Source: a virus. Taken from it: a stretch of DNA of 45,519 nucleotides. Of this stretch, positions 1-45,519 are shown piece by piece. The notes under the pieces are model-generated. The model did not search any database, was not told the DNA's origin, and was given only the letters and a program-made list of their open reading frames with translations. The translations under genes and the position numbers were made by a program. Position 1 is the first letter of the stretch; each line of letters begins with the position of its first letter. The stretch spans positions 1 through 45,519 of IMG/VR virus record IMGVR_UViG_3300023184_000222. One strand, written 5' to 3'.

Positions 1-288
1 AATATCATCAATTGTTAATTCTAATTTATCGTCTTTAATTGATAAAATTTCAAGTTCTTTATATTTGTCATCTAACCAAGTAACAACTCCCGTGTAAGTT
101 TTGTCTTCAACAACAATTTTAGATGGGGTTCCACTTTGATTTAAAGTTAATGCTAAATCATAAATGTATTTTATCGATGCTCTCGCATTTCCTTTTGTGT
201 CGTAAGCTAAAAAATAAGCTTTACTTTCGTTAGTTTTTAATCTACCTAAAGCAGATTGTAACTTTTCAATGTTGTCTTGATTACTCAT
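1..288 (-). CDS. Partial glycosyltransferase-like protein (N-terminal 96 residues)
   Basis: The reading frame begins at the ATG at 288-286 and runs off the left edge, so only 96 residues are visible. After a short helical start it reads AYFLAYDTKG, then ASIKYIYDLALTL, then a hydrophobic strand KIVVEDKTY. This arrangement (strand, YD-x-G loop, helix with IxYIYD, second strand) resembles the N-terminal Rossmann half of phage GT4-like glycosyltransferases. The start overlaps the stop of the gene upstream by 8 nt, so translation is probably coupled. A second glycosyltransferase lies 3 kb away on the same strand, which fits. The catalytic C-terminal half is outside the window, so the function is inferred from fold-like pattern only. 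Confidence 0.5.
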   Translation of the reverse strand, partial: MSNQDNIEKLQSALGRLKTNESKAYFLAYDTKGNARASIKYIYDLALTLNQSGTPSKIVVEDKTYTGVVTWLDDKYKELEILSIKDDKLELTIDDI

Positions 289-562
289 CGTCTTCTATTA
301 ATATTTGATTTTTTATTAAAGTATTGAAAGCAATTTTAAATGAAACAGATGTTCCTTCTTGTGCGAATTTTCCTAATTCCTCATCAATTTCATCAATCTC
401 ACCTAAAACCCTATCTAAACACATTTTTATTATTTCATATTTAAAAATGTTAACTTCGGTGACTTCACCACCGTCGTCTTCTTTTATTGTGTTTCCTGTT
501 CTACATTTTTCTGTGATTCCATCAAGGTCAATGTAGTAGGATTTTCCAAAGATTTCAACCAT
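281..562 (-). CDS. Conserved-looking hypothetical protein, 93 aa
   Basis: Small acidic protein beginning MVEIFGKSYYIDLD, with a predicted beta start, a helix around KYEIIKMCLDRVLGEIDEIDEEL (residues 41-63) and a C-terminal helix ending ILIEDDE. I do not recognise a family. Its start lies inside the 3' end of the upstream HAD-like gene, giving an unusually long out-of-frame overlap of about 79 nt. The next in-frame Met is residue 47, which would remove the well-formed N-terminal half, so I keep the upstream start. It also overlaps the following gene by 8 nt. It is real by coding texture and operon packing; function unknown. Confidence 0.6.
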   Translation of the reverse strand: MVEIFGKSYYIDLDGITEKCRTGNTIKEDDGGEVTEVNIFKYEIIKMCLDRVLGEIDEIDEELGKFAQEGTSVSFKIAFNTLIKNQILIEDDE

Positions 563-1140
563 ATGTCTTGTATTTCATTTAATTTAGTTATTTCTTTACC
601 ATAAGTAAAGTATTGATTATAAGTCGTTTGAAATTTTAGTCCGATTTTATCATCGGGGGCCACATCTAAAATGTTTTTATTATCGGTAATCCACATATCA
701 CAAGTACTCCACAATTCATCTAAATTAGATGTACGTGAAAATTTAATGTTGTTTCCTAAAAAACCATTTTTTGATAAAAAGAAAAGTGTGGCAGGTCTTG
801 CTTTACCTAATTCATCTAATCCAATTAATGTAAAATTATGTTGTGGATTATCGTAGATAAGTTTGTGTAAATCAGTAAAAGTAGTTGAATAACTTAAACC
901 CGCATGACCAAATATTTCAATTGGATATTCAATAAATAAAAAGTTTTCAAACTCTTCTTTAGATTGAAATTTATATGAATTTAATAAATTATCATTTTGG
1001 ATTGGTTCAACTACACCGTATTCAAAATTATTATCTTCTTCAAAAGTTACATCATCAGCTAAATAAGACTCATTATAATGATAGTCAAATTTTTGTATAG
1101 TGTTTCTAATTACTCCATCAATACTTATAAAAATTTCCAT
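484..1140 (-). CDS. HAD-superfamily-like protein, nucleophile position altered
   Basis: 218 residues. The N-terminus MEIFISIDGVI matches HAD motif I (hhhDxDGV), but the first Asp, normally the nucleophile, is Ser6; Asp8 is kept. A basic region GKARPATLFFLSK (112-124) sits where motif III usually lies. WITDNKNILDV (150-160), after Asp148, fits a motif IV acidic cluster. Between motifs I and II there is a long acidic insertion (residues 20-75). This suggests a HAD-fold protein that may bind a phosphorylated ligand without normal phosphatase chemistry. The assignment rests on motif order only; the last 25 residues overlap the next gene in another frame. Confidence 0.45.
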   Translation of the reverse strand: MEIFISIDGVIRNTIQKFDYHYNESYLADDVTFEEDNNFEYGVVEPIQNDNLLNSYKFQSKEEFENFLFIEYPIEIFGHAGLSYSTTFTDLHKLIYDNPQHNFTLIGLDELGKARPATLFFLSKNGFLGNNIKFSRTSNLDELWSTCDMWITDNKNILDVAPDDKIGLKFQTTYNQYFTYGKEITKLNEIQDIWLKSLENPTTLTLMESQKNVEQETQ

Positions 1141-1177
1141 ACTAAAAATATAATATGAAAAGGGCTATAAGTAAACC

Positions 1178-1909
1178 CTAATCATATCTATTCAATATCT
1201 CACCGATGATTGGATTTCTAACGATGTCTCCCATACCAAATTCAAAAATTCCAATTCCTTTTACATCTTGTAATCTTTTTTTAGCATCAAACAAACCAGA
1301 TTTTGTTTTATCTCTAAATTTATCTGATTGTTCAAGGTCTCCCGATAAAAAGAATTTTGAATTAAATCCAATACGAGTTAATAATAATTTAATTTGAGAT
1401 GGGGTGGCATTTTGTGCTTCCTCAAAAACAAGTATAGTATTATCTACGTTCCATCCTCTCATGTAAGCAAGTGCCGCAACTTCAATATAACCATTATCTT
1501 TTAATTCTTCACGAGCCTCTTTACCGATAATTTTATTTAATAGATAATATGATGGATAAATGTATGGGTCTAATTTCTCTTCTAAACCCCCTGGAAGTGA
1601 CCCTAATTTCTCTTCAGCTTCAACTGCGGGTCTAACTATGATAATCTTCTCATACTTGTTAGAATCGTCGTATAATAGGTCTATTGCTCGTTTCATAGCT
1701 ATGTAGGACTTACCTACACCTGCGGGACCGAAACATAATGTAATTTGATTTTCTCCAAGAATATTCCAATAGGTTTCTTGGTTTTTGGTTAGGAACTTTT
1801 CTTTAGGACGTTTGATGATTTGTCTAATCCTATCCTTATGTGATGTTTTTTTCTCTTCTACTAATACGGGTGGTTGGTTGATTGTTTTGGTTCTAGTTTT
1901 ATATGCCAA
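1178..1909 (-). CDS. phoH: PhoH-like P-loop ATPase
   Basis: 243 residues. The C-terminal 200 form a PhoH ATPase domain: Walker A GPAGVGKS at 61-68, the family signature IVRPAVEAEEKLGSLPGG around 90-107, and Walker B VFEEAQN at 161-167 followed by the TPSQIKLLLTRIG helix. The SGDLEQSD segment near 193 is also typical. PhoH-like genes are common auxiliary genes in T4-like phages; proposed roles in RNA metabolism or the phosphate-starvation response are not settled. The 40-residue basic N-terminus is variable. The gene has its own upstream ATATTTATT element about 35 nt before the start and heads the left-most minus-strand sub-block. Confidence 0.9.
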   Translation of the reverse strand: MAYKTRTKTINQPPVLVEEKKTSHKDRIRQIIKRPKEKFLTKNQETYWNILGENQITLCFGPAGVGKSYIAMKRAIDLLYDDSNKYEKIIIVRPAVEAEEKLGSLPGGLEEKLDPYIYPSYYLLNKIIGKEAREELKDNGYIEVAALAYMRGWNVDNTILVFEEAQNATPSQIKLLLTRIGFNSKFFLSGDLEQSDKFRDKTKSGLFDAKKRLQDVKGIGIFEFGMGDIVRNPIIGEILNRYD

Positions 1910-1943
1910 AATTGATAGTTTTAAAAGTTCTGTTTATTGTTAA

Positions 1944-1953
1944 TAAATATCAT
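1944..1953 (-). promoter_or_regulatory. ATATTTAT element upstream of phoH
   Basis: Read on the minus strand the site is GATATTTATT, 34 nt before the phoH ATG. It overlaps the 3' end of the dUTPase gene region and is one of about ten such elements in this window (see findings). Role as promoter is inferred. Confidence 0.4.
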
Positions 1954-2576
1954 CATTTTCCAGTAGAACCAAACCCACCAGTACCTCTTTCGGTATCCGA
2001 TAACTCGGGAACCTCGGTCATATATATGGTAGGATAAGGTAATATGATAATCTGAGCACCTCTTTCACCCACTTTATATTTAATTGAATCCAATCCTTGG
2101 GTTTTCTTAAATGTTGCCTGTAATTCACCTCTATAACCACTATCAATTACACCAACACAATTTGATAATATTAAATCTTGATTACGAACAGATGAGCGAG
2201 GAAATACTAAACCAACATAACCTTTTGGAATTTCCATGGCAATACCAAATCCATAAGATACACTAAAACTTGTATTTTCAATTTCACGTGTAATAGTTAA
2301 ATCCATACCAGCGTCTCCAACTTTTGAGTAAGATGGTACCACAGCCTCGGGAACTAATTTTTTAACTTTAACTAAAACTCCTTCAGTAACAATACCACTA
2401 TTGTTTGATTGAGGAGTAGAAGTTTTATTTTGTTCATTTAACATATCTTTAGATAAGTTATTTAAAACTTTATCAATTTCATTGGCAAAATTTTCATCGA
2501 ATTTATTTTCATCAGATAAATCTTCCTCAATTTGTTTTAGTTTTTCTAAATAATCTTCAATTTGATTTTTATCCAT
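1953..2576 (-). CDS. dut: dUTPase with helical N-terminal extension
   Basis: Trimeric dUTP pyrophosphatase converting dUTP to dUMP and PPi. All five motifs are present in order: AGMDL (89-93), PRSSV (126-130), GVIDSGYRGE (142-151), RGAQ (172-175) and RGTGGFGSTG (197-206), so the enzyme should be active. The core spans about residues 65-207. The first 60 residues are an extra charged, helix-forming segment (EDYLEKLKQIEEDL and similar) not found in standard 140-150-residue phage dUTPases; it may mediate oligomerisation or partner binding. The start overlaps the upstream gene's stop by 8 nt. With the reductase at the right end it belongs to nucleotide metabolism. Confidence 0.95.
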   Translation of the reverse strand: MDKNQIEDYLEKLKQIEEDLSDENKFDENFANEIDKVLNNLSKDMLNEQNKTSTPQSNNSGIVTEGVLVKVKKLVPEAVVPSYSKVGDAGMDLTITREIENTSFSVSYGFGIAMEIPKGYVGLVFPRSSVRNQDLILSNCVGVIDSGYRGELQATFKKTQGLDSIKYKVGERGAQIIILPYPTIYMTEVPELSDTERGTGGFGSTGK

Positions 2577-2787
2577 TTTGTTTCTTTTCTTGTAACCATT
2601 TATCTAATGCCTTAATTCTTCTTTTAAGGTCATCGTCTTGAGGTCTTAAACATATTTCTACGAATAAATCTGTTATTCTAATTAATTCCTCTAAAGTAAC
2701 AGAAACACCAACTGATGTGACATATTCTAAAGCCATTTTACTTTGCGATTGACGCATAATTTGTATTTCACGACTATAGAATTCCAT
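2569..2787 (-). CDS. Hypothetical protein, 72 aa
   Basis: Short, mostly helical protein. Residues 11-30 (MRQSQSKMALEYVTSVGVSV) lead to an amphipathic helix TLEELIRITDLFVEICL and a basic tail ending ALDKWLQEKKQNG. A second possible start is Met11. It is translationally coupled to the dUTPase gene by an 8-nt overlap and follows the 78-aa gene by 20 nt. No family recognised; operon position and sustained coding texture support it being real. Confidence 0.6.
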   Translation of the reverse strand: MEFYSREIQIMRQSQSKMALEYVTSVGVSVTLEELIRITDLFVEICLRPQDDDLKRRIKALDKWLQEKKQNG

Positions 2788-2807
2788 ATCAGTTGGTGTT
2801 TAATTTG

Positions 2808-3044
2808 TTATTTACTTTTGTAATACTCCGGTGTGTTCTTACTGTCGATAATACATTCAATTGCCATTTTGGCAACTGAAATACTCTCACTTGAACGTGT
2901 GTCTCCGGCTCTGTATTTTGAAGCAACAATGGTTGCCTCTTCTACTGATTCTGCTTCGATAATGTACTTGTACTTTTTAACACGAGGGTTTCCTTCTCTG
3001 TCCATTTGTTCGGTTTCATAACCGATTGTTACTAAATAATGCAT
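2808..3044 (-). CDS. Small protein resembling DUF4494
   Basis: 78 residues starting MHYLVTIGYETEQMD, then RVKKYKYIIEAESVEEATIVASKY and IECIIDSKNTPEYYK. The order (N-terminal beta strand, basic segment, 'Y-x-I/V-EAxSVxEA' helix start, C-terminal strand) resembles DUF4494 proteins seen in Bacteroidota and their phages. This is pattern memory, not a search result. If right, it is one of the better host hints here. It sits 7 nt upstream of the large glycosyltransferase stop and is co-directional with its neighbours. Confidence 0.45.
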   Translation of the reverse strand: MHYLVTIGYETEQMDREGNPRVKKYKYIIEAESVEEATIVASKYRAGDTRSSESISVAKMAIECIIDSKNTPEYYKSK

Positions 3045-3051
3045 GTTGTTT

Positions 3052-4272
3052 CTATTTTATTATTGTTTTAAAAAATTCTACTCTATCCTTACATACTTTT
3101 TTTAATGAGTACGTATCTTTAACTGTTTCATATAAACGATTACCTAAATCTTCAATCATATTAGGATTCTCAACTAAACGTTTCATATGTTTTGCCCAAT
3201 CCTTATGATTTCTTTTTGGGTTAACTAATAACGCATTTCCTTTGTCATTAAATTTACCTTCATTAATTGCTGAAATTAAATCTAAAGTATAAGGGTCAGT
3301 TTCACTAGCAATGATTGCTTTTTTATGAAATCCCGCTTCAATAACTTTTAATTGAGATTTATTTGCGTTGAATAAAGACTCAACTAACGGTGCTAATGAC
3401 ACATCAAAGGTATTATAATTTGTAGCATAAGAATTAACTTCTTTTGTCCACCTTCTTCTATACGGTTCATTTACATCATCATAACCATCTTCAACAAACG
3501 CACTTAAATATTCTTTATACGGAAGACTTAAAACTTTATAATCGTCTGTAAAATACTTTTCATATTTGTACCAAACAGTTTCCATTGGTTGAATAGGTCT
3601 TTGTCTTTGTTCATTTTTTTCATTAATTTCCGTAACTGTTCCTCTTAAATCAAAACCACATAAAACAAATTGGACTTTATCTTTAAATGAGTTATGTGTT
3701 GAAGAAATGCCATTTGACATTAATTCAATATCATGTAAGTGTGATGAACCTCCTAACCAACCAAATCTAATTTTATCGGACGTTGTTGGATTTACTTGGA
3801 ATTGTGGTTCAGTTTCATCTACAGCATTAGGGAAAATTAAAACATTTTTTATATTTAATCTTTCTTTAATTGTTTTAGCAAAAATAGATGTAGTTGTTGT
3901 TACGTAATCAACTAATTTTAACATTTCAGTTTTCATCTCACCAATCTTTGAATTTTTAATTTGGTGATACATTGGATGTCTTTGGTCTACAAACCATAAA
4001 TCATCAATATCCATAATTACTTTAATTCCTTGAGATTGTAACCATTTAATTCTACTAATATTTTGGTCATGATTTAATTGATGAATAAACGTATGAAATA
4101 CAACGATATTGTAATCTTTAAAATATTCATCGTTATTTTCTGCGTTGAATGTGATATCTACGTGAATCTCGTCTTGAAATTTATCCCCAATAAATTTATA
4201 TGGGTCCATCATCCTAAATTTACCAACTCCGTGTTTGTCTGATGGTATTGCTAAAATCTTAATTTTTGACAT
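3052..4272 (-). CDS. Glycosyltransferase, GT4-like
   Basis: 406 residues. The N-terminal Rossmann-like half begins IKILAIPSDKHGVGKFRMMDP, with VIMDIDDLWF near 105-114. The C-terminal half has FGWLGGSSHLHD (about 170-181) and the nucleotide-sugar-binding-like stretch FDVSLAPLVESLFNANKSQL followed by KVIEAGFHKKAIIASE. It ends in helices typical of GT-B enzymes (LGNRLYETVKDTYSLKK). It probably transfers a sugar from a nucleotide donor to a phage structure or to DNA; the acceptor cannot be read from sequence. The partial gene at the left edge looks like a second transferase, and the Thr/Pro-rich fibre protein at 7607 is a plausible acceptor. Confidence 0.75.
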   Translation of the reverse strand: MSKIKILAIPSDKHGVGKFRMMDPYKFIGDKFQDEIHVDITFNAENNDEYFKDYNIVVFHTFIHQLNHDQNISRIKWLQSQGIKVIMDIDDLWFVDQRHPMYHQIKNSKIGEMKTEMLKLVDYVTTTTSIFAKTIKERLNIKNVLIFPNAVDETEPQFQVNPTTSDKIRFGWLGGSSHLHDIELMSNGISSTHNSFKDKVQFVLCGFDLRGTVTEINEKNEQRQRPIQPMETVWYKYEKYFTDDYKVLSLPYKEYLSAFVEDGYDDVNEPYRRRWTKEVNSYATNYNTFDVSLAPLVESLFNANKSQLKVIEAGFHKKAIIASETDPYTLDLISAINEGKFNDKGNALLVNPKRNHKDWAKHMKRLVENPNMIEDLGNRLYETVKDTYSLKKVCKDRVEFFKTIIK

Positions 4273-4324
4273 TATACTTGATTATATGTCTATAATATAA
4301 GAAAAAAAATTAAGAAAACAAAAC

Positions 4325-4912
4325 TTACTTGGCTTTATTTACGCCTGTGATTTTTCCTTTAAAAATTGAATCCCCAACTTTTAAAACTAAATTTTCGTTA
4401 ATAGATGCTGTGGTTGATGCTGATAAAATTTGGTTAAGTTTTTCATCCATAACTTTCCTAACTGTATTTTCAATAAGAACGGCAATTGCGTTCATATCAA
4501 TATTTGATGCCGATTGTTGTTTTGAAAAAGGAACAACTCCTTGTTTTTTGGTGGATACACCTTCTTGTTCCATTAAACGTTTTGCCCCTTTAATAAAATC
4601 CATGTCTAAAGTTTCATTTAAAGAAATCGAAGGCATTTGTTCTATTGGATGTTCAATCATAGCACGTTTAATTGCGTCGGGTAATTTAGAATTATTAATT
4701 CTATCTGTAGATGGAACTCCCACTGATCTTGTTGATTTAGTGGGTTGTTTTGTTTGTTCATTCATTAGTTCTTCTGGTGATGAAAATAGAATACTTTCAT
4801 CTATATTACCTCTTTCGTAATTTCCGCCATCTACTTTATTCATGACTTTTTTAGCATTAACTAATTTCTTCATTAAATCATTTTGAGATATTACACCATT
4901 TCCTTGTGACAT
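4325..4912 (-). CDS. Hypothetical protein, 195 aa, probably structural or assembly-related
   Basis: Residues 1-70 are charged and low in hydrophobics. The middle holds helices (LPDAIKRAMIEHPIEQM, MDFIKGAKRLMEQEGV). Residues 138-165 form a long helix (MNAIAVLIENTVRKVMDEKLNQIL), possibly a coiled coil, followed by a small beta hairpin ending VGDSIFKGKITGVNKAK. No enzyme motif is visible. Position in a run of uncharacterised structural-looking genes suggests a virion or assembly role. An AATATTTATT element lies only 3 nt before the ATG. Confidence 0.6.
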   Translation of the reverse strand: MSQGNGVISQNDLMKKLVNAKKVMNKVDGGNYERGNIDESILFSSPEELMNEQTKQPTKSTRSVGVPSTDRINNSKLPDAIKRAMIEHPIEQMPSISLNETLDMDFIKGAKRLMEQEGVSTKKQGVVPFSKQQSASNIDMNAIAVLIENTVRKVMDEKLNQILSASTTASINENLVLKVGDSIFKGKITGVNKAK

Positions 4913-4915
4913 ATT

Positions 4916-4924
4916 AATAAATAT
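4916..4924 (-). promoter_or_regulatory. ATATTTAT element abutting a start codon
   Basis: On the minus strand ATATTTATT ends 3 nt before the ATG of the 195-aa gene. A promoter -10 this close would give a leaderless transcript, so this copy may instead act in translation initiation or be chance. Confidence 0.3.
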
Positions 4925-4942
4925 TTTCTTTTTTAATTATAA

Positions 4943-5704
4943 CTATTTTTTTAAGAACATTAAACGTTTAATTTTTCTAATACTTTCATTTAACGTTTTG
5001 TCTTCTTCCTCCTCCGGTTTTTCCTCAGGATTAACACTTGGTTTCTCTTTAGGTTTTGGTTGTGGTAATTCTTGTTTAACCTCTGGCTCTTTCTCAATTG
5101 GAGGAGTTGGTTCAGTAGGTTTTGGTTCCACTTGTAGAGGTACCGGTTTTTCTGCCGTTTTTGGTTGTGATAATTCTGGTTTTTGAGGTTCAGTTGGTTT
5201 AACCTCAGGTTTGGTCGGTTCAACTTTACTTGGTTCAGGTTTTGTTAATTCAGGTTTTGTTGGTGTTGGTTTAACAATTCTTGGTTTTTTAACCTCAGGT
5301 TTTTTAGCCCAATCCGTAGTTACATAAGTAACACTCATTGATTTGTCATCACCTTCTTTATAATCAGGTCTTTTTTGGTCAAATGTTTTATCACTAACTT
5401 TTAAATTACTCATTCTATTAACCATAAAAGTTCTCCATCCCGTTCTATTAAATCCTTTTTTAGAAACTGATGGTGGTTGAACATAAGCACGAACAACTAA
5501 ATTACCTCTTTTACTTAATCCTAAAGCAACCGCTTCTGCGTCAATCCTATTACCCGGTTTAACACTTTCTTTACCTTTTCTTGGACCACTATAAAAAAAT
5601 GAGATTTTATTTCTATTATTTATGGCATCAACAATAGGTTTAGTTTTACTTGTTTTTAGAATATTTTTTTCTAACTGTTCTAATATTGTTATAATTGAAT
5701 TCAT
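4943..5704 (-). CDS. WYL-like N-terminal domain fused to Pro/Lys/Glu-rich tail
   Basis: 253 residues in two parts. Residues 20-135 follow the outline of a WYL domain: IVDAINNRNKISFFYSG (helix then strand), a basic turn with PGNRID, NLVVRAYV as a central strand, and RTFMVNRMSNLKV before DKTFDQKRPDY. Residues 140-230 are a low-complexity tail dominated by KPE, KPTP, KPEP and EKEPE units, like the extended linkers of TonB-type proteins. The last 20 residues form a basic helix (LNESIRKIKRLMFLKK). WYL domains usually sense ligands or nucleic acids in bacterial regulators; here the domain could be structural. The gene overlaps the repeat-protein gene by one base. Confidence 0.5.
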   Translation of the reverse strand: MNSIITILEQLEKNILKTSKTKPIVDAINNRNKISFFYSGPRKGKESVKPGNRIDAEAVALGLSKRGNLVVRAYVQPPSVSKKGFNRTGWRTFMVNRMSNLKVSDKTFDQKRPDYKEGDDKSMSVTYVTTDWAKKPEVKKPRIVKPTPTKPELTKPEPSKVEPTKPEVKPTEPQKPELSQPKTAEKPVPLQVEPKPTEPTPPIEKEPEVKQELPQPKPKEKPSVNPEEKPEEEEDKTLNESIRKIKRLMFLKK

Positions 5705-6288
5705 TATTGGAAATCAGGATATTTTCTATTGGAATTATAGTAATTAATAGCAATTTCTTGAGTTCTTACTTTTATATCTTCTGGTGTAACTGATATTTTA
5801 GATTCTGATTCATACGTTTTTTCACCGGAACCATATTGATTTTTAGGACTAAATTTATTTATAGCAATTTCTTGGGTTCTTACATTTATATCTTGAGGGG
5901 TTACCGCAATTTTATCTTCCGGTTCATTTAATTTTTTCTCACTATTATATCCACGATGTGGACCGTACTTGTTAATTTTTAATTCGTCTATTCTTGTTTG
6001 AACATCAAGTGGTGTAACGTGTATTTCAGTTTCACTTTGTAATAGTTTTTCCCCCGAACCATATGGATTAGTGGGAGAAAACTTATTTGAAGCAATTTCT
6101 TGTTTTCTAACTAAAATATCTTGTGGAGTAACCGCAATCTTATCTTCAGGTTCATTTAATTTTTCATTTGAACTATACCCGTTTTTCTCATTATATTCAT
6201 TAGTCACTAAACCAATTGGTCTATATTGATTACCTAAAACTTCCAAAGGTGATAATTTACCCTGTCCTGTATTGTAACTTGTATCCAT
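5704..6288 (-). CDS. Tandem-repeat protein, 4 x 38 residues
   Basis: 194 residues: a 29-residue head, four consecutive 38-residue repeats (30-67, 68-105, 106-143, 144-181) and a 13-residue tail that starts a fifth unit (NYYNSNRKY). Each unit has N-x-(Y/F) at its start, a GY or YGS turn, then (K/E)I-x-VTP-x-D(I/V) and an RxxEI helix. Units 1 and 3 share LNEPEDKIAVTPQDI; units 2 and 4 share YGSGEK, so there is also a 76-residue superrepeat. No enzyme motif. Such regular repeats suit an elongated virion fibre or a scaffold. It lies next to other unknown structural-looking genes; I do not recognise a family. Confidence 0.7.
   Translation of the reverse strand: MDTSYNTGQGKLSPLEVLGNQYRPIGLVTNEYNEKNGYSSNEKLNEPEDKIAVTPQDILVRKQEIASNKFSPTNPYGSGEKLLQSETEIHVTPLDVQTRIDELKINKYGPHRGYNSEKKLNEPEDKIAVTPQDINVRTQEIAINKFSPKNQYGSGEKTYESESKISVTPEDIKVRTQEIAINYYNSNRKYPDFQ
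5746..6201 (-). repeat. Four 114-nt coding repeats
   Basis: Four in-frame 114-nt units encode the 38-residue repeats. Units at 6201-6088 and 5973-5860 are most alike, as are 6087-5974 and 5859-5746, which indicates duplication of a two-unit block. Confidence 0.8.
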
Positions 6289-6289
6289 A

Positions 6290-6787
6290 TTAATATTTTA
6301 TAAGTTTTTTAAATTTTTCAATCTCTTCAAACAATTTCATAGAAGTTAACGCCGAAGCTGTCGACTTAAATGAGTTTGGTTTAATCATGTTTAATGGCGG
6401 TAAAAAGTCTGGTTTCTTTGTATGTTTTTTTAAATAACTATTTTTTCTTTCTCCGGTCATCCCACCTATTTCGTCGGACTTTTTTCTACCCTCTTTTCTA
6501 TTTAAAATAATATCTCTTTCTCCATCTAAAAATTTTTTACCCCAATTTAACATTAAATCTCCACCAGCTAAATCGTATTTTTGTAAATCTACTCCTTTAT
6601 CCATATTTTGTAAATCGTGGATAATTCTTTTCAATTGACCGTATTTAACTTTTTTATCCGCAACAAGTTTTTTAGCTCTCTCAATACCTCTCACATGTAC
6701 ACCATTAAGACCAACCAAAGTATGGTTAATCTTATTCAATATATCATATGGAATATCAAAAATCCTAAGTTTTAACTCTTTATTCAT
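6290..6787 (-). CDS. Hypothetical protein, 165 aa
   Basis: Basic protein. A possible helical domain lies at 8-95 (DIPYDILNKINHTLVGLNGV, then RAKKLVADKKVKYGQLKRIIHDLQNM), with AGGDLMLNWGKKFLDGERDII after it. Residues 100-135 are lysine/arginine-rich (RKEGRKKS, KKHTKKPDFLPPLNMIKP) and the end is a helix (FEEIEKFKKLIKY). It overlaps the 257-aa gene by 8 nt and precedes the repeat protein by one base, so these belong to one operon. No family recognised; a basic virion or DNA-associated protein is possible but not shown. Confidence 0.6.
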   Translation of the reverse strand: MNKELKLRIFDIPYDILNKINHTLVGLNGVHVRGIERAKKLVADKKVKYGQLKRIIHDLQNMDKGVDLQKYDLAGGDLMLNWGKKFLDGERDIILNRKEGRKKSDEIGGMTGERKNSYLKKHTKKPDFLPPLNMIKPNSFKSTASALTSMKLFEEIEKFKKLIKY

Positions 6788-7553
6788 CGTCTTTTTCTAA
6801 ATGTTTCTTAATATCATCAACAGTTAATCCGTGACTTTTCATTGTATTTTTTAATGAAAACAATTGTCTTTTAACAATCGGGGTTACTTCTTTTGGTTCA
6901 GTTTCAGGTTTTTCTTTTTCTAAAACATCATTTTCTTTTGATTTACTTTTAAGGATACTCTCAATGTATTCTTCCATAAATTTCTTTGGGTTTTCAACTA
7001 ACCTTACCATATTTTCAGGTAAGTTTTCATCGTAACCCATTGCGTTTAATCTCTCTTTAGCCTCTTCATCAGATAAACCTAATTCTTTTGTAAAGTGATT
7101 ATATGCTTTACTGTATGGTTCATCTTCCCCCATAGTGTCTTCAAATCCTAAAGCGTCACCCATTGCTATCTCAATAAGTTTTCCTTTGGTAATTTCACCT
7201 TCACCCCAATATCTCGTATAGTTTTGAACTCCGTGTGAATTAAAACTACCTACATTACCCGCACCAGCCTTAGCCACTTGATCTGTGGTCCACTCATCGG
7301 TAATACCTTTTGTATTTAAATTTGTTGGTCTTTTACCCATTGCGATATTACCTTCACCATCAACAATTTCATCAACCTCTTCCTCTTTTTCTACTTTATC
7401 GGGGATTTTACTATAATCTGTCTTATCGGAAAACTCCTTCGCCCATTTAGACCATTTTTTGTTTTTCCCACCTTTAGCCTTGGCATAGAAGAATCTTTGT
7501 TGTGCTTTCGACGCAAATTTCTCTTCAATTACCCCTTTTATAAAATTATTCAT
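6780..7553 (-). CDS. Hypothetical protein with DUF3008-like N-terminus
   Basis: 257 residues. The N-terminal segment ASKAQQRFFYAKAKGGKNKK (14-33), then WSKWAKEFSDKTDY, resembles the short SKAQQRFF motif of DUF3008 and related phage proteins. Residues 85-125 hold a glycine-rich stretch (AKAGAGNVGSFNSHGVQNYT) and 127-200 look helical. From 203 to 230 it is a Glu/Lys/Pro-rich linker, followed by a small helical C-terminus (RQLFSLKNTMKSHGLTVDDIKKHL). It is the first gene of the leftward operon and is divergent from the fibre gene. Function unknown. Confidence 0.6.
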   Translation of the reverse strand: MNNFIKGVIEEKFASKAQQRFFYAKAKGGKNKKWSKWAKEFSDKTDYSKIPDKVEKEEEVDEIVDGEGNIAMGKRPTNLNTKGITDEWTTDQVAKAGAGNVGSFNSHGVQNYTRYWGEGEITKGKLIEIAMGDALGFEDTMGEDEPYSKAYNHFTKELGLSDEEAKERLNAMGYDENLPENMVRLVENPKKFMEEYIESILKSKSKENDVLEKEKPETEPKEVTPIVKRQLFSLKNTMKSHGLTVDDIKKHLEKDDE

Positions 7554-7568
7554 GTAAATAGACTTTTA

Positions 7569-7578
7569 TATAAATATC
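7569..7578 (-). promoter_or_regulatory. ATATTTAT element for the leftward operon
   Basis: Minus-strand GATATTTATA lies 15 nt before the ATG at 7553. Read on the plus strand it is TATAAATATC, which contains the T4 late consensus TATAAATA, 30 nt before the fibre gene, so either direction could be functional. Confidence 0.45.
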
Positions 7579-7591
7579 AAACACTATGAAA

Positions 7592-7601
7592 GATATTTAT
7601 T
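7592..7601 (+). promoter_or_regulatory. ATATTTAT element for the fibre gene
   Basis: GATATTTATT ends 5 nt before the ATG at 7607. With the oppositely oriented copy at 7569-7578 it forms a paired arrangement in the 53-bp divergent gap, which holds nothing else. Confidence 0.45.
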
Positions 7602-7606
7602 AAAAC

Positions 7607-10114
7607 ATGGCTAATCAGAATATTTTAAGTTTTTATGGGTCTAAACTGGATTTAAAGGTGGATTATTCAGAATTATATGATTTTGAACTTACAAAAGTTC
7701 AAGATGATTTTAATGCTCAAGTTTTAGATTTCACAACTCCAATCACATATACGGGTCTAACAATCGACTCATCTTGTTTAACAGGATTAACGACGCCCTA
7801 TCTTGAAGTTACGGTAAACGAACCGTATACGGGTGGTACTTGTGATTTTACGGTTCGTAGGAGGACTGAGAAAGGATGGACTATAGATTTAGTTTTTAAT
7901 GGTGTTGTTACGGGAACAACATTTTATTATTTAGGTATAAAAGATGACTTAACTGACTCAAATTACGCGGATAACAATTTAACATTTTCATTTACGGATG
8001 ATAATAGAATAAAATGGGCAGCTTACCATTATTCAGGATATTGTACACCAGACATAGGATATACTGAAACTTATTATACAGCTTCAGGTCAAACTGAACC
8101 ATTATGTTTAGATGGTATTTCTTCAGATTTTAATATTACAATTACATTTGATAGATATAGACATTATACTAATTGTGATGTTGAAAATAAAGGAGGTTAT
8201 AATGATTTAATAGAGGGTCCTCATCCCGTACCATATTCAGACACTTCCGTAACCGCAGTCACATCTACACAGATTGCTTCCGGTTATACAATTACAAACA
8301 CATTTAAAGATTGGATGACAGGTGGTACATTAACATATGACTATACAGAATCATTAAATAAAAAATGGGCAGAGGAAAAAGATATGAGATTGGGTACATT
8401 AAAAATGTATTTGAATGGTAATCCAATTTATAAAGTTGAAAACTTTGAAGAAATTATACCTTCTTTAAGACAATCGGAAAATCCAATGATTCAAGTTTGG
8501 GGAGATACCTCATTAAATTATTATATTAAAAAAATACAATACTTTGAAGAACCTTTAGATTTTGTACATGTTAGACATCATTATAAAAATGTAATCGAAC
8601 CTAATTTTGATATTGTAGATTGTGTTACACCATGTATTGATGATATACGAGGTTTACGTTCTATTTTAATTACCCCAACACCTACGGTAACCACGACATT
8701 AACTCCTTCACCTACCGTAACGCCAACTTTAACTGTTACACCGACATTAACATCAACTATTACACCTACACCAAGTATAACACCAACAATTACTCTAACA
8801 CCAACAACATCTTATTGTTATAGATATACAGTTACTTCAGGTGACACTATTAATTTAACACAATTTAAATTAGGTACCGTAACATTAGATATTAGTTATA
8901 GAGATTTTTATGGTAGACAATATGATTTTAATCGTTTAACACAAAATAATGTAATTTATTTTACAGATTTAATTACCCAATCAAATTACGGTACATTTAC
9001 CGTTAATTCTGGTGGAGTTGTAAATAACGGAACATCTTGGACAATAAGTGGAAATTTTGTTGGTGATTTGAGCGCTAACCCAAGTGTTAACTTTAATGTA
9101 TGTTTTATTACAACAACATTAACACCAACTCCAAGTATTACACCAACATTTACAATGACCTCAACTCCAAATATTACACCAACAAATACTATTACACCTA
9201 GTATTACACCTACAAAATCTGTAACACCAACACATACTCCTACAAAATCTGTAACACCAACCCCAACAGTAACTTCAACTCATACTCCAACACATACCCC
9301 AACACCAACTGCCACACCTTCAATACCTTATATAGAATTAAATGTTGGAGTTGGTAATTCTTATTCAGAATCTTGTGATAACTACGCTAATTCATCATTT
9401 CAAACATTATTCTCAACTAAGAATATTACGTCAATAATAGTTGGTGATATTGTATATTCCGACACTGATGGTGGTTTATATTCAGGTTATTTTAGTTATG
9501 GTTCTAATTGGTATTATGTATCTTTCGGAGTTGTAATAACAATTCAATCGTGTTCGGTAACACCGACAACACCTCCGTCTATTATAACACCTCCACCATC
9601 AGGTTTTACATTTGATGCGGATTATATCATTGTAACATATTCATTTACAAATGGTCGAGATTTAGATACAAGAACAAGAATTAGTAATACAAATGTTGGT
9701 ATGAGTGAATATTTAGGTTGGGCTAATTTAGAAAGTTATCCAACGGAATCTCCTCAATCAATATTAATTTGGGGAGGAGATAATACAGGAAACGGATTTG
9801 AAGCTGTTTTAATAGATATAAAACAATTTAAATTACAATATCCGTCTGAAACGTCTATTACTATTGATATGAATGCTATGTGGTATGGAGAAGTTGGTAC
9901 TAATCCGGTGATTATGGAGGTAACAATGTATAAAGGAGGAATTGTAATTCCCGACCCAAATAATTATTTGTTTGTCGCAATTAATGCATCTGGTAAATAT
10001 GGTGTTGCTTCTACGGGAACTGTAATTAGTTTATTCTCACAAAATGCTTCAGATTTAGAACATGTCGCGTCGTTACAATATAATTTAACGAGCTTCCGAG
10101 GACAATTTATTTAG
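7607..10114 (+). CDS. Thr/Pro-rich fibre-like structural protein
   Basis: 835 residues with no enzymatic motif. Residues 1-350 are beta-rich with many Tyr, Thr and Gly. Residues about 357-402 and 503-572 are mucin-like linkers of repeated TPT, TPS and TVTPT units, joined by a small beta domain (about 403-500). A third short linker (VTPTTPPSIITPPPSG) precedes a C-terminal domain from about 667 to the end, starting FDADYIIVTYSFTNGRDLDT. The rigid, extended linkers and terminal beta domain fit a host-recognition fibre or surface adhesin. Thr-rich linkers are common O-glycosylation targets in Bacteroidota, and glycosyltransferase genes lie nearby; glycosylation is an inference. Exact location on the virion is unknown. 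Confidence 0.65.
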   Translation: MANQNILSFYGSKLDLKVDYSELYDFELTKVQDDFNAQVLDFTTPITYTGLTIDSSCLTGLTTPYLEVTVNEPYTGGTCDFTVRRRTEKGWTIDLVFNGVVTGTTFYYLGIKDDLTDSNYADNNLTFSFTDDNRIKWAAYHYSGYCTPDIGYTETYYTASGQTEPLCLDGISSDFNITITFDRYRHYTNCDVENKGGYNDLIEGPHPVPYSDTSVTAVTSTQIASGYTITNTFKDWMTGGTLTYDYTESLNKKWAEEKDMRLGTLKMYLNGNPIYKVENFEEIIPSLRQSENPMIQVWGDTSLNYYIKKIQYFEEPLDFVHVRHHYKNVIEPNFDIVDCVTPCIDDIRGLRSILITPTPTVTTTLTPSPTVTPTLTVTPTLTSTITPTPSITPTITLTPTTSYCYRYTVTSGDTINLTQFKLGTVTLDISYRDFYGRQYDFNRLTQNNVIYFTDLITQSNYGTFTVNSGGVVNNGTSWTISGNFVGDLSANPSVNFNVCFITTTLTPTPSITPTFTMTSTPNITPTNTITPSITPTKSVTPTHTPTKSVTPTPTVTSTHTPTHTPTPTATPSIPYIELNVGVGNSYSESCDNYANSSFQTLFSTKNITSIIVGDIVYSDTDGGLYSGYFSYGSNWYYVSFGVVITIQSCSVTPTTPPSIITPPPSGFTFDADYIIVTYSFTNGRDLDTRTRISNTNVGMSEYLGWANLESYPTESPQSILIWGGDNTGNGFEAVLIDIKQFKLQYPSETSITIDMNAMWYGEVGTNPVIMEVTMYKGGIVIPDPNNYLFVAINASGKYGVASTGTVISLFSQNASDLEHVASLQYNLTSFRGQFI

Positions 10115-10116
10115 AC

Positions 10117-10152
10117 ATTCCATAGATATTTGATATTTATGATATATGGAAT
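10117..10152 (+). promoter_or_regulatory. Inverted repeat enclosing a start codon
   Basis: ATTCCATA at 10117-10124 is the exact reverse complement of TATGGAAT at 10145-10152. The right arm contains the ATG (10146-10148) of the next gene and the 20-nt loop contains GATATTTAT at 10132-10140. In a read-through transcript the hairpin could mask the start codon; a transcript begun at the internal element would lack the left arm. Confidence 0.35.
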
Positions 10153-10514
10153 TTTTTATAAGACAAGGGGCTTCTGACCCAATATTGAAAATGAGAATGA
10201 TTGATGACGGAAAGAACGATAAATCATCTTTTAATGATTTATTGGAAAATGCTGAAATCACATTTGATATGTATGATAGTAATACGGGAGAACCAATTAT
10301 ATTAGCCTCACCTTGTAATATTACAACAAGAACAAAATTATATAACCAAACAACGGACGAGTATTATATCGTCTATAGATTCACATCAGAACAAACAGCA
10401 AACATGGGTAAATTTGAGGGTAAAATAAATGTCCAATTTAGAGATGTAAGTTTAACTCCAACTAATCTTTTAATTTTACCGGTAAAAGAAAAGTTATATA
10501 TTAACATCCATTAA
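10146..10514 (+). CDS. Small BppU-like baseplate or fibre protein
   Basis: 122 residues, all predicted beta: ILKMRMIDDG, then LENAEITFDMYDSNTGEPI, then YYIVYRFTSEQTANMGKFEGKINVQF, ending LPVKEKLYINIH. The order 'lowest-level strand with DDG, sandwich strand with F-x-M-x-D, GxFEGxIxVxF' resembles the N-terminal Ig-like domain of BppU-type baseplate upper proteins that anchor receptor-binding proteins. It directly follows the fibre gene by 31 nt, which supports an attachment role. The match is by pattern only. Its stop codon overlaps that of the convergent methyltransferase gene by 4 nt. Confidence 0.45.
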   Translation: MEFFIRQGASDPILKMRMIDDGKNDKSSFNDLLENAEITFDMYDSNTGEPIILASPCNITTRTKLYNQTTDEYYIVYRFTSEQTANMGKFEGKINVQFRDVSLTPTNLLILPVKEKLYINIH

Positions 10515-11626
10515 TAACTGAAATTTAAAAGTTCCGTGGTTGTCAAATAAGAACTATTAAAGTAGTTTTTAAAATTTGATGATGAGTTATTGAATACCTC
10601 ATATAGTTCCTCTAATTTTGTAATATCAGGATGTGTAACAATTAGAACGTGGTTTTCAAAAACATAATCTGTATTATCTCTCAATAAACAAAATTTCATA
10701 TTTTTACTTATAACACGAGACGTGATTATACAGTTAGGAATATTTTTATAATTGTTATTTCTAATATATTGTTTCTTACCTTCTTTTTTAGATTTAAGTT
10801 TACCACCAATCTCAACTGTATTTTTTTTAATATTATTGGTGTAAATTAATGTTTTGTTTCCAATCGGACTATCAGATAATGTCGGCATAACCGCATCAAG
10901 GTACCAAAGTATTTCACCAATGTTAACTTGAAATCCTCTTTCTCTTAATGTTAATTTATTAACATCTGTAACATTTTTTGTTAAAACATAAAAATTATCC
11001 GATAATGAAATGTTTTTATGTTCTTCATCTTTGGTTTTTTGAATTATCAATAAACAAACATCAATAGCAACTTCTTTAAATGGTATATTTTCAACAATAT
11101 CAAGAACGGTGTATTCTTCATATATTTGTTTTCTCATCATATTATACCAAGGACTTGATAATATTGTGGAGGGAAGTAAGAAAGCTAAAACACCACCATC
11201 TTTTAGTAGGTCAAAAGATTTATCCATAAAATAATGGATAAGATTATGTCGACCTTTAATGTCGTCTTTAAATTTATCAACCAATACCTTTTTCATCCAA
11301 TCATTATAAAATGAATTTATAACTTCAATATATGGAGGATTGCCGATGATAAAGTCATATTTTTTATTAAACTCGTAAAAAATAAAATCATTATTTATGG
11401 TATTAACCCCTTCAATACTTTTATAAACGTCGTTGTCAACTTCTAAAGCATCAATTGAAACATTGTATTTTTTAAGTTCTAAAACAAAATTACCAGTACC
11501 AAAACTTGGTTCAAGTACATCACCTTTAATCTCAACGTATTCTTTTATCTTATTGATAGTAAATTGACATTCATTTAAATCAGTATTAAACTGTCCATAT
11601 TTGGATTTATCACTTCTTGACATCAT
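10511..11626 (-). CDS. N6-adenine DNA methyltransferase, gamma class
   Basis: 371 residues. SAM-dependent transfer of a methyl group to the N6 of adenine in DNA. The order is that of gamma-type enzymes: motif X-like KSKYGQFNT (7-15), motif I LEPSFGTGNF (38-47), an acidic residue after the next strand (LEVDN, 61-65), and catalytic motif IV NPPY (96-99). The rest, about 250 residues, should hold the target-recognition domain, as in Eco57I/TaqI-like methylases. Two starts are possible (ATGATG at 11626/11623). The gene lies 34 nt downstream of a candidate restriction endonuclease on the same strand, so it probably protects phage DNA against that enzyme and host systems. Target sequence unknown. 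Confidence 0.9.
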   Translation of the reverse strand: MMSRSDKSKYGQFNTDLNECQFTINKIKEYVEIKGDVLEPSFGTGNFVLELKKYNVSIDALEVDNDVYKSIEGVNTINNDFIFYEFNKKYDFIIGNPPYIEVINSFYNDWMKKVLVDKFKDDIKGRHNLIHYFMDKSFDLLKDGGVLAFLLPSTILSSPWYNMMRKQIYEEYTVLDIVENIPFKEVAIDVCLLIIQKTKDEEHKNISLSDNFYVLTKNVTDVNKLTLRERGFQVNIGEILWYLDAVMPTLSDSPIGNKTLIYTNNIKKNTVEIGGKLKSKKEGKKQYIRNNNYKNIPNCIITSRVISKNMKFCLLRDNTDYVFENHVLIVTHPDITKLEELYEVFNNSSSNFKNYFNSSYLTTTELLNFSY

Positions 11627-11660
11627 TTACTAATATACAAAAAATAATTCATTAAAAAAA

Positions 11661-12365
11661 TTAAAAATCAGTTAATTCGTTAATTAATTTAATTACATTT
11701 TTATATTCTGGATCAAACAAATCACATGGTTTAGAATCATCTTGGAAATCCATTCTAAATCTAACTCTTTTACCTGATTTTATTTTAGATAATGAAATAT
11801 TACGTCCCTCATCAATTTCATGTTGTTCTAAATTAATTCTTACCAATTCATCGTAAAGATTTTGATTATCGTCACCATATTCTAAACTTGTAAACAAATA
11901 ATTTTTTTGTGCTGTTGAATTATAAAAACTAATTAGTCTATTAAATCCATACCATCCGGTGTTCCATTTAATAAGTTCTTTTTTATTTTTCTTATCTTCG
12001 TGTGATAAAAATCCTTTAACACTTATATATAAAAAATCAGGAGAATTTTGTGAACCAAATGGTTGGGGAAAAAAATATATTTTATTTAAATCAATATTTG
12101 GAAAAAATTCTTTTAAATCTAATAATGTAAATTCTGAATTTAATCCTTTTACAACCTTTTGTTTTAAATTTAATCTAGCATTTACAAATAATTTTCTTTT
12201 ACTCTCAAAAAATTTATTCATGATTTCTCCACTAACAATTAAATCAGGATCAGATTTTAAAATTATAGTTTCGATATCTTTTTCTCTTTTAGTTTCGTGC
12301 CATACATTTTCTGAGTAAGAAAATAAATTGGTTAATATTTTAAAAAATCTTTCACTTTTAGTCAT
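11661..12365 (-). CDS. Candidate type II restriction endonuclease
   Basis: 234 residues from the ATG at 12365. The key region is FPQPFGSQNSPDFLYISVKG (98-118), followed by KKELIKWNTGWYG (128-140) and a strand NYLFTS. A GSQ-x-SPDF block, then a strand with K and a KWN-G segment, is a layout I associate with type II endonucleases of the PD-(D/E)xK superfamily. Here Pro109-Asp110 would be the PD, and the next strand reads SVK rather than ExK, so the second acidic residue is not certain. Residues 198-207 (GKRVRFRMDF) may contact DNA. Adjacent to the methyltransferase, it completes an apparent restriction-modification pair. A longer start at 12491 is possible but would add a poly-hydrophobic A/T-tract translation, so I reject it. 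Confidence 0.55.
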   Translation of the reverse strand: MTKSERFFKILTNLFSYSENVWHETKREKDIETIILKSDPDLIVSGEIMNKFFESKRKLFVNARLNLKQKVVKGLNSEFTLLDLKEFFPNIDLNKIYFFPQPFGSQNSPDFLYISVKGFLSHEDKKNKKELIKWNTGWYGFNRLISFYNSTAQKNYLFTSLEYGDDNQNLYDELVRINLEQHEIDEGRNISLSKIKSGKRVRFRMDFQDDSKPCDLFDPEYKNVIKLINELTDF

Positions 12366-12523
12366 ATTATTAAATTTTATATAAAATAATGAAAAAAAAA
12401 TAATAAAAAAAATAATCATATATAATTTTTTAATACCCCCTTTTTTCTTTATATTTATTAATGTAAACAAGGCAAACTGTGATTTTATCACAAGCTAATA
12501 CGTCAAATTATAAAATAAAAAAT
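12366..12523 (+). promoter_or_regulatory. Divergent control region with palindrome and ATATTTAT element
   Basis: 158 bp between the endonuclease and DNA polymerase genes. It holds ATATTTATT at 12451-12459 (sense to the polymerase), a C5T6 tract just before it, and a perfect palindrome TGTGATTTTATCACA at 12478-12492. The palindrome is shaped like a dimeric repressor or CRP-type operator but has a 5-nt rather than 6-nt centre between TGTGA and TCACA. It could let one regulator control both directions. Confidence 0.45.
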
Positions 12524-15421
12524 ATGAAAGAGGTTATCTCTCAGGAAGTTATTGAAGGCTTCCTTAATGGTGGTGACGACGAAATGTATATCGTTGGTGT
12601 TGAATACGACTATCCCACAAATACAATTTACAAACTTATTCAAGACCCTGAACAAGGGAAAATAGTTAAACCAGATTCGTTTACACCATTCTTATGGGTT
12701 GGTGATTTAACGGGTATGAATTTCTATAATAACTCAAAAGCCATGCAGAAAAAACGTATGGGTGAGTTTGGTATTCTAATTGAAAAATTAGACACACACG
12801 GCAACGAACGTTTAGAAAATGGCATGACCCATATTGTTAGAAGTATTAAATCTTATACGGATTTAGTTTCGTTCTTTAGAATGGGTGGATTAAACCCTTG
12901 GGATGAGAAATGTAGACACTTATTTACTATCTTAAACCCTGTGGAACAATATCTTATACAGAAGAAAAAAAGATTATTTAAAGGTATTGATGATTACGGT
13001 GGTGTTAATAGATTTGTGTTTGATATTGAAACCACAGGTCTTGACCCACAAACTTGTGTGATAATATTAATTGGAGTTAAAGATAATAAAGGATTAAATG
13101 AAACAATACCCGCATTTGGTGAAGATGGTGAGAAGAAATGTATAGAAAGATTTTTTCAATATATAAAAGATTTAAAACCAACCATTGTGGCGGGTTATAA
13201 CTCCGCCTTTTTTGACTGGCCTTTTATTTTAAAACGTGCGGAGATATTAGGTGTTGATGTTGATGGTCTTACACAAATTTATACATCCCAAGGTATGAAA
13301 GAAAAAGAAGGGATGTTAAAACTTGCCAACGAGATTGAACCATATACACAACACGTTATATGGGGATTTAATATTATTGATATTGCCCATTCAGTAAGAC
13401 GTGCTCAAGCAATCAATTCTGAAATTAAATCTTGGGGATTAAAATATATTACAACTTATTTGGAGAAAGAAAAACCTAATCGGGTTTATGTAGATGGTGC
13501 TAAAATTTCCAAGATTTATCTTGATAATGAAAGTTATTATGTAAATCCTAAAACAGGTAATTACAAAAAAATTGGAGAACCGGGTACAGAAAATATTTTA
13601 CAAAAATATCCAGGTAAATTTGAGATATGGCCAGGTAGAAAAATTGTAGAACAATATCTAGATGATGACTTGTATGAAACTATGGTAGTAGATGATAGTT
13701 TTTCTCAATCAACATTCTTACTTTCTAAATTGGTTCCTACCACATATGAAAGAATTGCCACAATGGGTACGGCAACATTATGGAAGATTATTATGTTAGC
13801 ATGGTCTTATGAAAATAATTTAGCAATTCCATCTAAAGATGAGAAACGTGCTTTCACAGGAGGTTTATCTCGTTTATTAAATGTTGGTTACGCGAAGAAC
13901 ATTGTTAAGTTTGACTATGCATCACTCTATCCGTCCATTCAATTAGTATATGATGTGTTTCCCGCGTGTGATGTAATGGGTGTACAAAAATCAATGTTAA
14001 AATATTTTAGAGATATTCGTATCAAATATAAACATCTTGCCGGTGAGTTAAAAGATAAAGACCCTGTATTAGCGGAGATGTACGACCGTAAACAATTACC
14101 AATTAAGATTTTTATCAATGCGTATTTTGGTAGTTTATCCGCACCACATGTATTCCCTTGGGGAGAAATGGATTCAGGTGAAACTATTACTTGTATTGGT
14201 CGTCAGTGTTTACGTATGATGATTATGTTCTACATGAAGAAGGGTTATAAACCTCTTGTAATGGATACAGATGGTGTGAACTTTGAAACACCCGATGGAA
14301 TTGAAAATACAAGATACATTGGTAAAGGATTAAATGAATTAGTGAAAGAAGGAAAAGAATACACAGGTATTGAAGCTGACACCGCAGAATTTAATGATAT
14401 ATTCATGAGAAATGAAATGGGATTGGATATTGACTATGTTGCTCCAGCTTGTATTAATGTTTCTCGTAAAAACTACATCATTAAGATGATGAAGAAAGGT
14501 AAAGAGAAAATTAAATTAACAGGTAATACAATTAAATCAAAAAAATTACAAACATATATTGTTGAGTTTTTAGATGAGGGATTAAAATATTTGTTAAATG
14601 GTGATGGTCATTCATTTGTTGAATTATATTATGAATATGTAAGTAAAATTTATAATAAAGAAATTCCATTATCAAAGATTGCTAACAAAGCTCGTGTGAA
14701 ACAAAGTATTAATGATTATAAAAAGTATGTTATGAAAACTACTAAAGCAGGTTCATTAATGTCTCGTCAAGCACATATGGAATTAATTATGTTAAATGAT
14801 TATCCGGCAGGTTTAGGAGATACAATTTATTATGTTAATAACGGTGTAAAGAAATCATCAGGTGATGTACAAAAGATTGCTAAACCATCAAAGAAATCAC
14901 AGGAAGAATTTATTGCTAAACATGGTCATCCGATGCCGAATGATTATATTGAAGTTAATTGTTACATGATTGATGAAAAAGAAATATTAAATAATCCAGA
15001 TTTAAAAGGAGATTATAATGTTCCTCGTTATCTTAATAACTTTAACAAACGTGTGGAACCTTTATTAGTTGCTTTTCATCCGTCAATTAGAGAAGATATA
15101 TTAATTGAAACTCCCGAAGAAAGACAATACTTTACAAAACAACAATGTGAACTCGTTAATGGTTATCCATTAAAAGAAGAAGGTCAAGATAAATTAGATG
15201 AAGTTATGACGTTGTCTGATAGTGAAGTGATATTTTGGAATAGAGTTAAGAGAGACCCTTACTTTATGTACGTTGAAAATAGTTTAGAACTTGCTGACCA
15301 ATATTGGGTTGAGCACAATAGAAAAGTTGTTTCATTACAAGAACAAAGCATTATGTCAAATGAAGATGAGATAATTGAAACTAACGGACACGATTATGCA
15401 TTTCATGCAATAGAAAGTTAG
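12524..15421 (+). CDS. 43: Family B DNA polymerase with 3'-5' exonuclease
   Basis: 965 residues from the ATG at 12524; an upstream GTG at 12479 would add 15 residues but lies in the operator palindrome. Replicative polymerase. Exonuclease motifs: FDIETTG (166-172), NSAFFDWPF (226-234) and YLDDDLYET (378-386). Polymerase motifs: A, DYASLYPS (464-471); B, KIFINAYFG (528-536); C, MDTDG (580-584). Motif C normally reads DTDS; here Gly replaces Ser but both catalytic Asp are kept. The length is near that of T4 gp43 (898 residues) with added C-terminal sequence. Its stop codon overlaps that of the convergent gp13 gene by 4 nt. Function is confident. Confidence 0.95.
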   Translation: MKEVISQEVIEGFLNGGDDEMYIVGVEYDYPTNTIYKLIQDPEQGKIVKPDSFTPFLWVGDLTGMNFYNNSKAMQKKRMGEFGILIEKLDTHGNERLENGMTHIVRSIKSYTDLVSFFRMGGLNPWDEKCRHLFTILNPVEQYLIQKKKRLFKGIDDYGGVNRFVFDIETTGLDPQTCVIILIGVKDNKGLNETIPAFGEDGEKKCIERFFQYIKDLKPTIVAGYNSAFFDWPFILKRAEILGVDVDGLTQIYTSQGMKEKEGMLKLANEIEPYTQHVIWGFNIIDIAHSVRRAQAINSEIKSWGLKYITTYLEKEKPNRVYVDGAKISKIYLDNESYYVNPKTGNYKKIGEPGTENILQKYPGKFEIWPGRKIVEQYLDDDLYETMVVDDSFSQSTFLLSKLVPTTYERIATMGTATLWKIIMLAWSYENNLAIPSKDEKRAFTGGLSRLLNVGYAKNIVKFDYASLYPSIQLVYDVFPACDVMGVQKSMLKYFRDIRIKYKHLAGELKDKDPVLAEMYDRKQLPIKIFINAYFGSLSAPHVFPWGEMDSGETITCIGRQCLRMMIMFYMKKGYKPLVMDTDGVNFETPDGIENTRYIGKGLNELVKEGKEYTGIEADTAEFNDIFMRNEMGLDIDYVAPACINVSRKNYIIKMMKKGKEKIKLTGNTIKSKKLQTYIVEFLDEGLKYLLNGDGHSFVELYYEYVSKIYNKEIPLSKIANKARVKQSINDYKKYVMKTTKAGSLMSRQAHMELIMLNDYPAGLGDTIYYVNNGVKKSSGDVQKIAKPSKKSQEEFIAKHGHPMPNDYIEVNCYMIDEKEILNNPDLKGDYNVPRYLNNFNKRVEPLLVAFHPSIREDILIETPEERQYFTKQQCELVNGYPLKEEGQDKLDEVMTLSDSEVIFWNRVKRDPYFMYVENSLELADQYWVEHNRKVVSLQEQSIMSNEDEIIETNGHDYAFHAIES

Positions 15422-16533
15422 ACAATATTAAACGGAGACGGCATAGCTCTGAACTTAAGAGATTTGTTAAGATTTTCAGCTTCACCAGCTTTTCTTTCGA
15501 GAAGTTTGTCAGGACGAAGTCTTTCCAATCTTGCCATAAGTTCCTCAATTAATTTAGATTTTTCATCTTTACCTTCCGTAATTAATGATTGGTAGTCTAA
15601 TTTAATAGAACTATCAGGAACTTGTAAGTCACCTGAAAATTTACCCCATATACGTCCTAAACCTTCTTTAGCATAACCAATAAGATATTTTCTAACCCAA
15701 TTTTGTGAGGGTTTATTTAAGTCGTCCCAAGTCAATTCATCTGTCATTACATCAGAAGGTAATTTAATAATATCTTTGTTTTTCTTTAAACAAGTATCTC
15801 TATCCATGGTTTCATAGTACCAATACCAAACACGATAGTTATTACTTCTTAAGTTTGTAAAATCAAATTTACCACCTGGTACATTATATAAATGAATTAA
15901 TTTTTTACCTTCAGGACCGGCAGTAATTCTATATGTAACATCTCCACCGATTAAACGGTTTTTAATGTTTCTATCACCCATTCTTAATAAAAGGTCAAAA
16001 GCTGGCATCATAAAGAATGAACCCGCAGAACCTGTTTGAGCAAAACCACCCGCACTACCAAATCCGGCACCACCCAAACCACCAAACCCACCTAAAAATG
16101 GATCCACAATTGAATCGGTTAATGTAGCTCTATTAAACCATAAAAGTTCGTTTATTTCACGACCAGCGGGAATTTCATAAACTTGTTGATTTCTAACTAT
16201 TGTAAAATAATCTTTTTTTAATTCACTATCACCACCGGCTTGTAAACCTACGATTTTAGAATAAGCATATGTATATTGAGTCTCGTAATCTAAACTACGT
16301 GTTGTAAATGCTCTACTCAAAGATTGAGTATCTACATTTAAACCCGCTAAAGATGACCATTGAGATTCAATTAACCAATCGCTCACATATTGTTCATATT
16401 CGGATAATGATAACTCCATAAACGTATCCATTTGTTCTTCCGTAAGTTCAATACCACGAACTGGCATACCTAAAAGGTGAAATACTTGGGTATATAATTT
16501 ATCCTTTTCCTCTTGTGAAATAATTGTGGCCAT
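15418..16533 (-). CDS. 13: Neck protein, T4 gp13-like
   Basis: 371 residues; T4 gp13 has 309. The N-terminus KLYTQVFHLLGMPVRGIELT, then EEQMDTFMELSLSEYEQY, parallels T4 gp13's opening ([21 protein letters not shown], with a helix ending ALELYGEY). The C-terminus also corresponds: QNWVRKYLIGYAKEGLGRIW, then the DSSIKLDYQSLI segment and a helix LIEELMARLERL. The middle has a Gly/Phe-rich loop (about 145-175, GGFGGLGGAGFG) where T4 gp13 also has a Gly-rich loop. The protein joins the capsid portal to the tail terminator. It is encoded on the strand opposite gp14 and gp15. A GATATTTATA element lies 15 nt upstream. Confidence 0.8.
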   Translation of the reverse strand: MATIISQEEKDKLYTQVFHLLGMPVRGIELTEEQMDTFMELSLSEYEQYVSDWLIESQWSSLAGLNVDTQSLSRAFTTRSLDYETQYTYAYSKIVGLQAGGDSELKKDYFTIVRNQQVYEIPAGREINELLWFNRATLTDSIVDPFLGGFGGLGGAGFGSAGGFAQTGSAGSFFMMPAFDLLLRMGDRNIKNRLIGGDVTYRITAGPEGKKLIHLYNVPGGKFDFTNLRSNNYRVWYWYYETMDRDTCLKKNKDIIKLPSDVMTDELTWDDLNKPSQNWVRKYLIGYAKEGLGRIWGKFSGDLQVPDSSIKLDYQSLITEGKDEKSKLIEELMARLERLRPDKLLERKAGEAENLNKSLKFRAMPSPFNIV

Positions 16534-16548
16534 AATTTGATTTATTAT

Positions 16549-16558
16549 TATAAATATC
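16549..16558 (-). promoter_or_regulatory. ATATTTAT element for gp13
   Basis: Minus-strand GATATTTATA, 15 nt before the gp13 ATG, the same spacing as at 7569-7578. The plus-strand gene on the other side has a weaker ATATTTAAG at 16561-16569, 2 nt before its ATG. Confidence 0.45.
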
Positions 16559-16571
16559 TTATATTTAAGTT

Positions 16572-16772
16572 ATGAACAAATCATTATTAGACTTATTTGA
16601 AACGGCGGGTAAGAACGATTTTGAATTTACCTACAAAACGGGTGAAGGGGAGAACGTTTTATCTTTAGATTTAGAGAATAAAAAATTGACTTTAACGATA
16701 GGCGACCCTGAACATAAAGATTTAGATGTAATTATAAGGGATGCTATTATGACTATTAAAGGAGGCTCTTAA
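16572..16772 (+). CDS. Hypothetical protein, 66 aa
   Basis: Acidic small protein: a short helix (LLDLFETAG), then three or four predicted beta strands (FEFTYKTG, VLSLDLENKKLTLTIG) and a C-terminal helix (DLDVIIRDAIMTIKGGS). No family recognised. It lies alone on the plus strand between two minus-strand genes, divergent from gp13 and overlapping the 3' end of the helicase gene by 17 nt. Retention of an intact frame in that tight position suggests it is expressed. Confidence 0.55.
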   Translation: MNKSLLDLFETAGKNDFEFTYKTGEGENVLSLDLENKKLTLTIGDPEHKDLDVIIRDAIMTIKGGS

Positions 16773-18507
16773 GTAGGTCTTTACTGAATGATTCGGAGTA
16801 TTCTCCGTCACCCATAACTTGGTCAATAATACCTTTTTTCTTTTGTAAAATATTGTAGATTATCTTCTCAACCGTATTCTCAAACACGGGATAATAAACT
16901 AACACACTATTCTTTTGACCATAACGGTACGCTCTATCCTCCGCTTGACTATGATGAGCCGGTACAAAAGATAAATCATTCATAATAACAACCTCACCGG
17001 CGGTTAATGTAATACCAACACCACCGGCAACAATGTTTGAAATGAATATTTTTATTTTATCTTCATTTTGAAACCTATCAACACTTTCTTGTTTTTTTTC
17101 TTTAGACATACTACCATTTAATATTACTGAATTTTTTTTGTATTTGTCATGTAACATATCTAATGACATTGTAAAGTTGGTGAATACAATTACCTTCTTT
17201 CCTTGGTCTAAACATTTATCTATAATCTCACAAGTATATGGAATTTTTTCATAAGCAATAAGTTGTCTAATTTTCATTAAACGATTTAAAGTTACACTTA
17301 AAGTTTCTTTATCTTTATTATCATTACTAATTCTTGTAAACTCTTCTAACTCCTCATCATACATTTTACTACTTAATTCCACAAACACAGGTGTGACAAT
17401 CTTTTCAGGTAAATCTAGAATATCCGTCTTCATTCTACGAAGAACATATGATTTTGTTCTTTCTCTTAACTCATCTAAATTACTTGCCCCACTTGTATTC
17501 CACACTTTTCTATTACCGACGGTGAATTGATATCCTTTACAATAACGACGAACATATGATTGCCAATTTAATGTTAAAGGTGAATCTACAATCTTTAATA
17601 AATTGAAATAGTTTATTGGTCTTGATGTCATTGGGGTTCCCGTTAATAACCAAACTTTAGGTATTGTTTCCAATACATCATTTAATAAACGAGTTCTATT
17701 AGCGGTACTGTTACTAACATAATGAGCTTCATCCACAATTGCCAAATCAAACTTTTCATTTACCAATAATTTATAATCGTCACTATCTTCACTTTTTTCT
17801 GTGGTATGGTAATTCTTTAATATATCATAATTGATAATGTAGTAATCAAAAGTAGAACCCCATTTACGACCTTCAACAATTAAAACTCTTCTATCTGTGT
17901 AATTTTTAATCTCTCTATCCCAATTTATTTTAAGTGACGCTGGACAAACAATTAATACTTTCTTTGCCCCACTTTCCATTGACGCAATAACCGCTGCTGT
18001 CGTTTTACCAAGACCCATGTCGTCAGCCAATATAAACTTATTGTTTGCTAATAATTTCTCAATCGCAACCTTCTGATGTTCCATAGGTGGACGATTATCA
18101 TATGGACTATAATCAATTACACGATTTAATTTTTTCTCATCTTGAACTATGGCGGATTTTGGTAACCACATTGCATAGTTTTGTTCTGTATCCGTAACTC
18201 TACCCCAAATGTGGTAAGCTTTATCAGACTCACATAATAATTTTTCACACCATATTTTTTCAGGAGGTAATGTTAATAATCTTTCCTCTTGAATTTTTTC
18301 TCCAAATGTAGAAACTATACCAATATGTTTACGAGCAACTTTTGGGGTAGTGTCTTTGTATTTTATAACATATTCAGATTGTGGACGAGTTAATTTAAAA
18401 TTTTTCAATTCCAAAAATTTACGTTTATAATCTAATAAAACGTTATTTGACCCCTCATATGTTGATAAAACTTCTCTTGCTTCTATTTCAGGTATTTTAT
18501 TTTCCAT
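16756..18507 (-). CDS. SNF2-family DNA helicase/translocase
   Basis: 583 residues. N-terminal 130 residues are unique. The SF2 core follows: motif I DDMGLGKTTA (162-171), Ia VLIVCPASLKINW (184-196), II DEAH (259-262), III LTGTP (288-292), IV VFTNF near 440, V VAGGVGITLTAG near 500, VI QAEDRAYRYGQ near 530. The DMGLGKT and RxxRxGQ forms and SWI2/SNF2-type spacing mark a SNF2-family ATPase that moves on dsDNA or remodels forks. T4 uses UvsW (another SF2 helicase) for fork regression and recombination; this protein may fill that role here, which is an inference. It sits among neck genes on the opposite strand. Confidence 0.9.
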   Translation of the reverse strand: MENKIPEIEAREVLSTYEGSNNVLLDYKRKFLELKNFKLTRPQSEYVIKYKDTTPKVARKHIGIVSTFGEKIQEERLLTLPPEKIWCEKLLCESDKAYHIWGRVTDTEQNYAMWLPKSAIVQDEKKLNRVIDYSPYDNRPPMEHQKVAIEKLLANNKFILADDMGLGKTTAAVIASMESGAKKVLIVCPASLKINWDREIKNYTDRRVLIVEGRKWGSTFDYYIINYDILKNYHTTEKSEDSDDYKLLVNEKFDLAIVDEAHYVSNSTANRTRLLNDVLETIPKVWLLTGTPMTSRPINYFNLLKIVDSPLTLNWQSYVRRYCKGYQFTVGNRKVWNTSGASNLDELRERTKSYVLRRMKTDILDLPEKIVTPVFVELSSKMYDEELEEFTRISNDNKDKETLSVTLNRLMKIRQLIAYEKIPYTCEIIDKCLDQGKKVIVFTNFTMSLDMLHDKYKKNSVILNGSMSKEKKQESVDRFQNEDKIKIFISNIVAGGVGITLTAGEVVIMNDLSFVPAHHSQAEDRAYRYGQKNSVLVYYPVFENTVEKIIYNILQKKKGIIDQVMGDGEYSESFSKDLLKSLL

Positions 18508-18547
18508 CTATTATATATAATATAACTAAATAGAATGGAAGATTAAA

Positions 18548-18556
18548 CTATTTATT
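18548..18556 (+). promoter_or_regulatory. CTATTTAT element for gp14
   Basis: CTATTTATT ends 5 nt before the ATG of gp14, the same short spacing as for the fibre gene at 7607. Confidence 0.4.
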
Positions 18557-18561
18557 AGGAT

Positions 18562-19074
18562 ATGGATAACAAACTACCAATCACTAGAGTGTCAAAATTC
18601 TTTGGACAAGACGATTTTGACTTACATATTCAAATGGGTAAGGAATATCTACATGGTGATTTAAACATGAAGTTGGTACTTTATAGAGTGGATAGGGCTA
18701 AAACGGAAATTGACGATGTTTATGCTGAAGTGGGTACGGATGAAATAAAGTATTTCCCACCGGTGGAATTTAATGGTTTGGTTAAAATTGAAGAGTCAAA
18801 AAATAATACATATAAAAATGGTATTTTAAGGTACAACGAACCGGGTAATATGATTATTTCAGTTTATATGAGGCATTTGGAAGAGTTAAACATTGATATT
18901 AGGTACGGTGATTTTATTGGTTATCCAGAGTCTGAAACAAGAACTAGATTTTATACCGTTACAAATGATGGTAAAGTAGTTTCAGATAATAAACATAACA
19001 TGTTTGGTTATAAGCCATATTATAGAAATATAACATGCTCACCAGCACAAGACAATACATTTAGAGGAGTTTAA
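18562..19074 (+). CDS. 14: Neck protein, T4 gp14-like
   Basis: 170 residues; T4 gp14 has 256. Notable features are a helix-poor, beta-rich fold, a segment AEVGTDEIKYFPPVEF (55-70), RYNEPGNMIISVYM in the centre and YGDFIGYP (about 114-121), which corresponds to the EGDLIYFP segment of T4 gp14 and its relatives. It ends YKPYYRNITCSPAQDNTFRGV. The main support is context: it lies between gp13 and gp15 counterparts, one base from gp15, in the T4 order. The protein would close the neck between gp13 and the tail. Direct similarity is weak, so a different small neck component is possible. Confidence 0.6.
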   Translation: MDNKLPITRVSKFFGQDDFDLHIQMGKEYLHGDLNMKLVLYRVDRAKTEIDDVYAEVGTDEIKYFPPVEFNGLVKIEESKNNTYKNGILRYNEPGNMIISVYMRHLEELNIDIRYGDFIGYPESETRTRFYTVTNDGKVVSDNKHNMFGYKPYYRNITCSPAQDNTFRGV

Positions 19075-19075
19075 T

Positions 19076-20311
19076 ATGGGAATACCTAAAAAAAGAAAAA
19101 CTGATATTCAGATTTACAAACAGGCGGATGGTGTCGCAAGAAGACAAGAATTGTTAGATAGAATTACTAAATCTGACACTTATCTTCCTGATAGTATATT
19201 ACACGACGATTTAGATAAAGGAATGTTGGACTATGTTTCTAATACATTTAAGGTCGTTTCTGATGGTAAACAAATTCCAATTATTGATAAGATACTAACA
19301 ATTCAAAGGTGGGGGGAGTTTACACAAAACTGGTCTTTTAGTGATGAGGACAATAATATGAAATTACCTTTCATAGCCACAATAAGAAGACCCGACGTAC
19401 AATTTGGAACAAACCCGTCAGTTCAAAGAACAATTCCCGATAGATATCAGATTTATTATGCTGCCGTTCCAAATTGGAATGGTACCACAATGGGGGCTGA
19501 CATATATACAATACCACAACCAATTCCCGTGGATGTAACTTTTGATGTTACAATTGTGTGTGGTAAATTTAGAGATTTAAATAAGTTTAATAAAATAGTT
19601 TTAAAGCATTTTGCTTCAAGACAAGATTACACAACAATAAAAGGTCATTATATTCCAATCGTATTGGATAAGATTGAAGATAATAGTCCAATTGACACAA
19701 TCGATGGACGTAGATTTTATATTCAAAACTATCAGTTCACTATGTTAGGATATTTAATAGATAGTGAGGAGTTTGAAGTTAAACCCGCAATTAATAGATT
19801 ATTTACCATGTTCGAAATTGTAAACCAAAACACAGTATCAAAAAAATTCATAAGTAAGACAGTTAATATTGTCACAAGTAATCAAAGTGCTTTTGGGGGT
19901 CAGACTGTTTTTACAGTTAACGAACCAATAGGTACTTTATTTACTGTTGCCATAAATGGTATTATCCAAACTAGAGATGTTCATTATTATCATGTTGCTT
20001 ACACGTCAAGAATTACTTTAGCGGAACCCGTTCCTGATTTTAGTTTAATAACTATAATTTATTATAAAGGTAAAAATAGTATTATATTAGATAATTTTGG
20101 TAAGTTATTAAAAGTAAAAACTGAAATTTTTACATATTCTACATCGATTAATTTTTTCTTGGACTATGATATTAAAAGTATTGTAACATTAGATGTTAAC
20201 GGTATGGTACAAACTGAAGGCGATTCATTTGAAATTACCGGTACTAATGACATTACACTTTTAGGTACCCCAAGTGTGGGGTCAACAATAGGTGTTACAT
20301 ACGTTTATTAG
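19076..20311 (+). CDS. 15: Tail terminator/sheath stabiliser, T4 gp15-like, with C-terminal repeats
   Basis: 411 residues; T4 gp15 has 272. Residues 70-250 match the gp15 layout: ILTIQRWGEFTQNW, VDVTFDVTIVCGKFRDLNKF, then FASRQDYTTIKGHYIPIVLD and RRFYIQNYQFTMLGYLID. These recall T4's 'IYELSIFTRYEDDMFQIVEQ' and 'SLTFEVNGWMYPP' blocks. Residues 277-332 and about 354-411 are two related beta modules not in T4, each with V-(A/D)-(I/V)-NG-x-x-QT, an I-T-L strand and a final I-x-(I/V)-x-Y. A GAGGAG sequence 8 nt before the ATG, inside the end of gp14, is one of the few good ribosome-binding sites here. The stop overlaps the convergent RHH gene. Confidence 0.75.
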   Translation: MGIPKKRKTDIQIYKQADGVARRQELLDRITKSDTYLPDSILHDDLDKGMLDYVSNTFKVVSDGKQIPIIDKILTIQRWGEFTQNWSFSDEDNNMKLPFIATIRRPDVQFGTNPSVQRTIPDRYQIYYAAVPNWNGTTMGADIYTIPQPIPVDVTFDVTIVCGKFRDLNKFNKIVLKHFASRQDYTTIKGHYIPIVLDKIEDNSPIDTIDGRRFYIQNYQFTMLGYLIDSEEFEVKPAINRLFTMFEIVNQNTVSKKFISKTVNIVTSNQSAFGGQTVFTVNEPIGTLFTVAINGIIQTRDVHYYHVAYTSRITLAEPVPDFSLITIIYYKGKNSIILDNFGKLLKVKTEIFTYSTSINFFLDYDIKSIVTLDVNGMVQTEGDSFEITGTNDITLLGTPSVGSTIGVTYVY

Positions 20312-20466
20312 TCATCACCGTAAATGTCCTTCTTTTTAGGTTTACAAAGTTCTTCTATGTGTTTTTCTAACACTTTATAAATTTTTAATCCATTTTTATC
20401 ACAATAATTTTTTAACATTTCGTGATGTTTCTCACTTATTTTGACGTTTTTTTGATTGTTTTCCAT
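20308..20466 (-). CDS. Ribbon-helix-helix-like DNA-binding protein, 52 aa
   Basis: Short gene read from the ATG at 20466 to a TAA at 20310-20308. The sequence NVKISEKHHEMLKNYCDKNG (residues 7-26), then LKIYKVLEKHIEELCK, follows the RHH plan: a beta strand (NVKIS), helix A (EKHHEMLKNYCDKN), a G turn, and helix B (IYKVLEKHIEELC), with a basic tail KPKKKD. RHH proteins dimerise and bind short repeated half-sites with the strand. It is the only minus-strand gene between gp15 and the end of the window, and faces the sheath gene across an array of AAAGAT sites. A role as a regulator of tail genes is an inference. Confidence 0.65.
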   Translation of the reverse strand: MENNQKNVKISEKHHEMLKNYCDKNGLKIYKVLEKHIEELCKPKKKDIYGDD

Positions 20467-20468
20467 AA

Positions 20469-20538
20469 AAAAGATATTAAAAGATAAATAACTATCTTTT
20501 TAAAAAAAGTTGGGAAATCTTTGATAAAAACAAAGATA
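20469..20538. promoter_or_regulatory. AAAGAT site array between RHH gene and sheath gene
   Basis: Five copies of AAAGAT or its complement lie within 70 bp: 20470-20475 and 20480-20485 (plus strand, 10 bp apart, about one helical turn), 20494-20499 and 20517-20522 (reverse), and 20532-20537 (plus). They form two inverted repeats: AAAAGATA/TATCTTTT at 20479-20500 and ATCTTTG/CAAAGAT at 20517-20537. The last copy overlaps the ATATTTAT element of the sheath gene. This is what an RHH operator would look like. Confidence 0.5.
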
Positions 20539-20544
20539 TTTATA
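20535..20544 (+). promoter_or_regulatory. ATATTTAT element and leader of the sheath gene
   Basis: GATATTTATA is 37 nt before the sheath ATG. The leader after it starts AGATAAGTAATAAAT and resembles the tube gene leader. No Shine-Dalgarno sequence is present. Confidence 0.45.
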
Positions 20545-20581
20545 AGATAAGTAATAAATTAATTTAACCAAACAACAATCA

Positions 20582-23482
20582 ATGGCAAGTAATAACAGAG
20601 TTTTCGTCTCTCCAGGTGTTTATACATCAGAGGTCGATTTAACATTTGTGGCACAAAGTGTCGGTGTTACAACATTAGGTTTAGTAGGTGAGACCCTTAA
20701 AGGTCCAGCTTTTGAACCAATTTTAATCACAAGTTTTGACAATTTTAGAACATCTTTTGGTTCTACATCCCCTGAAAAAGACGGAAACGGAAATCCAAAA
20801 TATGAATTAGGATATGTAGCTAAATCTTATCTTCAAGAATCTAACCAATTATTCGTAACAAGAGTATTAGGAAAGAGTGGATATAAACCAGTGAAATCTT
20901 TCGGTATTGTAACTGAAGGAGGTATCACGGTACCATATTTAGAAGAATATTTAGCCGGTACATATACAGGTAACACAGCAGGTAACTTTGCGTGGAACCC
21001 GAATAGTCCTTCTTCATCTTATGTTTACAAGTCTTTATCAGGTGTTACAGCAGTTGATGGTACATCAATTCCTGATTATATTAAAAAGAATTTTAGTGGT
21101 CTTACCTCATCGGATAATGGTAAATTCTTTACTATTGGTTTTATGCCGGCAGGTTCAAACTATCCATTTTTAAACGGATCAAAACAACAAGTTTCACCTT
21201 TAACAGGTAAGATATATAGTGAGAATGAAAATAGACAAGAATGGTATAACACATGTTTTGTAGAAACAACTCCAGGTGATGAGACAACTATCACATCAAT
21301 TAGAAGTTATTTATTTACATGGACAGGTGGTACTTCATTTGATGGTGAATATTTTGATATAAATGCTTCTTTAGATGATGAATACGATAACGTAGTTATT
21401 GCTTCATTAAGATCAAGAGGTAGATATGTACAACAAAATTTAAATTTAGAAGTTACAAATAACACTAAAATTAAATTAGGTAATACATCTGACCTTGAAT
21501 ATAATCCATTAGCCGACTTTACAATCGAAGTTACGGGTGTAACAAGTGGAGTTAAATCATTTAACGTTTCATTAGATACAACTTCATCACATTATATTAC
21601 TAAAGTATTAGGTGTTGATAACTTTGACCAATCATATACTGACCATCCAATTTATGTACATGAAGTATATCCTAATTGGTTAAAAAATGCGTTTGAACAA
21701 GGTAAAATTAGAGGTTTACAAACAACATTTATATATGATGATGTTGCTGATGATTTCTTAACTGAATACGATACTCCAATTTCTCCAATTGTTGTTTCAG
21801 AAGTAAGAGGTGGAAAAGTTGATAATTTATTTAGTGTAATTACAATTTCAGATGGTGAGTCAGCAAATAAAGAAGTTAAAATTACAATTCAAAATGTAAA
21901 TTTAGATTCAGGTGAATTTGATATGTTAGTTCGTGATTATTACGATACTGATGATAATGTCGTTGTTTTAGAAAAATTTTCAAGATGTTCTATGAATCCA
22001 GATGTGGCAGGTTATGTGGCTAGAAAAGTAGGTACAGCAGATGGTGAATATACTTTAAATTCGAAATACATTATGTTAACCATGGCAGAAAATGCTCCAA
22101 CAGACGCATTTCCAGCCGGTTTTAAAGGATTTACAAGTAAACATTCATTTGGAAGTGATAGTAAATTAGGTGCGGTTACATATAAAACTAACTATTTTGA
22201 CGCGGGTGAAGTAATGTATTACAAAGCGGACGGTACACCAGTTTTATCAAGTGGTGATAAAATTAAGAAAGTATCTTTAGGTTTATCTAGTCAAAACGCA
22301 TTCACATATGATGATGACTTATTGAAATTTAAAGGAAAATCTGCCGCAGGAACAACAAAAGGATTCCATTTATCAACAAACGCATCAACAATTACAGGTA
22401 CAACTTATATTACAACAGGTTACGATTTAGAAGGACAAAGTGACCCAACTAACAATAAACTAACAAATATTAGTTATCGTAAATTTACATTTGCTGTATT
22501 TGGTGGATTTGATGGTTGGGATGTTTATAGAAATGTTAGAACAAATACAGATCAATACATTTTTGGTACTCACACTTATATTTCTGGTAACACAAATAAC
22601 GGTGGTGTATTTAGTCCAACAGTGGCTAATTCAGATTACTATGCTTATTTAGACGGTATTAACACATACCAAAACCCTGAAGCGGTGAATATTAACGTAT
22701 TCGCAACACCGGGTATAAATTTCTTTGAACATAGTTCATTAACTACACAAGCAATCGACATGATTGAAAATGATAGAGCAGACTCAATCTACATTATTGG
22801 TTCACCAAATGAAACTGATATGGCTTCAATTGTTGGTGATTTAGATGATGTTTCAATAGATTCTAACTATTCAGCAGTTTATTGGCCTTGGATTCAAGTA
22901 AGAGATACAGATAACGCAACTCAATTATACATCCCACCAACAGGTGAGGTTTGTAGAAATATTGCCTTAACTGACAATGTATCTTATCCTTGGTTCGCAG
23001 TTGCGGGTTATTCAAGAGGTTTGGTAAACGCTATTAAAGCTCAAAAGAAATTAACTTTAGACGAAAGAGATACACTTTATAAAAACAGAATTAACCCAAT
23101 TGCCACTTTCTCTGATACAGGAACCATCATTTGGGGTAATAAAACCTTACAAGTTAGAGAATCTGCTTTAGATAGAATCAACGTAAGAAGATTATTATTA
23201 AGAGCAAGAAAATTAATTTCAGCGGTTGCTGTTAGATTATTATTTGAACAAAACGACGAACAAGTAAGACAAGAGTTCTTAAGATTGGTAAACCCAATTT
23301 TAGAAGCAATTAAGAAAGAAAGAGGTTTGTACGATTTCCGTGTAACTGTATCAAGTGCACCTGAAGATATCGACGCAAACACACTTAGAGGTAAAATCTA
23401 CGTGAAACCAACTCGTTCTTTGGAATTCATTGATTTAGAGTTCGTAATCACTCCAACAGGAGCTTCATTTGACAATATCTAA
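20582..23482 (+). CDS. 18: Tail sheath protein, T4 gp18-like
   Basis: 966 residues, against 659 in T4. The N-terminus FVSPGVYTSEVDLTF (residues 8-22) and the following GLVGETLKGPAFEPILITSF are standard for contractile sheath subunits. The C-terminus is also typical: VRESALDRINVRRLLLRARK, a helix FEQNDEQVRQEFLRLVNPIL, and RGKIYVKPTRSLEFIDLEFV. The extra 300 residues lie in the middle (about 120-650), which in other sheaths is the variable, surface-exposed part. It forms the outer contractile tube around gp19. It is expected to be among the most expressed late genes. A strong terminator follows. Confidence 0.95.
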   Translation: MASNNRVFVSPGVYTSEVDLTFVAQSVGVTTLGLVGETLKGPAFEPILITSFDNFRTSFGSTSPEKDGNGNPKYELGYVAKSYLQESNQLFVTRVLGKSGYKPVKSFGIVTEGGITVPYLEEYLAGTYTGNTAGNFAWNPNSPSSSYVYKSLSGVTAVDGTSIPDYIKKNFSGLTSSDNGKFFTIGFMPAGSNYPFLNGSKQQVSPLTGKIYSENENRQEWYNTCFVETTPGDETTITSIRSYLFTWTGGTSFDGEYFDINASLDDEYDNVVIASLRSRGRYVQQNLNLEVTNNTKIKLGNTSDLEYNPLADFTIEVTGVTSGVKSFNVSLDTTSSHYITKVLGVDNFDQSYTDHPIYVHEVYPNWLKNAFEQGKIRGLQTTFIYDDVADDFLTEYDTPISPIVVSEVRGGKVDNLFSVITISDGESANKEVKITIQNVNLDSGEFDMLVRDYYDTDDNVVVLEKFSRCSMNPDVAGYVARKVGTADGEYTLNSKYIMLTMAENAPTDAFPAGFKGFTSKHSFGSDSKLGAVTYKTNYFDAGEVMYYKADGTPVLSSGDKIKKVSLGLSSQNAFTYDDDLLKFKGKSAAGTTKGFHLSTNASTITGTTYITTGYDLEGQSDPTNNKLTNISYRKFTFAVFGGFDGWDVYRNVRTNTDQYIFGTHTYISGNTNNGGVFSPTVANSDYYAYLDGINTYQNPEAVNINVFATPGINFFEHSSLTTQAIDMIENDRADSIYIIGSPNETDMASIVGDLDDVSIDSNYSAVYWPWIQVRDTDNATQLYIPPTGEVCRNIALTDNVSYPWFAVAGYSRGLVNAIKAQKKLTLDERDTLYKNRINPIATFSDTGTIIWGNKTLQVRESALDRINVRRLLLRARKLISAVAVRLLFEQNDEQVRQEFLRLVNPILEAIKKERGLYDFRVTVSSAPEDIDANTLRGKIYVKPTRSLEFIDLEFVITPTGASFDNI

Positions 23483-23507
23483 TCTAAAAGGAGATATAAA
23501 ATAGAGA

Positions 23508-23537
23508 AGAGGGTATCAGAAATGGTACCCTTTTTTT
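23508..23537 (+). terminator. Rho-independent terminator after the sheath gene
   Basis: GGGTATC (23511-23517) pairs with GGTACCC (23524-23530) with one T-G wobble and a 6-nt loop, extended by A-T pairs, and is followed by seven T (23531-23537). It ends sheath transcription 30-55 nt after the stop. Confidence 0.85.
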
Positions 23538-23559
23538 GTGGAACGTTCCACGTGGAGCA
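23538..23559. promoter_or_regulatory. Overlapping palindromes, parS-like
   Basis: GTGGAACGTTCCAC (23538-23551) is a perfect 14-bp palindrome. It overlaps CGTTCCACGTGGAGCA (23544-23559), centred on the perfect TCCACGTGGA and close to the bacterial parS form TGTTnCACGTGnAACA. These are the only GC-rich bases in the surrounding A/T-rich gap. Function as a protein-binding site is inferred. Confidence 0.4.
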
Positions 23560-23588
23560 CATATTAAAAATATAAAATATACATAACT

Positions 23589-23679
23589 CCCAGTATACTA
23601 GTTTATACTAGAACTAGTTATTAAAGTATTTATATTATATATTATTATTTAGTAGATTACTGGAACTGGTTATACTGGG
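23589..23679 (+). ncRNA. Candidate structured RNA element
   Basis: CCCAGTATA-CTAGTT (23589-23603) can pair with AACTGG-T-TATACTGGG (23664-23679), giving 15 pairs with one bulge and one wobble around a 60-nt interior. An alternative hairpin ACTAGTT/AACTAGT (23597-23603 with 23612-23618) would compete with it. It could be a leader, switch-like element, or a binding site. It is not a tRNA: no T-arm or CCA context. Confidence 0.35.
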
Positions 23680-23705
23680 TGACTGTAAAAAACTACGGAA
23701 AATTT

Positions 23706-23734
23706 TTGACAAAATCAACTTTTTCATATAATAT
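23706..23734 (+). promoter_or_regulatory. Possible sigma70-like promoter
   Basis: TTGACA (23706-23711) is followed by TATAAT (23727-23732, 15-nt spacer) or TAATAT (17-nt spacer). In such A/T-rich DNA this could be chance. It lies between the foldable element and the tube gene. Confidence 0.25.
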
Positions 23735-23763
23735 TTTAAAAAAAAATTATTTTCTAATACTGA

Positions 23764-23773
23764 CATATTTATA
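23764..23773 (+). promoter_or_regulatory. ATATTTAT element and leader of the tube gene
   Basis: CATATTTATA is 39 nt before the tube ATG, nearly the same distance as for the sheath gene, and is followed by AGAAAGTAAATAATA, similar to the sheath leader. Confidence 0.45.
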
Positions 23774-23812
23774 AGAAAGTAAATAATACTAAAAAAACTT
23801 AACTAATACAAC

Positions 23813-24301
23813 ATGGCAGATTTATTAATGAAAATGCCGGTTCCTTACGAACCGAAAAGAGTCAACCGATTTATACTAAGATTCCCATCATCTTTGGGTA
23901 TCAACGAATGGTACGTACAATCGGCAGCAAGACCTAAAGCTAAAATTAACGTTACTCCAATTCCGTTTTTAAATACATCAACTTATGTGGCTGGTAGATT
24001 TGAGTGGGAAACTATGCAAGTAACCTTCAGAGACCCAATTGGACCTTCAGCGGCACAAGCCTTAATGGAATGGTTCCGTTTACATGCTGAGTCTGTAACA
24101 GGTCGTATGGGATATGCCGCAGGATACAAAAAAGACATTGAACTTGAAATGCTTGACCCAACAGGAGTTGTGGTTGAAAAATGGATTTTACAAGGTACTT
24201 TCTTATCAGATTTGGATTTCCAAAATTTAGATTATTCAAGAGATGATTTATCTACTATTCAATGTACATTGAGAATGGATAGATGTATCTTGGTTTACTA
24301 A
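23813..24301 (+). CDS. 19: Tail tube protein, T4 gp19-like
   Basis: 162 residues, almost the same length as T4 gp19 (163). The N-terminus PYEPKRVNRFILRFPSSLG, the central FEWETMQVTFRDPIGPSAAQ and the end SRDDLSTIQCTLRMDRCILVY match the gp19 pattern, including the paired beta strands that build stacked hexameric rings. It polymerises around the tape measure to make the inner tube that passes DNA. The gene is isolated by terminators on both sides and has its own leader, so it is probably transcribed as a single high-level message. Confidence 0.95.
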   Translation: MADLLMKMPVPYEPKRVNRFILRFPSSLGINEWYVQSAARPKAKINVTPIPFLNTSTYVAGRFEWETMQVTFRDPIGPSAAQALMEWFRLHAESVTGRMGYAAGYKKDIELEMLDPTGVVVEKWILQGTFLSDLDFQNLDYSRDDLSTIQCTLRMDRCILVY

Positions 24302-24322
24302 TATTATATTTTTTCATAATAT

Positions 24323-24358
24323 AAACCGATATTTCAGAAATGGAGTATCGGTTTTTTT
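24323..24358 (+). terminator. Rho-independent terminator after the tube gene
   Basis: AAACCGATA (24323-24331) is the exact complement of TATCGGTTT (24346-24354), with a 14-nt loop and a T run to 24358. Confidence 0.85.
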
Positions 24359-24402
24359 ATTAAAAACTTTACTTTATCATAGTTATAGTATAAACTTATA
24401 TT

Positions 24403-25152
24403 ATGGAAGACTATAGAATTGACCCAACAATTGCCTATGATGTGGTAGAATTACCAACCAAAGGAATATATTACAAAAATAAAAAGAAATCAGTAAGAGT
24501 TTCTTATTTAACTGCGGCAGATGAAAATATACTATCATCTCAAAATTTGATATCTACAGGTAAAGTAATTGATGAATTATTAAAAAGAAAAATTGTAGAT
24601 AAAGATTTATCTATTGATGAAATTGTAGAAGAGGATAGACAAGCAATTTTAATATTTTTAAGAAATACGGCGTTTGGTTCTGATTATACCTTAACCGCAA
24701 CCGACCCTAAAACTAACACTAGTTTTTCTGTTGAAATTGATTTAAGTGAATTAAAAGTTAAGGATTTTACATTGGTAGAAGATGTTAATGGTGAATATCC
24801 ATTTTATATGGAAAAAAGTAAAGCAAATATAACCTTTCAATTTCTATCCCTTAAACAAGAAAAGGAAATTGATGAGATTAAAAAAAGTTGGAATGGTATT
24901 GGTATTGCTCCTGTAGTTACAAAACAACTTGAATTTATGATTAAATCTGTGGGTGGTAATAAAGAACAGATGGCTATTCGACAATTCATTGAAAGTTTAC
25001 CAATTAAGGATTCACAAGATTTTAGAAAATACGTTTCGGAAAATAAACCGGGTTTAGATTTAACCCAAACAGTAACCACCCCATCAGGAGATAGTGTCCA
25101 AATTGAAATTGGATTTGGGGTTGAGTTTTTTCGCCCTTTCTACGGATTATAG
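24403..25152 (+). CDS. 26: gp26-family baseplate/tail assembly protein
   Basis: 249 residues. The opening VVELPTKGIYYKNKKKSVRVS with SYLTAADENILSS, then IDELLKRKIVDKDL, EDRQAILIFLRNTAFGSDY and the SVEIDLSELKV strand, follows the T4_baseplate (gp26) family: an LPS/T-x-G-x-Y start, a 'TAxDE' turn and a D-x-x-x-L-x-x-LR-x-x-x-G-x-Y block. The cysteine pairs seen in some members are absent. It lies between tube and tape measure genes, the position of tail assembly chaperones in long-tailed phages, and its 3' end overlaps a second ORF in the +1 frame. No ATATTTAT element precedes it. Confidence 0.65.
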   Translation: MEDYRIDPTIAYDVVELPTKGIYYKNKKKSVRVSYLTAADENILSSQNLISTGKVIDELLKRKIVDKDLSIDEIVEEDRQAILIFLRNTAFGSDYTLTATDPKTNTSFSVEIDLSELKVKDFTLVEDVNGEYPFYMEKSKANITFQFLSLKQEKEIDEIKKSWNGIGIAPVVTKQLEFMIKSVGGNKEQMAIRQFIESLPIKDSQDFRKYVSENKPGLDLTQTVTTPSGDSVQIEIGFGVEFFRPFYGL

Positions 25153-25285
25153 AAAAAATCTATTAGATGAGATTTTATTTTTAGTTACAAGAGGTTTTTC
25201 ATATAATGACATTTTAATTATGCCCATATATGAAAGGAGATATTATGTTAATTTCCTAGTGGAAAAAATATCAGAAAATAACTAA
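25094..25285 (+). CDS. Small protein overlapping gp26-family gene in +1 frame
   Basis: 63 residues if started at the GTG at 25094, which has an AGGAG 4 nt upstream. It overlaps the preceding gene by 59 nt. The non-overlapping part, from about residue 20 on, reads RKNLLDEILFLVTRGFSYND followed by ILIMPIYERRYYVNFLVEKI. This 'DEILxLV-x-GFSYxDI-x-x-MPIYxRRxY' layout recurs as a small partner of gp26-like proteins in T4-like phages, as far as I recall. It could be made separately, or as a fusion by a +1 shift at TTT TTT CGC (25126-25134), where the second TTT can re-pair on TTC. The family role would be tail assembly. Confidence 0.65.
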   Translation: MSKLKLDLGLSFFALSTDYRKNLLDEILFLVTRGFSYNDILIMPIYERRYYVNFLVEKISENN

Positions 25286-25290
25286 TTAGT

Positions 25291-25299
25291 CTATTTATA
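25291..25299 (+). promoter_or_regulatory. CTATTTAT element for the tape measure gene
   Basis: CTATTTATA ends 3 nt before the ATG at 25303. TATAAACA, starting inside it, is one mismatch from TATAAATA. Confidence 0.4.
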
Positions 25300-25302
25300 A
25301 AC

Positions 25303-27273
25303 ATGTCAGTTAATATTAATGATTATTTAGGAAAAACGGGAAACGCACAGGCCGATGCTGAAGCTTATAGAATTGCTAAAGTCGGTGAAGCGAGAGACGG
25401 AAAATATACATTAACTAGTGACGAATCCATTAAATTTGTAAACAAATATACATCTGGTAAAAGTAATTTCACTGGTAGTGGAGGTAGTTCAACAACAACT
25501 ACCAATTCTGAAGGTGGTGATGAGTTGGCGGGAGCTATTAAAAAAAGTGGTGGTATAATGTCAGTAATTGAAGGTGTAGCATCTTTTGCCAATAAAGCAA
25601 TTAAAGGTGTTACGGGTGTTGCTGAAGATGTAGTAAATTCTCAATTAGGTTCAGGAAAGGGTACTGATTATACTACTAAAATGCTCGATATTGTTAAAAG
25701 AAACGGTATTGATGTTATTGGTGGAGTTGTTGATTTTGTTAAACTTTCATATAACGAAGTTATGGACCAATTAAAACAACAATCAAGTTTATTTACCGAT
25801 ATTAATTCTAAAGTAGGTATTAGTGGTCAACTATCACAAGGTTTAAGAGATGATATGATTGAAGCGTCTAAAGAAGGTGCAAGATATGGTATTACATTAT
25901 CAGAAATTGGTGATTTTTATACAACCATGTCTGCTAATTCTGGTAAGTTTGCTTTAATAAATCAAAATATTATGGAATCGGCGGAACCTGTTTCAATGAT
26001 ATTAGGAAAAACCATGGGACAAATGGGTGATATTATGTCACAATATGAAAATGTCGGTATGGGGGTTGATAAAACAATTAAAGCTTTAGGTGACGCTTCT
26101 TTAAGAACTGTCGGTTTGGGATTAAATGCTAGAAAAGTGACCGACGAAATGACAAAAAGTATTGGAAATTTAAATAGTTACGGGTTTCAAAATGGAGTAC
26201 AAGGATTAGAAAGAATGTCACAAAGGGCGGTTGAATTTAAAATGAGTATGGGTGAGGTATTCAAATTGGCTGATAATGTGTTTACACCTGAAAAGGCCGT
26301 TGATTTATCAGCAAGTTTACAAGTTTTAGGTGGTGCTATGGGAGATTTTAATGACCCAATTAAGCTTATGTATATGGCAACAAATAACGTTGAAGGATTA
26401 CAAGATGCTTTAATTGGTGCCACAGAAGGGTTAGCAACATATAACCAAGAACAAGGTAGATTTGAAATTACAGGATTAAACCTTAGAAAGGCACAAGAAA
26501 TGGCTAAGGCTTTAGGTGTTGATTATAAAGAATTAACAAATTCAGCAATTGCGGGTGCGGAAAGAATGTCCGCAACAAATGCTTTAATGTCTAATAGTGT
26601 AACAAGTGGAATGGATGAAAAAGATAAAGAGTTTTTAATTAACATGTCCCGTATGGAAGGTGGGGAAATGAAAATTGTAGTTCCTAAATCATTACAAGAT
26701 GAATTTGGAAAACAAACCGAAGTATCTTTAGATTCAATGACTAAAACACAAGCGGAAGCTTTAGCAAAATATCAAAAAGAAAATCAAAAGATAGATACAA
26801 AAGAATTAGCAATGTCTCAATTAACATATACCGAACAAATGGCTAGAGGTATCGATGTGATTGCCACATACTATAAAATACAAGGTGCTAGATTTGCCAC
26901 TGGTTTGGCAAAAGGGGCAACAGCCGGGTTTGCTGATGATATGAAAAATGCGATTGAAAAATTTTCAAAAGAAAAATCATCAACAACCTCTAAAGATGCT
27001 GAAAAGGCTGGTGTTAGAGCTGGTGAAATAGTTGCACACCCAATTGATTATCTTGAAAAAAAGGGTAAAGAAATGTGGAATAAAATAACAGGTAATGAAT
27101 CAACAACACAACCAACAAATCAAAAAGTTGAACATGTACATACATTTAACCCAACAAATCCAGTAGAAGACGGATTACAAAAGGCCATTTCAAGAGACAA
27201 TAGTCTATTAGAAAGTTGGACATCAAAGTCAAAAAATGACTTAACAACACCACAAGTTGCTCATAAAAATTAG
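25303..27273 (+). CDS. Tape measure-like protein
   Basis: 656 residues; T4 gp29 has 590. Residues 50-85 are Gly/Ser/Thr-rich (GSGGSSTTTTNSEGGDEL). From 90 to about 430 there are long helices broken by Gly-rich turns (GIMSVIEGVASFANKAIKGV, IDVIGGVVDFVKLSYNEVMDQ, PVSMILGKTMGQMGDIMSQY), typical of tape measure proteins that set tail length. The C-terminus is charged, with a Gln/Thr-rich tail. Place directly after the gp26-family gene and before the baseplate genes supports the call. No lytic or peptidase motif seen. It is short for a tail with such large sheath and baseplate proteins, so another hub role such as gp29-like remains open. Confidence 0.7.
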   Translation: MSVNINDYLGKTGNAQADAEAYRIAKVGEARDGKYTLTSDESIKFVNKYTSGKSNFTGSGGSSTTTTNSEGGDELAGAIKKSGGIMSVIEGVASFANKAIKGVTGVAEDVVNSQLGSGKGTDYTTKMLDIVKRNGIDVIGGVVDFVKLSYNEVMDQLKQQSSLFTDINSKVGISGQLSQGLRDDMIEASKEGARYGITLSEIGDFYTTMSANSGKFALINQNIMESAEPVSMILGKTMGQMGDIMSQYENVGMGVDKTIKALGDASLRTVGLGLNARKVTDEMTKSIGNLNSYGFQNGVQGLERMSQRAVEFKMSMGEVFKLADNVFTPEKAVDLSASLQVLGGAMGDFNDPIKLMYMATNNVEGLQDALIGATEGLATYNQEQGRFEITGLNLRKAQEMAKALGVDYKELTNSAIAGAERMSATNALMSNSVTSGMDEKDKEFLINMSRMEGGEMKIVVPKSLQDEFGKQTEVSLDSMTKTQAEALAKYQKENQKIDTKELAMSQLTYTEQMARGIDVIATYYKIQGARFATGLAKGATAGFADDMKNAIEKFSKEKSSTTSKDAEKAGVRAGEIVAHPIDYLEKKGKEMWNKITGNESTTQPTNQKVEHVHTFNPTNPVEDGLQKAISRDNSLLESWTSKSKNDLTTPQVAHKN

Positions 27274-27280
27274 ATTATAT

Positions 27281-27289
27281 CTATTTATA
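27281..27289 (+). promoter_or_regulatory. CTATTTAT element for the first giant baseplate gene
   Basis: CTATTTATA lies 13 nt before the ATG at 27303, in the 29-nt gap after the tape measure gene. Confidence 0.4.
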
Positions 27290-27302
27290 TTAAAATACAA
27301 TA

Positions 27303-30300
27303 ATGCCAAGTTTTTTAGATTTTAATTCCACCAAAAGTTTTAGAGATAAGATATTAGGAAGAACTTTGCAACAACCAAACGGACCCCAAACATTTAGTGA
27401 TACTTCATATCGTGAACAAAATTTGAGTGATATACCTAATATTAGTTTAGGTAACGTTGATACAAATAGAACATCAGATTTAAAAAGTATACAAACTATA
27501 AATCTTTATAAACCAGAATCGTTTTTTATTGAAGAGAATATTGATACTTTACCAAGAAGAGCAAATTTAAGTTTATATCCATATTTTACAACCGGAGACT
27601 ATAATTTATTTGGTATTATGAATACCAAAAGTTATGATACCGAATCTGAATTATTCAAATTTGCAGCTTATAACATTAGAAATAATACACAAGGTCCTGT
27701 ATATTCAAGAATTGCTCAAAATGTTGAAAAAACAACATTAGGTAGAGTAAGAATTTTAGATGCTTTAAATGGTAATTCGGCGGCGGCTTTAAATATAATA
27801 ACAGGAAGAGAACCTTTAGTTGAATCTAACTATTCAATTACTATAAATCCCGCTAACCCATCAGGGGTACCTGTTGATTTTTTAACGGCAGTTGAGGGGG
27901 CGGATAACTTCCCAACGAGTATTATACCGGGTGATTATTTAAGTAATCCACAAAACCCCTTAAATTATAATTCTCAAAACCCATTACAATTAGGTACATT
28001 ACTTAATGACGCCACAGGTGTTTTAGCCTCTATGGTGGGTATACAAGGAAAACCAAAAATTAGTCCAAGACCATCAGATATTCTTATTGAATATATGGGA
28101 CAAGGACAAAAAAATAGATTATTTGATTTATTAAGTTATTCAAGATATTCACCAAACTATACAGCGTTATCTACGGTTAATAATTTTTTACAAAATAAAT
28201 TACAAATAAAAAGTCCAATACAAATCCCTGGCAATACATATATTGGTGATGATAGATACTACGATGTAAAATACTCAATGAGTGATTTTTGGGATAGAAC
28301 GGTTAGAGGAAACTATTATACAAGTTTAATGTTTGATAGTGGTTCCGCTGAACTATTTCATAAAAGTAAAAACATATCAGAAGGTGGTTCTATAGGAGGT
28401 AATTTAACTTGGTATAGTAAACACTCAAAAAATGTATTAGGGGCTAACAATAAGTCCTATAGTGATAATAGTAGTGATTTTGAAAGTAAGTTATCAACCA
28501 AATTTGAATATAGAAGAGACTCGATTTTAGGTAATACACAGACGTTATTAAATTCATTACCTTCAGATGGTGGAATTTCTCGTTCACATGTGGCAAATGT
28601 AATTGACCAAACTAGTAGAGTTTTCCAAGAAGGTGATGTTAAAATATCAAGAGGTTCGGCCATCAAATACACCGATAAATTTGGTCAAGAAAGTGGTATG
28701 GAGTATTGTAGAGTTTGGACAAAAGATAGACCGTATTTACATTTAAGTGATACTATGAAAAAAACTGACACCATTAGAAAATATGATGGTAGTGTTTTAG
28801 GTGGTAGAGGTAGAGTTTGGAATACAAGTATCGCTCCAATGTCAAATGGTAAAAAATCTTTTGAAAATTCAAGCAACATTACTAACGGATACCAATATGG
28901 TGGTGGGTTTTACGCAAAAAAATATATGTTCTCAATTGAGAATTTAGCATGGAAGACATCTAATAAAGATGGATTTAGAGTTTCAGATTTACCTGTTTGT
29001 GAAAAAGGTCCAAACGGAGGTCGTGTTATGTGGTTCCCACCATATGACTTAAAAGTATCAGAACAAAATCAGGCAAGATGGGAAGAAAATTCTTTTTTAG
29101 GTAGACCCGAACCAATTTATACATATCAAAATGCTTCAAGATCAGGTCAAGTATCATTTAAAGTTGTAGTTGACCACCCAAGTATTTTAAATTTATTGAC
29201 AAGAGAATATTTTAAAGATAAATCAGATGAAGAATCTGATAATTACATCAATGCGTTTTTTGCGGGTTGTCAAGATTTAGATTTTTATTCTTTAATACAA
29301 ACATACACAACATTAGATACTAATGATGTATCAAATATTCGAGCTTATTTAAATGCCGGAACACCAAAAGATGTTATACAACAATACAAATACACATCTA
29401 CAGACGTTACAATAAACAAACCAAACTCATCACCTGAAGTACCAAAACCAGTCACTGTTCCTGATTTTAACGGTCAATTATTTTTCATGAATGATAGGCC
29501 AACTGTTGGTTCAAGTAAAGGTAGAACTAATGAATTATACACGGCAACTGAAAATGAATACTTTGGTTTAAAAAATCAATACTCAACTGAATTATTATCA
29601 GATTTACAAAAATTAGCAGTAGACGGAACACAAGAAGCTAAAAAAGATAGAAAAACAATTTTTAACACTGAAAGTACTTTACCTTCAGCAACAAGTGGAC
29701 AAACAATCACTTTACAAGTAACTAAAATTAATGAAGCATTTACAAGTTTAGATAAAAATTCAAATGATTTTTATAATCAATGTCAAGAAATAAAAAAAGC
29801 TTTAAGTGGTAATACAATACAAGAAGTAAATGTAACTATTTTTACTTCAACATCGGAAGTTGCTGATGATACGTACAATTTTTATTTAGGGGTTAGAAGA
29901 GCATATTCAATTGTTAATGATATATTTGAAAACATTAAGAATGACAAAAAACCAAAAATTCAATGGTTTGAAGATAATGATTTAAAAAAATATTTTAAAT
30001 CTGGTTTAACCACAAAAGATACATATAAAGAATATAAATTTCAAGATTTTGGTTGGAAAACTGAAGGTGTTTTAAAAGTTAGTTATATAACGAAAGGTGA
30101 AAATACACCATTAAGTACAGCTAATCCCGCACCAGGTAGTCAAGATAATATAAATTGTCACACACCAATATATACAAAATACGGTTTAAAAAATACCGCA
30201 CCAATTGCGTTTTATTGTAGACAAGCTTCAGTTAATATTAAAGTTACCAAAAAAGAAGAACAACCAAAACCAACAAAAACAGGAGGGTCAAGTACAATTC

Positions 30301-32078
30301 CAAAAATAACTGTAAGTCCGGATACCCCAATTACAACTTATAATAAAAAACCACCAATAGATGTAATGAAGAGAATTATTATGAAAACATTATCAGAATG
30401 TTTTTATTTTAAACAACTAGAGGATAATTCGCCGGTTACATTTAAATCATTAAAAGAAAAATTAAAATATTTTCATCCAGGTTTTCATTCAACAACTCCA
30501 GAAGGATTAAACAGTAGATTAACATTTTTGTTACAATGTTTAAGACCTGGAGATACAATACCAATTAAAGGATTGGCCGATAATGCGGATTTAAATTCAA
30601 GAAATACATCATTCGGACCACCCCCAATTTGTGTAATTAGAATTGGTGACTTTTACCATTCTAAAATTATTATTAGAGATATTAGCATTTCATATGAAGA
30701 TGGACCTTGGGATATGAATCCAGAAGGAATTGGATATCAACCAATGGTTGCAACTGTTCAATTACAGGTTAGTTTTATCGGTGGTCAAGGTTTAGAAAAA
30801 CCGGTTGAAAAATTACAAAATGCGTTATCATCTAATTTCTTTGCCAATACTGAAATGTATGATGAAAGGTCTGAATCTACTGCAACAACTATTGCGGGTA
30901 AAAAGACTTCAGATTTTACCAAAGAATTTTTAGAACAACTTTCTAAAAAACCTGAATATCAATTAATTACAGATTCGTTTAATCCTGATAATCAAATTTA
31001 TCAAGGAGTTACTATTGGTAATCCTGTTAAAGATAATTTAGATTACACTCAATTAATTAAGGACATATATAATATTGTTGACAACTATGTTAAAATGTAT
31101 AAAGGAGCGTATAGTGATGTATTATCCAAATACGGAGATATAATAGCGGGATTATTATTTTCACCAAATTATAGACCAATTAACAAGTTTGATGTTAATA
31201 ATACACCATCATCTACAACTAATATGAGTTTATTTGGTATCATGGATTCAAATAAAAATTTATCATATTATGTAAGTAAACTTAAATCTGTTTTAGATTC
31301 TGAAATCGATAATAGAAATTTAAATGTTGAAATTTTCAAAATATTTGATACTAAAAATGAAGAATTAGTTACCGAATCTGAAAATATTTTAAAACAAATT
31401 GTTAAAAAATTAATACACGATAAAGTAGATAATATTAATAATTTAAACTCATTGAAAGATTTATTTAATTCTAGAAATGAAGTAATTAAAGTTATTGATT
31501 TTGCTAACTATATGGTTAAATTTGGTACCGATTGTCAAATTTCAGGATCAACATATTACGATATTTTACTAACAGGGTTTAATCAAACCGATTTTTATAG
31601 TCAATACGAACAAGTAATAACATACGCTAATTCAGTTTATACAACATTGAATAGTAATTTTAACACATCTTTAGATTTTAATACAATTGGAGGTTTACCG
31701 ATAGAAAATTCACAACAAATATTACCTTATTTAGTTAAAGATAATTTACAAGATATTAGAGACGCATATAATAAAAATGATGTCTCAACTGTGGGTGTTG
31801 GAGATGGAAGTTTAACATTATTAGAAAAAGTAAGTATAAGATTACAAAGAGTTTTACCAAAAACAGGTATGACAGTGAATTACGATAATATTAAACCTAT
31901 CCCAACAAGAAAAAATGAAAAAAAGTTTTCATATCCTGCCGGTAAACCAGTTGAAATAGATGTAACTGACCCAGATGGAAAAAAACCTATATTAAACAAA
32001 ATAATGGTTGCGAAAAAAATACCACCAACAGGTAATAAACTAAATTTCTATAAACCAAACGCAGCGGCAAATGAGTAG
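27303..32078 (+). CDS. Giant baseplate/tail structural protein, 1591 aa
   Basis: Residues 1-170 include a region rich in Asn and Tyr. The most distinctive stretch, near 555-630, is FRVSDLPVCEKGPNGGRVMW, then FPPYDLKVSEQNQARWEENS and GRPEPIYTYQNASRSGQVSF. The 'MWFPPYxL ... GRxEPxYTYxxxxRSGxxSF' signature occurs in baseplate proteins of large myoviruses, in my memory. A second conserved part near 1100-1170 has RLTFLLQCLRPGD, IGDFYHSKIIIRDISISYED and MVATVQLQVSFIGG, like LysM-adjacent peptidoglycan/hub modules. Between them lies an extended Lys/Thr/Asn-rich region. No transmembrane segment or enzyme motif is clear. It overlaps gp53 by 8 nt. A hub or wedge role is inferred from order. Confidence 0.7.
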   Translation: MPSFLDFNSTKSFRDKILGRTLQQPNGPQTFSDTSYREQNLSDIPNISLGNVDTNRTSDLKSIQTINLYKPESFFIEENIDTLPRRANLSLYPYFTTGDYNLFGIMNTKSYDTESELFKFAAYNIRNNTQGPVYSRIAQNVEKTTLGRVRILDALNGNSAAALNIITGREPLVESNYSITINPANPSGVPVDFLTAVEGADNFPTSIIPGDYLSNPQNPLNYNSQNPLQLGTLLNDATGVLASMVGIQGKPKISPRPSDILIEYMGQGQKNRLFDLLSYSRYSPNYTALSTVNNFLQNKLQIKSPIQIPGNTYIGDDRYYDVKYSMSDFWDRTVRGNYYTSLMFDSGSAELFHKSKNISEGGSIGGNLTWYSKHSKNVLGANNKSYSDNSSDFESKLSTKFEYRRDSILGNTQTLLNSLPSDGGISRSHVANVIDQTSRVFQEGDVKISRGSAIKYTDKFGQESGMEYCRVWTKDRPYLHLSDTMKKTDTIRKYDGSVLGGRGRVWNTSIAPMSNGKKSFENSSNITNGYQYGGGFYAKKYMFSIENLAWKTSNKDGFRVSDLPVCEKGPNGGRVMWFPPYDLKVSEQNQARWEENSFLGRPEPIYTYQNASRSGQVSFKVVVDHPSILNLLTREYFKDKSDEESDNYINAFFAGCQDLDFYSLIQTYTTLDTNDVSNIRAYLNAGTPKDVIQQYKYTSTDVTINKPNSSPEVPKPVTVPDFNGQLFFMNDRPTVGSSKGRTNELYTATENEYFGLKNQYSTELLSDLQKLAVDGTQEAKKDRKTIFNTESTLPSATSGQTITLQVTKINEAFTSLDKNSNDFYNQCQEIKKALSGNTIQEVNVTIFTSTSEVADDTYNFYLGVRRAYSIVNDIFENIKNDKKPKIQWFEDNDLKKYFKSGLTTKDTYKEYKFQDFGWKTEGVLKVSYITKGENTPLSTANPAPGSQDNINCHTPIYTKYGLKNTAPIAFYCRQASVNIKVTKKEEQPKPTKTGGSSTIPKITVSPDTPITTYNKKPPIDVMKRIIMKTLSECFYFKQLEDNSPVTFKSLKEKLKYFHPGFHSTTPEGLNSRLTFLLQCLRPGDTIPIKGLADNADLNSRNTSFGPPPICVIRIGDFYHSKIIIRDISISYEDGPWDMNPEGIGYQPMVATVQLQVSFIGGQGLEKPVEKLQNALSSNFFANTEMYDERSESTATTIAGKKTSDFTKEFLEQLSKKPEYQLITDSFNPDNQIYQGVTIGNPVKDNLDYTQLIKDIYNIVDNYVKMYKGAYSDVLSKYGDIIAGLLFSPNYRPINKFDVNNTPSSTTNMSLFGIMDSNKNLSYYVSKLKSVLDSEIDNRNLNVEIFKIFDTKNEELVTESENILKQIVKKLIHDKVDNINNLNSLKDLFNSRNEVIKVIDFANYMVKFGTDCQISGSTYYDILLTGFNQTDFYSQYEQVITYANSVYTTLNSNFNTSLDFNTIGGLPIENSQQILPYLVKDNLQDIRDAYNKNDVSTVGVGDGSLTLLEKVSIRLQRVLPKTGMTVNYDNIKPIPTRKNEKKFSYPAGKPVEIDVTDPDGKKPILNKIMVAKKIPPTGNKLNFYKPNAAANE

Positions 32079-32397
32079 ACAATATTACGATAGGTATCAG
32101 TTTTTTGATAACAATGGTAAATTTCAAATTGTACCAGGTATAGAAATGCCAATAAAACCATCAGACAAGTATATTCAATATAAAAAGGGTAGAGATAGGT
32201 TAGATAAAATATCACAAGAGTATTATGGTTCACCTACTTTTAGTTGGTTAATTCTTCAAGCAAATCCATTAGCGGGTGGAATTGAATTTTTAATACCTGA
32301 TAATTTTTACATTAGAATACCATTTCCTTTATTGGACTCTTTACAAGATTATAAAAGTGGTGTAGAATTGTATAAATTATATTATGGCGAACAATAA
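32071..32397 (+). CDS. 53: Baseplate wedge protein gp53-like, LysM-type
   Basis: 108 residues. Residues 28-95 form a LysM-like module: DKYIQYKKGRDRLDKISQEY, then YGSPTFSWLILQANP and IEFLIPDNFYIRIPFPLLDS. 'RLDxIS-x-x-YYGSPxxxWLIL-x-AN' is the recognised core of T4 gp53 and related wedge proteins, where the module connects wedge subunits. T4 gp53 is longer (196 residues). Both ends overlap neighbours (8 nt upstream, 14 nt downstream), so the three baseplate genes are translationally coupled and probably made in fixed ratio. Confidence 0.85.
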   Translation: MSRQYYDRYQFFDNNGKFQIVPGIEMPIKPSDKYIQYKKGRDRLDKISQEYYGSPTFSWLILQANPLAGGIEFLIPDNFYIRIPFPLLDSLQDYKSGVELYKLYYGEQ

Positions 32398-35300
32398 CTT
32401 AAATAAGACTGAAAACATACTGGTTAAAGTTGACCAAAACAACGTAATTCTTATTGACCCAAATAGCGTGGTTGATGGAACTAATGTTGCGATGAGAAAT
32501 GTACCATCAGAAAATTTAGTTATGTATGCCAATTTGGAAGCAGATTTAATCCCAAGAACGGTTTTAGCGGTTTCAGGTAATAATTCAGGACAAGGTAATT
32601 TACAATCTGTAGCAAAAGGAACATTTAATATGTTGAGAAATGCTAACGGAGGAGATTTAGATAATAGTTGGACAAATTCATTTAGTGAAACAAATCAAAC
32701 TGTAACAGATGATAAAGGTAAACAAACTATATTAACTAATAATACATCTGATACATCGGCACAAACTTTTGGTATTGAAAGTATTATTATCAATGTCAAA
32801 GGTTCTAATTTTATTCCACAAGTTAATATTAATTTTGTTGATGTTAGGGGTAAAACATTATTTGATTCACCCCCTAACTCACCATATAGAGCTTTCTTTC
32901 ACTTACCGTGGCCGATATTTTATCTAACGGTAAAAGGATATTATGGTAAAGCAATTAGATATAGATTACATTTAACTAAATTTAATTCAAAATACAATGG
33001 TTCTAATGGTAATTTTGAAATATCAACAACTTTTGTTGGTTCCACATATGCGTTCTTAAATGATATACCATTAACAGGTATATTAAACGCACCTTACATG
33101 TTCGCTATTGAATCGGATAGTGAAAAACCAAAATTTAACACAGGTACAGGTCAATACGATAAAAAAATATCAAAATCAAGTAAGGGATATATGTTACTAA
33201 AATCAGTTTATAGTGATTATGTATCAAAAGGACTTTTACCTAAAAGTTTTTTAAACAACCCAAAAACCTTAAGAGAAGTTATTAGTGTTGCTAAAACATT
33301 AGATAAAATACTTGAAAGAGAAATATTAGACCAAAAAGTCGATTTTCATATTTTTGACGGAGTTAAAGAATTTGAAAAATTAATTGAGGAGTATTCTAAA
33401 CAAGTAGATGTGTGGGGACAAAAACATTTAAGTAAAGATTTTGTAACAAGAGAAGAAAGTAAATTATATTTTTTATCCTCCACCGAAAAAAATGAATTAA
33501 CAAATGTAACTGGATCAACTAATAATAATTCACTAGAATCTGTCAATACAAATTATAAAAATTTATTAAATAAAGCAATAAATTTTTCAAATGTTAAAAT
33601 AAACCAATCTGGTACCGATTTTAAAAAAGAAACAATTAATTTTATTGATAATGTAAGAGAAATTAAATTTTATTTTGATAAAATAGATTCTAAATATGTA
33701 ATAAAAATAGACATTTTAAAAAACCAAATTAACAAAATAAAAAATTCTTTTTTAGGAGAAAAAAAGAAATTACAAGATTTTGTTGAAAAGGAAATGAATA
33801 AAATTATAAAAGACCCATCAAAAGGTATTGGGTTTGAACCAACAATTAGAAATATATTTGGAGTTATAATGGCTAATGCTGATGTTTATATTAAACTTTT
33901 AAAAGATGTTCATTCAAAAGCATATGAGGTTGCGGTTAAAAGAAAAGATATTGTAAATAAATATAGTGATGAATCAATAGATGATTCAGTTTATCCATGG
34001 CCTGAAATTAGAAAAATAAATTCTGATAAACAAAAAACTGTAGCATATCCTGGTGACCCTGATTTAGTCTCTCAATTAAATTCTAATGACCCTTTATTAT
34101 GGCCGGAAGTTGATTTTGTTGAAAATTATCATGGAACGGCAAGTAAAAGAATTGACCCATTAGCAGAAAAAGAAGGTGGGGTTGGAACAATAAATTATGT
34201 ATTTGCCGCTAATACTCCAAATGTAGATATAAAAAATATATCAACATTATTTGAAGTTTATAATAATATACCATATAATGATAAGTCAATTTCAAGTATT
34301 GTATATGAGATTTATGAAAGAGCAAGGTATACAACTTTATTAGATAGTTTTACTGGAGACAACCAAAGTTCAACAATACAAGAATTGGCGGATAATGAGT
34401 TTGACAATATAAAAAAATTATTTGACGAAGATTATGAAATTAAAGATATATTAAGAACAATTAATAATATACAAACATTAGATGAATATGTTTTATCATA
34501 TTCACCATTTGAAAGATACCCATATTTTCAAGATAAATTACCAACAACAAACTATATAAAAAATTTAGAAGAAGTTTCATTTAAAATGGAACAAAATGGA
34601 GAATTTATCAAACCAAATAAAGACGATTCTTTTAAAAAATTAAATAGCACTTTAAAAAATTATACTTCAGAAGAATATAGAAAATCAATTTATCCATTTA
34701 ATTCAACAACATATTTAAATTATTTAAATAAACAAGATTTTAACTATGATGATTTAAATATTAAAAATATTTTATATGTACATACTACCGAAGGGTTAGT
34801 TAGTTCACCTAAAAATTTAACATGGGTTAAAGATAGATATGAACAAAATTTATTTAAACAAAATTTACAAATATCACAATACGGAAGTTCAAATATTCTA
34901 AACACACCATATTTTCATAAACAATTATATAACGATTTTAATAAACAAAATTCATATGGAAAATATGTTGGTTCGGCTTATCTTTTATTAAATTCGTTAC
35001 CATTTTTAGATTTGGAAGATAAAGTAAGTTCATATTTTGGACCTTCAGGTAATCTATTAACAAAACCAAATAAAGCAAAAATGTTTTCTTTGTTTAGAGA
35101 AGTTAATGCGTCTCATTGTATTCCTTATCATTTAATACTTAAATGGGGGTCAATATATCATCGATATAAAACATATTTAATTGAAGGATATGATATTTTA
35201 AGTGGGTTTACAAATAATAATATAACTGAACCAATTAGTGGAAGTACATTTTTTGACAACAATACTACAGATCAATTTATTATTCCAAATAAAACAGTAA

Positions 35301-38191
35301 CATATTCGAATAAAAATACGGTAGGATTACACCCCTTTTATGATGCTATATTCCATCAAATTGTTAATGGTTATTCACATTATAATATTACTTCAGGTAG
35401 TACGGATTTTAACGGAAGGGTTTTTATAGGAGAAATAAATGTAGTTCAAAAATCAATAGGTGATAATATAACATATACAACCAATTTTGTTAAAAACTCA
35501 TTATATAACACTGGTGATAATTTCTACACGTTATTACCATCGGTGGGTGACAACTCGGTTACCAATTTAATAAATCCAAATGTTCTTAATTTAGGTTATA
35601 ATGGAAAAGAACAAGCCGCATATAGAATAATATGGGAAGATGAAATATTAACCACCACCTTTAGTGGTAAAACATTCCCAAGTTATAACCAATACAATAG
35701 AACATATATAAGTGGTACAACTAAATCTAACGATAATCTATATAGAATTGATAATGATTATAGAAAAATTGTTGATTTAATAGGTACATTTAGTTCATCA
35801 ATTTTAAATGAGTTTGAAGATTGTTTTTTAGATTTCTCAACTGAAAAAATTAATATTGAAACACCATATTACAAATTCCAACCGTACACTGGAGAAACAT
35901 CGGGACCACATAAAGTAAGTTATGATAAGTTCCAAGATTTATTAAAGGAAATTGTTACATCACCAATTACATTAATTGACCCAACAGACCCTAATTCACT
36001 TATTAACACACTTAAGAAAAATCAATTATTTAAATTAGAAGAAATTTCACGAAAGATTTTAAGTTCTGATAACCAAATTAAAATAACATTAGGTAATACA
36101 AAGGAAATTAATCCAAATGTTTGGTATGGGTTTACTAATATTGATAATATAAACACCTTTAAGTATAAACCATATGAAGAGTCACAATACATATTAGGTT
36201 ATGGAGAAACTAAAAATATGATTGATTTATATGTTAGTGAAGATATTGATGGATATTATAAAAAATTCTTTGAAATTAACAATGTTGAATTAAGTGAAGA
36301 AAATATATTAATGTTTAGACCACTAATTCAAATATTTGCTGGTGTATATAAAGATAATAAATTATTAGATAAAAGTGGATTCCGAAGTTATATAAAAACA
36401 ATATTAGACAAATCTACCAATAGATTAGGAATTTATTTAGAACAATTAACAAAAAAATTAACAACATTAGAATCAGCTAAAAACGATACTAACCAATTAA
36501 GTATATATAGTGGTTATAACGATTTAACTTTAAAACTTGAGGAGTACAATTATTTTAAAATTTTTAATGATAAATGGGTGGCAGGTAATTCATTAGGGTC
36601 ACGACTACTAATGGAAGAGTTTTTATTTTTAGATAAAGCAAATAAAGATATTGGAGATGTAGCTTATTTAAGTTTAGAAAAATTAATATCATTAGAAGAT
36701 CCTAAAAACGATAAGGCTAATTTATATAGTGTTATATCAATGTTAATACAAGGAACAGGTTTTGATATGAGAGCACTACCGGCATATGTTAATTTTTACG
36801 GTACAAATTTTTCTACAAAATCAAAAACTGTAGCTTCTAAAAAAGTGGCACAAAATATTTTTGGAACTTTTTTAGATGTTGATTACCAAGAATCGTCACC
36901 TAAAATTATTATTCAATATACGGGACCCACTTCTAAACAATTAGAAATGACCGATGTTGAAAATAAAGATAATAAATTTAAAAATGATAGTGGTAATTTA
37001 TTTCAAAGTGCACAAAGTCCTTTAGTTGTAACGGTATTAGATAATAATAACGCGGGTGATTTATATAAATCAAATAAAGTTGTTGCCTTTGAGGTTAGTG
37101 CTGGAGATGAAAACCAATCAATGTTTAAAGGTATATCACTTGACCAATCATCCCAAAGAGAAACTTCAGAATCTATGCAAGCTCTTGAAAATTTAGGTAG
37201 GTCAGAATCTGGAGCGGGGGTAGCACAAATGGATGTATCACTTTTTGACACATATAGATTAAGAGCATATACATGTGAGGTAACTATGTTAGGTAATGTA
37301 ATGATACAACCTACCATGTATTTTTATCTAAAGAATATCCCTATGTTTAGGGGGTCATATTGGATTACGGATGTATCACACAATGTAAGACCTGGCAATA
37401 TTACAACTACATTTAAAGGTACTAGGATACCATATCAATCGTTACCTAACCCTAAAGATTCTTTTTATTCTAGCTTTAGAGTTTTATTTGATAAAATGTC
37501 AAAGGCAGCGACGGCTAAGGTTAAAGAACAATCATTAGTAACAACTGGAGCAACAAAAAATGAAAATGTATTAAAAACTGACAACGGTTCGTTTTTAATA
37601 GATGCTGGAGATGTAAAGAAAAAACCTAAAGGTGAATCAGACCCATTACCAACTTCAGGAATTAATGAATTTGGTTTAAATTGGGGAGGATTTAACGGAC
37701 AAAAATATATTATCCAAGTTAAGAATAATCAAATTAAAGGAGACCCTAATAAAGTTTATTTTAGAGCGGTGGCATGTTCAATGGGAGGTAAAAACTATAA
37801 TCCTGATGATAATATTGAAATGGCTATCTTATCATTAGTTACATCTAAAACTAAAAATTCGGGTGATGTTAACCATAAAAATATATTATGGAATGATATA
37901 AAAGGAAATAAAACAAATTATTTCTACTCCACTAAATTTGATTTAAGAGTATCTTCTAATTTTATTATTAGTGCTAAAACAACATTTATAAACCCTAGTA
38001 ATAATTCCACAAAAATAGTCGAACCAATTGGTAAAAGTGTAACCGAAATAAACAAAAGTAACATTAGTGGACCAATACATAATGGACCTAATGTAGATGG
38101 ATTTGGTATAGCTTTATCATATAAATTAATGCGTGATTTGGGACTATCTGAAGGAGAGGTAGTTTATTTTACAATGGAGGCCGGATATTAA
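32384..38191 (+). CDS. Giant baseplate hub-like protein, 1935 aa
   Basis: The largest gene of the window. Residues about 135-225 hold a conserved-looking beta domain: FIPQVNINFVDVRGKTLFDS, then SPYRAFFHLPWPIFYLTVKG and YYGKAIRYRLHLTKF. The middle (about 300-1500) is a long, Asn/Lys/Asp-rich mix of helices and strands without a motif I know. Residues about 1620-1690 read FDTYRLRAYTCEVTMLGNVM, then IQPTMYFYLKNIPMFRGSYW and ITDVSHNV, with final GTRIPY. 'GN-x-x-(I/L)-x-P-x-x-x-F-(Y/L)-L-x-x-IPxFxGxYxIxxVxH' is typical of the gp27/gpD-like hub domain end. A 200-residue beta C-terminus follows. This may be a fused hub and wedge component. Confidence 0.65.
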   Translation: MANNNLNKTENILVKVDQNNVILIDPNSVVDGTNVAMRNVPSENLVMYANLEADLIPRTVLAVSGNNSGQGNLQSVAKGTFNMLRNANGGDLDNSWTNSFSETNQTVTDDKGKQTILTNNTSDTSAQTFGIESIIINVKGSNFIPQVNINFVDVRGKTLFDSPPNSPYRAFFHLPWPIFYLTVKGYYGKAIRYRLHLTKFNSKYNGSNGNFEISTTFVGSTYAFLNDIPLTGILNAPYMFAIESDSEKPKFNTGTGQYDKKISKSSKGYMLLKSVYSDYVSKGLLPKSFLNNPKTLREVISVAKTLDKILEREILDQKVDFHIFDGVKEFEKLIEEYSKQVDVWGQKHLSKDFVTREESKLYFLSSTEKNELTNVTGSTNNNSLESVNTNYKNLLNKAINFSNVKINQSGTDFKKETINFIDNVREIKFYFDKIDSKYVIKIDILKNQINKIKNSFLGEKKKLQDFVEKEMNKIIKDPSKGIGFEPTIRNIFGVIMANADVYIKLLKDVHSKAYEVAVKRKDIVNKYSDESIDDSVYPWPEIRKINSDKQKTVAYPGDPDLVSQLNSNDPLLWPEVDFVENYHGTASKRIDPLAEKEGGVGTINYVFAANTPNVDIKNISTLFEVYNNIPYNDKSISSIVYEIYERARYTTLLDSFTGDNQSSTIQELADNEFDNIKKLFDEDYEIKDILRTINNIQTLDEYVLSYSPFERYPYFQDKLPTTNYIKNLEEVSFKMEQNGEFIKPNKDDSFKKLNSTLKNYTSEEYRKSIYPFNSTTYLNYLNKQDFNYDDLNIKNILYVHTTEGLVSSPKNLTWVKDRYEQNLFKQNLQISQYGSSNILNTPYFHKQLYNDFNKQNSYGKYVGSAYLLLNSLPFLDLEDKVSSYFGPSGNLLTKPNKAKMFSLFREVNASHCIPYHLILKWGSIYHRYKTYLIEGYDILSGFTNNNITEPISGSTFFDNNTTDQFIIPNKTVTYSNKNTVGLHPFYDAIFHQIVNGYSHYNITSGSTDFNGRVFIGEINVVQKSIGDNITYTTNFVKNSLYNTGDNFYTLLPSVGDNSVTNLINPNVLNLGYNGKEQAAYRIIWEDEILTTTFSGKTFPSYNQYNRTYISGTTKSNDNLYRIDNDYRKIVDLIGTFSSSILNEFEDCFLDFSTEKINIETPYYKFQPYTGETSGPHKVSYDKFQDLLKEIVTSPITLIDPTDPNSLINTLKKNQLFKLEEISRKILSSDNQIKITLGNTKEINPNVWYGFTNIDNINTFKYKPYEESQYILGYGETKNMIDLYVSEDIDGYYKKFFEINNVELSEENILMFRPLIQIFAGVYKDNKLLDKSGFRSYIKTILDKSTNRLGIYLEQLTKKLTTLESAKNDTNQLSIYSGYNDLTLKLEEYNYFKIFNDKWVAGNSLGSRLLMEEFLFLDKANKDIGDVAYLSLEKLISLEDPKNDKANLYSVISMLIQGTGFDMRALPAYVNFYGTNFSTKSKTVASKKVAQNIFGTFLDVDYQESSPKIIIQYTGPTSKQLEMTDVENKDNKFKNDSGNLFQSAQSPLVVTVLDNNNAGDLYKSNKVVAFEVSAGDENQSMFKGISLDQSSQRETSESMQALENLGRSESGAGVAQMDVSLFDTYRLRAYTCEVTMLGNVMIQPTMYFYLKNIPMFRGSYWITDVSHNVRPGNITTTFKGTRIPYQSLPNPKDSFYSSFRVLFDKMSKAATAKVKEQSLVTTGATKNENVLKTDNGSFLIDAGDVKKKPKGESDPLPTSGINEFGLNWGGFNGQKYIIQVKNNQIKGDPNKVYFRAVACSMGGKNYNPDDNIEMAILSLVTSKTKNSGDVNHKNILWNDIKGNKTNYFYSTKFDLRVSSNFIISAKTTFINPSNNSTKIVEPIGKSVTEINKSNISGPIHNGPNVDGFGIALSYKLMRDLGLSEGEVVYFTMEAGY

Positions 38192-38201
38192 TGATATTAT
38201 A

Positions 38202-38211
38202 GATATTTATA
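38202..38211 (+). promoter_or_regulatory. ATATTTAT element after the baseplate genes
   Basis: GATATTTATA ends 12 nt before the ATG at 38224 in the 32-nt gap. Confidence 0.4.
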
Positions 38212-38223
38212 TAAAAAACTATT

Positions 38224-38427
38224 ATGGAAAACAATAGACTAAACAGTACTGTTGACCAATTTTTAACCCCTAAACAAGTTAAAAAAGTGTCAAATGACGG
38301 TATGGAAAGAGAAGAATGTGATTTAGTAACAGGAGAATGTTATACAATCAGAGAAAAAGACGGAATCGTTGAAAGAATAAATAAAAGATACATTACCAAT
38401 GACGGTAGACAATTATTACAAGATTAA
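38224..38427 (+). CDS. Hypothetical protein, 67 aa
   Basis: Charged small protein with two cysteines seven residues apart (EECDLVTGECYTIREKDGIV). Cys33 and Cys40 are within a beta-hairpin-like region and might pair or bind metal, but two residues alone do not make a site. It ends RYITNDGRQLLQD. No family recognised. It is 3 nt from the next gene and preceded by an ATATTTAT element, so it heads a small operon of three. Confidence 0.55.
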   Translation: MENNRLNSTVDQFLTPKQVKKVSNDGMEREECDLVTGECYTIREKDGIVERINKRYITNDGRQLLQD

Positions 38428-38430
38428 GCC

Positions 38431-39087
38431 ATGTTAGAACAAAAATTACAAGAAGAGTTGAATCGTTACAAATCTATTAATAGATATGGTAAAACGATGA
38501 TTATGGAACAAGGAGTTCCCCCTGTTGATCCAGCGGCTCCGCCGGCACCCGATGCTCCTGTTGATCCAGCGGCAGCACCACCAGCAGACGCACCTGTTGA
38601 CCCATCAGCGGCACCGGCGGCAGACGCACCTGTAGCGGGAGCTCCCGACGCATTACCTGAATCTGATACTCAAGAATTAGATATTACAGATTTAGTTGAT
38701 ATGACTAAAAGTATTAAAAAAGACTTAGAAAATCACACACAAGATAATACAGCGGTTATTAATAAAATGGATGATGTATTTACTAAACTTAACGATTTAG
38801 AAATTAAACTTGCTCAAATGGACCAAGTTATGGCTAAAATCGATGAGTTAGGGGCTAAGGTACAACAAATGAAACCTGAAACACCAGTTGAAAAATTGGA
38901 AATGCGTTCATTGGATTCGTATCCATTTAATGAAAAACCACAAGAATTTTTTAATCACAAGCAACAAGAGATGCAACAAAGTGGAAAAAATGAATATGTT
39001 TTAACCAAAGATGACGTAACAAATTATGATTCAGGAATAAAAAAGTCATTTAACCCACAAGAAGAAGAAGATGAATATAAGTTCTAA
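38431..39087 (+). CDS. Ala/Pro-rich linker protein with coiled coil
   Basis: 218 residues. Residues 1-25 form a helix (QKLQEELNRYKSINRYGKTM). Residues 28-76 are built of VDPAA, PPADAP and APVDPSA units, encoded by a local GC-rich stretch in an otherwise A/T-rich genome. Residues 85-150 are a predicted coiled coil (TDLVDMTKSIKKDLENH, then MDDVFTKLNDLEIKLAQMDQ). The C-terminus is acidic (PQEEEDEYKF). This shape suits a structural spacer or scaffold between baseplate and other proteins. No family recognised. It overlaps the Dps-like gene by 17 nt. Confidence 0.6.
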   Translation: MLEQKLQEELNRYKSINRYGKTMIMEQGVPPVDPAAPPAPDAPVDPAAAPPADAPVDPSAAPAADAPVAGAPDALPESDTQELDITDLVDMTKSIKKDLENHTQDNTAVINKMDDVFTKLNDLEIKLAQMDQVMAKIDELGAKVQQMKPETPVEKLEMRSLDSYPFNEKPQEFFNHKQQEMQQSGKNEYVLTKDDVTNYDSGIKKSFNPQEEEDEYKF

Positions 39088-39442
39088 AATAAAGTTCCTA
39101 ATGGAACTTCAAAATCAGACTAAAATTAATCATTGGCAAACCAAAAGTTACGCAAGACACAACGCGTTCGACAAACTTTTTGAAGGCTTAATTGATTTAA
39201 CCGACACTTTTGCTGAAACTGCTATGGGAAAGTACGGTAGATTCAAATTAGAAGAAGAAGATAAGACAATAAACATAGTGAATTTAAATGATTTAGATTT
39301 AAAAGAAATGTTAGAAACATCAAAAGATGCTTTAATTCAATGGACTGAGGAGTTTGACTCTAAAGATACTGATTTATTGAATATTAGAGATGAGATTTTA
39401 GGATTGTTAAATCAAGTTACATATTTATTAACATTAGAATAA
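39071..39442 (+). CDS. Dps/ferritin-like small protein (DUF5856-like)
   Basis: 123 residues, all helical. KFLMELQNQTKINHWQTKSY is followed by RHNAFDKLFEGLIDLTDTFA. The 'Q-x-x-x-NHW-x-TxSxxxHxAFxxLxxxLxxxxDxxAE' layout recalls Dps: His21-Trp22, His30, Asp45 and Glu49 fall where Dps has its two His and the DxxxE ferroxidase ligands (His30-Asp45 and Asp45-Glu49 spacings are the same as in Dps; His21-His30 is 9 rather than 12). I recall DUF5856 as the name used for such phage proteins. Dps proteins oxidise and store iron and protect DNA. Whether this binds iron or forms a shell is unknown. Confidence 0.6.
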   Translation: MNISSKIKFLMELQNQTKINHWQTKSYARHNAFDKLFEGLIDLTDTFAETAMGKYGRFKLEEEDKTINIVNLNDLDLKEMLETSKDALIQWTEEFDSKDTDLLNIRDEILGLLNQVTYLLTLE

Positions 39443-39462
39443 ATTAAAAATTATTAAAAGAA

Positions 39463-39696
39463 ATGGCATTACAAAGCGCATCAACATCGAGAACGGCATC
39501 AAATAACGCCTTTACAGGGTTAACATATGTCAATTCAATAATTACAGGAGCAACAACCAACGGTTTATATTCTGTTATAATTGAAGGTAACTATTTGGAC
39601 GATACATTGACTGGATCAATAATTTCATCAGGTTACACAATAACCAAAAGATTTGACAACATGGGTACTTATCCAAGATATTTGATTGGTTGGTAG
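39463..39696 (+). CDS. Small structural-like protein, 77 aa
   Basis: Beta-rich small protein with Thr/Ser/Ala-rich start (QSASTSRTASNNAFTG) and a compact domain TYVNSIITGATTNGLYSVII, then LTGSIISSGYTITKRFDN and final YLIGW. The 'I-x-x-A-x-x-G-x-Y-x-V ... L/I-x-x-x-GY-x-(I/V)-x-x-x-x-D ... W' outline recurs in phage structural proteins as surface or decoration modules. No exact family recognised. A terminator follows directly, so it closes the structural block. Confidence 0.5.
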   Translation: MALQSASTSRTASNNAFTGLTYVNSIITGATTNGLYSVIIEGNYLDDTLTGSIISSGYTITKRFDNMGTYPRYLIGW

Positions 39697-39720
39697 TAAA
39701 AAAAACTTTAAAAATAACTT

Positions 39721-39749
39721 AACCCAGATTTCACAGTCTGGGTTTTTTT
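39721..39749 (+). terminator. Rho-independent terminator before replication genes
   Basis: AACCCAGA (39721-39728) pairs exactly with TCTGGGTT (39737-39744), 8-nt loop, followed by T (39745-39749). It separates late structural genes from the replication operon. Confidence 0.9.
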
Positions 39750-39792
39750 ATGTATATTATACTATAATGATTTATTAATTAAAATTAAATTT

Positions 39793-40635
39793 ATGTCAAC
39801 ATTTGATGCAGTACTAAAACAGTACGAACAAAACAAAAACGCCACAAGTGGCAATTCAAACAAGATGTCTTCAGAAGACAGATTAAAACGTTATTTCACT
39901 ACCGTATTACCTAAAGGTTCTAAAGGTGAAGAAAGACGTATTCGTATTTTACCTACAAAAGATGGTTCTTCTCCATTTGTAGAGGTTTTTTTCCACGAAG
40001 TTCAAGTGGATGGAAAATGGGTTAAGTTATATGACCCAGAACAAGAAGGAAAACGTTCACCATTAAATGAAGTTAAAAATGCTTTAATGGCAACAGGAGT
40101 TGAATCAGATAAAGAATTAGCAAGAACTTACCGTTCTCGTAAATTTTATATCGTTAAAGTTATCGACCGTGACCACGAAGCGGACGGAGTTAAGTTTTGG
40201 AGATTTAAACATAATCACAAAGGTGATGGAGTTATTGATAAAATCTTCCCAATCTTCCGTAATAAAGGTGATGTTACCGATTCTCAAAAAGGTCGTGATT
40301 TGATTTTATCATTGAGTTTAACAAAATCAGGACAAGGTAAAGAATACACAGTTATTAGTTCAGTTTTGAACGATGACGCAAGTCCTTTACATACTGACGC
40401 CGATGTTGCTAAAACATGGTTAGAAGATGAGTTAACATGGGGAGATGTTTATTCTAAAAAAGGTGAAGATTATTTAGAAATGGTTGCTAAAGGTGAAGTT
40501 CCACGTTGGGATACCAATAGTAACAAATGGGTTTCAAACTCAACAGCTGAAGAAACAATCGGTTCACCGAAATCTTCAACTCCAACAGTTGACCCACAAG
40601 ACGAAGCAGATGTAGATGGTGATTTACCATTCTAA
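39793..40635 (+). CDS. 32: ssDNA-binding protein, gp32-like
   Basis: 280 residues; T4 gp32 has 301. The order fits gp32: an N-terminal basic region (DRLKRYFTTVLPKGSKGEER), an OB-fold core starting RRIRILPTKDG and running through VKVIDRDHEADGVKFWRFKH, and FRNKGDVTDSQKGRDLILSL. The tail is acidic and ends DVDGDLPF, resembling the C-terminal tip of bacterial SSB (DDDIPF) that docks partner proteins. It has no cysteine at all, so the zinc site of T4 gp32 is absent. It coats ssDNA at forks and in recombination. It is first of the operon with UvsX, exonuclease and helicase. The leader has no clear Shine-Dalgarno. Confidence 0.85.
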   Translation: MSTFDAVLKQYEQNKNATSGNSNKMSSEDRLKRYFTTVLPKGSKGEERRIRILPTKDGSSPFVEVFFHEVQVDGKWVKLYDPEQEGKRSPLNEVKNALMATGVESDKELARTYRSRKFYIVKVIDRDHEADGVKFWRFKHNHKGDGVIDKIFPIFRNKGDVTDSQKGRDLILSLSLTKSGQGKEYTVISSVLNDDASPLHTDADVAKTWLEDELTWGDVYSKKGEDYLEMVAKGEVPRWDTNSNKWVSNSTAEETIGSPKSSTPTVDPQDEADVDGDLPF

Positions 40636-40641
40636 TTATTA

Positions 40642-40678
40642 ATGGAGGGGTGGAGATAACGTCAGAAACCCCATTTTT
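40642..40678 (+). promoter_or_regulatory. Weak hairpin between gp32-like and uvsX genes
   Basis: ATGG and GGT (40642-40651, with a bulge) can pair with ACC and CCAT (40668-40674), followed by a T run to 40678. It could lower read-through from the highly needed ssDNA-binding gene into uvsX. Stability is modest. Confidence 0.35.
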
Positions 40679-40689
40679 AAAACAATATT

Positions 40690-41670
40690 ATGGCAGGTAT
40701 AAAAAAAACAGATTTTTCAGCAATTAAGAAGAAGTTCTCTAAAGAGGCGGAATATAAACCAGACCGTTTCTTTGATTTGGGTGATGCCTTTTTAGATGCT
40801 ACAGGTATTCCTGGACCCGCAATGGGTCACATCAATATGTTATTAGGACATAGTGATACGGGTAAAACTACGGCTTTAGTTAAAGCTGCGGTTGACGCAC
40901 AAAAGAAAGGCATTGTTCCTGTATTTGTAATTACTGAACAAAAATGGAGTTGGGACCACGCAGAATTAATGGGTTTCAATAAAGCCGGAGATTATCTTTT
41001 CAATAGTGATTTCGAGTACATCGAACAAATCACAGAGTATATTAATGAATTATTAGATGCTCAAGAGAAAGGAGATTTACCTCACGATTTATTAATCCTT
41101 TGGGATTCGGTAGGTTCAGTTCCATGTAAAATGACTTACGATGGTAAAGGTGGTAAACAACACAATGCCTCGGTATTAGCTGACAAAATTGGAATGGGAA
41201 TCAACCAACGTATTTCAGGTTCAAGAAGAACAGATAAACCTCATACGAATACGTTAATCATTGTAAACCAACCTTGGGTAGAATTACCTGATAATCCTTT
41301 TGGGCAACCGAAGATTAAAGCAAAAGGTGGAGAAGCAATTTGGTTAAACTCAAGTATCGTATTCTTATTTGGTAATCAAAAAGGAGCGGGAACAACAAAA
41401 ATCTCAATCACAAAAGATAAGAGAAAAGTTAAAATAGCAACAAGAACAAAAATCTCAATTATGAAAAACCATATCAATGGTTTAGGATATGAGGACGGAC
41501 GTATCTTGGTTACATCACACGGTTTTATGGCAGGACGAGAGGAAGGAGAAGAAAAGAAATCTCTCGAAGAGTACAAAAAAGAGTGTGGTGATTACATCAG
41601 TAAGATGTTAGGTGTTAGTGTTACAGACATCGCGGATGTGGAAGTTGTAACAGAAGAGTCAGATCTATAA
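40690..41670 (+). CDS. uvsX: UvsX/RecA-like recombinase
   Basis: 326 residues; T4 UvsX has 391. Walker A GHSDTGKT (53-60) and Walker B LLILWDS (134-140) are present, with an active-site E in VFVITEQKWSWD (78-89), and the L2-like loop and ATPase core end near GGEAIWLNSSIVFLFGNQKG. The C-terminal MKNHINGLGYEDGRILVTSHG is also typical of T4-type members. It forms filaments on ssDNA and drives strand exchange for recombination-dependent replication. It is 54 nt after the ssDNA-binding gene and 9 nt before the exonuclease gene, an arrangement that suits joint expression. Confidence 0.9.
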   Translation: MAGIKKTDFSAIKKKFSKEAEYKPDRFFDLGDAFLDATGIPGPAMGHINMLLGHSDTGKTTALVKAAVDAQKKGIVPVFVITEQKWSWDHAELMGFNKAGDYLFNSDFEYIEQITEYINELLDAQEKGDLPHDLLILWDSVGSVPCKMTYDGKGGKQHNASVLADKIGMGINQRISGSRRTDKPHTNTLIIVNQPWVELPDNPFGQPKIKAKGGEAIWLNSSIVFLFGNQKGAGTTKISITKDKRKVKIATRTKISIMKNHINGLGYEDGRILVTSHGFMAGREEGEEKKSLEEYKKECGDYISKMLGVSVTDIADVEVVTEESDL

Positions 41671-41679
41671 AATTTTTAA

Positions 41680-42714
41680 ATGTCGGTTTTACTTGTTGAT
41701 GGAGATAATTTACTTACGATTGGTTACTATGGTGTCAAGAACGCCTTTCATAAAGGAACACATATTGGGGGAATCTATCATTTCCTTAATACTCTTAGGA
41801 GAGCGTTTGATACGTACCATTTAGAAAAAATTGTGGTTTTTTGGGATGGACATGAAGGTTCATTAACAAGAAAAAAAATATATATTCATTACAAGGAAAA
41901 CCGACGTTCAAGATTAAGAACTGAAGAAGATTTACAATCTTATTTTTATCAAAGAGATAGGGTTAAACAATATCTTGAAGAGTTATATGTTAGACAGGGG
42001 GAGTATGAGTATTGTGAGACAGATGATAACATCGCTTACTACACTCAAAACTCACCAAACGAAAAGAAAATTATTTATTCATCCGATGGGGATTTAACAC
42101 AACTTGTGTCAGAAAATACGCAAATTTACAATCCATCTCATCAAAAATTATACAAACAAAACGATACGATTGTTTACGACCACGAAGAAATTCTAATTGA
42201 AAATGTTAGATTGGTTAAAATGATATGTGGTGACAATTCCGATAACATAGCAGGAATAAGAGGAATGGGAGTTAAAAGATTTTTATCTTTTTTCCCTGAA
42301 CTAAGGAATCAACCAATAACGGTTGATGAGGTTAAGGACAAGTGTAACCTATTATTTGAAAAAGATAAACATAATAAATCTTTAACTAATTTACTTACAG
42401 GTGTTACAAAACATGGAGTTTTCGGAGATGAATTTTTTGACGTAAACAACCGTATTGTTAGTTTGACAGACCCATATTTAACCGAAGAAGCAAAGGAAAA
42501 TATTGAACAATTAATCAACGAACCTTTAGACCCTGAAGGTAGGTCATATAAAAATACAATGAAAATGATGATGGAAGACGGATTATTTAATATCCTACCA
42601 AAATCAGAAGATGCGTGGATAAACTTTTTAAACCCATATATGCGTTTAACGAGAATTGAAAAGAATTATAAAACCAAAAATAAAAAAATAATAAAAATTA
42701 AAAACTATGAGTAA
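41680..42714 (+). CDS. rnh: 5'-3' exonuclease, T4 RNase H/FEN type
   Basis: 344 residues; T4 RNase H has 305. The PIN/FEN core is clear: LLVDGDNLL (4-12), VVFWDGHEGSLTRKKI with YKENRRSRLR (basic arch), the acidic ETDDNIAYY block, SSDGDLTQLV, and the helix-hairpin-helix with CGDNSDNIAGIRGMG. These acidic residues bind the two metal ions. It removes RNA primers and flaps from lagging-strand fragments. The last 25 residues are a Lys-rich tail. Overlaps the next gene by 8 nt. An exonuclease of the related polymerase-I domain type is not excluded, but there is no polymerase part. Confidence 0.9.
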   Translation: MSVLLVDGDNLLTIGYYGVKNAFHKGTHIGGIYHFLNTLRRAFDTYHLEKIVVFWDGHEGSLTRKKIYIHYKENRRSRLRTEEDLQSYFYQRDRVKQYLEELYVRQGEYEYCETDDNIAYYTQNSPNEKKIIYSSDGDLTQLVSENTQIYNPSHQKLYKQNDTIVYDHEEILIENVRLVKMICGDNSDNIAGIRGMGVKRFLSFFPELRNQPITVDEVKDKCNLLFEKDKHNKSLTNLLTGVTKHGVFGDEFFDVNNRIVSLTDPYLTEEAKENIEQLINEPLDPEGRSYKNTMKMMMEDGLFNILPKSEDAWINFLNPYMRLTRIEKNYKTKNKKIIKIKNYE

Positions 42715-43153
42715 TCAACAGGACATCACAAAATTTGAGTTCTTATTGACTTTAGAGGGCAACATTATTTGCCAAAGATTCTTTAATGTAAAAGATTATG
42801 TAGAACAAGCTACACGTTCTATGGATTTACATTATTACGTAAAAAATATTTGTGAAGATATTTCTTACGATTTAAAAATAAAAAGTTCCAACTATCTATG
42901 TGAAAATCAAAACTATATCCTCAATTTTGAGAATGTGGAAGAATTAAATGAAGGGCAAAAAGAGCATTTTTTATTGGAAATCAAGCTAGGTGACGATGTA
43001 TTTATTCAAAGGATATTTCCGGCGTACCTTTACCATCCAAAGGTTAGATACACTGTAGATATTCGTCCAAGATTGAAGAGAATTTTGTCAGATTTGACAG
43101 ATATTTTATCTTCTGAAGAATTGGAAACAAGTTATTTAGGGTACGAATTATAA
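42707..43153 (+). CDS. Hypothetical protein in the replication operon, 148 aa
   Basis: Begins TKFEFLLTLEGNIICQRFFN, then VKDYVEQATRSMDLHYYVKN and ICEDISYDLKIKSSNYLCEN, and ends VRYTVDIRPRLKRILSDLTD and SYLGYEL. It looks like a two-layer alpha/beta protein. I recall similar small proteins of unknown role beside gp41 or gp43 in other T4-like phages, but cannot name a family. Four cysteines-and-aromatic positions do not form a known site. Place between exonuclease and helicase suggests a loader or accessory factor such as gp59 or gp61.2; this is only a guess from context. Confidence 0.6.
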   Translation: MSNQQDITKFEFLLTLEGNIICQRFFNVKDYVEQATRSMDLHYYVKNICEDISYDLKIKSSNYLCENQNYILNFENVEELNEGQKEHFLLEIKLGDDVFIQRIFPAYLYHPKVRYTVDIRPRLKRILSDLTDILSSEELETSYLGYEL

Positions 43154-43178
43154 TTTTAAATTTATATATACAACTATT

Positions 43179-44564
43179 ATGGAAGAAAGGAATTTTGGGT
43201 ATTTGGGGTTTTCGTTTCAACAATCCCTTATCAAGGCTATTATTGAAGATAAGAAATACGGTGAAACAATTATTGATGTGTTAGAAAGTAAGTTTTTTGA
43301 TAATAACTCGTTTAGATTTATTATGGAAAATACAAGAGAGTTGTACAAAAATTACAATAAAATTCCTGATTACAATACTTTAGCACAGAAAATCATGGCT
43401 GAAGGTGGTAATAAAGATTCCTCTAAAATTCACGTAGATACATTAGAAGCAATTAAAAATAATGAGTCTCAAATTGAATATGTAAAAGATACCGCACTTA
43501 ACTTCTGTAAACAACAAAACTTGAAAAGAGAGTTAAAAAATGTACAAAGTATTATTGAAAGTGGTGAGTTTGAGGCATATAATAAGATTGAAGAAATTAT
43601 CCAAAAAGCATTACAAGTTGGTTTATCAAATGATGAGGCAACGGATGTGTTTCATGATATTGATGGAGCGTTAGAAAAGGACTTTAGACACCCTTTACCG
43701 ACAGGTATTGTAGGAATTGACAACTTACTTAAAGGTGGGTTAGGAATCGGAGAATTGGGGGTTGTATTAGCACCTACCGGTACTGGTAAGACTACCTTAC
43801 TTACTAAGTTCGCTAATACCGCGTATAACTTAGGTTATAATGTGGTACAAATATTTTTTGAAGATAATCCAGGAAATATTAAAAGAAAACATTATACGAT
43901 TTGGACGGACATTGCTCCTGACCAACAACCTGAGTTTAAAGATGAGGTTAAAACAAAAGTTGAAGAGGCGCAAGCTAAATCAAAAGGTAGTTTGAAGTTA
44001 TTAAAATTGGCTAGTGATAATGTTACTGTTTCAGAAATTAAAAATAAAATCAGAAAGATGAATTCTGAAATAGGTAAAAAAGTTGATTTATTGGTATTAG
44101 ATTATGTTGATTGTATTTCATCAGATAAATCGACAAATGGTGAAGAATGGAAAGGTGAAGGTTCAGTTATGAGAAGTTTGGAATCAATGACAGGTGAATT
44201 TGAAATGGCAATATGGACAGCAACACAAGGTAACCGTGAATCAATTTCATCTGAAGTTGTAACAGGAGACCAAATGGGAGGTTCAATTAAGAAAGCACAA
44301 ATTGCTCACGTTATATTATCTATTGGTAAAACATTAGAACAAAAAGAACATAATTTGGCAACACTTACGTTATTAAAATCACGTATTGGTAAAGATGGTG
44401 TTGTTTTCCAAAACTGTAAATTTAATAATGAATATCTTGTAATTGATACAGAATCACAAAATACATTATTAGGCCATGAAGAACAAGAAGTACAAAAAAG
44501 AGCAAACAGAGCAGCTGAAGTTTTCAGAAAGAATCAAGAGAAAAAACAAATAATAAACACATAA
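43179..44564 (+). CDS. 41: Replicative DNA helicase, gp41/DnaB-like
   Basis: 461 residues, close to T4 gp41 (475). N-terminal 150 residues are helical (DnaB N-like). The RecA-like core has Walker A APTGTGKTT (198-206), Walker B LLVLDYVD (304-311), the DnaB motif QGNRESISSEVVTGDQMGGS near 346-365 and SRIGKDGVVF near 410. It should act as a hexamer unwinding DNA 5' to 3' ahead of the polymerase and partner a primase that is not in the window. The final 30 residues are charged (VQKRANRAAEVFRKNQEKKQ). Confidence 0.92.
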   Translation: MEERNFGYLGFSFQQSLIKAIIEDKKYGETIIDVLESKFFDNNSFRFIMENTRELYKNYNKIPDYNTLAQKIMAEGGNKDSSKIHVDTLEAIKNNESQIEYVKDTALNFCKQQNLKRELKNVQSIIESGEFEAYNKIEEIIQKALQVGLSNDEATDVFHDIDGALEKDFRHPLPTGIVGIDNLLKGGLGIGELGVVLAPTGTGKTTLLTKFANTAYNLGYNVVQIFFEDNPGNIKRKHYTIWTDIAPDQQPEFKDEVKTKVEEAQAKSKGSLKLLKLASDNVTVSEIKNKIRKMNSEIGKKVDLLVLDYVDCISSDKSTNGEEWKGEGSVMRSLESMTGEFEMAIWTATQGNRESISSEVVTGDQMGGSIKKAQIAHVILSIGKTLEQKEHNLATLTLLKSRIGKDGVVFQNCKFNNEYLVIDTESQNTLLGHEEQEVQKRANRAAEVFRKNQEKKQIINT

Positions 44565-44584
44565 ATTAAAAAGGAAATTAAATA

Positions 44585-45519
44585 ATGCAGAAAGGTAAAA
44601 AATTTCTGAGTGACTTAAAATTGCATTCAGATTATTTCAAATGGAAAGAAGAAGAACAAAGGTATGAAACATGGGAAGATGCATGTGAGAACATAATTGA
44701 CGGACACAGAAAAAAATATGTAGATTATACTGAGGCAATTGAACCATATTTACAAAGTGCTGTTGAAAGTATGAAAGATCAAGCTGTATTGGCTTCACAA
44801 AGAAACTTACAATACAGACATGAACAAATTATGAAACATAATACGAGAATGTTTAACTGTACATCAGGACACATTGCCCGTAATAGAGTATTCCAAGAGA
44901 TTTTTTATTTGGCCTTATCTGGTTGTGGATTTGGAGGTGGTTTATTAATCCCTTTCGTTAACAACTTAAGTAAATTACAAAAAAGAACTTTAGGTACTAA
45001 AACTTTTTATATTGAAGATAGTATCGAAGGATGGGCAGATTCATTAGGTGTATTATTATCGTCTTATTTTGTTGATGACCAACCATTCCCTGAATATGCT
45101 GGATATGAAATTAAATTTGATTATTCATTTATTAGAGAAAAAGGTGCGTTCATCAGTGGTGGATTTAAAGCTCCAGGTCCTGAAGGTTTAAAACAATCTT
45201 TAGAAAAAATTGAATCTTTAGTTGAAAAATGGATTACAAATGAAGGTGAAAAAATTAGACCAATTTTAGCATTTGATATTATTTGTCATTCGGCAGATGC
45301 GGTATTATCAGGTGGTGTTAGACGTTCAGCTTTAAATATGATAGTTGACCCTAACGACACAGAGATGATTCACGCTAAGACGGGTAATTGGAGAATGGAA
45401 AATCCACAAAGAGGTCGTAGTAACAACTCCGTATTATTGTTAAGGAGTGAAGTTGTTAAAGAACAGTTCAATTATTTAGTACAATTAAATGACGGAGCAA
45501 ATGATATTGGATTCGTATT
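44585..45519 (+). CDS. nrdJ: Ribonucleotide reductase, class II-like (partial)
   Basis: Runs off the right edge; 311 residues visible. Key features: ASQRNLQYRHEQIMKHNTRM followed by FNC, where the Cys would be the first redox-active one; then LALSGCGFGGGLLIPFV; SGGVRRSALNMI near 263-274; and NNSVLLLRSE. The GGVRRSA and NNS pattern with no N-terminal ATP-cone fits monomeric adenosylcobalamin-dependent reductases (RTPR/NrdJ type) rather than NrdA. The remaining active-site Cys-x-Glu-x-Cys region is outside. Reduces ribonucleotides to deoxyribonucleotides to supply replication. AAGGA 11-15 nt before the ATG is a possible ribosome site. Confidence 0.75.
   Translation, partial: MQKGKKFLSDLKLHSDYFKWKEEEQRYETWEDACENIIDGHRKKYVDYTEAIEPYLQSAVESMKDQAVLASQRNLQYRHEQIMKHNTRMFNCTSGHIARNRVFQEIFYLALSGCGFGGGLLIPFVNNLSKLQKRTLGTKTFYIEDSIEGWADSLGVLLSSYFVDDQPFPEYAGYEIKFDYSFIREKGAFISGGFKAPGPEGLKQSLEKIESLVEKWITNEGEKIRPILAFDIICHSADAVLSGGVRRSALNMIVDPNDTEMIHAKTGNWRMENPQRGRSNNSVLLLRSEVVKEQFNYLVQLNDGANDIGFV

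What the first reader, a model, noticed from the sequence alone, without database searches (positions are those of the whole stretch)
10511..12365. Apparent complete restriction-modification pair carried by a T4-like phage
A gamma-class adenine methyltransferase (NPPY motif) lies 34 nt from a 234-aa protein with the GSQNSPDF and KWN layout of PD-(D/E)xK restriction enzymes, both on the same strand and both inserted between a fibre module and DNA polymerase. Phages often carry lone methylases; a partner nuclease would turn this into a weapon, for example against superinfecting phages or host DNA, rather than mere protection. The strand after PD reads SVK, not ExK, so the nuclease may be unusual.
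Basis: partly seen in the sequence, partly recalled or inferred. Interest (0 to 1): 0.78.

Follow-up and report, generated by a model that had tools for sequence, protein, structure and literature searches.

The report
Phage-borne restriction-modification gene pair
A T4-type bacteriophage carries, as a private two-gene insert, a DNA methylase and a restriction-type nuclease belonging to a little-noticed nuclease family found mostly in phages, which probably lets it mark its own DNA and cut unmarked DNA of rivals or the host.

Summary
On the minus strand, 34 nt apart, lie a 234-aa protein (11661-12365) and a 371-aa gamma-class adenine methylase (10511-11626). The methylase matches TaqI/Eco57I-type enzymes. 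The 234-aa protein matches nothing in Pfam, NCBIfam, PHROGs or the PDB, and nothing credible in PADLOC. Relatives of the methylase showed what it is: the best full-length viral methylase matches (L090, L091, L118-120) each adjoin a PD-(D/E)xK nuclease homologous to it. A profile built without the window protein finds it at E=5e-9 (shuffles reach at most 5.7 bits against 30.2). Over 20 diverse members it keeps every invariant residue. The catalytic triad reads D110...E123-D-K125, so the 'SVK instead of ExK' oddity is a misreading. Of 20 non-redundant loci including the window, 17 have a methylase nearby; others have a PF01555-type methylase, mostly cyanophage-like contigs. The pair is a ~1.92 kb, 24.5% GC insert absent from the corresponding site of 80 close relatives; that site is a cargo hotspot. 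Best reading: a complete type II restriction-modification pair. Activity, recognition site and use against competitors or host DNA are inferred, not shown. Complete R-M systems in phages are known but have been called nearly absent.

The parts
11661..12365 (-). 234-aa PD-(D/E)xK restriction-endonuclease-type protein; catalytic residues by alignment D110, E123, K125; also conserved E28, Q101, P102, G104, Q106, P109, G118, N135, R204
   Evidence: homology; conserved residues; model
10511..11626 (-). 371-aa gamma-class N6-adenine DNA methyltransferase (motif I LEPSFGTGNF, motif IV NPPY), TaqI/Eco57I type
10509..12430 (.). extent of the inserted cassette (edges to within a few bases): replaces the last codon(s) of the 122-aa gene and stops where the conserved intergenic sequence TTTTTAATACCCCC resumes; GC 24.5% versus 30.3% for the window
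11661..12491 (-). longer GTG-start reading of the nuclease ORF (276 aa); extra N-terminal 42 aa judged unlikely because they lie over the pol 5' leader and have no counterpart in relatives
10146..10514 (+). 122-aa fibre-module gene bordering the insert on the left (conserved in relatives)
12524..15421 (+). family-B DNA polymerase bordering the insert on the right (ORF listed from 12479; likely ATG at 12524)
12469..12505 (+). conserved covarying hairpin element in the polymerase 5' leader, left intact by the insertion

Best explanation
The locus is a complete type II restriction-modification pair carried as optional cargo by a T4-type myophage. The methylase puts N6-methyladenine on a short target in the phage genome. 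The PD-(D/E)xK nuclease cuts the same target when unmodified, using D110, E123 and K125 to hold the metal ions. During infection the pair would spare methylated phage DNA and cut unmethylated DNA, either the host chromosome (nucleotide supply, shut-off) or co-infecting phages that lack the cassette. Shown: gene identities, conserved catalytic residues, conserved linkage of homologous pairs in unrelated phages, recent insertion. Inferred: activity, a shared target, expression, and the benefit.
For: The nuclease is homologous to a family whose members keep E28, Q101, P102, G104, Q106, P109, D110, G118, K125 and N135 in all 20 sequences and E123 in at least 90%. The top full-length viral methylase matches of the window methylase (L090 E=1e-27, L091 E=1e-21, and L118-120) each have a nuclease homologue next door (gene orders), and their methylases align end to end with the window's, including the C-terminal half that holds the target-recognition region in TaqI-type enzymes. 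17 of 20 non-redundant loci (19 representatives at 75% identity plus the window) have a methylase within about 1.5 kb, of at least two families, Eco57I/gamma and PF01555. AlphaFold2 with the family alignment places D110 just before strand 111-115 and E123/K125 inside strand 118-127, the expected PD-(D/E)xK hairpin. The pair is absent from the site in 80 polymerase-matched relatives and from 50 whole records, and has the lowest GC of the contig, as expected of a recent two-gene acquisition.
Against: The window nuclease is divergent (about 20-25% identity to relatives) and departs from the otherwise common WNSGxP...YVFSS stretch, so it could have lost activity or changed function. The structure model is only moderately confident (pLDDT 62, pTM 0.61; residues 159-221 below 50) and Foldseek gives no significant match. 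In roughly a quarter to a third of the viral loci, mostly one cyanophage-type clade on short contigs, no methylase was detected within the DNA held. No target site or expression data exist.
Confidence: 0.77

Rival explanations
1. The methylase is the selected gene (protection against host restriction) and the nuclease is a decaying or inactive passenger left from a captured bacterial or phage R-M system.
For: Solitary methylases that protect against restriction are common in phages (e.g. lactococcal 936 phages, title and abstract of PMC4190342 as listed). The nuclease is divergent, has a changed WNTGWY stretch and very low GC3 of 0.11.
Against: Full-length ORF without stops, and all invariant family residues including the catalytic triad are kept despite about 20-25% overall identity, which is not expected under drift.
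Confidence: 0.12
2. The nuclease is a free-standing homing or mobility endonuclease that spreads the cassette into the fibre/polymerase junction, with the methylase as protective or hitchhiking cargo.
For: The site is a cargo hotspot; four relatives carry a different small protein there, matching Pfam PDDEXK_11 above the curated cut-off in L018 and below it in L040. PD-(D/E)xK homing enzymes exist (I-Ssp6803I is among the non-significant fold hits). Some family members have no methylase in the DNA held.
Against: Most family members sit next to methylases of different families in other genomic positions and unrelated phages, which fits R-M better than one homing site; only one of 81 genomes carries it here.
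Confidence: 0.07
3. The nuclease acts in phage DNA metabolism (host DNA breakdown or junction resolution) independently of the methylase; adjacency is coincidental.
For: Holliday-junction resolvases and other PD-(D/E)xK nucleases head the non-significant fold list; lone copies exist in some cyanophage-type contigs.
Against: Absent from all 80 close relatives at this site and from 50 whole records, so not a core replication function; linkage to methylases in 17 of 20 non-redundant loci.
Confidence: 0.04

Closest known systems
R.Nph3I / M.Nph3I of temperate phage NrS-3 (PMC10734518)
   Same: Complete type II R-M pair of adjacent genes in a tailed phage, biochemically active.
   Different: NrS-3 is temperate and its nuclease is a BglII-type (pfam09195) enzyme of RGATCY; the window protein has no Pfam match and sits in a T4-type myophage.
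Chlorovirus and Marseilleviridae R-M pairs (PMC7253447)
   Same: Virus-encoded R-M gene pair; proposed to degrade host DNA (chloroviruses) or exclude competitor viruses (marseilleviruses); patchy presence among relatives.
   Different: Eukaryotic viruses, GATC-type CviAI-related nucleases; homology to the window nuclease not tested.
Unannotated nuclease/methylase pairs of cyanophages ACG-2014j/S-CAM4 and S-SKS1, and of Helicobacter phage Pt11470_1
   Same: Homologous PD-(D/E)xK nuclease (annotated 'hypothetical protein') next to or one gene from a DNA methylase.
   Different: The cyanophage methylases are PF01555 type rather than Eco57I/gamma; the Helicobacter phage partner, annotated SAM-dependent methyltransferase, has no Pfam match.
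M.TaqI and the Eco57I methylase family (PF07669)
   Same: Gamma-class N6-adenine methylase core, NPPY motif.
   Different: Only the catalytic part aligns with TaqI; target unknown.

Membership tests
Type II restriction-modification system | DNA methyltransferase gene with intact catalytic motifs | tested here: met
   PF07669 2e-16, PADLOC MTase_II 2.9e-24, TaqI 3e-11; motif I and NPPY conserved
Type II restriction-modification system | Adjacent gene for a separate restriction-endonuclease-type protein | tested here: met
   34 nt apart, same strand; nuclease homologous to a family linked to methylases
[quoted passage not shown]
   No site known; co-occurrence of homologous pairs in L090, L091, L118 is indirect support
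Type II restriction-modification system | Cleavage blocked by partner methylation | not testable with these tools
   needs biochemistry
PD-(D/E)xK nuclease superfamily | PD ... (D/E)xK motif in register with homologues | tested here: met
   P109-D110 and E123-D-K125 align with PD...ECK of relatives
PD-(D/E)xK nuclease superfamily | Core fold with the catalytic residues on a beta-hairpin | tested here: inconclusive
   Model has the hairpin (strands 111-115, 118-127) and following strands, but pLDDT 62 and no significant Foldseek match
Named REase families (Pfam, NCBIfam, PADLOC, PDB) | Significant match to a curated restriction enzyme family or solved structure | tested here: not met
   No match above chance in Pfam, NCBIfam, PHROGs and the PDB; only an implausible RT_II-A match at 0.0096 in PADLOC (three relatives in PADLOC, Pfam and NCBIfam; PDB profile). 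REBASE not available.

The most novel reading that the evidence does not exclude
The nuclease belongs to an unlisted restriction-enzyme family that is chiefly a phage lineage: modular R-M pairs (one nuclease family combined with at least two methylase families) that circulate among T4-type and cyanophage-type phages and act in phage-phage or phage-host conflict.
Probability: 0.5. Interest if true: 0.7.

Novelty: new member of a known kind. Interest (0 to 1): 0.52.

Why it matters
Complete R-M systems have been described as nearly absent from phages (introduction of PMC10734518). Here a nuclease family with no entry in Pfam, NCBIfam, PHROGs or PADLOC turns up next to methylases in phages of several kinds, including genome-sequenced cyanophages where it is annotated only as hypothetical. 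If active, these pairs let a phage turn restriction against competitors or the host, and they supply a set of new restriction enzymes with matched methylases. The named cyanophages and the Helicobacter phage make the idea directly testable.

Tried and rejected
Single-sequence searches with the nuclease failed everywhere: Pfam, NCBIfam, PHROGs, PDB, phages and plasmids (11, 16), IMG/VR and genome contigs by its own peptides (13, 15, 26); PADLOC gave only an implausible RT_II-A match at 0.0096 (22). Single-sequence AlphaFold2 was useless (pLDDT 40). The route that worked was relatives of the methylase, then their neighbours. The Klebsiella plasmid methylase neighbour (L089) proved unrelated. The weak matches L116 and L085 were set aside: those proteins belong to a different REase family (PDLC03488). 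Reading SVK as the catalytic motif was rejected because it leaves only 4 residues between D110 and S115, where relatives have about 12-13 between D and E, and because E123-D-K125 aligns with ExK. Assembly chimera is unlikely: both flanks match the same relatives (91-95% for L003) and the intergenic leader resumes intact. Foldseek gave only non-significant hits; HincII, Hjc resolvases and I-Ssp6803I are among the top ones, which I treat as no evidence.

Full report
OBSERVATION. On the minus strand the 234-aa ORF (11661-12365) is read first, then after 34 nt the 371-aa methylase (10511-11626). The neighbours on both sides, a 122-aa fibre-module gene and a family-B DNA polymerase, are on the plus strand. 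The phage is T4-type in gene content: tail sheath, UvsX-like recombinase, DnaB-like helicase, exonuclease, head-tail adaptor. The record is a 45.5 kb IMG/VR fragment.

METHYLASE. Pfam Eco57I at 2e-16, M.TaqI at 3e-11, and PADLOC MTase_II over nearly the whole length at 2.9e-24. Motif I and NPPY are intact, and the protein aligns end to end with methylases of three other viral lineages at 25-29% identity.

NUCLEASE: HOW IT WAS IDENTIFIED. The 234-aa protein alone hits no curated family and no annotated phage or plasmid; its one PADLOC match, RT_II-A at 0.0096, is implausible. The top hits were ORFs immediately beside the full-length methylase homologues: L118-120 (phmmer 1e-5), L091 (0.001) and, by motif, L090, a 430 kb phage contig. 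Using these I found homologues in Synechococcus phages S-CAM4/ACG-2014j and S-SKS1, a marine virus and a Helicobacter phage, nearly all annotated 'hypothetical protein' or not annotated, and then at least 120 IMG/VR loci. A profile rebuilt without the window protein finds it with 30.2 bits, E=5e-9; 200 shuffles of it reach at most 5.7 bits.

CATALYTIC MOTIF. In alignments of 8, 10 and 20 members the window protein keeps every invariant column: E28, Q101, P102, G104, P109, D110, K125 and N135 throughout, plus Q106 and G118 in the 20-member set and R204 in the smaller sets. ExK falls on E123-D124-K125 ('HEDKK'), matching IECK of relatives. One relative, L090, does have S in place of E (ISCK), so that position is not absolutely fixed in the family. 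AlphaFold2 with the 20-member alignment (pLDDT 62.5, pTM 0.61) gives strands 111-115 and 118-127, with D110 at the start of the first and E123/K125 within the second; residues 159-221 are unreliable. Foldseek found nothing significant in the PDB or the viral library, so the fold claim rests on sequence homology and motif register.

LINKAGE. Among 87 loci with a family member (83 plus L090, L091, L118 and L172; redundant), most have a methylase overlapping or within about 1.5 kb: the Eco57I/gamma type in the window, L090, L091 and L118-120, and the PF01555 type in most of the rest. After clustering at 75% identity (21 clusters, two of them C-terminal fragments that I dropped), 16 of 19 representatives plus the window, 17 of 20, have one nearby. 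About two dozen loci, mainly one cyanophage-type clade, have none in the DNA held. Searching 23 whole records of that group for PF01555 found a methylase in 3, by my arithmetic about 10 kb from the nuclease; most of the others are short contigs. So the association is strong but not absolute.

DISTRIBUTION. A scan of 84,980 bacterial and archaeal genomes with a family motif confirmed only 3 loci (Prochlorococcus and two Mycoplasmataceae), while a similar motif in IMG/VR confirmed 120. The motifs were not identical, so this is suggestive, not a measurement.

INSERTION. Eighty IMG/VR loci with 81-95% identical polymerase were fetched. None has the nuclease or the methylase in the held DNA, and 50 whole records of that set have no nuclease match and only one weak 48-residue partial methylase match (E=1.4e-4). 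In most of them the 122-aa gene is followed directly by the polymerase leader. Comparing junctions shows that the insert begins at the last codons of the 122-aa gene and ends where TTTTTAATACCCCC of the leader resumes: about 10509-12430, 1.92 kb. GC is 24.5% against 30.3% for the window; the lowest 1.85-kb window of the contig lies here. The same junction holds other cargo in relatives: a PDDEXK_11-type protein (L018; related L040, L041, L044), a 2OG-Fe(II) oxygenase (L028), and extra fibre-like genes. This is a cargo hotspot.

MECHANISM AND RIVALS. The most economical reading is a type II R-M pair used as optional cargo. What it cuts in nature is not shown. Chlorovirus pairs were described as attacking host DNA and marseillevirus pairs as excluding competitors (PMC7253447). 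Jumbo-phage authors also wrote of phages deploying their own R-M systems against competing elements during pseudolysogeny (PMC7824862). Private, patchy presence in one member of a dense group of near relatives would suit competitor exclusion, because relatives without the cassette would be unprotected; this is inference. Rivals, in order, are a passenger nuclease beside a protective methylase, a homing-type nuclease, and an unrelated metabolic nuclease.

NOVELTY. A complete, active phage R-M pair is already known (NrS-3; PMC10734518, which notes that such systems were considered nearly absent in phages). What is new here is the example and a nuclease family not present in the libraries searched. 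REBASE was not available, so I file it as a new member of a known kind.

Noticed in passing
window 12469-12505 (+), and the same place in L003-L078: A 37-nt element AAGRCAAACU-hairpin-AAGCUAAUAYGUCA in the 5' leader of the DNA polymerase, found by regular expression in 56 of 81 sequences (18 distinct versions). All 144 pair cells form standard pairs, with 23 two-sided compensatory changes (0 of 500 shuffles reach this); no Rfam match. It may be a translational operator for the polymerase, comparable in position to the T4/RB69 gene 43 operator (from memory).
   Followed up: partly
L018:738-1118, L040:7561-7947, L041:6091-6477, L044:1890-2276 (+): At the same fibre/polymerase junction, related phages carry a different small protein matching Pfam PDDEXK_11 (L018 2.7e-05, above the curated cut-off; L040 0.0017, below it).
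   Followed up: partly
L174:4631-5584 and homologues L206, L207, L218, L228, L242: A conserved protein of about 317 aa with no Pfam match often sits between or beside the nuclease and the methylase in cyanophage-type loci; it may be a third component.
   Followed up: no
window 7607-10114 (+): 835-aa fibre-module protein with long TPTxTPT-type threonine/proline repeats; similar repeats occur in variable fibre-like genes at the same junction in L026 and L062.
   Followed up: no
L172:2827-3381 (+): Family nuclease with no methylase in the 6 kb held; downstream lies a protein that looks like an NAD-dependent DNA ligase (by eye, not tested).
   Followed up: no
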